Virus record (IMG/VR): IMGVR_UViG_3300047455_000196
Location: 1-31,333 of that record
Direction: 5' to 3' (one strand)
DNA: 31,333 nt
Source: a virus
Made by a program: the position numbers and the translations under genes. Positions 1-31,333 of the stretch are shown in pieces (position 1 is the stretch's first letter; each line of letters opens with the position of its first letter). The notes under the pieces were generated by a model that saw nothing but the letters and a program-made list of their open reading frames with translations, did no database searches and was not told the DNA's origin.

Positions 1-77
1 TTTACTAACTTCTTGTCTTGCCCTTTACGAGCATTAGTTTCAGTTACGTCAACTAGTGTTTTAATTTCAAATCTCAT
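1..77 (-). CDS. Conserved phage protein, N-terminal part only (runs off the left edge)
   Basis: The first 25 codons are visible, starting MRFEIKTLVDVTETNARKG. The opening resembles small conserved proteins of marine T4-like phages, but I know no function for it. There is no ribosome-binding site. A TAAATA late-promoter box lies only 4 nt upstream of the ATG, so the mRNA is predicted to begin at or next to the start codon. Confidence 0.6.
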   Translation of the reverse strand, partial: MRFEIKTLVDVTETNARKGQDKKLV

Positions 78-81
78 ACTG

Positions 82-89
82 TATTTACA
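82..89 (-). promoter_or_regulatory. T4-type late promoter box (TGTAAATA)
   Basis: Read on the minus strand, TGTAAATA is followed by CAGT and then the ATG of the leftmost gene. In T4 the late box covers about -13 to -6, which puts the transcription start at the ATG. Confidence 0.5.
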
Positions 90-94
90 GTCAT

Positions 95-125
95 AAAAAA
101 AGCACCACTATAAAAGTGGTGCTTT
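95..125 (-). terminator. Rho-independent terminator behind the gene at 172-501
   Basis: AGCACCACT (101-109) and AGTGGTGCT (115-123) form a perfect 9-bp stem with a 5-nt loop. On the minus strand the stem is followed by a run of six T. It ends minus-strand transcription just before the late promoter of the next gene. Confidence 0.85.
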
Positions 126-171
126 AGTGTGACGCCTGTTATAACATCACGGTTCCTAAGGTAGTAAGGAA

Positions 172-501
172 TTAGTCTGCGAAGTCTGCAACTACTGCCA
201 TAGTAGTTCCAGTCTGGCCGCGGTAGTCAGCGCCAGCTGTTAGTACACCAGTACCTTGTACTGCAACGTGTACAACATCAGTTACACCAGCTTCAAATGC
301 AGTAATACCTGCAACTGAAACTGCATCATCAGTACCTGATGTTCCGCCTACTGTTAGTAGACCGATCATTGCATCTAGTTCTGCTTGAGTCATATCAGTG
401 TTTGATAGACTAATGATACGTGTACGTGGGCCTAAGCCGTTACCTGCTTTTACGTTATAATTGTCGACGCCTGCAATTGCGCCAAATCCTGGTCCTGCCA
501 T
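172..501 (-). CDS. Small virion-like protein, function unknown
   Basis: 109 aa, starting MAGPGFGAIAGVDNY, rich in Gly, Ala, Thr and Val with few charged residues, as is common in phage structural proteins. A good ribosome-binding site (AAAGGAGAA) precedes the ATG. A late box lies at 558-565 and a terminator at 95-125, so it is a single-gene late unit. No domain recognised. Confidence 0.7.
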   Translation of the reverse strand: MAGPGFGAIAGVDNYNVKAGNGLGPRTRIISLSNTDMTQAELDAMIGLLTVGGTSGTDDAVSVAGITAFEAGVTDVVHVAVQGTGVLTAGADYRGQTGTTMAVVADFAD

Positions 502-557
502 TTTTATTCTCCTTTAATCTAATGACACATCTCCGTGCTCCACGAAGTTGTTATAAG

Positions 558-565
558 TATTTACC
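558..565 (-). promoter_or_regulatory. T4-type late promoter box (GGTAAATA)
   Basis: It lies in the 82-nt gap between the minus-strand genes at 584-910 and 172-501, oriented toward the latter, with a leader of about 55 nt that ends in a good ribosome-binding site. Confidence 0.45.
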
Positions 566-583
566 ATTTTGATAAAAAAACTG

Positions 584-910
584 CTATTTACCGGCTTTTT
601 TAGCTCGTTTGTGTAGTTGTCTTAGCTGCTGTATGTATGCAGTTCCGCCTGCAACGATATCATCTATCATTTCAACGATTGGAGCATAGCCTTTTACATA
701 TTGACTAGGCGGAGTTCTGCCTTCTTCTACATGCTCAACAAATTTAGTTGCTCGCATTGCATTTTCTAGGCCAACAAGATATGCGTAAAGTGCTACTCTT
801 TTTTCTTTTGATAAGCGTTCTATTCTGCGTCCGCGAATATCAGCCCAAGCATCTTCATCTAATTTGCTTTCAACTAGACCATCCTTGTACATATCTTTAA
901 TAAAATTCAT
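584..910 (-). CDS. Late phage protein, function unknown
   Basis: 108 aa, starting MNFIKDMYKDG. Basic, probably helical, with a Lys/Arg-rich tail (HKRAKKAGK). It directly abuts the gene at 911-1357 (stop and start adjacent), so it is probably translationally coupled in the same late operon. No recognised domain. Confidence 0.7.
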   Translation of the reverse strand: MNFIKDMYKDGLVESKLDEDAWADIRGRRIERLSKEKRVALYAYLVGLENAMRATKFVEHVEEGRTPPSQYVKGYAPIVEMIDDIVAGGTAYIQQLRQLHKRAKKAGK

Positions 911-1357
911 TTATCTTCTTGCCCTTGCTGCACGATCTGCCATTGCTGCCATTTCATCATCAGATGCTTGTGTAAACTCGTCGTCACCTTCGTCATCTAG
1001 GCCACCTTGATCTTGGTCAGTAGCTAATGTGTTTTGGGTTGCTGCAATGCCTTCAGCATATGCTAGTAACTTTTTAATTACGTTAGGAGTAGTGCCGGTC
1101 TTCTTAATAAGTTCTTCTAAGTTTCTTGCACCAAATGATGAACCAAAGTTAGTAAGTTCATTACCTACCTTTGCCATTACATTTGAAAGCTCATCGTCTT
1201 TCGTAGTAGCTGCTTGATCCATTAGGATTCTGCCATATTGTGCTAATTTACGTTGCTGACTAGTCATCTCCATGCCAGCTTCTTGTACTTCGTCGTCTAA
1301 CACACTTTCAGTAATTTTGTTTAAATGTGCTTCAAACTCTTTCATATAATCTTTCAT
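911..1357 (-). CDS. Late phage protein, helical with an acidic C-terminal region, function unknown
   Basis: 148 aa, starting MKDYMKEFEAHLNKITE. The central part is predicted helical. Residues about 115-140 are very acidic (Asp/Glu runs) and the end is basic (ADRAARARR). AAGGAG precedes the start. The N-terminus looks slightly like a T4 capsid-targeting peptide (ITE at residues 15-17), but more weakly than in the proteins at 1368-2516 and 14277-15173. Confidence 0.7.
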   Translation of the reverse strand: MKDYMKEFEAHLNKITESVLDDEVQEAGMEMTSQQRKLAQYGRILMDQAATTKDDELSNVMAKVGNELTNFGSSFGARNLEELIKKTGTTPNVIKKLLAYAEGIAATQNTLATDQDQGGLDDEGDDEFTQASDDEMAAMADRAARARR

Positions 1358-1367
1358 TGATTGCTCC

Positions 1368-2516
1368 TTATCGTTGTACTGCTCTGTTTGCTTTAGTAAA
1401 GAATTCTCTTGGTACTAGCTTAATATCACCTTCAGGATGTGCTAATACATATCCTTCACCACCTTCACCGTAACCCGGAATATTTGACTTTACTGATTGG
1501 TCATGCGAGTCAAACTGTTTAATGATACTATCTTTTACTTTCATTAATGCTGTTACGGTTTTCCATAATGCATTAAATGCATCTCTGTGTTGATTAACAT
1601 ATTCAAGTATTGTTGATTTTTTTCGATCACTAATTTGTTTTTTACTTTCTAACCACTTTGCAAAGTCAGCACCTAAATTTTCTAATCCGGTATCTACTTT
1701 GCTGTTTGTATATGTATACAATACGTTTGCAAAGTCACTAATCTTCATTTGTTTCAATGCTTCTGTATTTAACAGTTCATCAATCCCGGCTGAATTTTCT
1801 TTAATAATCTTTTCTAGTTGTACAATTTCTTGATTATCTACTTCAGCAGGACGCTCTACACTAACTGGAGGAACAACTAGTACGTCAGTTCCTTGAAATA
1901 TATCTGCATTCTGTAATGGATGCTCTGCACCAGTTTCATCTATCACTCTGTGTATAACAACACCTGTTCTTGATCTACCAATACGCTTACCTAATTCACT
2001 GTTTACATCAACTGCATATTCTACGATATTAGGCTTGAATACATAGTTGCCATCACGCTTTTCAGGTGTGTTATAGTACAATAGGTCGCCCTTAAAGTAT
2101 CCACGGAAGTCTTTTGGCACTGCTCGTTCGTACTCATTAAAAATATCTTTCATGTTAGCTGCGAACGCTACATATCCAGGATTCTCTCTGTTCTTTCCGC
2201 CGCTTCTGTTGAGGAACATCTGTTCCAAGTCTTCAGGGCTTTTAGATCTTCCATCGTAGCCTTTTGCGGTAAATCCACTTTTGTCTGTAAGAACAAACTC
2301 TCCATTCTCGTCGCGACCAAAAATGATAGCGGGAGAACCGTCCCATTTAAGTGTAACATCTTTATGTGATCCTTGCTCCATGCTCTTAAGGGCTTCTAGT
2401 GCTCGCATAGCGCCGCGACTACCTTCCCAAAAGATAATATCTTCTGCGTGTTGAATACGGGCAGCTTCTTTTAGAAAGACACGACTTTCTACTAATTTAA
2501 TATCGCTATATCTCAT
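1368..2516 (-). CDS. Ligase-fold nucleotidyltransferase-like protein with predicted capsid-targeting N-terminus
   Basis: 382 aa. The first ten residues, MRYSDIKLVE, end in L-x-E, the T4 prohead-protease site, and closely match the start of the cell-wall hydrolase at 14277-15173. The core resembles the covalent nucleotidyltransferase (DNA/RNA ligase) fold: KWDGS at 57-61 (motif I, candidate adenylated Lys57), KGDLLYY around 142-148, EGYVL at 354-358 and IKLVP at 365-369. Proteins of this type (I believe named DUF6267) occur in marine T4-like phages; their substrate is unknown. The start overlaps the gene at 2513-3373 by 4 nt, so the two are probably co-translated. Ligase activity is an inference from motifs only. 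Confidence 0.75.
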   Translation of the reverse strand: MRYSDIKLVESRVFLKEAARIQHAEDIIFWEGSRGAMRALEALKSMEQGSHKDVTLKWDGSPAIIFGRDENGEFVLTDKSGFTAKGYDGRSKSPEDLEQMFLNRSGGKNRENPGYVAFAANMKDIFNEYERAVPKDFRGYFKGDLLYYNTPEKRDGNYVFKPNIVEYAVDVNSELGKRIGRSRTGVVIHRVIDETGAEHPLQNADIFQGTDVLVVPPVSVERPAEVDNQEIVQLEKIIKENSAGIDELLNTEALKQMKISDFANVLYTYTNSKVDTGLENLGADFAKWLESKKQISDRKKSTILEYVNQHRDAFNALWKTVTALMKVKDSIIKQFDSHDQSVKSNIPGYGEGGEGYVLAHPEGDIKLVPREFFTKANRAVQR

Positions 2517-3373
2517 CTGTTAAATGCTCCTGACGACATTACTACACTAGGTGCGCCGCTTAGTTCTCTAATTCTGCGAAGTTGTTTATCTGCTAGCGAT
2601 TCAACTTGTGATTCAGGTACTTCCTTACCAGCCTTTATCATGTTCTCTTTCCATGGACCAATAAGCTGTTCGTAGTTTGGATCGCCTTTTAGTTTTGCGA
2701 GCATCTGCTCGACAGTATGTGTGTCAGCTTCTCTAGCACCCTTGCCTAGTAGTATCTCTGCAATTTGGTCCCAGTCATTTGCAACGACAGCATCACCATT
2801 GTTAGGATCAACTACACCCTTTGTTGGGCTAAACTTGTATCCTCTACCTCTTGCAAGACTAGAAAGTAGTACAGCTCTATCAGCACCAGTAAAGGTTTCT
2901 GTACCGCCGCGCTTGGCGCCACGCTGTAGAGCAGGATTGTCTGTAAGCATAAAGTCTGTTTGAACAAAGCCGTTGTTAACATCGCCTCTGATTGGAGTAC
3001 GGAAATGTACTTGAAGTCCTGCGTTTGCTACCCAACCTCCTGTAAAGGTTCTGCCCTTGTTCATAATTTCTAAATCAGGTATGCCTTGCTGTTGACACCA
3101 CGCAGAAAGTTTTGCAATTATTTCTTCTTTAGGCAACTCTCGTTCGTCAACGTTTAAATCTATATCACCTGATGAATTTTCTTCAAATGTACCATCTGGT
3201 TTATTTTTCTTACCAGTTGTTCCGAGCATGTCTTCGTCGACAAACTTAAAGCCGAACGTAGCATTGAGCCAATCTATTGTTGGTTGCACATCAGCTGTAG
3301 CAATACGTTGTGTAATTGGTGTTGCGTCAGGCTGTTTAAATACGTTGCCGCCTTCTTTAAGAATCATTGTCAT
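2513..3373 (-). CDS. Polymerase-beta-superfamily nucleotidyltransferase-like protein
   Basis: 286 aa. SSGDIDLNVD around residues 67-77 resembles the Ser/Gly...D-x-D metal site of the polymerase-beta nucleotidyltransferases, and VQTDFMLTD around 137-145 could supply the third carboxylate. An alternative start two codons in gives MILKEGGNVFKQ, a more typical opening for the family in marine phages. It overlaps the upstream gene by 17 nt and the ligase-like gene downstream by 4 nt. The substrate is unknown. Confidence 0.7.
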   Translation of the reverse strand: MTMILKEGGNVFKQPDATPITQRIATADVQPTIDWLNATFGFKFVDEDMLGTTGKKNKPDGTFEENSSGDIDLNVDERELPKEEIIAKLSAWCQQQGIPDLEIMNKGRTFTGGWVANAGLQVHFRTPIRGDVNNGFVQTDFMLTDNPALQRGAKRGGTETFTGADRAVLLSSLARGRGYKFSPTKGVVDPNNGDAVVANDWDQIAEILLGKGAREADTHTVEQMLAKLKGDPNYEQLIGPWKENMIKAGKEVPESQVESLADKQLRRIRELSGAPSVVMSSGAFNR

Positions 3374-3623
3374 TACTTTTACTCTCTATAACTTTTTTTA
3401 GACCTCTTTTAAATTTTTGAGGATCACCTGACTTTATACTATTAATGAATCGACGTTCTAGCTCCCCAGCAGTATTTTCATCATATGTTTTAGATATTCT
3501 ATTGAGCAAATTAATTGCGCTTTCAATTATATTACTACCAGATGCTTCAATCAAATGATCATTGCTTCTAGCTCTATCTAGATTGTTTAACTCTTCTAGT
3601 ATACTTCTGGTGCGTTTTTTCAT
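3357..3623 (-). CDS. Small conserved phage protein, function unknown
   Basis: 88 aa, starting MKKRTRSILEELNNL, helical, with a basic C-terminal part (DPQKFKRGLKK). It resembles short proteins encoded beside the nucleotidyltransferase pair in marine T4-like phages, from memory only. GGAG precedes the ATG and a TAAATA box lies about 20 nt upstream, so it opens the late operon running leftward to 584. Confidence 0.7.
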   Translation of the reverse strand: MKKRTRSILEELNNLDRARSNDHLIEASGSNIIESAINLLNRISKTYDENTAGELERRFINSIKSGDPQKFKRGLKKVIESKSNDNDS

Positions 3624-3642
3624 CTGTAATACTCCGTTAATG

Positions 3643-3650
3643 TATTTAGT
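3643..3650 (-). promoter_or_regulatory. T4-type late promoter box (ACTAAATA)
   Basis: It lies 19 nt upstream of the start at 3623 on the minus strand. It is divergent from, and 10 nt away from, the TATAAATA box serving the lipase on the plus strand. Confidence 0.5.
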
Positions 3651-3660
3651 TTCTCTAAAC

Positions 3661-3668
3661 TATAAATA
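3661..3668 (+). promoter_or_regulatory. Perfect T4 late promoter box (TATAAATA)
   Basis: An exact match to the T4 late consensus, 34 nt upstream of the lipase start and oriented toward it. It forms a divergent pair with the box at 3643-3650. Confidence 0.75.
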
Positions 3669-3702
3669 CGTGTGCAATTGAAGTAACACATTGGAGGGCA
3701 TA

Positions 3703-4488
3703 ATGAGTATTTCAAAACTATCTTTTCCTGAGAGGTCATTATTATTTGCTAATCTTGCAAGTATAGCTTATGATGATAACATCAAAGAAGTAAAAAAGCA
3801 AGTAAAAAGGTTAGGCTTTACAACTGTTGAGTTTTATAACAAAGACGGAGCGCAAGCATATCGCTTTATGAACAAAGACGATCTTGTTATTGCATGTCGA
3901 GGAACACAACCAAGCGAGTTTAATGACATCAAGGCAGACCTAAATGCTGTACCTGTAGTAGCAGAAACAGTAAGCAGAGTACACAAAGGGTTTAAAGCAG
4001 AAGTAGACGAGTTATGGCCTATGGTGTGCGACGATATGGTTCGAACAGCAAACAGAGACAAGAAAGTTTGGTTCTGTGGACATAGTTTGGGTGCAGCGAT
4101 GGCAACTATTATGGCAAGTCGTTGCTTCTATTATGCTAGTGTACCTAACCCACAAGAACTTTACACATACGGATCACCTAGAGTGGGCTGGAGTAAGTAT
4201 GTGAAAAGTCTAGGTGTTGTACATCACCGCTGGGTAAACAACAATGACATTGTTACTCGTGTACCATTGTCTATCATGGGTTATGTACATCACGGTGAAG
4301 AACACTACATGAACGCTTTTGGTAATGTTCGTAAGCCTACGGGTTGGCAGCGTTTCAAAGATCGTATGCGTGGCATGTGGATGGGCCTAAAAGCTGGCAG
4401 CATTGATAACTTCAGCGATCACGGCATGAACTTTTATATTGCTAATTTAGAAATGTACGCAAGCGGTAAAGAAAATAGTCAACGTTAA
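3703..4488 (+). CDS. Class 3 lipase (alpha/beta hydrolase)
   Basis: 261 aa. Fits the Lipase_3 family: CRGTQ around 65-69 (oxyanion-hole region), GHSLG at 126-130 with nucleophile Ser128, YGSPRVG at 156-162, Asp182 in NNNDIVTRVP, and His240 in FSDHGMNFYI. This gives a complete Ser-Asp-His triad. No signal peptide. I chose the ATG at 3703 rather than the in-frame TTG at 3691, because GGAGG at 3693-3697 is the ribosome-binding site. It is a lone plus-strand gene inside the minus-strand late block with its own late promoter, suggesting action on host lipids late in infection. Its 3' end overlaps the PAAR gene by 4 nt tail to tail. Confidence 0.88.
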   Translation: MSISKLSFPERSLLFANLASIAYDDNIKEVKKQVKRLGFTTVEFYNKDGAQAYRFMNKDDLVIACRGTQPSEFNDIKADLNAVPVVAETVSRVHKGFKAEVDELWPMVCDDMVRTANRDKKVWFCGHSLGAAMATIMASRCFYYASVPNPQELYTYGSPRVGWSKYVKSLGVVHHRWVNNNDIVTRVPLSIMGYVHHGEEHYMNAFGNVRKPTGWQRFKDRMRGMWMGLKAGSIDNFSDHGMNFYIANLEMYASGKENSQR

Positions 4489-4766
4489 CCGTTGTCGTCT
4501 GTTCCTACAAAGACGTTACTCGAACCAGTTTGAATAGGATGGCCACAACTTGTAGCATCGTTTTTACGTGCTACAGGCCTATTCTCTGCAAATACATTAT
4601 CCCAATAGCCTACAATAACTGACGCAGTATGTTCACCTCCAGGAATATGAGGGTTAATCAAATCCCCTTCAGTTGCTATTGGAGCATCATTTACTAACAC
4701 GGATGTTCTGCCAGTTCTTACAAGACCAATTGCAATGTCTTTTTCTTTTCGTGCTACTTTAGCCAT
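4485..4766 (-). CDS. PAAR-motif spike-tip protein
   Basis: 93 aa. Gly- and Pro-rich beta repeats fit the PAAR fold (NPHIPGGEH, NVFAENRPVARKNDATSCG, SSNVFVG). PAAR proteins cap the central needle of contractile tails (T4 gp5.4) and help pierce the envelope; His and Cys residues may bind the metal at the tip. The start overlaps the stop of the gene at 4766-5719 by 1 nt, so the two are coupled and the neighbour may be a baseplate or tail component. Confidence 0.85.
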   Translation of the reverse strand: MAKVARKEKDIAIGLVRTGRTSVLVNDAPIATEGDLINPHIPGGEHTASVIVGYWDNVFAENRPVARKNDATSCGHPIQTGSSNVFVGTDDNG

Positions 4767-5719
4767 TATCCTGCAAGCCCCGATTGTCCAGTTGGCTCAG
4801 TCCATTGAGGTGGTTCATCGCCTGTAGCTTTAATTGCATTGTCACTTACATCTTTACTAAATTCGCCTAGCAAAGTTTTAAGTACTAATGCTTTTGAATC
4901 TGTGTCAATTGCATTTCTTAAGTTTGTAACAACAAATTTCATAATAAAGCCTTGTATTGCCAACGAGCTTGACATGACAGCATATTGAAGCGAATAATCA
5001 GGAAAGTGTCCATCTACTGCTACTGTCATATCTCCAAGTACGCCAGGAGTTCCTGTAGGCGGAAATATTCCTGTAGGCACACCATTGTTCAATGGCGGTA
5101 TTGCTGGAGGTCCAAACGCACCTGCACTAACCTTATCGGGATTTGGAGGATTCAATCCAAATTTGTTTGTTGGTAATGTAGTGTATGTTTCAACTAATGG
5201 ACTTACTGCACCTAGTGCATCTGCTACTGTTGTTAAGTTTGACAGTATTCCTGTTTCTGTCATTGCGCCGCCTAGCTTAGACAACTCAGTTGCGTTTGGT
5301 TCTTTTACTGGAGGAACTGTTTCTCCATTTTCTTCTAGTGCATTTTTAATAACTTCGTAATGATATGGATCTAATTGATCTTTAATCCTTATTCCGCCTT
5401 GTGGGTCTACAATCTGTTGCACTGCTACTGCTAGTTCTACTAAATTAAAAGCATTTTCAGCCATATTTTTAGCAAGTGTTCCTAATATTTCAGAGTGATC
5501 AGGAACTTTTAATGTAAAGGAACCTTGATGATTAGCTGGAAATGGTAGTGCAGGCGTCGGAGTTAGTGCCGGATACATCTCAGGTACGTTAATACTAACT
5601 GTTATATCAGAAGTAGGTGTTAATGTCTGCGTAGCAGTTGCGCCACCTGTTACCCATGTAAACCCTAACTTCTCTAACGACCAAGATGCAGCACTTGCAA
5701 CTCCACTAAAAATTCCCAT
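4766..5719 (-). CDS. Probable baseplate or tail protein, function unknown
   Basis: 317 aa, starting MGIFSGVASAASW. The N-terminal third is Thr- and Pro-rich, the middle is helical (about residues 78-105), a Pro/Gly-rich linker runs about 193-232, and the C-terminus is helical. No family recognised. AAGGAG precedes the start and a GATAAATA late box lies 21 nt upstream. Coupling to the PAAR gene suggests a virion role; this is inference from position. Confidence 0.7.
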   Translation of the reverse strand: MGIFSGVASAASWSLEKLGFTWVTGGATATQTLTPTSDITVSINVPEMYPALTPTPALPFPANHQGSFTLKVPDHSEILGTLAKNMAENAFNLVELAVAVQQIVDPQGGIRIKDQLDPYHYEVIKNALEENGETVPPVKEPNATELSKLGGAMTETGILSNLTTVADALGAVSPLVETYTTLPTNKFGLNPPNPDKVSAGAFGPPAIPPLNNGVPTGIFPPTGTPGVLGDMTVAVDGHFPDYSLQYAVMSSSLAIQGFIMKFVVTNLRNAIDTDSKALVLKTLLGEFSKDVSDNAIKATGDEPPQWTEPTGQSGLAG

Positions 5720-5740
5720 AATGTCTCCTTATTATGCTAC

Positions 5741-5748
5741 TATTTATC
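5741..5748 (-). promoter_or_regulatory. T4-type late promoter box (GATAAATA)
   Basis: It serves the minus-strand gene starting at 5719, with a leader of about 20 nt containing AAGGAG. The box also contains the TAA stop codon of the UDP-glucose dehydrogenase gene (5744-5746). Confidence 0.55.
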
Positions 5749-6472
5749 TGCGTATTTTTGCATTATAGATAGATGCTTCTTTAAGAATAGATAGGTCAAC
5801 GTTTTCACGAGCCGCAGTTCGAATGAGTGCTGCTGTATCTTTAGGAAAGCAATGTCCGCCATAGCCTCTCTCTTCTGTAATAAAACTATGACTGTCTCCA
5901 ATGCGAGGATCCATTGTTGTATAATGTGCAACTGCTGCATACTCAATGTCTAGTGCATCACATAAGTCATACATCTGATTAAAGAACGCAACCTTCAGTG
6001 CAAGGAAACTGTTGCGAGCATACTTGGCTAGGATAAGTTCACGAGCATCTGCAATTTCTACGCTTACATTGAATACATCACGCCAGCCTGTACACGAAGT
6101 TCCGCCAATGAGCATTAGCTTCATGTTCTGCAAATCTTCTACTGCACTTTCTGCTCTAAGGAACTCTGGTGAAAATGCTATTCGACGGTTAGGAAATGCA
6201 TCTACCAGCATGTCCCATCCTTCTACACTAATTGTGCTTTTGATTAGGATAGGAACATTTGGGCTTGCTTCAATAACTTCATATACATTATTAATGTTAC
6301 ATGCGCCTGTATCATGTGGAGGTGTACTCACACAGATAATAACTGCATCTGTATCTTTAGGAATGACCGTACTGTTGAACGCTGGGTCAACGATAGTAAT
6401 ATCATGCTTGTCTTTTAATACTGCTTCATGAGCTTTGCCAACAAAGCCATAGCCTGCGATTGTAATCTTCAT
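5744..6472 (-). CDS. Short UDP-glucose / GDP-mannose 6-dehydrogenase family protein
   Basis: 242 aa from the ATG at 6472. Rossmann motif GYGFVG at 7-12, CVSTPP around 47-52, SPEFLRA at 101-107, KYARNSFLALK at 150-160, and GGHCFPKD at 205-212 with the catalytic-type Cys208. Cellular enzymes are about 390-450 aa; this one ends just after the catalytic Cys region and lacks the C-terminal nucleotide-sugar-binding domain, as do other short phage versions. The expected reaction is NAD-dependent oxidation of a nucleotide sugar to a uronic acid. The ATG at 6487 is inside the promoter and is unlikely. A consensus sigma70 promoter sits immediately upstream, making a leaderless mRNA likely. Confidence 0.85.
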   Translation of the reverse strand: MKITIAGYGFVGKAHEAVLKDKHDITIVDPAFNSTVIPKDTDAVIICVSTPPHDTGACNINNVYEVIEASPNVPILIKSTISVEGWDMLVDAFPNRRIAFSPEFLRAESAVEDLQNMKLMLIGGTSCTGWRDVFNVSVEIADARELILAKYARNSFLALKVAFFNQMYDLCDALDIEYAAVAHYTTMDPRIGDSHSFITEERGYGGHCFPKDTAALIRTAARENVDLSILKEASIYNAKIRR

Positions 6473-6478
6473 ACTGTA

Positions 6479-6506
6479 ATTATACATTCATCAAGTGTTA
6501 TGTCAA
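6479..6506 (-). promoter_or_regulatory. Consensus sigma70 promoter, TTGACA-N16-TATAAT
   Basis: On the minus strand, TTGACA (6501-6506) and TATAAT (6479-6484) are both perfect with a 16-nt spacer. Only 6 nt separate the -10 box from the ATG at 6472, so the start of transcription should coincide with the start codon. Confidence 0.8.
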
Positions 6507-6582
6507 GAGAAACGATTAGGTGCATTAAAAAAACTAATGACACCCATGCAAAAATAACATGACGGGTATGTGCATATAACCA

Positions 6583-6611
6583 TTGCTTTTTGTCAACTAC
6601 TAAAGTATAAT
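6583..6611 (+). promoter_or_regulatory. Sigma70 promoter for the DUF1127 cluster, TTGCTT-N17-TATAAT
   Basis: The -35 box is TTGCTT (6583-6588), the spacer 17 nt and the -10 box a perfect TATAAT (6606-6611). A TAAATA late box follows at 6616-6621. Transcription from here gives a leader of about 170 nt before the gene at 6788. Confidence 0.65.
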
Positions 6612-6654
6612 AAGGTAAATAAAGATGTTAGTAGAAACCAGTAATGGTTAATAC

Positions 6655-6750
6655 TGATAAGCGACTTCGGCTTGTAAAAAAAGAAGGGCATGTCCTATGC
6701 CATACAAAGGTGACGCCGGAAGAGACCGGGGTACGTGACGAACCTTAGAA
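6655..6750 (+). ncRNA. Candidate structured 5' leader RNA of the DUF1127 operon
   Basis: The 300-nt stretch 6488-6787 has no supported gene. It holds two divergent promoters and this leader. Small hairpins visible by eye: AAGC/GCTT (6659-6662/6670-6673), GGCAT/ATGCC with a GTCCT loop (6687-6701), and CCGG/CCGG with an AAGAGA loop (6716-6729). The last is enclosed by AAGGT/ACCTT (6707-6711/6742-6746). No known riboswitch class recognised. It could be a regulatory leader or a processed small RNA. Confidence 0.4.
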
Positions 6751-6787
6751 ATCACACACACTTATACACATAAAAGGAGAATGTAGC

Positions 6788-7051
6788 ATGACTACACTTA
6801 TGATGAATACTGCCAATACATTTGGCTTTACAGGAGTAGCGGCCTGGCTCAAAGAACTAAACGCAAAACGCATCCACAATGCAAAAATTAGACAAACAAT
6901 CAAAGAACTTCATCAACTATCGGACTACGAATTAAACGATATTGGTATTGCTCGCGGCGACATCTACGGTGTTGCAACTGGTGATGATACGTTAGAGCGT
7001 GTTCGCAGAAGTGCAATCGACACCAACACTAATCTCAAGGGGTGGGTGTAA
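6788..7051 (+). CDS. DUF1127 (YjiS-like) small protein
   Basis: 87 aa. The DUF1127 signature is clear at about residues 38-60: TIKELHQLSDYELNDIGIAR followed by GDI. The family is abundant in alphaproteobacteria; some members, such as CcaF1 of Rhodobacter, bind RNA and affect small-RNA maturation and turnover. AAAAGGAGAA is the ribosome-binding site. It heads a cluster with two more tiny proteins that share an L-x-x-x-G-x-x-x-EA motif. A role in host or phage RNA regulation is inference from the family. Confidence 0.82.
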   Translation: MTTLMMNTANTFGFTGVAAWLKELNAKRIHNAKIRQTIKELHQLSDYELNDIGIARGDIYGVATGDDTLERVRRSAIDTNTNLKGWV

Positions 7052-7260
7052 TGGCTGTAGCACTTAGACAACCAACTTTCAAAAACCCACTACCAAAGAT
7101 GTTCAAGACAGTAGGCAAAGTCTTAATGACTGTGCTTATGGGCATCATGGCATTTGGCGAATCAGCAGGTCGTGCAAGAGCTGCTGCTGAACTATCACGC
7201 CAAGGCTATCATGAAGAAGCTAAAGCACTCATGCTCAAGGAGTATAACAATGTGGACTAG
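7051..7260 (+). CDS. Small protein of the DUF1127 cluster
   Basis: 69 aa from the ATG at 7051, which overlaps the upstream stop by 1 nt (TAATG). A hydrophobic segment lies at about 21-38 (VGKVLMTVLMGIMAFG), followed by RARAAAELSRQGYHEEAKAL, a motif often seen in small alphaproteobacterial proteins beside DUF1127 genes. Function unknown. The in-frame GTG at 7042 is less likely as a start. Confidence 0.7.
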   Translation: MAVALRQPTFKNPLPKMFKTVGKVLMTVLMGIMAFGESAGRARAAAELSRQGYHEEAKALMLKEYNNVD

Positions 7261-7384
7261 ATTTATGAAAGCAATGGAATACCGTTCATACTGCATGGCT
7301 ATTCAACAACTACGTTCTAAAGGCATGTACAAAGAAGCACAACGCATTAGTGACTACAAGCACGAAATGTATTCGAAAGCCTAA
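7250..7384 (+). CDS. Small protein of the DUF1127 cluster (44 aa)
   Basis: 44 aa, starting MWTRFMKAMEYRSY. AAGGAG at 7238-7243 fixes the start, inside the end of the upstream gene (11-nt overlap). The segment MAIQQLRSKGMYKEAQRISD matches the C-terminal motif of its neighbour, so the two are probably related by duplication. Basic; function unknown. Confidence 0.65.
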   Translation: MWTRFMKAMEYRSYCMAIQQLRSKGMYKEAQRISDYKHEMYSKA

Positions 7385-7441
7385 CATTTAGTACATAACT
7401 TTAGTAATAGCAGTTACACACATACACAGGAGAACTGGTAT

Positions 7442-7561
7442 ATGAAAAACTTAATTGAAAAGTTGACTGGCTGTGATGGAGAACTATGTGATGCAATCAC
7501 AATGGGCTTTATTGCTGTTGCAGCTATGACAGTAGTTTTTGATTCAATTAGTCAACTCTAA
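7442..7561 (+). CDS. Single-span membrane micropeptide (39 aa)
   Basis: 39 aa, starting MKNLIEKLTG, with Cys at 11 and 16 and a hydrophobic helix at about 19-34 (ITMGFIAVAAMTVVF). It is preceded by CAGGAGA within a leader sequence repeated exactly before the gene at 7636. Function unknown. Confidence 0.55.
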   Translation: MKNLIEKLTGCDGELCDAITMGFIAVAAMTVVFDSISQL

Positions 7562-7565
7562 TAGG

Positions 7566-7594
7566 TTGACAAAGACTAAATACTTTGCTATATT
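7566..7594 (+). promoter_or_regulatory. Sigma70 promoter, TTGACA-N17-TATATT
   Basis: A perfect -35 box (7566-7571), 17-nt spacer and TATATT (7589-7594). It drives the gene at 7636. The leader contains ACACACATACACAGGAGA (7611-7628), also found at 7416-7433. Confidence 0.7.
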
Positions 7595-7635
7595 AATAAA
7601 TGTAGCAACTACACACATACACAGGAGAAAAAATT

Positions 7636-7947
7636 ATGTCAAAAGTAGAAACAACATACGGCGAAACTATCTTGAAGCAGACGCAAGAGATTGCAGACAT
7701 GTTCAAGCAAGCAATGCCAAAAGTCACAACAAATAAAAACGGATATGAAATTCGTACCAAAGTATTAGAAATGGCTCAGAACCAAGCGTGGCAGGATTAT
7801 CATGCCAAATTTGCTGGTTATGAATTAGCTGTTACTAAAGAGGACGGGGAAGTTGTTACCAAGGTAGAAATGCCTGTGGTGCCTGGAGCAGAAGCAGTAC
7901 TAGACGCTGCTAACAAGTTCTATGCGTTCGTAAATGGTAATAAATAA
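7636..7947 (+). CDS. Phage protein, function unknown
   Basis: 103 aa, starting MSKVETTYGETI, mostly charged and helical, without signal peptide or membrane span. It has a strong sigma70 promoter and AGGAG ribosome-binding site, and ends at a strong hairpin terminator, so it is a well-defined single-gene unit likely to be expressed early. No family recognised. Confidence 0.72.
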   Translation: MSKVETTYGETILKQTQEIADMFKQAMPKVTTNKNGYEIRTKVLEMAQNQAWQDYHAKFAGYELAVTKEDGEVVTKVEMPVVPGAEAVLDAANKFYAFVNGNK

Positions 7948-8009
7948 ATTATTAATAGTAAATTAGTATAATCAGGGCATAGCCCTTTGTAATAAATTAT
8001 AGTAAAAGC

Positions 8010-8042
8010 AAGCCCGGGCATTAGAAATAATGTTCCGGGCTT
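8010..8042. terminator. Terminator hairpin between converging genes
   Basis: AAGCCCGG (8010-8017) pairs with CCGGGCTT (8035-8042), and CATTA pairs with TAATG around a GAAA tetraloop (8019-8032). It sits between the plus-strand gene ending at 7947 and the minus-strand gene ending at 8049. T-rich runs lie on both sides (AATCTTTT rightward, GCTTTTACT leftward), so it probably works in both directions. Confidence 0.8.
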
Positions 8043-8048
8043 AATCTT

Positions 8049-8810
8049 TTAAGGACTGTAATTATTAAGTTGGGTTTGACGGTCTTTCTCGTGTAGGATG
8101 CCTTCTCCAAACACACCAACAAACTGTGTGCCCGATGATCCTTTTAGTTGAAACTCAATGTCCGTACATTCATCATACACAAACGGTAACTGTCTGTCAA
8201 TGATCATCTGCTCTAAGAACTCTGTTTGAGCAACACGAAGTATCACTCCTGTCTTGAGTCTTGCCACGTTGCGGAAACCCAGTGTTCTGTTGTTGAGCGA
8301 GGCTGAAGCACAGAACGCTGATATACGTAGCAGAGCAAACTGATAGCCTCTGGGCACGGTGTAGATACTTGCTTGACTTTTGCCTGTGCCTGCGTCTATA
8401 CGAGCATAGGTAGCGGTGTTGTCTGCGTTGGTTAGGTTGATGTTGTTGGTAGGTGATCCAAAGCCGCCATTGTTATTCCCTACAACAATCAAGTCATTTA
8501 TTCTTAGGTATTGGTTCTGTGTGGTCTGTGTAACAGGCGTTGCTGTGAGTGTGATGGTTTCCTGTATCTCATCGTAGTTTGCATCAAGCCCTTTGATAAG
8601 AACAGTGTAGTCTGCATCTGCTGTATCCCATCGCAGGGTCATTGTGATTGCTGCTGTAGGATAAGGATATTGTTCTGCCAGTTCCCAGGCTGGTGTAAAG
8701 GTAGCAGGGATAGCTGCATTGTATCCAAAGATGTTGCGGACACTGTTGCCTCCGCTTTTGCCTAGAGCAACGGCACTGTGCCAATCTATGTGCTTGTCAT
8801 TACTTGCCAT
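8049..8810 (-). CDS. Virion structural protein, function unknown
   Basis: 253 aa, starting MASNDKHIDWHSA. Rich in beta-prone Thr, Asn and Val stretches, with VPRGYQFALLRISAF near 152-166 and GVFGEGILHEKD near the C-terminus. It resembles virion proteins of marine myoviruses in composition. It is the last gene of a late operon that starts at the promoter at 10361. Tail or capsid-decoration role is inference. Confidence 0.72.
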   Translation of the reverse strand: MASNDKHIDWHSAVALGKSGGNSVRNIFGYNAAIPATFTPAWELAEQYPYPTAAITMTLRWDTADADYTVLIKGLDANYDEIQETITLTATPVTQTTQNQYLRINDLIVVGNNNGGFGSPTNNINLTNADNTATYARIDAGTGKSQASIYTVPRGYQFALLRISAFCASASLNNRTLGFRNVARLKTGVILRVAQTEFLEQMIIDRQLPFVYDECTDIEFQLKGSSGTQFVGVFGEGILHEKDRQTQLNNYSP

Positions 8811-8813
8811 CTA

Positions 8814-9587
8814 TTAGTGTCCGTTAGTCGCTGTGTTATAGAACAGTCTGCCTGTGAAGTCGCTAGTCTTAGCAATACTAGGTCCTTCGTAACTAAACAC
8901 TGCTGTACCAGGTCCTGTGTCATTACCGAACACTGCAAACACTTTGTAATACTCGCCGCTTACAAGATTGAATGTGCCACTACGTTCTGTAGCAGCGTGA
9001 CGTCCGCCGTTATCAACTGTAGCATTGTCTAGGTCAATGTTGTTAGCAATGTCTGCACCGTCACCCATGAACAAATAACTTGCATCGTCTGAGTTGATGT
9101 AGAATGTAAACTGTCCTGTTGCTGGTGCTAGGAAGTATCCGTATGCTGTATAACTTGTGCTTTCTGCTACAGTGCCTAGTCTGCTGATGCTTGTCTTAGC
9201 ACTTTGTGCTGTGATAGTTGCGCCGCCATTTACAATAGTTGTGGTGTAGGTAGGTTGATCGTCAAATGGCCCTGAGCCTAGCTGTCCAAAGTAATCGTTG
9301 TATGTTCTTTCATATACACCTGCGGCAAGTGTAAGACTACTTGCATCAACGGCACTAACAAATGAGCTCCAAGGACGGCCTACCAACAATCCGCCATCAT
9401 TAGGATTGTCAGTTACACTATTGTCTGCTTCGTATTGTGTAGGTAGTTCAAGTATTTCATAATCTGTAACAGCATAACGTCCTGGCTCTATAGCATTGCG
9501 AGCCGCACGATCTGCTTTTGCTTGTTCTAGTTTTGCAATCTGTCTTAGTTTTTTGTTTGCTAGTGTTGATATGCCGTTAGCTGCCAT
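8814..9587 (-). CDS. Virion protein with a PA14/GLEYA-like domain
   Basis: 257 aa. The N-terminus is a basic helix (ANKKLRQIAKLEQAKADR), like the attachment end of other phage tail proteins. At about 145-245 it reads like a PA14/GLEYA domain: YGYFLAPATGQFTFYINSDD, ASYLFMGDGA, then GTFNLVSGEYYKVFAVFGND and FSYEGPS. Such domains often bind carbohydrates, so a receptor-binding or fibre-tip role is plausible. Domain assignment is by pattern, not search. Confidence 0.75.
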   Translation of the reverse strand: MAANGISTLANKKLRQIAKLEQAKADRAARNAIEPGRYAVTDYEILELPTQYEADNSVTDNPNDGGLLVGRPWSSFVSAVDASSLTLAAGVYERTYNDYFGQLGSGPFDDQPTYTTTIVNGGATITAQSAKTSISRLGTVAESTSYTAYGYFLAPATGQFTFYINSDDASYLFMGDGADIANNIDLDNATVDNGGRHAATERSGTFNLVSGEYYKVFAVFGNDTGPGTAVFSYEGPSIAKTSDFTGRLFYNTATNGH

Positions 9588-9590
9588 TGT

Positions 9591-10067
9591 CTATTCCTTG
9601 GTTATTTCAAACTGTAAATTTTCGTGATCTGGGTAACTTACAACCACAGGTCCTTCTGGACACTCATAATCAATTCTTGCAAGTAATGTTGCCGTTCCTG
9701 TAGGAAGCATGTGTTGATGTTCTTCATCAATTGTAAATGTAAATCCAAACTTGTCAATTTTATCACTAGCAGGTCCTGAGAACTTAGTCAAGCCCGGACT
9801 TGCTGTATGCACCATATACTTGCTGTCCTTGACTTCAAGCGTAAAACCTTCAACACTACAATCATCTCTGTGTTTTTCACGAGCAACGATAACATCAAAT
9901 GTGCCGTCTCTTGGTCCGTCAGTTATTTCAAAGTGTTCTGGTGCCCAGGTAAGAATGTCCTTGCTTTCAAGTTTATCCCATAGAGTATAGCCGCCACCTA
10001 TAAGAGCGAAGGTAGCTGTAACTACTCCGATACCCTTTGTTATCATTTCTACATCAAACGAAATCAC
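9591..10067 (-). CDS. Membrane-anchored late protein, function unknown
   Basis: 158 aa. One probable transmembrane helix at about 10-28 (KGIGVVTATFALIGGGY), then a soluble beta-rich domain of about 120 residues with two Cys (in DDCSVEG and YECPEG) that could form a disulfide. The stop of the upstream gene is directly adjacent. The topology suggests a domain outside the inner membrane or a virion protein; I do not recognise it. Confidence 0.65.
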   Translation of the reverse strand: MISFDVEMITKGIGVVTATFALIGGGYTLWDKLESKDILTWAPEHFEITDGPRDGTFDVIVAREKHRDDCSVEGFTLEVKDSKYMVHTASPGLTKFSGPASDKIDKFGFTFTIDEEHQHMLPTGTATLLARIDYECPEGPVVVSYPDHENLQFEITKE

Positions 10068-10343
10068 TTAGTAACCCCTAGGATCTTTTATTCTAATATC
10101 TGCAGAGTGCTTAGGCCCATTGACTCCGCCGCCTGCAAGTGTTGTTACTGCATCTACATCTGCTACAATTTCATTTGGTGTATTAGAATATGGACCAGTA
10201 CTGTCACTGTTAAGCATTGCCATTATCTGTTTAAAACGTGACGCAATTGGCTCGCCATCTTCAGCTCCACTTGTTTCATCAGGAACTTCCTCTGATTTAT
10301 CAATTAAATCTAATACAGCTCTAATAATATCTTGTGCTCGCAT
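10068..10343 (-). CDS. Small virion-associated protein, function unknown
   Basis: 91 aa, starting MRAQDIIRAVLDLIDK, with an acidic linker (EEVPDETSGAEDGE), then SRFKQIMAML and a Gly-rich part. Proteins with this opening are recalled from marine T4-like phages but have no assigned function. AGGAG and a GATAAATA box (10361-10368) precede it; it is the first gene of the late operon running to 8049. Confidence 0.7.
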   Translation of the reverse strand: MRAQDIIRAVLDLIDKSEEVPDETSGAEDGEPIASRFKQIMAMLNSDSTGPYSNTPNEIVADVDAVTTLAGGGVNGPKHSADIRIKDPRGY

Positions 10344-10360
10344 TTGTATCTCCTATACTC

Positions 10361-10376
10361 TATTTATCGTTAAATA
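10361..10376. promoter_or_regulatory. Overlapping divergent late promoters
   Basis: TATTTATCGTTAAATA is a near-palindrome. Read leftward it gives GATAAATA for the structural operon (start 10343); read rightward it gives GTTAAATA, ending 5 nt before the ATG at 10382. One 16-bp site can therefore load late transcription both ways. Confidence 0.6.
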
Positions 10377-10381
10377 GCTAC

Positions 10382-11050
10382 ATGGATAAAGAAATTAAAG
10401 GTAATATAAAGCGATATAAGAAACAAGCGTTCTTTGGCGAGTTAAACCTTTCGCATGACAGAGTCATTGGTATGACTGAGCATGTGATGAATTTATTCTT
10501 AAATGCTCCACCTAATCATTTTATCGGAACATTTTTATATTTCTATCATGTTGCACCGGAGCAAGAAAATCCTATTACAATTAGTGCATGGGGCAACAGT
10601 ATTACTACACATCCCGGGCAAGGAAGATTACTAGGTAGTTACTTTAGAAAAGATAAAACAATTAAATCTCTGCTTATACCTTTGCATCAAACACAGGAAG
10701 AAATAGATATACTAGACAGTGTGTCGTTTAATATGTCTCCTGTTACTGAAAAGATATTTGAATACGATAACCAAAATCATCACGGGATAAGTACTGAAAA
10801 GTTTAAAAGGTATTTTCATCCAACAAGTGTACGGCTTGATTACGAAGCAGAAAAAGATAGTTTGGTAAAAACTTTACTAACTACGAATGGAACAATAGGG
10901 TGGACATTTCCTGATAGAGACTCAATTAGATTAGGTGACAAGCGTCCTAAGATTAATATACAATGCGAAGACGCAGAAGGGTTTTATCATAGTGTATTCT
11001 ACCTCGCGTTTAATCATTTTAATGAAAGTAAAAAGTTTAAAATATTATGA
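10382..11050 (+). CDS. Protein of unknown function, first gene of the hemA operon
   Basis: 222 aa from the ATG at 10382, starting [14 protein letters not shown]. It contains [20 protein letters not shown] (about residues 68-87), a THPG-x-x-R pattern found in several uncharacterised phage proteins. No ribosome-binding site; TAAATA lies 5 nt before the ATG, so it is predicted leaderless. The stop overlaps the hemA start by 4 nt, so they are coupled. The reading frame stays open upstream to 10334, but that would run through the promoter. Confidence 0.68.
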
Positions 11051-12243
11051 TAGATAATAAACCATTTCAAGATAAGTTAGAACAGCTTAAAGCGGAAGGC
11101 AAGTACCGTGTCTTCAATGATATATTGCGCGAGCGCGGAAAGTTTCCAAAGGCTATTTGGTACAGCAAGTATGCAATCAAAGAGATTGTAAATTGGTGTA
11201 GCAACGACTATCTTGGAATGGGACAACATAAAGTTGTCATAGATGCAATGCACACAGCATTGGATCAAACAGGTGCTGGTAGTGGTGGTACTCGCAATAT
11301 TGGAGGTACATCACACTATCACGTTGCGCTGGAAGGAGAATTAGCGTCTTTGCATAGCAAGGGAGGTGCGCTTCTTTACTCGTCAGCGTATGTTGCAAAT
11401 GAGTGGACACTGATTGCTCTAAAACAAATCATTCCCGACATTGTGTTTGTTAGTGATAGTGAAAATCACGCCTCTATGATTCAGGGGATAAGACACAGTG
11501 GTGCTGACAAGATCATATGGCGGCACAATGATATGAGTGATCTCGAGGATAAATTAAGAGAAGTAGCCCAAGTTGGCGGTACACCTTGTATCGTCTTTGA
11601 GTCTGTGTATAGCATGGACGGTGATGTCTCCCCTATCCAAGACATTTGCAACCTAGCGGAGAAGTATGGGGCAATAACGTATATCGATGAAGTTCATGCC
11701 GTAGGCTTATATGGGGAACAGGGAGCAGGCTATCTTGAAAAACTCGGCCTGCAAAATCGAGTAGATATTGTAAACGGAACGCTAGGTAAGGCCTTTGGAG
11801 TGCAGGGCGGATACATTGCAGCGGACAAGGATGTTGTCGATGCTATCCGCTCTGTTGCTTCAGGCTTTATTTTTACTACCAGCATGAGTCCTGTTACTTG
11901 TGCTGGTGCTCTTGCCAGTGTAAGATATCTTAGAGATCATAATGAACTTAGGATACAGCATCAAGAGCGTGCTAATACGCTATCGCTTATGTTACATGAG
12001 CGAGGCATGAAGATACACGAGAATGCCAGTACGCATATCGTGCCAGTAATGGTAGGGGATGCCTTTAGGTGTAAGGCAATGAGCGACACTCTACTAAATG
12101 AATATGGTATCTATATTCAACCTATTAACTACCCTACAGTCGCAGAGGGAACAGAGCGCCTACGCATTGCACCTACACCGTTTCATACAGATGCAATGAT
12201 GAATAATTTAGTAGACGCATTAGAGAGAGTATTTAATGATTAA
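11047..12243 (+). CDS. hemA: 5-aminolevulinate synthase
   Basis: 398 aa, full length. It makes 5-aminolevulinate from glycine and succinyl-CoA with pyridoxal phosphate, the first step of heme synthesis by the Shemin (C4) route. I read it as very similar to Rhodobacter Hem[13 protein letters not shown] at 50-61, GAGSGGTRN at 76-84 with Thr82 matching the succinyl-CoA-selecting Thr, YIDEVHAVG at 212-220 (Asp214, His217), and NGTLGKAFG at 243-251 with the cofactor lysine Lys248. All key residues are present, so it should be active. It overlaps the upstream gene by 4 nt and the DUF454 gene by 8 nt. It could boost heme supply late in infection. Confidence 0.95.
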
Positions 12244-12649
12244 AAAATATCTATACATGGCACTAGGCTTTTTCTGTGTGGGCATGGCCTACGTAGGATT
12301 TGTTGTACCAGGCATACCTTTCAGTATATTTCTAGTACTGGCAGCGTGGGCTTTTTCAAAAAGCTCAGAACGTATGCACAATTGGTTATACAATCATCCG
12401 TGGTTCGGCAGTTTCTTAACTAACTGGACCTACAAGAAAGTATTCCCTACCAAAGGCAAATATGCAATGGTAATTGTAATGGCAAGCTCACTTGCGTTCC
12501 TTTGGTTCACTACTGAGAATATCAAAGCTGCTGCATGGAGCGGAGGCTTTATGGCGCTGGTCGCCATCTGGGCTTGGCGTTACCCTGGCTCTGTTGAAGA
12601 ACAAGAGCGCAGGGTTAAGGCAGGTGAAAAGATTGCTTGGTTAAGATAA
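12236..12649 (+). CDS. DUF454 (YbaN-like) inner-membrane protein
   Basis: 137 aa, about four membrane helices. The family signature is visible: [20 protein letters not shown] (about 22-41) followed by [16 protein letters not shown]. Function of the family is unknown. It overlaps hemA by 8 nt, so it is translated from the same mRNA; a link to heme or iron is suggested only by this position. Its 3' end overlaps the HNH gene by 9 nt tail to tail. Confidence 0.85.
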
Positions 12650-13153
12650 CCAATTAGACCAACTAGGATGCCGTATTTCAAACTGTAACTGTTTACGCTT
12701 GTTAGCAAGTTCGTAGTAGTCAGGTTGGTACGGCTTTCCTTTTGGTTTGATGCGCTCGTCATTACCCTTTTTGCCATTGCATGGACGACATGCTGTAACA
12801 ATATTTTCCCAATTGGTCTTACCGCCCTTGCTTAAAGGAAGTACGTGATCCATTGTTAGTTGTGATTGTGGGAGGGTGTTAATACAGTATTGACAAGTGA
12901 ACATGTCGCGGAGGTATAGGTTATAACGAGAGAACCGTGGGTTCCGCTTCCGCCGATACATTTCTTTGAGCATGATTACTGCTGGTACACGAGTTTCCCA
13001 AGAAGACGAGCTAACGATCCAATCGTCATACCATTCAAGCACATGAACTTTATCTAGCCAGATGTAAGTAACTGCTTCCTTCCAATTAATGGTACTAGGA
13101 GGCAGTAGGCTAATAGGTTGTCCATCACTATTTAATACTAGCGTGTCGGCCAC
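12641..13153 (-). CDS. HNH endonuclease
   Basis: 170 aa with a GTG start supported by GAGGAG 8 nt upstream. CQYC around 89-92 and CRPC around 119-122 are a zinc-binding frame. MDHVLPLSKGGKTNWENIV is the HNH core with catalytic-type His in DHVLP and Asn in NWENI. The N-terminus (VLNSDGQPISLLPPSTINW) matches the standalone HNH family common in bacteria and phages. Two promoters precede it: a sigma70 type at 13211-13239 and a late TAAATA box at 13179-13184. Confidence 0.88.
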   Translation of the reverse strand: MADTLVLNSDGQPISLLPPSTINWKEAVTYIWLDKVHVLEWYDDWIVSSSSWETRVPAVIMLKEMYRRKRNPRFSRYNLYLRDMFTCQYCINTLPQSQLTMDHVLPLSKGGKTNWENIVTACRPCNGKKGNDERIKPKGKPYQPDYYELANKRKQLQFEIRHPSWSNWLS

Positions 13154-13178
13154 GGTATAGGCTCCTCTTTACTTCAAA

Positions 13179-13239
13179 TATTTAGTTCTGCAGATATAGC
13201 AGTAATTTACATTATAATGTTATAAAACTTATTTGTCAA
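13179..13239 (-). promoter_or_regulatory. Tandem sigma70 and late promoters before the HNH gene
   Basis: On the minus strand: TTGACA (13234-13239), 17 nt, TATAAT (13211-13216), both boxes perfect. A late-type ACTAAATA follows at 13179-13186. The gene could be expressed both early and late. Confidence 0.7.
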
Positions 13240-13242
13240 CCA

Positions 13243-13596
13243 TTAAAGTCTAGTACCTGATCTACTTTGAGCAGGTTGAAAGTCCTCACCGTTGACTAAC
13301 ATACACATCGTATCATCATCTGGAAACAGTATATTAATTGTATAACTAAGCGTAGAAGGATTGACGTTCATCATTAGTACTCCTATTGCTTGTTGTCCAT
13401 CTTTTAATGTAACAACAGCAGTTCCTAGTGCAAATGGAAGTTCACCCCATTCTTCTCTAAGTAAGGGAATGATCCTTTCTGCTGGCGCACAATCGTGGGC
13501 CAACAATAAGGTACTAATTTCGTATTCTTCTTGCTGTGCGATTGCTGGAGTAACGACTAGCGTCAGCCCCAACAGTAAACTGGCTAACATAGTCAT
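13243..13596 (-). CDS. Secreted or periplasmic small protein, function unknown
   Basis: 117 aa with a likely signal peptide (LASLLLGLTLVVTPAIA, cut near residue 20 before QQEEYE). The mature part of about 97 aa has two Cys that could pair (HDCAPAE, DTMCML). No family recognised. AGGAG precedes the ATG, with a TGTAAATA late box (13618-13625) about 20 nt further up. Confidence 0.7.
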   Translation of the reverse strand: MTMLASLLLGLTLVVTPAIAQQEEYEISTLLLAHDCAPAERIIPLLREEWGELPFALGTAVVTLKDGQQAIGVLMMNVNPSTLSYTINILFPDDDTMCMLVNGEDFQPAQSRSGTRL

Positions 13597-13612
13597 TATA
13601 TACTCCTGGTTG

Positions 13613-13774
13613 TTATCTATTTACATATTGTAAATAGTTTTCTGCAATGATTTGATTTATCTTTGCTTGTATATCGGTCCATTCAAATGAACCTTCGTAA
13701 TATTGCTCTTGTTGTTTTTTTAAAAGTAAGAGTTGATCATCTGTTGGCTTGAAATCTCTACTGCTTTCACCCAT
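13613..13774 (-). CDS. Small protein overlapping the end of the AlgH/YqgE gene
   Basis: 53 aa: starts MGESSRDFKPTDDQLL and continues through LKKQQEQYYEGSFEWTDIQA, ending LQYVNR. The start at 13774 has GGAG 7 nt upstream, inside the yqgE-like gene. Its first 55 nt (13720-13774) are read in a different frame from that gene. The composition looks like a real protein, and the gene fills what would otherwise be an empty gap. No family recognised. Its 3' end overlaps the late promoter of the gene at 13243-13596. Confidence 0.6.
   Translation of the reverse strand: MGESSRDFKPTDDQLLLLKKQQEQYYEGSFEWTDIQAKINQIIAENYLQYVNR
13618..13636. promoter_or_regulatory. Divergent late promoter boxes (TATTTAC...GTAAATA)
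   Basis: The leftward TGTAAATA box (13618-13625) serves the secreted-protein gene at 13596. A mirror-image TAAATA at 13631-13636 points right, but no gene begins there; it would give an antisense RNA to the 53-aa gene and the AlgH/YqgE gene. The right-hand box may be fortuitous. Confidence 0.45.
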
Positions 13775-14277
13775 TGGTCTTCTCCATCATAATTAAACAT
13801 TATACTTTCATTAGCATCACATGTTAACCAACTAGTTTCTGCTTTATAAGGACGCTTGCCTTTTAATTCTAAATCTAACTGTCCTGGTTGCCAGCCACAC
13901 ATACCAACAGCCATTCTCCAATTGTATGGTAGCTGACCAAACGACATTTTTTCTATCATAAAGTCATCGCATGATATCATTAATCCACGGCCTGCAATTG
14001 ATGAGCTAGTACTTTCAAAGTCATCTGTGTGCAACATAAAAACCATCTTTGTAGATAGCGGGCCGCCAAATCTCATTTTTTCAGTTGTATGGGGGAATAA
14101 GTCAATACCTTTACTTGCAACAAAATCGGTTACCATGTAGTCCGAAGGCTTGTTAATAATCATGCCTTGAGTACCAGTATCGTCATCATTAACAACATAA
14201 ATCACAGATTTATAAAACGGTGTTGATTTAGGAAGATTAGGATGTGCTACGAGTAGTTTACCAACTTTGTTGTCCAT
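13720..14277 (-). CDS. AlgH/YqgE (DUF179) family protein
   Basis: 185 aa, the normal length for the family. KVGKLLVAHPNLP (4-16), FYKSVIYVVNDDDTGTQGMI followed by INKPSD, and MRFGGPLSTKMVF are hallmark segments. The cellular role of YqgE/AlgH is still unclear. The start overlaps the stop of the hydrolase gene upstream by 1 nt. It lies in the same late operon as the peptidoglycan hydrolase (promoter at 15428). Confidence 0.85.
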   Translation of the reverse strand: MDNKVGKLLVAHPNLPKSTPFYKSVIYVVNDDDTGTQGMIINKPSDYMVTDFVASKGIDLFPHTTEKMRFGGPLSTKMVFMLHTDDFESTSSSIAGRGLMISCDDFMIEKMSFGQLPYNWRMAVGMCGWQPGQLDLELKGKRPYKAETSWLTCDANESIMFNYDGEDQWVKAVEISSQQMINSYF

Positions 14278-15173
14278 TATACTGTTCCAAATACTGTACC
14301 ACCTATTACTTCTGCGCCCGGCGAGCGTCTCATTGCATACATAAAGTTTATGTTTGTGCCAGCGCCATAGGCTCTAGGGTTGTTTGAAGTAAAGTTTAAC
14401 CATTCACGATTTGAACTAGATAAATGGTCAATTGCTGCTTGTGCAACACCTGCTACTGCTTGCGGTGAAGGATTACTAAACCATCTACTAGGTGATCTGT
14501 CTGCAGGTGTTCCTGTAACTGCCTGAAACTGATTTGTTTGTGTTAAGACTCCAGGGATTGTACCCGGATAGCTTCCGCTTCGAACTCTGTTAAGTATTAC
14601 TGCCATTACAGCCGCACGTTCCTCTTGATCAGGACTTGCTTCTGCAACTGTTGCTCTAACTAACATATTCCAATCTGCATCACTGATGCTACGTCCTAAA
14701 AATTCTTCTGCTGCTGCTTTAGCACGTTCGTTATCTACACCACCAAAGTTTAGTGCTTCAAGATCCTCTGGATTAAACCTAACGCTTGATCCGCCGCCTG
14801 CGCCTTCGTTACCTGTTGGTGTTGGATTTTCTACAGGCTCTCTAGTCTGCATTGCTTGTATTTCGCTATTGTCTATACTGCGGCCTTGATTTGTATTTTG
14901 TACGTTAAAGTCACGCATATAAGCTGCAACTGCTCTTGCTGTTCTAGGACCGTACTTACCGTCAACACCTGTATTACCTACATCGTAACCTAATTCTTCT
15001 AGTTTAGTTTGTAGTGCTTTTACTGCATCAACTTGTTCTGGCGGGTATGGAGGTCCTGCTTCTAAATTTTGTTGTCCATCAACAGGGCGATTAGGTTCTT
15101 GTCCTGCGGCATTTCCGTCGTCCGGTATTTCATCTAGTTTAGTTTCTACTATTTTAAAATCACTGTATCTCAT
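14277..15173 (-). CDS. Peptidoglycan-binding and SleB-type cell wall hydrolase with predicted capsid-targeting peptide
   Basis: 298 aa. The first ten residues, MRYSDFKIVE, end in I-x-E, the T4 prohead-protease cleavage pattern, and match the start of the protein at 1368-2516. Residues about 48-90 are a peptidoglycan-binding domain (VKALQTKLEELGYDVGNTGV, DGKYGPRTARAV). Residues about 168-297 are a SleB/Hydrolase_2 domain: VRATVAEASPDQEERAAVMA with candidate catalytic Glu178, then VILNRVRSG, NQFQAVTG and DRSPSRWFSN. It should cut host peptidoglycan; the leader peptide suggests packaging in the virion. Confidence 0.85.
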   Translation of the reverse strand: MRYSDFKIVETKLDEIPDDGNAAGQEPNRPVDGQQNLEAGPPYPPEQVDAVKALQTKLEELGYDVGNTGVDGKYGPRTARAVAAYMRDFNVQNTNQGRSIDNSEIQAMQTREPVENPTPTGNEGAGGGSSVRFNPEDLEALNFGGVDNERAKAAAEEFLGRSISDADWNMLVRATVAEASPDQEERAAVMAVILNRVRSGSYPGTIPGVLTQTNQFQAVTGTPADRSPSRWFSNPSPQAVAGVAQAAIDHLSSSNREWLNFTSNNPRAYGAGTNINFMYAMRRSPGAEVIGGTVFGTV

Positions 15174-15174
15174 A

Positions 15175-15423
15175 TTAACTCCAATCCGGAACCGGACCTC
15201 CGTACTTTTTACCTTTGATCTTTTTTCCGCCCATCTTGGTTCTACTTTTAGGACTTTTGCCTAACTTGTGACTCTTGTTGCCCTCGCGACGGCGATAGCC
15301 TTGACTCTTACAACTTGAAAGAGCACTAGCCCCTAGTGACTTGTTTGAACGACTACTTTTACACAGCTTTGCACTGGCTTTAGCTTCGTCTAATACTTCT
15401 TTATCTATATCTTCTATGCGCAT
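15175..15423 (-). CDS. Small basic Lys/Ser/Gly-rich protein, function unknown
   Basis: 82 aa. The N-terminal 15 residues are acidic (MRIEDIDKEVLDEAK); the rest is strongly basic (SHKLGKSPKSRTKMGGKKIK) with three Cys. Nucleic-acid binding or an internal virion role is possible. No ribosome-binding site; a perfect TATAAATA lies 4 nt before the ATG, making this the clearest leaderless late gene in the window. It heads the operon with the cell wall hydrolase and AlgH/YqgE. Confidence 0.7.
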   Translation of the reverse strand: MRIEDIDKEVLDEAKASAKLCKSSRSNKSLGASALSSCKSQGYRRREGNKSHKLGKSPKSRTKMGGKKIKGKKYGGPVPDWS

Positions 15424-15427
15424 AATG

Positions 15428-15435
15428 TATTTATA
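15428..15435 (-). promoter_or_regulatory. Perfect T4 late promoter box (TATAAATA), leaderless spacing
   Basis: On the minus strand TATAAATA is followed by CATT and the ATG at 15423. It probably drives four genes leftward (15423 to 13613). Confidence 0.75.
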
Positions 15436-15436
15436 C

Positions 15437-15652
15437 TTAACGATAGCGGTCAGCAGGGTTTTCGTGAGCTTCTTCGCTTTGCTCGCACAGTCTAAATGTT
15501 AATACTTTTCTAGGGCCGCGAGTCGTATTGATATTAATTTCCCCAGTCTTCTCATGAAACTCTATTTTAGTAATCGTTGCCCTTTCATTGTTCTGACCAA
15601 CTAGTATTTCTTGTCCTAATTCTAAATTTAGATTAATATTTCTCAGTGTCAT
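15437..15652 (-). CDS. Small phage protein, function unknown
   Basis: 71 aa from the ATG at 15652, starting MTLRNINLNLELGQEILVGQ. It reads like a small beta-barrel (ATITKIEFHEKTGEININTT, RGPRKVLTFRL). AGGAGG gives an ideal ribosome-binding site, and a late box (15679-15686) lies 26 nt upstream. The frame is open further upstream, but that extension would cross the promoter. Confidence 0.68.
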   Translation of the reverse strand: MTLRNINLNLELGQEILVGQNNERATITKIEFHEKTGEININTTRGPRKVLTFRLCEQSEEAHENPADRYR

Positions 15653-15678
15653 GGGAACCTCCTGCTTCACGTGTATTC

Positions 15679-15686
15679 TATTTATT
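15679..15686 (-). promoter_or_regulatory. T4-type late promoter box (AATAAATA)
   Basis: It points left to the gene starting at 15652, with a leader of about 20 nt carrying AGGAGG. Confidence 0.5.
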
Positions 15687-15689
15687 ATA

Positions 15690-15707
15690 GTACAGGCCCC
15701 GCTGTAC
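15690..15707. repeat. Palindrome GTACAG-GCCCCG-CTGTAC
   Basis: Perfect 6-bp arms around GCCCCG, between divergent late promoters. The 12-mer GGCCCCGCTGTA (15695-15706) occurs again twice in the origin-like region (21681 and 21721), always in non-coding DNA. Possible protein-binding site or RNA hairpin. Confidence 0.5.
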
Positions 15708-15746
15708 GGTCTATGATTATTTTTGCTTCTACCTAAATGACTGCGA

Positions 15747-15752
15747 TAAATA
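15747..15752 (+). promoter_or_regulatory. T4-type late promoter box (TAAATA), leaderless spacing
   Basis: Extended box GATAAATA ends 5 nt before the ATG at 15758, with no ribosome-binding site between. Confidence 0.55.
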
Positions 15753-15757
15753 GTTAC

Positions 15758-15919
15758 ATGAAAAGATATATCGTAGAAAAGGTCCATCAAGGACAGTATA
15801 AAATTGTAGACACAAGTCTTAACCAAGCAATTGCCTGGGTCGAGAAGAAGGCTCCTGCTGATCGAGCTTGTGCAGAAATAAACAAAAACTACGAAACGAC
15901 TATTACCAAAAAGTCTTGA
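15758..15919 (+). CDS. Small basic protein (53 aa), function unknown
   Basis: 53 aa, starting MKRYIVEKVHQGQYKIVDTS, then LNQAIAWVEKKAPADR. I chose this ATG over the one 21 nt upstream because that one precedes the TAAATA box. The stop codon TGA is part of the TTGACA -35 box of the next gene. Confidence 0.6.
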   Translation: MKRYIVEKVHQGQYKIVDTSLNQAIAWVEKKAPADRACAEINKNYETTITKKS

Positions 15920-15944
15920 CATATTGCCCTACATATAATATAGT
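15916..15944 (+). promoter_or_regulatory. Sigma70 promoter, TTGACA-N17-TATAGT
   Basis: Perfect -35 box (15916-15921), 17-nt spacer, TATAGT (15939-15944). It drives the lipoprotein gene at 15978. The leader includes AGAGG as ribosome-binding site. Confidence 0.75.
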
Positions 15945-15977
15945 ATAGCTATTGAATTATGTGTAACAGAGGCATAC

Positions 15978-16274
15978 ATGTTAAAATCACTAACCATTAT
16001 ATCACTAGCAATCACCGTTTCAGGATGTGCATCTAACCCACCTGATTGGGTTACCGGCTCAAACTACTGCAAAACAATAGGGTGTGGTAAAGACCTATCT
16101 TTTTACCCTATGGCGCCCGGTGAGGCTGTTAGACAAGCTGAAGCCCATGGCTTTCAATATGGTAAAACCAGCTCAGCATATGCTCCTACTGATCCAAGAC
16201 ATCATGAACTTAAGAAGGCTGAAGAAGCAGCCGGTGAAACACCCTGGCATTGGAATCAGCCAACAAACAAATGA
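15978..16274 (+). CDS. Small lipoprotein, function unknown
   Basis: 98 aa with a lipoprotein signal peptide: LTIISLAITVSGC, lipidated Cys at residue 17. The mature part contains two more Cys (NYCKTIGCGK) and DPRHHELKKAEEAAGETPWH. Probably attached to the host envelope. Roles such as superinfection exclusion or lysis are possible but unsupported. It overlaps the next gene by 4 nt (ATGA). Confidence 0.75.
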   Translation: MLKSLTIISLAITVSGCASNPPDWVTGSNYCKTIGCGKDLSFYPMAPGEAVRQAEAHGFQYGKTSSAYAPTDPRHHELKKAEEAAGETPWHWNQPTNK

Positions 16275-16495
16275 AAATAGATCAACTTCTTAAATGGGTG
16301 GCCACTGCTACGCTTATTATAGGTACCGTGGTTAATAGTTTAGGTTATTATCCAGAGGGTCCTTTAATTTTGGCAGCAGGTGGGTATGTCTGGCTGGTCG
16401 TTTCGTTCATCTGGAAAGATTGGGCATTAATTACTACCAATTTAGTAATGAGTACCACGGCAGTTATTTTGGTTGCGTGGAAACTTTTTGGATGA
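16271..16495 (+). CDS. Small polytopic membrane protein
   Basis: 74 aa from the ATG at 16271, about three membrane helices (about 6-24, 31-49, 52-70), with PEGPLILAAGGYVW in the middle. Translationally coupled to the lipoprotein gene, so the two may act together in the envelope. No family recognised. Confidence 0.68.
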   Translation: MKIDQLLKWVATATLIIGTVVNSLGYYPEGPLILAAGGYVWLVVSFIWKDWALITTNLVMSTTAVILVAWKLFG

Positions 16496-16503
16496 ATAAA
16501 GGT

Positions 16504-16532
16504 TTGCTCTTTTATTAAAGTGGCCATATAAT
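16504..16532 (+). promoter_or_regulatory. Sigma70 promoter, TTGCTC-N17-TATAAT
   Basis: The -10 box is perfect (16527-16532). Downstream is GTAAGTTAAACAAAC, also seen behind the early promoters at 28995 and 31173, so it belongs to the second promoter class. Confidence 0.65.
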
Positions 16533-16567
16533 AGTTAAAGTAAGTTAAACAAACAGAGGCACATATA

Positions 16568-16840
16568 ATGGCAACGATGAAAAAAGTATTTCATTCTGAT
16601 GCAGGTCACGGTTGGTTAGCCGTAAAAGTTAGCGATCTAAAGATGCTAGGCATTGAAACTAATATTACTCCTTTCTCCTACGTTAAAGGTAAAACTGTTT
16701 ACCTAGAAGAAGACTGTGATATGTCTAAATTTATCGAGGCTGCTAAGGCTAAAGGAATTACAATAGAAGTTCGTTCTGGCCCACAGCGTGATCGCAGTCC
16801 TATCCGTTCATTTAAATCTTACAACCTTTCGGAGGTATAA
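16568..16840 (+). CDS. Small phage protein, function unknown
   Basis: 90 aa, starting MATMKKVFHSDAGHGWLAVK. Alternating strand and helix (VKVSDLKMLG, KTVYLEEDCDMSKFIEAAKA, GITIEVRSG) suggests a small alpha/beta domain. Proteins with the opening HSDAGHGWL are recalled from phages and plasmids, without known function. AGAGGCA is the ribosome-binding site. Confidence 0.72.
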   Translation: MATMKKVFHSDAGHGWLAVKVSDLKMLGIETNITPFSYVKGKTVYLEEDCDMSKFIEAAKAKGITIEVRSGPQRDRSPIRSFKSYNLSEV

Positions 16841-16844
16841 TACT

Positions 16845-17027
16845 ATGCACGACATTATTGACTTTATTGATGAGCTAAAAGAACTGAAAGCCTTATACAA
16901 TACAGGCGAGCTTCGTAATTTTGACTTCGAACGCATGATTCAAAAGTATGATCGCAAAGTAGATGCCCATGATACTGCAATGGATCAGTGGTTTAAAGAA
17001 TCTTATCATCCCGAATACGAGGTCTAA
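16845..17027 (+). CDS. Small phage protein (60 aa), function unknown
   Basis: 60 aa, starting MHDIIDFIDELKELKALYNT, helical and charged. GGAGG at 16831-16835 fixes the start. Co-transcribed with the gene at 16568. Confidence 0.62.
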   Translation: MHDIIDFIDELKELKALYNTGELRNFDFERMIQKYDRKVDAHDTAMDQWFKESYHPEYEV

Positions 17028-17028
17028 G

Positions 17029-17235
17029 ATGGCTGTGAATTATATTAAATCATCTAAGATGAATTATCCTTACGAGTTAAGTGATAAAGACATTGAACGT
17101 ATTTCAGCTGTGGTCGAAGGTAGGCTTGCAGAAGAGTGGGTAAGCGCAGAAGAGCTTGAAGCATTTAATGATTACCTCTATGATCATCTTGCGGCTAAAC
17201 TACAGACACATGAGGGAAGTCTATGCCTACAGTAA
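17029..17235 (+). CDS. Small phage protein (68 aa), function unknown
   Basis: 68 aa, starting MAVNYIKSSKMNYPYELSDK, acidic and helical (RLAEEWVSAEELEAFNDYL). The start follows the upstream stop by one base; GAGG lies at 17019-17022. It overlaps the next gene by 13 nt. Confidence 0.62.
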   Translation: MAVNYIKSSKMNYPYELSDKDIERISAVVEGRLAEEWVSAEELEAFNDYLYDHLAAKLQTHEGSLCLQ

Positions 17236-17408
17236 AAAAAACAACAAGTTCACCTTTTCGACACTTCTGTAATGAGAAGTGGTACGAACACAAGGACGAG
17301 ATTCTTGTGTGGACCGGCAAAGCCCATCCAGATTACGATAGCACCTATTACTTTAGGAAGCATCGCTGGCTGTTGAAAAAGATGTTTAAGGAGAGCAGAG
17401 ATGTTTGA
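17223..17408 (+). CDS. Small basic phage protein (61 aa), function unknown
   Basis: 61 aa, rich in aromatic and basic residues (FRHFCNEKWYEHKDE, FRKHRWLLKKMFKE). GAGGGAAG precedes the start. Overlaps the genes on both sides (13 and 8 nt). Confidence 0.6.
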   Translation: MPTVKKTTSSPFRHFCNEKWYEHKDEILVWTGKAHPDYDSTYYFRKHRWLLKKMFKESRDV

Positions 17409-17589
17409 CATCGTACCCGGAGTAGGATGGCTATTCTTAGCATATGCCGTAGGCACAATCTTTGGATTGAATATTAGTTTCAAAGGGGCTATTGGTAAAA
17501 CTATCGATAGTCTAATAGAAAACGGTTACCTAAAGCATCGAAAGATGCCGAATGGTGAAATTGAAATTTTAAAACACAACGAGGAATAA
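17401..17589 (+). CDS. Small membrane-anchored protein (62 aa), function unknown
   Basis: 62 aa. A hydrophobic N-terminal segment (about 4-24, IVPGVGWLFLAYAVGTIFGL) is followed by a soluble tail ending in EIEILKHNEE. Part of the compact operon from 16568. Confidence 0.6.
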   Translation: MFDIVPGVGWLFLAYAVGTIFGLNISFKGAIGKTIDSLIENGYLKHRKMPNGEIEILKHNEE

Positions 17590-17592
17590 TAT

Positions 17593-17973
17593 ATGAACAC
17601 ACTCACCTATTGGGAAAAACAGCCTACAGATAACCCATATCTCTTAAATGGGTTTAATGGTACTTGGGCATTTTCAGATCATAACTTGATTTCAAATGAA
17701 CTAAGAAACTTTATCATGGAGTCGTTTCACCCAGAGGAGAAGTTTAAACGAATTCCCCTTGAAGACATCAACAAACTAATGAATGATGTTTGGGAAGGTC
17801 CTGGGTCTATGGTTAAGATTCAAAAAATGTTCGAAGAAATGAAGGCTGCTCGATTTAAGAAAGTCGCAGATGCGGCAAAACCTGTCCTTGAGCCTACTAA
17901 GACCATTGATGACTTCAACGAAGAAGAACTTACAACTAAGGTAATTGATAGTTCATTAAATGACGATGATTAA
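17593..17973 (+). CDS. Phage protein, function unknown
   Basis: 126 aa, starting MNTLTYWEKQPTDNPYLLNG, helical with a strongly acidic C-terminus (DDFNEEELTTK, NDDD). Last gene before the first early-type promoter at 17995. No family recognised. Confidence 0.68.
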   Translation: MNTLTYWEKQPTDNPYLLNGFNGTWAFSDHNLISNELRNFIMESFHPEEKFKRIPLEDINKLMNDVWEGPGSMVKIQKMFEEMKAARFKKVADAAKPVLEPTKTIDDFNEEELTTKVIDSSLNDDD

Positions 17974-17994
17974 TAGATTTTGGTAAGATAAAGG

Positions 17995-18037
17995 TTGACA
18001 TCTTCGGGTGTTGACCTTATACTGTATATAACAGTTA
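17995..18037 (+). promoter_or_regulatory. Early-cassette promoter 1 (class A)
   Basis: TTGACA (17995-18000), 17 nt, TATACT (18018-18023), then GTATATAACAGTTA. The ACTGT and ACAGT arms around ATATA make a possible operator overlapping the transcription start. This is the leftmost of 19 copies; its leader has AAAGGCAAA rather than GAGGGCA. Confidence 0.9.
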
Positions 18038-18060
18038 GGCAAACAGCAAAGGCAAATGAT

Positions 18061-18336
18061 ATGAACAACGTCCAAATCGCAATCAACGCAATCCGCAACA
18101 TGAACGCTGATGAGATCAACCAAGTAGTTGAAGCAATCAAACTCCAGCGCACCTACAATGCACGAACTGCAACACGTTCGCTGATGGTAGGTGACACAGT
18201 ATCCTTTGACGCTAAGACACGCGGCATTATCACAGGCACTGTAACTAAGATCAATACCAAAACAGTTCAAGTTCGTTGCAACCGTACACAGGGCCTGTGG
18301 AAGGTCACTGCAAGCGTTTTGAAGCAGGTGGCATAA
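18061..18336 (+). CDS. Small phage protein with a KOW/SH3-like barrel, function unknown
   Basis: 91 aa. An N-terminal helical half (INAIRNMNADEINQVVEAIK) is followed by LMVGDTVSFDAKTRGIITGT then VTKINTKTVQVRC, a small beta-barrel pattern like KOW domains that bind RNA or protein. Similar proteins occur in other phages. RNA binding is inference. Start at 18061 chosen because the frame upstream runs through the promoter. Confidence 0.7.
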   Translation: MNNVQIAINAIRNMNADEINQVVEAIKLQRTYNARTATRSLMVGDTVSFDAKTRGIITGTVTKINTKTVQVRCNRTQGLWKVTASVLKQVA

Positions 18337-18337
18337 G

Positions 18338-18541
18338 ATGGGTCCGTTCAACGAGATGACACAATTAGAGCGCAAGGCACGAGTCCTTGCCCTTCTTCAA
18401 CGCAACGATTTGAGTGCATGGGCTCGCAACTACTGGGGCACTGTATTTGATACTATTGCAATGACCGAAGAGCGTTACAATGCTCGGGTGGTTACTGCTT
18501 GGAAAAACATTCGTAAACAACAAACAAAGGACTGGCTATGA
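18338..18541 (+). CDS. Small phage protein (67 aa), function unknown
   Basis: 67 aa, basic and helical, with LERKARVLALLQRNDLSAWA and Trp-rich stretches (WARNYWG, TAWKNIRKQQTKDW). It starts 2 nt after the upstream stop and overlaps the next gene by 4 nt. Confidence 0.62.
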   Translation: MGPFNEMTQLERKARVLALLQRNDLSAWARNYWGTVFDTIAMTEERYNARVVTAWKNIRKQQTKDWL

Positions 18542-18705
18542 GTAAAGTAGGACAATGGGTTTTTGAAATGCAGGAAGATGCATACGACATGACCTTTAAC
18601 GAGTTCATTGAGAAGCACGGTTCAAGCCAAGCAGACGTTTGGTATGAAGTGCAGGATAGCATCGAAAACGAACGTGACTACATGGAGATGGACGACGGTG
18701 CCTAA
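18538..18705 (+). CDS. Small acidic phage protein (55 aa), function unknown
   Basis: 55 aa, starting MSKVGQWVFEMQEDAYDMTF and ending in YMEMDDGA, strongly acidic. It starts at the ATGA overlap with the upstream stop and overlaps the next gene by 8 nt. Supported by the continuous overlapping gene order. Confidence 0.6.
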   Translation: MSKVGQWVFEMQEDAYDMTFNEFIEKHGSSQADVWYEVQDSIENERDYMEMDDGA

Positions 18706-18949
18706 GTTCACGCAACGATACCTAAAGCCCACAAGTTTCAAGCCCAAGGGTTCGATCTTTGAAGGCCTAGTATGGACAGTGGAGGGCTCTAAAAAGGGCA
18801 CCTCTTACGCTGTCGAATTGCACGAGCGAGGGTTCACTTGCGAATGTTCAGGCTTTACCTTTCGTGGCAAATGTAAACACAGTGAATCAATAAACAAACG
18901 TATAGAGGAGGCCTTAGATGACCGAGCGCCGAAATATAACTGGGTATAG
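18698..18949 (+). CDS. SWIM zinc-finger protein
   Basis: 83 aa with a GTG start inside the end of the upstream gene; GGAG lies about 12 nt upstream. CECSGFTFRGKCKH at 48-61 is the SWIM pattern C-x-C-x8-C-x-H (Cys48, Cys50, Cys59, His61), usually a DNA- or protein-binding zinc finger. The domain is the whole C-terminal half; there is no helicase or transposase part. Confidence 0.75.
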   Translation: MPKFTQRYLKPTSFKPKGSIFEGLVWTVEGSKKGTSYAVELHERGFTCECSGFTFRGKCKHSESINKRIEEALDDRAPKYNWV

Positions 18950-19133
18950 TGCAAGCTGGACGCAACCCTACTTGCCCACATCATACAATCCATTTTATGA
19001 ACGCACACCGACACCGTCTAGTGTGAGTGAAGAAATGATTCGCATTGAGGCCGTAGACAACATTGTCCAAAACATGTTGACATACCCTGATGCTGAACGT
19101 ATAATTAACACTGTAATGAAACAAACGAGGTAA
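18918..19133 (+). CDS. Small phage protein (71 aa), function unknown
   Basis: 71 aa, starting MTERRNITGYSASWTQPYLP, with a Pro/Tyr/Ser-rich first half and helical second half (EEMIRIEAVDNIVQNMLTYP). GAGGAGG precedes the start, which lies 32 nt inside the upstream gene. Confidence 0.6.
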   Translation: MTERRNITGYSASWTQPYLPTSYNPFYERTPTPSSVSEEMIRIEAVDNIVQNMLTYPDAERIINTVMKQTR

Positions 19134-19138
19134 CTCAA

Positions 19139-19288
19139 ATGATCAAAGGCATTATCTTAGGCGCACTACTTACTGTAGGCTTGGTTGGTTACGGCGTAGT
19201 CACAACTGATGACGTTGAGACTGCCGGTGAACGAGTAAAGAATGGCGTGAACTATATCGCCAAGAGCGTAGACGAGGCAACACGATGA
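19139..19288 (+). CDS. Single-span membrane micropeptide (49 aa)
   Basis: 49 aa: hydrophobic helix at about 3-21 (KGIILGALLTVGLVGYGVV), then a charged tail (ERVKNGVNYIAKSVDEATR). Overlaps the next gene by 4 nt (ATGA). Function unknown. Confidence 0.58.
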   Translation: MIKGIILGALLTVGLVGYGVVTTDDVETAGERVKNGVNYIAKSVDEATR

Positions 19289-19575
19289 GCAACTACATTG
19301 CAATTGAAGATGTCCAAGCAGGAGGCGAATACGCCTGTAAGTTTCGCGTAGAGACTATGTTGGACACTATGGGACGCCCTGCACCCAATCTAAGTGATGT
19401 ACCCCTAAAGGGTCCTGGCGTATACGAAAGCATTGGCATTCTCATGCAACGAGATACGGAGCAACGTCTTGTTCGATTGCAGGACGAAAAGAGCAAGAAA
19501 GAATTTGTCGTATCCTTTGATGACATCTGGGACGTAGACACAATTGAATGGGCTGACCCACTAGACCCTACTTGA
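19285..19575 (+). CDS. Phage protein (96 aa), function unknown
   Basis: 96 aa, starting MSNYIAIEDVQAGGEYACKF. Two strand-rich halves (GVYESIGILMQRDTEQRLVR, KEFVVSFDDIWDVDTIEW) suggest a small beta-barrel. Last gene of the operon that began at 18061; its 3' end overlaps the SGNH-like gene by 8 nt tail to tail. Confidence 0.66.
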   Translation: MSNYIAIEDVQAGGEYACKFRVETMLDTMGRPAPNLSDVPLKGPGVYESIGILMQRDTEQRLVRLQDEKSKKEFVVSFDDIWDVDTIEWADPLDPT

Positions 19576-20413
19576 AGTTTTGCTCGTAGATATGATTGGC
19601 AAAATTAATGTGATGCTGTTCACTAGGATGCCAATCAGATCCTGTTGTGGGTATACTGGGGTCATGAATTATTCGACAACTGTCGTGATCCACACTTAGT
19701 GAGTACCAATCATTTGGGTTGGGTATTACATAGGGCGACTGCAATGAAGGATCAAGATCCAGTCTTGCACGTTCAAGTTGATCCAAGTAGGGCTCATGCT
19801 CTACACTTAGATGAATAACTCTAGCCCCAGTAGACCGTAGGTGTCCATCCGTCACAGTTTGAAGAACTAGGCTATTGTGATAGCGATCATATATAGCCAA
19901 CGGGTTGAACGTATAGTTCATAGAAAACTGGATGTAATTATAAATCGCTTGTTCAGCTTCATCTCTTTCGTTCACAACATCAGAACGACTCAGCCCAAAG
20001 AACTTATTGAAGTTAGGCAGTAGTCGTGTTCGAAAGTTATCATTAGTATCAGGTAGATGCGAAAGAGGCACTGCTGTCCTAGCTGGCCACTGTAGGCTAA
20101 CTCTAGTGAGGTAAGTCCACATCACTATTACAATGTCATCGGGCTGAATGTTTTTGGCTTCGACTGCACATTGACGAGCAATCTGTTGAAAGCAACTGCC
20201 ACGCCTTGCATAGTTTTCTACGGGCAAGCCCAAACGATCTGCTAGCACCTTGGGCCAAGCATAGTCACTGGGTGCAAGTATATGCTCGTCCGACCAGTGA
20301 CTTTCTCTGCCTAGGGCTTTCTGTTCTTCTAGTGTGAGTGGAGGTCTTACTACGTCTGGTAGTGCATGACCTTGCGTTATACTGCATCCGAATGTGTGAA
20401 TTTTTTGTGTCAT
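19568..20413 (-). CDS. SGNH/GDSL-like hydrolase
   Basis: 281 aa from the ATG at 20413. HTFGCSITQGHALP has the nucleophile-type Ser11 of block I; NYARRGSC (67-74) fits block II; TTGSDWHPSEQHHINFANHI near the C-terminus carries the Asp260/His262 pair of block V. SGNH enzymes are esterases, lipases or polysaccharide deacetylases; a role in modifying the cell surface or glycans is inference. It is the only minus-strand gene between 15.8 and 31 kb, with a late box (20419-20424) 5 nt before the ATG and no ribosome-binding site. Confidence 0.72.
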   Translation of the reverse strand: MTQKIHTFGCSITQGHALPDVVRPPLTLEEQKALGRESHWSDEHILAPSDYAWPKVLADRLGLPVENYARRGSCFQQIARQCAVEAKNIQPDDIVIVMWTYLTRVSLQWPARTAVPLSHLPDTNDNFRTRLLPNFNKFFGLSRSDVVNERDEAEQAIYNYIQFSMNYTFNPLAIYDRYHNSLVLQTVTDGHLRSTGARVIHLSVEHEPYLDQLERARLDLDPSLQSPYVIPNPNDWYSLSVDHDSCRIIHDPSIPTTGSDWHPSEQHHINFANHIYEQNFK

Positions 20414-20418
20414 GCAAG

Positions 20419-20424
20419 TATTTA
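20419..20424 (-). promoter_or_regulatory. T4-type late promoter box (TAAATA), leaderless spacing
   Basis: Extended TGTAAATA on the minus strand followed by CTTGC and the ATG at 20413. It marks the SGNH-like gene as a late gene inside a plus-strand region. Confidence 0.55.
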
Positions 20425-20473
20425 CAGACTCAAGCACAACCCTCAGCTCAAAGTGGATTGAGCAGATTGCGGC

Positions 20474-20510
20474 TTGACTACCCAAGTTTTGATGTTATAA
20501 TTATTAAATA
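20474..20510 (+). promoter_or_regulatory. Sigma70 promoter plus late box before the basic micropeptide
   Basis: TTGACT (20474-20479), 16 nt, perfect TATAAT (20496-20501), then TAAATA at 20505-20510. Both point to the gene at 20530, whose leader holds AAAGGAG. Confidence 0.6.
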
Positions 20511-20529
20511 GTGCTTAAAGGAGTTGACT

Positions 20530-20676
20530 ATGAAAACAAAAATTCGCAAGCCAAAGCCGCGCAATGCTGTTGCGAGAGCTGTTCGCGACCCCCAAGGTCC
20601 TTTTAGAGCTAGAGCAGAACGTGATCGTAGCAAATACACACGCAACCGCAAGCACAAATTGTTGTCACAAGATTGA
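20530..20676 (+). CDS. Small, highly basic protein (48 aa)
   Basis: 48 aa, about one third Lys/Arg: starts MKTKIRKPKPRNAVARAVRD, then ERDRSKYTRNRKHK. Such short NAVARAxRDPxGPFR proteins are recalled from many phages; nucleic-acid binding is likely from charge alone. AAAGGAG fixes the start. Confidence 0.68.
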   Translation: MKTKIRKPKPRNAVARAVRDPQGPFRARAERDRSKYTRNRKHKLLSQD

Positions 20677-20688
20677 GATAAGTAAAGT

Positions 20689-20970
20689 ATGGATGATACA
20701 AACGAAAACAACGAAGCCGCTACTCCAATCTATAACCTAGATGAAGATACGCAGAATCTTATTGAAGTAGCTCTCAACTGCATGGTTCAGCTAAGTGAAG
20801 CACAAATAGAGGAAACAGCCAAAGAGAATCTTTTGATTATCTGCGACGAAATTGCTCTGCGTTTTGGTATTGCTCGCATGGAGGTAGTTGAAGAACTACA
20901 CGGCGATGAAGTAATCTATAAACCACGCGGTGGTATCTTCAATGATGATGATGAAGTACCAGAAGAGTAA
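20689..20970 (+). CDS. Small acidic phage protein (93 aa), function unknown
   Basis: 93 aa, acidic ends (MDDTNENNEA, NDDDEVPEE) around a helical core (NLIEVALNCMVQLSEAQIEE). It starts 12 nt after the basic micropeptide and is probably co-transcribed; the opposite charges could allow pairing, which is speculation. Confidence 0.66.
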   Translation: MDDTNENNEAATPIYNLDEDTQNLIEVALNCMVQLSEAQIEETAKENLLIICDEIALRFGIARMEVVEELHGDEVIYKPRGGIFNDDDEVPEE

Positions 20971-21001
20971 ACTGATAGTTTTTCTAGCCAGCTGTGAGTT
21001 T

Positions 21002-21007
21002 TAAATA
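21002..21007 (+). promoter_or_regulatory. T4-type late promoter box (TAAATA), leaderless spacing
   Basis: Extended TTTAAATA followed by ACAC and the ATG at 21012; no ribosome-binding site. Confidence 0.45.
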
Positions 21008-21011
21008 ACAC

Positions 21012-21113
21012 ATGACGGAAGACAACACAACATACCAGGATGACCCCTGTGACGATATCACCGTCAATGAGGAGTGGAATCTATGGTTACTTACTACAGA
21101 GTCATCGACCTAG
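21012..21113 (+). CDS. Very small acidic protein (33 aa), function unknown
   Basis: 33 aa, starting MTEDNTTYQDDPCDDITVNE. It follows a TAAATA box by 4 nt. GAGGAG inside its coding sequence serves the next gene, which overlaps by 31 nt. Short, so less certain than its neighbours. Confidence 0.45.
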   Translation: MTEDNTTYQDDPCDDITVNEEWNLWLLTTESST

Positions 21114-21277
21114 ACTGTTGTGGTCAAATACTGGCCAACCAGATACCCGAATATGCACAGGCATGTGAGATACTGCACTTCTTGCAAAAAGATTATCCCC
21201 ATGCAGATCTTGAGATTGAATCATACAACACCAGCCCAGTGCGTAAAGGATTTGGGCGTGACCCGGATCTACACTGA
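21083..21277 (+). CDS. Small phage protein (64 aa), function unknown
   Basis: 64 aa from the ATG at 21083, starting MVTYYRVIDLDCCGQILANQ, an alpha/beta pattern. GAGGAG 8 nt upstream supports this start over the GTG at 21074. Overlaps the next gene by 1 nt. Confidence 0.6.
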   Translation: MVTYYRVIDLDCCGQILANQIPEYAQACEILHFLQKDYPHADLEIESYNTSPVRKGFGRDPDLH

Positions 21278-21435
21278 TGAGAAGAACTACAACTAAAAAA
21301 CCCACAAGCGACAGTCTAGAGAAACAACTGCGCAACCCACAACTGAGCAGTCACGAACGCGAAACAATACTGCAATACCTGCACTACTTGGCAGTGGAAA
21401 AGCCTACAGCGCGAAGCGTCCCGCGAAAAAAATGA
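21277..21435 (+). CDS. Small basic protein (52 aa), function unknown
   Basis: 52 aa, starting MRRTTTKKPTSDSLEKQLRN and ending ARSVPRKK. The start overlaps the upstream stop (TGATG). Helical middle (SSHERETILQYLHYLAVEK). Confidence 0.5.
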   Translation: MRRTTTKKPTSDSLEKQLRNPQLSSHERETILQYLHYLAVEKPTARSVPRKK

Positions 21436-21439
21436 GTGT

Positions 21440-21619
21440 ATGCAAGTACGACCAACAAGAGCTATAAGAAGGTGCAAGCCCTGCCCACAACTAGAACAAG
21501 CTCTACAGCTACAAGCTAGCAAACGAATTCCCACTATACAGGAACAAGCACAAGAGATACACAGCCGAGTTGAATACCTACGAGCTGCAACCTATCTCCT
21601 ACTGCTAAAACATAGATAA
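21440..21619 (+). CDS. Possible small basic protein (59 aa)
   Basis: An open frame of 59 codons, starting MQVRPTRAIRRCKPCPQLEQ, with a C-x-x-C and a Gln-rich helix. There is no ribosome-binding site, so it may be chance, but it fills the space between the last clear gene and the repeat region. Confidence 0.35.
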   Translation: MQVRPTRAIRRCKPCPQLEQALQLQASKRIPTIQEQAQEIHSRVEYLRAATYLLLLKHR

Positions 21620-21666
21620 AAAGTCACACGCTTATAGTGATATCCTTACTATACTCTAACTCTTAA

Positions 21667-21871
21667 CACTATATAGTAAAGGCCCCGCTGTAGTGATCTA
21701 GGCTAAGCACTATATGCATTGGCCCCGCTGTAGGGTTCTAGGCTATATAGGCATATGTGCGAGTAACTCTTATCCCTAGTAGACTAAGGCACTATATAGC
21801 AGAGTCTTATAGCGTATACACTATATAGAGAGAATATAGTGAGGACACTATATAGAGAGGACACTATATAG
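21667..21871. repeat. Cluster of CACTATATAG repeats
   Basis: Five exact copies (starts 21667, 21790, 21819, 21846, 21862); the last three continue as GAGAG or GAGAA. Four more exact copies lie in the 12-bp array further right. The core CTATATAG is palindromic. Two GGCCCCGCTGTA elements, exactly 40 bp apart (21681, 21721), are interleaved. Confidence 0.75.
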
Positions 21872-22130
21872 AGAGGGTGAAACACACTGTAAACGCATAG
21901 TGAATAGACTGTAAACAGAATGTGGAAAAGCCTTGCAGAGTATTTGAACTATGCCTCTCGCGACCACGAGCAAGAGAAAAATTTTCTGCTGTAAAAACAC
22001 TGTTTTCCGCAATTTTATGCGTCTGATCTGTACACTGAGCCACTCTAGAACCATGGTTTATTCACCATTCCGCCACCCTAAAACCAGCCTTAAATGGTGG
22101 TCACCTCACTATATCAAGAGCTCACTTGAC

Positions 22131-22262
22131 TCACTATATAGGTTCAAGACTGGCTCACTATATAGTTCACTATACGACTCACTAGGGATCTCACTATATA
22201 GCTCACTATAGGGGTCACTATAACTCTCACTATATAGCTCACTAGAGATCTCACTATATACT
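22131..22262 (+). repeat. 12-bp tandem repeat array, consensus TCACTATATAGC
   Basis: TCACTA begins at 22131, 22155, 22167 (as TTCACTA shifted within the same register), 22179, 22191, 22203, 22215, 22227, 22239 and 22251, an exact 12-bp period with one degenerate unit at 22143. The second halves vary (TATAGC, TACGAC, GGGATC, TAGGGG, TAACTC, GAGATC). The conserved half is TCACTA, so a protein could bind one helix face region every 12 bp. Confidence 0.85.
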
Positions 22263-22390
22263 TCAACAGCTTATAGTGTGCAGTTCATGTATACTATGAG
22301 CTATACACTGTAACCTATTGATTTTATTGGGTTTAAATTTTTCTCTTTAATATCAAGCACTTAGCACTAGGGGAGAAAGTCTAATGAAAT

Positions 22391-22596
22391 CAAGAGGTTA
22401 CGTGAGTTCTTTTCCTGTTCACTATCAAGAGGTTATGTTCGTTCGGTGTCGTTTGAAAATACACTATATACTTCAAGAGGTTAGCGCGAACACTTCAGGT
22501 ATCACTTGAGGTCGTTCGGGGTGCGCATAATGCATATTATGTTAAATGGTTTTAGAGGGGCTGTGGATAACTTTAGTCTTAGATATCAAGAGGTTA
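22391..22596 (+). repeat. Iteron-like repeats CAAGAGGTTA
   Basis: Four exact 10-bp copies in one orientation at 22391-22400, 22426-22435, 22474-22483 and 22587-22596, usually preceded by AT or TT. Partial copies occur at 22106-22116 (TATCAAGAG). They lie just before and among the DnaA boxes. Confidence 0.75.
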
Positions 22597-22690
22597 GAGG
22601 CGCCCCTGTGGATAACTTGAGCCGGGATGCGCATAAAAGTTATTATGTTAAATTGGTGGGGGAGGTTGTGGATATCCTGTGGATAACCTT
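22522..22690. repeat. DnaA boxes inside two direct-repeat blocks
   Basis: TGTGGATAA (reverse complement of TTATCCACA) is perfect at 22562-22570, 22607-22615 and 22678-22686, with a one-mismatch copy at 22667-22675. Two blocks share TGCGCATAA (22522, 22628; itself one mismatch from a DnaA box on the other strand), then ATTATGTTAAAT exactly 14 nt on (22536, 22642), then TGTGGATA about 40 nt on (22562, 22667). Confidence 0.75.
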
Positions 22691-22818
22691 AGGTGGGACT
22701 GTTCGAACACTGAGGTCAAGACCGTTCAGGCATCGGTAGTGTTTGTCTTCTACTTGGGGAATTCAGTAGCCCTAACCCAGTTTATTCAATTTTTGGAATT
22801 TGCCCTTCCTTGTTGCCC

Positions 22819-22861
22819 TAACTGTTATATACAGTATAAGTTCTTTTGGGTTCGTTGTCAA
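22819..22861 (-). promoter_or_regulatory. Early-cassette promoter 2 (class A), facing into the origin
   Basis: On the minus strand: TTGACA (22856-22861), 17 nt, TATACT (22833-22838), GTATATAACAGTTA (22819-22832), followed by GGAAGGGCAAA, a leader like those of the early genes. No start codon with a usable frame follows; the RNA would run through the DnaA boxes and repeats. It is the only minus-strand copy among 19. Confidence 0.88.
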
Positions 22862-22917
22862 CCTCTTTTTTACCAAAAGTGACAGAAAAATTAATTTATT
22901 TTTTGGCAAGATTTCGG

Positions 22918-22960
22918 TTGACACTGTGAGGGTTTGAGGCTATACTGTATATAACAGTTA
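22918..22960 (+). promoter_or_regulatory. Early-cassette promoter 3 (class A)
   Basis: TTGACA (22918-22923), 17 nt, TATACT (22941-22946), GTATATAACAGTTA. Divergent from promoter 2, 57 nt away. The leader has GAGGGCA before the ATG at 22979. Confidence 0.9.
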
Positions 22961-22978
22961 GGAAACGAGGGCAAGACG

Positions 22979-23236
22979 ATGTATACTGTAGAGATTTACA
23001 AGACAGACAAGCGTACCAAAGCTGGGGAGCGACTGGTGCTCAAGAAGGACTACGCGACTGACAACCGTAGTACGTTGGAGAAGAGTGTGCGAGATCACCT
23101 GCAGAAGGGTGAGCGGTATGAGATCCACGAGACCTATGTGACTCGCACTTCGCTCATGGGAGGCAAGGAGTTCAAGGAACGCTACGACACTCCCTACTAT
23201 TGTTCACCAAGTTCAGAAACCTACTGGAGCATGTAA
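22979..23236 (+). CDS. Early small protein, function unknown
   Basis: 85 aa, starting MYTVEIYKTDKRTKAGERLV, basic, with an alpha/beta pattern (STLEKSVRDHLQKGERYEIH). First gene right of the origin region. GAGGGCA is the ribosome-binding site. Confidence 0.72.
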   Translation: MYTVEIYKTDKRTKAGERLVLKKDYATDNRSTLEKSVRDHLQKGERYEIHETYVTRTSLMGGKEFKERYDTPYYCSPSSETYWSM

Positions 23237-23237
23237 G

Positions 23238-23441
23238 ATGATGATGGTATATGACGCAATCCTAGAAGGTGATGAGGCTACTGAGGCAAACGCTCTAGAC
23301 TATGCTCGTGGCATGGTGTGGGACGAGGTTGAGGTCTCAGAGCAAGAGATCAAGTACTCACAATTCATCGACACTGTGAACGGCATCGATGTCTACTATG
23401 ACTACGGTGCAGACTATTATTTCTTCGCTGAGGCAATTTAG
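23238..23441 (+). CDS. Early small acidic protein (67 aa), function unknown
   Basis: 67 aa, strongly acidic (ILEGDEATEANALDYARGMV, YYDYGADYYFFAEAI). It starts 1 nt after the upstream stop and shares its promoter. Acidic small proteins of this kind are often host inhibitors or DNA mimics, but nothing here shows that. Confidence 0.68.
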   Translation: MMMVYDAILEGDEATEANALDYARGMVWDEVEVSEQEIKYSQFIDTVNGIDVYYDYGADYYFFAEAI

Positions 23442-23444
23442 GGG

Positions 23445-23487
23445 TTGACAAATCCTACAGTAGATCGTATACTGTATATAACAGTTA
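23445..23487 (+). promoter_or_regulatory. Early-cassette promoter 4 (class A)
   Basis: TTGACA (23445-23450), 17 nt, TATACT (23468-23473), GTATATAACAGTTA. It begins 4 nt after the upstream stop codon. The leader has AAGGGCA. Confidence 0.9.
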
Positions 23488-23502
23488 GGGAAAGGGCACA
23501 AG

Positions 23503-23886
23503 ATGGCACACTTATTTTTCGAGAAGAACTCCAACTATATGGTAGAAGAGACTCGTGAGGTGGATCAGTTCACTGTAGAGATCTCGTTCGCACCAGACGA
23601 CACTCAGTTGGATCTACTGTTTGACACTGATGAAGACTACTACCCCGAGTTGATTGAGAACTTGGAGAGTGGCTTTTGGCAGCACATGATCTGCAAGGTT
23701 GCTGCCTACTATGACGGCAAGGAGATGGGCACTGCCTACTTGGGAAGCATCGTAGCAGAGAGTGGTGCCCAGTGGATCGCAAATGATTCTGACTATGTTC
23801 AGGACCTAGTTGATCAAGCGGTAGATGAAGCACGTGGTGAAGCCGTTCGTATGCTAGAGATCCTAAAGGCAGATTTTTTATCATAA
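23503..23886 (+). CDS. Early acidic protein (127 aa), function unknown
   Basis: 127 aa, starting MAHLFFEKNSNYMVEETREV, acidic throughout, with a helical C-terminal third (DLVDQAVDEARGEAVRMLEI). No known family. Single-gene cassette. Confidence 0.72.
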   Translation: MAHLFFEKNSNYMVEETREVDQFTVEISFAPDDTQLDLLFDTDEDYYPELIENLESGFWQHMICKVAAYYDGKEMGTAYLGSIVAESGAQWIANDSDYVQDLVDQAVDEARGEAVRMLEILKADFLS

Positions 23887-23901
23887 TTGGTAAAAAAGAG
23901 G

Positions 23902-23944
23902 TTGACAAACCTAACTTTAGATCATATACTATATATAACAGTTA
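23902..23944 (+). promoter_or_regulatory. Early-cassette promoter 5 (class A, GATCA subtype)
   Basis: TTGACA (23902-23907), 17 nt ending GATCA, TATACT (23925-23930), ATATATAACAGTTA. An A-rich run lies upstream. The leader has GAGGGCA. Confidence 0.9.
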
Positions 23945-23966
23945 AACAAAAGCGAGGGCAAACGCA

Positions 23967-24197
23967 ATGAACGATTCAAGAGATAGAGCACTAGAGCTGG
24001 TTGAGATGGGCATGGTAACTGCTGAAGACATGCTCACCATGTGCCTCAAGTATATGTCAACAGACGATGTTGAGGATATGCTAGACGCTAACGAGCTGAG
24101 TGCTCGCTTCCACGAAGACGCTGACGAAGAAGAAGAGGAGGATGATGGGCAACCTACTTGGGAACAAGAGTGGGCAGACTTTGGGGAGGAATACTAA
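23967..24197 (+). CDS. Early acidic protein (76 aa), function unknown
   Basis: 76 aa. Helical first half (RALELVEMGMVTAEDMLTMC), then DADEEEEEDDGQPTWEQEW, one of the most acidic stretches in the window. The stop overlaps the next start by 1 nt. Confidence 0.7.
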   Translation: MNDSRDRALELVEMGMVTAEDMLTMCLKYMSTDDVEDMLDANELSARFHEDADEEEEEDDGQPTWEQEWADFGEEY

Positions 24198-24403
24198 TGA
24201 GCAAGAGCATAGAGATCGACGTGATCACAACGATCCGTCAGACTATTGAAGTTCCTGAGGACTACGACAAGCAGGACATCTTGAACTTCCTAGCAAGCCA
24301 GCAGAGCTTCAACGATGCTTTCCGTGGCTTAGAGAACGATGCCTACCCAGGCGTATCTATTACAGAAATTGAAGTTATTGACGAGGAGTTTGACGATGCC
24401 TAA
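24197..24403 (+). CDS. Early small protein (68 aa), function unknown
   Basis: 68 aa from the ATG at 24197, starting MSKSIEIDVITTIRQTIEVP, acidic C-terminus. GGAGGA precedes the start. It overlaps the next gene by 8 nt. Beta-alpha pattern, no family recognised. Confidence 0.68.
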   Translation: MSKSIEIDVITTIRQTIEVPEDYDKQDILNFLASQQSFNDAFRGLENDAYPGVSITEIEVIDEEFDDA

Positions 24404-24938
24404 TTGGTGCAACAACACTATCACGATCACCGGACCTGTAGACAAGATCCAGGCACTGTATGATGCTGCCGTAGCAGAGGATGGTGGACTGCTGAACGGT
24501 ATGGTTCCTATGCCAGAGCGGCTCAAGGATACTGTTAAGGGTTCTAACGGAGATGCGGACAACTGGTATGACTGGGCTGTCTCTAACTGGGGCACCAAGT
24601 GGGATGTGAGTCCTGAAGGACTAGAGATTGAAGCAGCCGGCGATGGCACTGCTGAACTCACGGGTTACTTTGACTCAGCTTGGGCTCCACCGATTGAAGC
24701 ATACAATCGATTCCTAGAAGCCAACGAGGATTGTTCGATCACTGCATCCTACTATGAGATGGGCTGTGACTTCGCTGGATTGTATAACGACGGTGACGAC
24801 GAATACTTGGAGAACCTTCAGGAGCAGTATAAACTGCCCGAGGACCAGCAGAGCGACTTGTTCAAGCGATTGGACGACGAGTTTGATCTAAGCTCACAGT
24901 TCGCAGAGTATGACGAAGATTTCTTTGAACAAGAGTAA
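24396..24938 (+). CDS. DUF1281 / Api92-like ferredoxin-fold protein
   Basis: 180 aa from the ATG at 24396. MPNWCNNTITITGP, ending in strands, plus WAVSNWGTKWD (about 68-78) and GYFDSAWAPP match the family found in phages and mobile elements. Function unknown. The C-terminal 40 residues are very acidic. The start lies within the end of the upstream gene. Confidence 0.8.
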   Translation: MPNWCNNTITITGPVDKIQALYDAAVAEDGGLLNGMVPMPERLKDTVKGSNGDADNWYDWAVSNWGTKWDVSPEGLEIEAAGDGTAELTGYFDSAWAPPIEAYNRFLEANEDCSITASYYEMGCDFAGLYNDGDDEYLENLQEQYKLPEDQQSDLFKRLDDEFDLSSQFAEYDEDFFEQE

Positions 24939-24947
24939 AAAAAGAGG

Positions 24948-24990
24948 TTGACAAGCAGGCCCTCCGGTGCTATACTGTATATAACAGTTA
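24948..24990 (+). promoter_or_regulatory. Early-cassette promoter 6 (class A)
   Basis: TTGACA (24948-24953), 17 nt ending TCCGGTGC, TATACT (24971-24976), GTATATAACAGTTA. The spacer end matches promoters 13 and 14. The leader has GGAGGGCA. Confidence 0.9.
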
Positions 24991-25007
24991 GGGCATTGGA
25001 GGGCAAC

Positions 25008-25283
25008 ATGGCTTTTTGGACACACACCGTAGCACCCGTAGGTCGTTTCGTAGAGAAAGAAGTAGGAAACTATTTCGAATATAGCGTTAACGATGACGAC
25101 TTTGACTTCTGCAAAGACTTCACTCACAAGGTTTGGGTAGGCGGACTTGTAAACGATCAAGGCTACCGCTATGCGAACGTGAAGAAGACTGTGGCATATG
25201 TCTGCGTTGACGAGGACGAATATGGCCGTCCTGTAGTAGAGAAATGGCAGCTCAAAAATAATGTGGCATATCAACCACATTAG
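25008..25283 (+). CDS. Early small protein (91 aa), function unknown
   Basis: 91 aa, starting MAFWTHTVAPVGRFVEKEVG, with VNDDDFDFCKDFTHKVWVGG and a beta-rich second half. Single-gene cassette; the frame upstream runs through the promoter, so the ATG at 25008 is used. Confidence 0.7.
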   Translation: MAFWTHTVAPVGRFVEKEVGNYFEYSVNDDDFDFCKDFTHKVWVGGLVNDQGYRYANVKKTVAYVCVDEDEYGRPVVEKWQLKNNVAYQPH

Positions 25284-25286
25284 GGG

Positions 25287-25329
25287 TTGACAAGTTCAAC
25301 GTTTGATCATATACTATATATAACAGTTA
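25287..25329 (+). promoter_or_regulatory. Early-cassette promoter 7 (class A, GATCA subtype)
   Basis: TTGACA (25287-25292), 17 nt, TATACT (25310-25315), ATATATAACAGTTA; starts 3 nt after the upstream stop. The leader has GAGGGCA. Confidence 0.9.
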
Positions 25330-25345
25330 GGAAAGAGGGCAAAAG

Positions 25346-25603
25346 ATGAAACTAGCATATTGTGACAAGATAGCAGACTCAATTCGCAAGGCACTGATCA
25401 AGAGCGACCCGGACGGCATTATTGGTCCAGTAGGTCCGATCAAGATGGACTTGCACCCAACAGGCGGCTACTTCGTAAGTCCCAAGAAGACTATGATGGT
25501 TTGGGACATGAACGGCAAGGCATACTCTGTAACAGTAGAAGAGCAGCCAATGTTGGATATAGAAGAAAAAGATAAAAAAGAGGTTGACAAGATCACTTTT
25601 TGA
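25346..25603 (+). CDS. Early small protein (85 aa), function unknown
   Basis: 85 aa, starting MKLAYCDKIADSIRKALIKS, with IGPVGPIKMDLHPTGGYFVS. The last nine residues (KKEVDKITF) are encoded by the -35 box and spacer of the next promoter, so the gene and the promoter share bases. Confidence 0.7.
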   Translation: MKLAYCDKIADSIRKALIKSDPDGIIGPVGPIKMDLHPTGGYFVSPKKTMMVWDMNGKAYSVTVEEQPMLDIEEKDKKEVDKITF

Positions 25604-25626
25604 TCATATACTATATATAACAGTTA
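25584..25626 (+). promoter_or_regulatory. Early-cassette promoter 8 (class A, GATCA subtype), inside a gene end
   Basis: TTGACA (25584-25589) lies in the coding sequence of the upstream gene; TATACT is at 25607-25612, then ATATATAACAGTTA. The leader has AGAGGGCA. Confidence 0.9.
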
Positions 25627-25650
25627 GAAAACAGCTAGAGGGCAAACACA

Positions 25651-26106
25651 ATGGCAACACGTTCAAACATCGCATACCGCAACGCAGAAGGCACTATCGT
25701 TTCAGTATACACACACTGGGATGGCTACGTAGCAGGCGTAGGTCGCACACTGCAAGAACACTATCAAGATCAAGCAAAGATTGAGGCGCTGGTTGCGCTA
25801 GGATCGATCAGCAGCTTAGGCGCAGAGCTTGGCGAGAAGCAGGACTTCAACGACCGTAGCACTCAAAAGGACGAGTGGACACTTGCTTACAATCGCGATC
25901 GCGGCGAGGAATTGCACGTTTCCGAATACGCAGACATTCCTAGTTGGATTGACGACATGGAAGAATATGCCTACTTGTGGAACGGTAAGGAGTGGCTTGT
26001 AAACGATCACGGCGAGCGTGACGAAAACGGCTTTCCTGTGTTTACTCGTTTGGAAGATGCAGTAGAAGTAGAAGTTGCACGTTTGAAGGCAGCAGGTTAT
26101 TTGTAA
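25651..26106 (+). CDS. Conserved phage protein (MATRSNIAY family), function unknown
   Basis: 151 aa. The opening MATRSNIAYRN, VSVYTHWDGYVAGVGRTLQE (about 17-36) and LGSISSLGAE are typical of a protein family widespread in phages, with a conserved WDGY core. No function is known to me. GAGGGCA leader. Confidence 0.78.
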   Translation: MATRSNIAYRNAEGTIVSVYTHWDGYVAGVGRTLQEHYQDQAKIEALVALGSISSLGAELGEKQDFNDRSTQKDEWTLAYNRDRGEELHVSEYADIPSWIDDMEEYAYLWNGKEWLVNDHGERDENGFPVFTRLEDAVEVEVARLKAAGYL

Positions 26107-26113
26107 AAAGAGG

Positions 26114-26156
26114 TTGACAAACACTACGTTTGATCATATACTATATATAACAGTTA
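26114..26156 (+). promoter_or_regulatory. Early-cassette promoter 9 (class A, GATCA subtype)
   Basis: TTGACA (26114-26119), 17 nt, TATACT (26137-26142), ATATATAACAGTTA. The leader has GAGGAAC instead of GAGGGCA. It may also transcribe the tRNAs downstream. Confidence 0.9.
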
Positions 26157-26174
26157 GGCAATGAGGAACACGAT

Positions 26175-26471
26175 ATGACAGAGAAGACATTTGAAGTAGC
26201 AGGTACATCAACACTAAATGGTGTAACCAAAGTTCGTTTCGCTAATGACTACGTGGGTCGCTTCAAGATCCTTGCTAAGAACAATCACGAGAACATTGAG
26301 TTGATTGAGCTGGGCGACAAGTTCAGCAAAGCAGAGATTTGTCAGATACTCATGCAACATGAGAAGTTTCAATCAGAAGAGCAACAGGGTGCAATTGCAG
26401 AGTTTGTTGTTCGCAACGTTAAGCAAGTGTCAACTAAGGTCGAAGTAACTGAAGACGCTGTGACGGCGTAG
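26175..26471 (+). CDS. Early small protein (98 aa), function unknown
   Basis: 98 aa, starting MTEKTFEVAGTSTLNGVTKV, with RFANDYVGRFKILAKNNHEN and a helical second half. Possible small barrel plus helices; no family recognised. Last gene before the tRNA cluster. Confidence 0.7.
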   Translation: MTEKTFEVAGTSTLNGVTKVRFANDYVGRFKILAKNNHENIELIELGDKFSKAEICQILMQHEKFQSEEQQGAIAEFVVRNVKQVSTKVEVTEDAVTA

Positions 26472-26598
26472 GTACTTCGATCAACTAGGGCGAAGTGTGC
26501 GCCGGCACTTCGAGCGAAGGAGAGCGGTGGGGCTCCAAGCAATCATTTTTAGAAAAAGTCTGTGTTCGGCAGATAAGTAAACAAGGAAAAAGAATAAT
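26472..26598 (+). other. Non-coding stretch with a hairpin before the tRNAs
   Basis: Between 26472 and 27075 the only genes I can support are three tRNAs. This first part holds CGAAGTG/CACTTCG (26491-26497/26506-26512, 8-nt loop) and an alternative pairing ACTTCG/CGAAGT (26474-26479/26491-26496). No T-run follows, so it is not a standard terminator; it may be a processing or attenuation element. Confidence 0.4.
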
Positions 26599-26683
26599 GC
26601 CTGTGTGGTGGAATTGGTATACACAACAGACTTAAAATCTGTCGCCGCAAGGATTGTCGGTTCGAGTCCGACCACAGGCACCA
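26599..26683 (+). tRNA. tRNA-Leu (anticodon UAA)
   Basis: 85 nt including encoded CCA. Acceptor GCCTGTG pairs with CACAGGC; anticodon loop CTTAAAA gives UAA (26633-26635); a long variable arm (class II) and TTCGAGT T-loop are present. Reads UUA. Confidence 0.95.
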
Positions 26684-26689
26684 AAGATA

Positions 26690-26766
26690 GCGCCTATAGC
26701 TCAATTGGTTAGAGCACCGGACTCATAATCCGTAGGTTCACAGTTCAAGTCTGTGTGGGCGCACCA
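26690..26766 (+). tRNA. tRNA with CAU anticodon (Met elongator or Ile2)
   Basis: 77 nt with encoded CCA. Acceptor GCGCCTA pairs with TGGGCGC (one G-U); anticodon stem CGGA/TCCG with loop CTCATAA. A CAU anticodon with this loop could be elongator Met or, after lysidine modification, Ile reading AUA; the sequence alone does not settle it. The paired first acceptor bases argue against initiator Met. Confidence 0.92.
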
Positions 26767-26771
26767 AGTAA

Positions 26772-26848
26772 CTGCCCTTAGCTCAGCTGGATAGAGCAAC
26801 AGCCTTCTAAGCTGTGGGTCGCAGGTTCGAATCCTGCAGGGCAGGCCA
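26772..26848 (+). tRNA. tRNA-Arg (anticodon UCU)
   Basis: 77 nt with encoded CCA. Acceptor CTGCCCT pairs with AGGGCAG; D-arm GCTC/GAGC; anticodon stem ACAGC/GCTGT, loop CTTCTAA, anticodon UCU (26806-26808). Reads AGA. Confidence 0.95.
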
Positions 26849-26859
26849 AGACGATGAAC

Positions 26860-26906
26860 GGACGGCGAAGCAGGTTGTGCCCTCGACCTATAAGACTTCG
26901 TCGTCC
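26860..26906 (+). ncRNA. Candidate anti-Shine-Dalgarno hairpin behind the tRNAs
   Basis: GGACGGCGAAG (26860-26870) pairs over 11 bp (one G-U) with CTTCGTCGTCC (26896-26906). Inside, AGGTTG/CGACCT closes a hexaloop TGCCCT (26878-26883). The loop with its next base is TGCCCTC, the complement of the GAGGGCA site in most early leaders. It starts 12 nt after tRNA-Arg and may be released by tRNA processing. From 26907 to 27009 I see only a weak GACCAC/GTGGTC hairpin (26919-26942) and AT-rich DNA. Confidence 0.5.
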
Positions 26907-27009
26907 AGCATCAAGAAGGACCACACAGAAAACACGGTGGTCAATCCATTATAACATAAAAATTTTGAGATGTCAACCGAAAAGATCCGTTGTTTTTTGA
27001 CACATGGGG

Positions 27010-27050
27010 TTGACAACTAGCACAACGATGCTATAATAAAGTATAAGTTA
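27010..27050 (+). promoter_or_regulatory. Early-cassette promoter 10 (class B)
   Basis: TTGACA (27010-27015), 16 nt, perfect TATAAT (27032-27037), then AAAGTATAAGTTA in place of the ACTGT/ACAGT element. The leader has AGAGGAG. Confidence 0.85.
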
Positions 27051-27075
27051 AACAAACGCATTAGAGGAGCACTAC

Positions 27076-27207
27076 ATGCACACAAGAGAAGTTACACTAG
27101 CTGAGATGATTAACAGTTTGCACTATGCATTAGACTTGGACCGATACAAGTTAGCAATGTGTAGCACAGAAGAACTGTTGGAATTATACAACAAGTACTG
27201 TGCTTAA
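27076..27207 (+). CDS. Early micropeptide (43 aa), function unknown
   Basis: 43 aa, starting MHTREVTLAEMINSLHYALD, helical, with CSTEELLELYNKYCA at the end. AGAGGAG lies 9 nt before the start. Own promoter upstream and next promoter directly downstream, which supports it as a real gene. Confidence 0.65.
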   Translation: MHTREVTLAEMINSLHYALDLDRYKLAMCSTEELLELYNKYCA

Positions 27208-27221
27208 TTAGTAAAAAACGG

Positions 27222-27263
27222 TTGACAACTGTGCTGTGTGTGTTATACTGTATATAACAGTTA
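27222..27263 (+). promoter_or_regulatory. Early-cassette promoter 11 (class A)
   Basis: TTGACA (27222-27227), 16 nt, TATACT (27244-27249), GTATATAACAGTTA. The leader has GAGGGCA. Confidence 0.9.
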
Positions 27264-27284
27264 ACAAAGCAAAGAGGGCAAACT

Positions 27285-27551
27285 ATGCAAAATATTAAAT
27301 TTCCGTTTACAGTTACACTAGCAGGGGACAGCATTTGGGGCTATACGGGTCCGCAAACTGTTACAGTAACAGACATTAGCGTTTACACAGACGAAGACGG
27401 CTATACTAGCATTTATGTAGAGCACAACACTACATGGAACATATACACAGACACAGGCTTTGAGAGTGCTATTAGTGCAGCATTGGGCTTAGACGTGCAG
27501 TTTACAGAGCAGGGAATGCAGGAAGACGGCGTTGCTAGTTTAGAGGGCTAG
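27285..27551 (+). CDS. Early small acidic protein (88 aa), function unknown
   Basis: 88 aa, starting MQNIKFPFTVTLAGDSIWGY, beta-rich with many Thr and Asp (TDISVYTDEDGYTSIYVEHN). Single-gene cassette. No family recognised. Confidence 0.7.
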   Translation: MQNIKFPFTVTLAGDSIWGYTGPQTVTVTDISVYTDEDGYTSIYVEHNTTWNIYTDTGFESAISAALGLDVQFTEQGMQEDGVASLEG

Positions 27552-27585
27552 TAAAAAAATAGTTGCACTGCTGTTAAAAAAGAGG

Positions 27586-27628
27586 TTGACAGCAGTGCGC
27601 ACCTGTGCTATAGTGTATGTATAAGTTA
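27586..27628 (+). promoter_or_regulatory. Early-cassette promoter 12 (class B)
   Basis: TTGACA (27586-27591), 17 nt, TATAGT (27609-27614), then GTATGTATAAGTTA. The leader has GAGGGCA. Confidence 0.85.
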
Positions 27629-27647
27629 AGCAAATGAGGGCAAACAG

Positions 27648-28019
27648 ATGCTAGTAACAAAAGACACAAAAGAAGCAACATACAAGTTCTTTGCAGTTGC
27701 AGACATTGACGCTAGAGCAGAAGCTGCATACCGTGCAAACAAGCAGCTATTTACAAGCAAGCAGCACACAACAAAAGTTGAACTTGTAGACAGCATCCTA
27801 AAGCAGATGTTTGCAGGATATGCTACTGCGTATCAAACTCCTCGTGCAGCAACTAAAAAACGTGCAGCACACACAGAAGTCAAATACTACCGCGTGACAT
27901 TGTTTGCACGTAACACACACAACAAACTCAAAGCAGCGGCAGTGCAGCAACTAGCAGCGTTGGGCCTAGATCTAGTATACAAGCCGCGCACAGATAGTTA
28001 TAGCGTACACGTAATTTAG
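27648..28019 (+). CDS. Early basic protein (123 aa), function unknown
   Basis: 123 aa, basic, Ala-rich, helical (DIDARAEAAYRANKQLFTSK), with PRAATKKRAAHTEVKYYRVT leading into a beta-alpha C-terminus. Nucleic-acid binding is plausible from charge. Single-gene cassette. Confidence 0.72.
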   Translation: MLVTKDTKEATYKFFAVADIDARAEAAYRANKQLFTSKQHTTKVELVDSILKQMFAGYATAYQTPRAATKKRAAHTEVKYYRVTLFARNTHNKLKAAAVQQLAALGLDLVYKPRTDSYSVHVI

Positions 28020-28022
28020 AGG

Positions 28023-28065
28023 TTGACAGCGTAGCACTCCGGTGCTATACTGTATATAACAGTTA
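28023..28065 (+). promoter_or_regulatory. Early-cassette promoter 13 (class A)
   Basis: TTGACA (28023-28028), 17-nt spacer, TATACT (28046-28051), GTATATAACAGTTA. The spacer differs from that of promoter 14 by one base, so one is a recent copy of the other. The leader has GAGGGCA. Confidence 0.9.
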
Positions 28066-28083
28066 AGCAAAGAGGGCAATACT

Positions 28084-28221
28084 ATGCAAAAGCTATTAAA
28101 CAAAATTACTTACTACTTCCTAAACCGTGCGTACACACAACTAGAGGCAAGCGGCGACTTGCAAAACGCAGACAACGTTGCAGAGTTTTTAGAGGACTAC
28201 TACGCAGAAAAAGTAAATTAG
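28084..28221 (+). CDS. Early micropeptide (45 aa), function unknown
   Basis: 45 aa, starting MQKLLNKITYYFLNRAYTQL, helical with an acidic tail (NVAEFLEDYYAEK). Bracketed by near-identical promoters; GAGGGCA ribosome-binding site. Confidence 0.66.
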   Translation: MQKLLNKITYYFLNRAYTQLEASGDLQNADNVAEFLEDYYAEKVN

Positions 28222-28224
28222 GGG

Positions 28225-28267
28225 TTGACAGCGTAGCACTTCGGTGCTATACTGTATATAACAGTTA
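28225..28267 (+). promoter_or_regulatory. Early-cassette promoter 14 (class A)
   Basis: TTGACA (28225-28230), 17 nt, TATACT (28248-28253), GTATATAACAGTTA; near-identical to promoter 13. The leader has GGAGGGCA. Confidence 0.9.
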
Positions 28268-28286
28268 GGCAAACGGAGGGCATCCA

Positions 28287-28493
28287 ATGAGCACTGAATT
28301 GAAATCACACGCAGACCGGGTAACATTGACACGCTTCTTTGGAGGCAGCGACCGTGGTACTTGTGTGCAGGTTACAGTTAATCAAGGTGCTGCACAGTTC
28401 GAGCATGTCGCATTGACACGAGCACAAGCAGCAGCGTTGGCAGCAGACTTGTTGGACTTCGCACAAGGACGTGAAGTGGAGGACGCACAATGA
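28287..28493 (+). CDS. Early small protein (68 aa), function unknown
   Basis: 68 aa, starting MSTELKSHADRVTLTRFFGG. A beta first half (TCVQVTVNQGAAQFEHVALT) and an Ala-rich helix (RAQAAALAADLLDFAQGRE). It overlaps the next gene by 4 nt (ATGA). Confidence 0.7.
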   Translation: MSTELKSHADRVTLTRFFGGSDRGTCVQVTVNQGAAQFEHVALTRAQAAALAADLLDFAQGREVEDAQ

Positions 28494-28687
28494 TCAAAGT
28501 ATTCAATTCAGCATACCGTGAGTCGTGCCTAGACCCAAAGTTCATTCCGCTAGATGAAGTCAACATCGTAAGCAACAAGATCGACTACATGGGTCGTCCT
28601 TACATCCTGTTCGAGCACAGCGACTACCCCGGCGGTGCGCTCCGTGCAGAGTTCCGCAACGATGTTTGGGAATGTGATTTAAATTAA
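28490..28687 (+). CDS. Early small protein (65 aa), function unknown
   Basis: 65 aa, starting MIKVFNSAYRESCLDPKFIP, beta-rich (YILFEHSDYPGGALRAEFRN). Translated from the same mRNA as the gene at 28287. Confidence 0.68.
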   Translation: MIKVFNSAYRESCLDPKFIPLDEVNIVSNKIDYMGRPYILFEHSDYPGGALRAEFRNDVWECDLN

Positions 28688-28695
28688 ATTAGGGG

Positions 28696-28738
28696 TTGAC
28701 AAACTCAACTTTAGATCATATACTATATATAACAGTTA
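28696..28738 (+). promoter_or_regulatory. Early-cassette promoter 15 (class A, GATCA subtype)
   Basis: TTGACA (28696-28701), 17 nt, TATACT (28719-28724), ATATATAACAGTTA. The leader has GAGGGCA. Confidence 0.9.
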
Positions 28739-28753
28739 GGAAAAGAGGGCAAC

Positions 28754-29014
28754 ATGCAAACATCAATTTACGAAAACACACAGTTCAAAGACCTAGCAGT
28801 CATCGGTCGTCAGATGATGGACATGAGCGAGTATGCCAATTGCAAGGGCATGAAGGACGCAGACTTCAAACTGCTGAACGACATGAGCCATGTGGGCAAC
28901 CTGCTTACCAAATTGGGCATGGCGTTTGGTCCTACGATCAAAGACTTCACACAAGAAGACTTAGATTTAATTGCTCGTTTTATGAAAAAAGAGATTGACA
29001 TTCCCCAGATGTGA
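28754..29014 (+). CDS. Early small protein (86 aa), function unknown
   Basis: 86 aa, starting MQTSIYENTQFKDLAVIGRQ, helical and Met-rich (MMDMSEYANCKGMKDADFKL). The C-terminal KKEIDIPQM is encoded by the -35 box of the next promoter. Single-gene cassette. Confidence 0.7.
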   Translation: MQTSIYENTQFKDLAVIGRQMMDMSEYANCKGMKDADFKLLNDMSHVGNLLTKLGMAFGPTIKDFTQEDLDLIARFMKKEIDIPQM

Positions 29015-29037
29015 TCGTATACTAGTAGAGTAAGTTA
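28995..29037 (+). promoter_or_regulatory. Early-cassette promoter 16 (class B), inside a gene end
   Basis: TTGACA (28995-29000), 17 nt, TATACT (29018-29023), then AGTAGAGTAAGTTA, the same downstream sequence as promoter 19. It drives the AAA+ ATPase gene. The leader has AAGGGCAGAGG. Confidence 0.88.
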
Positions 29038-29057
29038 ACAAAAGGGCAGAGGCGCAA

Positions 29058-30050
29058 ATGACAAACGTTATGATCAAAGAAGGCACGTACAAGATTCGAG
29101 GCAAAGATGTAGACCTCGCAGGTATGGTGTTCCCACTAGTAGAAGAATTTAAAGTAGGCGCCAAGGGTGGCTACGTAACAGTAGATGGCACAGCAATTGC
29201 AGGCTTCCCAGATCGTAAGATCAAGATTGCATGTTCAGGTCCAGATGCGTATACAAGCACAACTGCTACAGCAGTTGCTCGCGAAGAAAGCGATGAAGAG
29301 ATTGTAGAACGTATCCGCGAACGCTTTGACATGTTGAAGGACATGACCAAAGCAGTGCGCAAAGGTGATGTGCGAGCAATGATCGTAAGTGGCCCTCCAG
29401 GTGTAGGCAAGAGCCACGGTGTAGAAGAAGTGCTTGATCGTTATAAGATGATGGAGAGCCTAGGAGCAGGACAGACACACGAAGTGATCAAGGGTGCTAT
29501 GAGTGCAATTGGTCTCTACTGTAAGCTGTACAAGATGGCAGACAAAGGCAAGGTCGTTGTGTTTGATGACTGTGACAGTATCTTTAACGATGAGCTGAGT
29601 CTTAATATTTTGAAAGCTGCACTAGACAGCAAGAAGACACGTACTATCAATTGGAACACTGATAGCTTTAAGCTGCGCAATGAAGGCGTGCCAGACAGCT
29701 TCAAGTTCGAAGCTAGTGCAATCTTCATTACCAACTTGAAGTTCGACAAGGTCAAAGGCAAGTTGCGTGAACACTTGGAAGCACTAGAGTCACGCTGCCA
29801 CTACATGGACTTGACTATTGATAGTGATAAGGACAAGATGCTGCGTATCAAACAAGTAACAGCAGATGGCATGTTAGATTCGTATGCATTGAACGATGAG
29901 ACCAAAGAAGAGATTATGGACTTCATCGACATTAATAAAGAGAAGCTACGAGAACTGAGCTTGCGCACAGTACTCAAAGTAGCCGACCTTGCCAAAGCAT
30001 TCCCCGACAAGTGGGAAGCAATGGCAGAAAACACTGTGATGAAACGTTAA
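29058..30050 (+). CDS. AAA+ family ATPase
   Basis: 330 aa. Walker A GPPGVGKS at 112-119, Walker B VVVFDDCD at 166-173, sensor 1 FITN at 223-226, candidate arginine finger Arg246 (ALESRCHYM), sensor 2 Arg303 (ELSLRTVLK). The N-terminal 75 residues are an unrecognised beta-rich domain and 78-105 a charged helix. Single AAA+ module without protease or helicase parts; related phage ATPases are known, with unclear targets. It should form a ring that remodels a protein or nucleoprotein complex. Its mRNA runs into the four anti-Shine-Dalgarno hairpins downstream. Confidence 0.88.
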   Translation: MTNVMIKEGTYKIRGKDVDLAGMVFPLVEEFKVGAKGGYVTVDGTAIAGFPDRKIKIACSGPDAYTSTTATAVAREESDEEIVERIRERFDMLKDMTKAVRKGDVRAMIVSGPPGVGKSHGVEEVLDRYKMMESLGAGQTHEVIKGAMSAIGLYCKLYKMADKGKVVVFDDCDSIFNDELSLNILKAALDSKKTRTINWNTDSFKLRNEGVPDSFKFEASAIFITNLKFDKVKGKLREHLEALESRCHYMDLTIDSDKDKMLRIKQVTADGMLDSYALNDETKEEIMDFIDINKEKLRELSLRTVLKVADLAKAFPDKWEAMAENTVMKR

Positions 30051-30122
30051 TGCCCTCGACGTTCACAGTGTACGGGATCGCGAGCACCCCTCAATAGCCC
30101 TCACGCTCTGCGACCCAAACTA

Positions 30123-30161
30123 GAGTTAGGATGTGATTGCCCTCCGTCCTAACTCGCTTTT
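30123..30161 (+). terminator. Terminator-like hairpin 1 behind the ATPase gene
   Basis: A perfect 9-bp stem (GAGTTAGGA/TCCTAACTC), 15-nt loop, followed by GCTTTT. It is also the third anti-Shine-Dalgarno hairpin. Confidence 0.65.
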
Positions 30162-30162
30162 G

Positions 30163-30200
30163 AACCCGGCTAGTGTGCCCTCGCTAGTCGGGTTTTTCTT
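30163..30200 (+). terminator. Rho-independent terminator behind the ATPase gene
   Basis: An 11-bp stem (AACCCGGCTAG/CTAGTCGGGTT, one G-U), 10-nt loop, followed by a T-rich tail (TTTTTCTTT from 30193). One of few clear terminators in the early region. Confidence 0.88.
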
Positions 30201-30226
30201 TGTGGCAAAAAAACTACAAAAAGAGG

Positions 30227-30269
30227 TTGACAAACTGGACAGAATCAGATATACTGTATATAACAGTTA
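30227..30269 (+). promoter_or_regulatory. Early-cassette promoter 17 (class A)
   Basis: TTGACA (30227-30232), 17 nt, TATACT (30250-30255), GTATATAACAGTTA. The leader has GAGGGCA. Confidence 0.9.
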
Positions 30270-30287
30270 AGCAATGAGGGCAAAGCA

Positions 30288-30602
30288 ATGCAAAACTTCG
30301 TAATCACAACACAGTTCCTTGAAAACTACGGCGCACACTGCGAAGACGGCAAGTTCGCCAGCGGTAACGCATACTGGAAGATGAAAGGTGGCTCAGACTA
30401 CCTAGTGAGCGGGCTGGACCGCATACAGGATGCAGTTGCGTTCGTTGCAGCCACAGCAATGGAGAACAGCCTCTATGCTAAAGAGTTCCCAGTAGAGTGG
30501 CAGACAGAAGCTGAGTGGACGGCCAAGCTGCCTGAAGATGCAGACTATCGTGAGTTCCTGCTAGAGCAATTAAAAAGAGTTGACCCCAACATTAGGGGTT
30601 GA
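30288..30602 (+). CDS. Conserved phage protein (104 aa), function unknown
   Basis: 104 aa. The opening FVITTQFLENYGAH and YWKMKGGSDYLV are recalled from a family of small phage proteins without known function. The stop codon TGA (30600-30602) lies in the TTGACA box of the next promoter. Confidence 0.74.
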   Translation: MQNFVITTQFLENYGAHCEDGKFASGNAYWKMKGGSDYLVSGLDRIQDAVAFVAATAMENSLYAKEFPVEWQTEAEWTAKLPEDADYREFLLEQLKRVDPNIRG

Positions 30603-30641
30603 CAAACACACACAGTGACCATATACTATATATAACAGTTA
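30599..30641 (+). promoter_or_regulatory. Early-cassette promoter 18 (class A, ATATATAACAG form)
   Basis: TTGACA (30599-30604) overlaps the upstream stop codon; 17 nt; TATACT (30622-30627); ATATATAACAGTTA. The leader has GAGGGCA. Confidence 0.9.
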
Positions 30642-30658
30642 AGCAAAGAGGGCAAACT

Positions 30659-30931
30659 ATGCAAAACCTAAAGAACTTTATCGATGACAACAACCGTTGG
30701 ATCGCATTCTTCAACACAGCACCAATGACATTCCCACTAAGCCAAGTACAGGTTAATGACCTAGCACGTACATTGGACAGCAAACTATCGCCAGAGAACC
30801 TACACTGCGATGGAGAGATCAGTCGTGCAGAAGCAGGTCGCAAGTATCGCTTCCTTAGTGCAGTAGCACAAGAGCTGACTGCATACTGCAACAGCAACGG
30901 CCTAAACGCTCCTACCATCTACGAACTGTAA
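30659..30931 (+). CDS. Early small protein (90 aa), function unknown
   Basis: 90 aa from the ATG at 30659, starting MQNLKNFIDDNNRWIAFFNT, helical (VNDLARTLDSKLSPENLHCD). The frame upstream crosses the promoter. GAGGGCA ribosome-binding site. Confidence 0.7.
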   Translation: MQNLKNFIDDNNRWIAFFNTAPMTFPLSQVQVNDLARTLDSKLSPENLHCDGEISRAEAGRKYRFLSAVAQELTAYCNSNGLNAPTIYEL

Positions 30932-30943
30932 GAGGAACTGACT

Positions 30944-31192
30944 ATGAAACTTGCACAGACTTTCGCACAAGCAATCCAAGATCCCGCCAACTGGTACGAG
31001 CACAACGGCATGGCCACTGTGAACTGGAACTTCGTAGACGCTGACTGTTACATGGCATGTGGGAACGACTATCCAAACGCAGACGCATTCTACGATGAGT
31101 GGAACGCACTATGCGATATCTACTGCGCAACACTAGCGTTCGATCGTATGGAAATGATTGGCAAAATAAAGGTTGACAAGCAAGCGGCTTGA
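30944..31192 (+). CDS. Early small acidic protein (82 aa), function unknown
   Basis: 82 aa, starting MKLAQTFAQAIQDPANWYEH, rich in Trp, Tyr, Cys and Asp (NFVDADCYMACGNDYPNADA). AGAGGA precedes the start; it shares the promoter of the gene at 30659. The C-terminus KVDKQAA is encoded by the next promoter's -35 box and spacer. Confidence 0.7.
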   Translation: MKLAQTFAQAIQDPANWYEHNGMATVNWNFVDADCYMACGNDYPNADAFYDEWNALCDIYCATLAFDRMEMIGKIKVDKQAA

Positions 31193-31215
31193 GGCTATAC
31201 TAGTAGAGTAAGTTA
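31173..31215 (+). promoter_or_regulatory. Early-cassette promoter 19 (class B), inside a gene end
   Basis: TTGACA (31173-31178), 17 nt, TATACT (31196-31201), AGTAGAGTAAGTTA, the same downstream sequence as promoter 16. The leader has GAGGGCA. Confidence 0.88.
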
Positions 31216-31238
31216 AACAAACATAGAGGGCAAACACT

Positions 31239-31333
31239 ATGACAATGACAGTAGCACAAATCCAGCAAGCAATCCGTGAAGCACAAGAGGCAGCATATGA
31301 AGCAGCCGACAACAAGCATCGTACAGTATACGG
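31239..31333 (+). CDS. Early protein, N-terminal part only (runs off the right edge)
   Basis: 31 codons visible, starting MTMTVAQIQQAIREAQEAAY, Ala/Gln/Glu-rich and helical. GAGGGCA ribosome-binding site and class B promoter. Confidence 0.7.
   Translation, partial: MTMTVAQIQQAIREAQEAAYEAADNKHRTVY

Follow-up and report, generated by a model that had tools for sequence, protein, structure and literature searches.

Introduction

Small RNAs that display anti-Shine-Dalgarno (anti-SD) sequences in the loops of hairpins are known from bacteria. In Alphaproteobacteria, the cuckoo RNAs (alpha-r14, CcsR1-4; CIN1 locus) consist of hairpins in a row that share identical anti-SD loops and vary in their stems and in their number, and RNAs of the CcsR type are transcribed downstream of a protein-coding gene and end at a terminator (PMC3927594, PMC10746234, PMC10253847). 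In phages P1 and P7, the c4 RNA prevents a phage mRNA from being translated by acting near the ribosome-binding site (RBS), and the complementary stretches probably lie in loops (PMC12197685). In Staphylococcus aureus, the icaR 3' UTR contains an anti-SD motif, UCCCCUG, that pairs with the SD sequence and blocks translation (PMC3868564). The RegB endoribonuclease of phage T4 acts at the SD sequence to inactivate many early phage mRNAs, including its own (PMC3014915).

Here, we describe hairpin arrays behind an AAA+ ATPase gene in a viral record of 31,333 bases (hereafter the window, meaning the whole stretch that was analyzed) and in its relatives. The phage arrays match the cuckoo and CcsR RNAs in architecture, as they contain several hairpins (one in the relatives that we call clade C), identical anti-SD loops, and variable stems. 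However, they lack two defining features of those RNAs, the CCUCCUCCC loop and the link to a DUF1127 gene (CIN1 locus, CcsR type). The phage loops are instead clade specific, either TGCCCTC or ATTCGCTCC, and the linked gene encodes an AAA+ ATPase. The phage-borne arrays also differ in that their predicted target is one private early regulon, and loop and target co-vary.

Comparisons with the other systems are similarly mixed. Like c4, the arrays would be phage RNAs acting on phage mRNA translation near the RBS through complementary stretches, which in c4 probably lie in loops, but c4 is dedicated to a single target, ant, and serves immunity, whereas the arrays present several equal loops to many early genes with one common site, in separate leaders that each have their own promoter. 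The icaR element also has its anti-SD motif in a 3' UTR, but it is bacterial, has one motif, and mainly targets its own mRNA. RegB is alike in step and timing and belongs to a T4-type phage, but it is a protein that cuts GGAG, whereas the array is an RNA that is predicted to pair. We found no prior description of such phage arrays in the open-access literature that was searched.

Results

The window contains an AAA+ ATPase gene (29058-30050, plus strand; T4 NrdC.10-like, PHROG 1250) with the array in its 3' UTR. The promoter of the ATPase-array transcript (28995-29023, plus strand; TTGACA-17-TATACT) belongs to a class common to other early genes. Positions 30031-30195 on the plus strand fold into four hairpins with a predicted energy of -71.5 kcal/mol, compared with -44.9 ± 4.1 kcal/mol for shuffled sequences (z = -6.5), and none of 200 shuffles was as stable. 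Hairpin 1 (30031-30071) has its 5' arm within the last ATPase codons, and its TGCCCTC loop motif (30051-30057) begins at the base right after the stop codon; this overlap with the gene end is also seen in the window's relatives. In hairpin 2 (30074-30116), the large loop holds both ACCCCTC (30086-30092) and AGCCCTC (30096-30102), and similar double-motif hairpins occur in L009, L013, L015, and L026. Hairpin 3 (30123-30155) has the loop TTGCCCTC with its motif at 30138-30144, and hairpin 4 (30162-30195), with a stem of 14 bp and the loop GTGCCCTC (motif at 30176-30182), is an intrinsic terminator followed by a T run. All four lie on the plus strand, and CCCUC occurs five times across their loops.

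The motif GCCCTC begins at 30052, 30097, 30139, and 30177, once per hairpin and each time in the loop region, and three of the four copies read TGCCCTC. Dinucleotide shuffles of the array (n = 1000) contained a mean of 0.085 copies and never reached four, so the excess over shuffled sequence, a comparison proposed in the first-pass annotation of this DNA, is real. That annotation had described four hairpins with GCCCTC loops, TGCCCTC in three, and both the fold and the motif positions bear this out. Its stem lengths of 5, 8, 9, and 11 bp need correcting to about 9+5, 3+8 (with a 19-nt loop), 11(+2), and 14 bp, and its placement of the array directly behind the ATPase gene is right for the position after the gene, except that hairpin 1 starts inside it. 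In the predicted ensemble, the loop motif bases are mostly unpaired, with the exception of the last one or two motif bases in hairpins 3 and 4.

No plus-strand promoter-like site for the array alone was found between the ATPase promoter (28995) and the promoter of the next gene (30227), and the simplest view is therefore that the array RNA is the ATPase mRNA's 3' UTR or is processed out of that mRNA. Its position behind a gene, its use of that gene's promoter, and the intrinsic terminator at its end (30162-30195) are features of 3'-UTR-derived small RNAs. An array RNA is predicted to be made and to be stable, probably as a processed or terminated 3' UTR, and it may be one molecule with the ATPase mRNA. 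Searches of the window and four relatives against Rfam returned only tRNAs at the gathering score, and sub-threshold matches to the arrays under permissive thresholds were at chance level.

Similar arrays were found in clade A, a set of 30 viral contigs obtained by a search with the window ATPase. Nearly all of these relatives have GCCCTC-loop hairpins behind the ATPase gene, usually two to four per array, with up to five CCCTC copies. We examined 76 distinct clade A sites; the motif was the basis for choosing them, which makes its six bases invariant by design. The positions flanking GCCCTC contain almost no sequence information, yet they are paired: contiguous closing stems of at least 5 bp occur at 55% of the 76 sites, compared with 17% of random anchors, and the 42 hairpins with stems of at least 5 bp have 32 different closing stems. 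Stems were scored by direct analysis, as an earlier loop classifier with 28-nt flanks missed outer stems. Clade A arrays also fold more stably than expected (mean z = -4.4, 16 arrays). Stems thus drift and loops stay fixed, the opposite of the pattern that the first-pass annotation had named as speaking against a functional RNA. The last hairpin, an intrinsic terminator in the window, looks terminator-like in several relatives as well, as would be expected if the hairpins were only terminators or stabilizers of mRNA 3' ends with no regulatory role. We consider this explanation highly improbable, since it does not account for up to five motif copies per array, for conservation in loops rather than stems, or for an exact complement that is confined to early leaders.

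A scan with the exact 16-mer GGATGTGCCCTCGTCC, which is blind to the gene, gave matches near the ATPase that are arrays, and the remaining matches look like chance. A scan for three TGCCCTC loops was set aside, as the matches listed were mostly unrelated-looking repeats. In one relative (L005), the array lies about 700 nt farther from the ATPase, and the extra sequence (L005 2186-2800, relative to L004) is perhaps a mobile insertion.

Early leaders in the window match the loops of the array. GAGGGCA, the exact complement of the TGCCCTC loops, occurs 19 times in the window, compared with 2.2 ± 1.4 expected. It is present in 13 of the 21 promoter-linked leaders past position 17000 (the first-pass estimate was about 12 of 18 plus-strand early leaders), and two further leaders of the 21 have AAGGGCA. 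The predicted target sites, all on the plus strand, are at 22967-22973, 23954-23960, 24999-25005, 25335-25341, 25638-25644, 27274-27280, 27636-27642, 28072-28078, 28276-28282, 28745-28751, 30276-30282 (the leader of the early gene adjoining the array), 30648-30654, and 31226-31232. The 3' end of GAGGGCA lies 2-12 nt ahead of the start codon in early leaders. GAGGGCA is absent from all 19 late genes, which lie on the minus strand and have other sites, often AGGAG-like. The window ATPase's own leader reads AAAAGGGCAGAGGCGC, and GAGGGC is found in most relatives' ATPase leaders. Between 22900 and 31333 on the plus strand, early promoters are nearly identical as far as the leader (TTGACA-17-TATACTGTATATAACAGTTA), forming a uniform promoter-leader cassette.

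Computed duplex energies between loops and leaders were -13.5 kcal/mol for early leaders, -8.0 for late leaders, and -7.3 for shuffled leaders. Pairing with 16S rRNA gave -6.7 on early and -5.3 on late leaders and did not separate the two groups. A loop paired with a leader is predicted to span the SD core and 3-4 more bases beyond the reach of the host 16S rRNA, and this extra pairing would put the RNA ahead of the ribosome by several kcal/mol on early leaders, with a smaller advantage on late leaders. The motif in early leaders is moderately open, with a mean unpaired probability of 0.64.

A separate hairpin with a TGCCCTC loop (26858-26907, plus strand) lies directly behind a cluster of tRNA-Leu/Met/Arg genes. 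This fifth motif hairpin had been missed in the first-pass annotation. Among the 17 clade A loci with tRNA genes, eight, including the window, have a GCCCTC-loop hairpin right behind the tRNAs. The strand opposite this hairpin has a 12/12 consensus promoter, from 26976 to 26948. We considered whether the minus-strand GAGGGCA close to the tRNAs could belong to a decoy RNA with a strong promoter of its own; the plus-strand hairpin is preferred, since hairpins with this loop but other stems recur behind tRNAs.

Loops and leaders differ together in two further groups of relatives. In clades B and C, array loops are ATTCGCTCC, and early leaders have GGAGCGA or GGAGCGAA, the complement of the loop. 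In clade B, where contigs reach 383 kb, each of the 78 newly examined loci has between one and three loops with the form GATTCGCTCC or GAATCGCTCC behind this ATPase gene. Clade C has a single hairpin with CCGATTCGCTCCCGG, located 600-940 nt behind the ATPase and ahead of a terminator-like hairpin, and its fold statistics are weaker (mean z = -2.5). Scans that used the loop sequence alone, without reference to the ATPase gene, returned 107 B-type arrays, 101 of them with the ATPase within 400 nt upstream. The first-pass annotation had suggested a search for compensatory stem changes, and these were found at the closing pairs, with C-G, T-A, G-C, and A-T next to the clade B loop among 87 distinct arrays. 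Several clade B records (L195, L209, L225, and others) also have AAGGCGATCCTC..ATGTAAGAACCC..GGGTTGTAAC..GGATACGGAGAGAG after an early-type promoter, which looks like another structured RNA.

Promoter-linked leaders followed the loop type of their clade. GAGGGCA and GGAGCGA were found in 142 and 0 of 373 leaders in clade A, 0 and 304 of 594 in clade B, and 0 and 96 of 238 in clade C. Thirty relatives that lack an array (judged within 10-20 kb per locus) had one GAGGGCA and no GGAGCGA in 135 leaders. Clade A leaders formed stronger computed duplexes with A loops (-12.6) than with the B loop (-6.3), and clade B leaders formed stronger duplexes with the B loop (-10.6) than with A loops (-7.6). 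Two relatives depart from this match. L008 mostly breaks it, as it retains GCCCTC loops and has GAGGAGC in 13 of 21 leaders, with about six pairs and a bulge remaining. Its early leaders are mostly GAGGAGCAC, which could reflect decay, bulged pairing, or a second leader class. In L025, the match is poor and partial, and GAGGGCA is kept in the ATPase leader only.

In the ATPase tree, clade B is sister to clade A plus the array-less L180 and L183, and clade C plus the array-less L223 and L226 lies outside. With B next to A and C outside, the most likely course is a change of loop and leader on a single shared branch. The simplest reading would be that GGAGCGAA/TTCGCTCC is the older pair, that loop and leader both changed toward the clade A form, and that two lineages lost both. 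The difference between A and B/C would then amount to essentially one joint switch and joint losses, rather than many independent changes. Because loop and leader changed together, we interpret the match as evidence for RNA-RNA pairing, beyond mere resemblance; as is typical of antisense RNAs acting on an RBS, exact complementarity to the target SD is backed by co-variation.

Hairpins that bind proteins also typically combine fixed loops with variable stems, and the leader complementarity could be a by-product of binding by a Csr-like or coat-like regulator. This appears very unlikely, as protein binding does not predict that, with both changed, the loop would still be an exact reverse complement to the leaders, nor that array and leader motif would be absent together. 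Another explanation is autoregulation in cis only, in which loops of the 3' UTR pair with the ATPase's own leader and the motif in other leaders is incidental. The ATPase leader itself usually has GAGGGC or GGAGCG, L025 retains the motif there alone, and icaR of S. aureus is a tested precedent (PMC3868564). However, the block contains dozens of further leaders that have the motif and changed with the loops, several loops per RNA suit several targets, and an additional hairpin lies behind the tRNA genes in 8 of 17 loci. We therefore regard pairing confined to the ATPase mRNA as unlikely and favor pairing with early leaders generally.

Records of 49-383 kb have their motif-bearing leaders mainly in a single block of about 10-20 kb around the array. 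Such clustering about the array is seen for the GAGGGC leaders in the clade A records (49-116 kb). In three large records (223-383 kb), GGAGCGA leaders cluster within roughly 8-12 kb, in a block with the array at its end, and the full loop motif GATTCGCTCCC lies at the array and in at most one other place.

Several features link these records to T4-like phages. The T4 major capsid family Gp23 was found in three of eight records tested, and the closest capsids from cultured phages share about 66-69% identity. NrdC.10 of T4-like phages is a relative of the ATPase. A DNA search with window positions 29000-31333 found no match among cultured phages. Pseudomonas phage Paride and Vibrio phage 2.275.O have ATPase homologues, and visual inspection of the final 1200 bases of the stretches read behind the gene showed no array; in Sinorhizobium phage Phosso, an ATPase homologue was not found. 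A search of bacterial and archaeal genomes with the window ATPase found no relative, and it therefore gives no clue to the host.

Discussion

We think it likely that the 3' portion of the ATPase mRNA serves as, or gives rise to, a multi-loop antisense RNA that keeps ribosomes off early mRNAs, including its own. As the loops are the exact complement of the early RBS and both changed together, the array RNA probably switches early protein synthesis off. In the proposed mechanism, the 3' end of the ATPase transcript would act in trans, with each hairpin displaying a short single-stranded loop complementary to the extended RBS common to early mRNAs, and loop-leader pairing would prevent ribosome binding. 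Once enough array RNA had accumulated, early genes would be turned down. The ATPase would be among them, as the motif is usually in its leader too, and the predicted result is a negative feedback that limits itself and brings the early phase to an end or caps it. Late genes would escape through their ordinary SD sequences. The earlier proposal of a phage multi-loop anti-SD RNA directed at its own early regulon is supported, at the level of sequence comparison, by array conservation, complementarity, and the joint change of loop and leader.

Pairing at the SD sequence could also protect or activate early mRNAs, by shielding them from an SD-cutting nuclease like RegB or by storing them. T4 RegB cleaves early SD sequences at GGAG, and structure inhibits it (PMC3014915); the T4 capsid family Gp23 occurs in several of these records. 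Nevertheless, pairing over the SD sequence would block ribosomes as well, and we judge protection to be quite unlikely as the role of the arrays and favor repression.

More broadly, it seems somewhat probable that large T4-like phages use a private extended SD code on early genes with a matching multi-loop RNA, which together would provide a co-evolving, clade-specific shut-off that spares host and late mRNAs. The natural pairs GAGGGCA/TGCCCTC and GGAGCGAA/TTCGCTCC offer a ready-made orthogonal swap, and the two loop-leader pairs are possible parts for controlling many genes with one RNA. To our knowledge, how large T4-like phages end the early phase is understood mainly for T4, through promoter shut-off and RegB. 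If our reading is true, an RNA that recognizes the common early RBS would be a different answer to the problem of ending the early phase.
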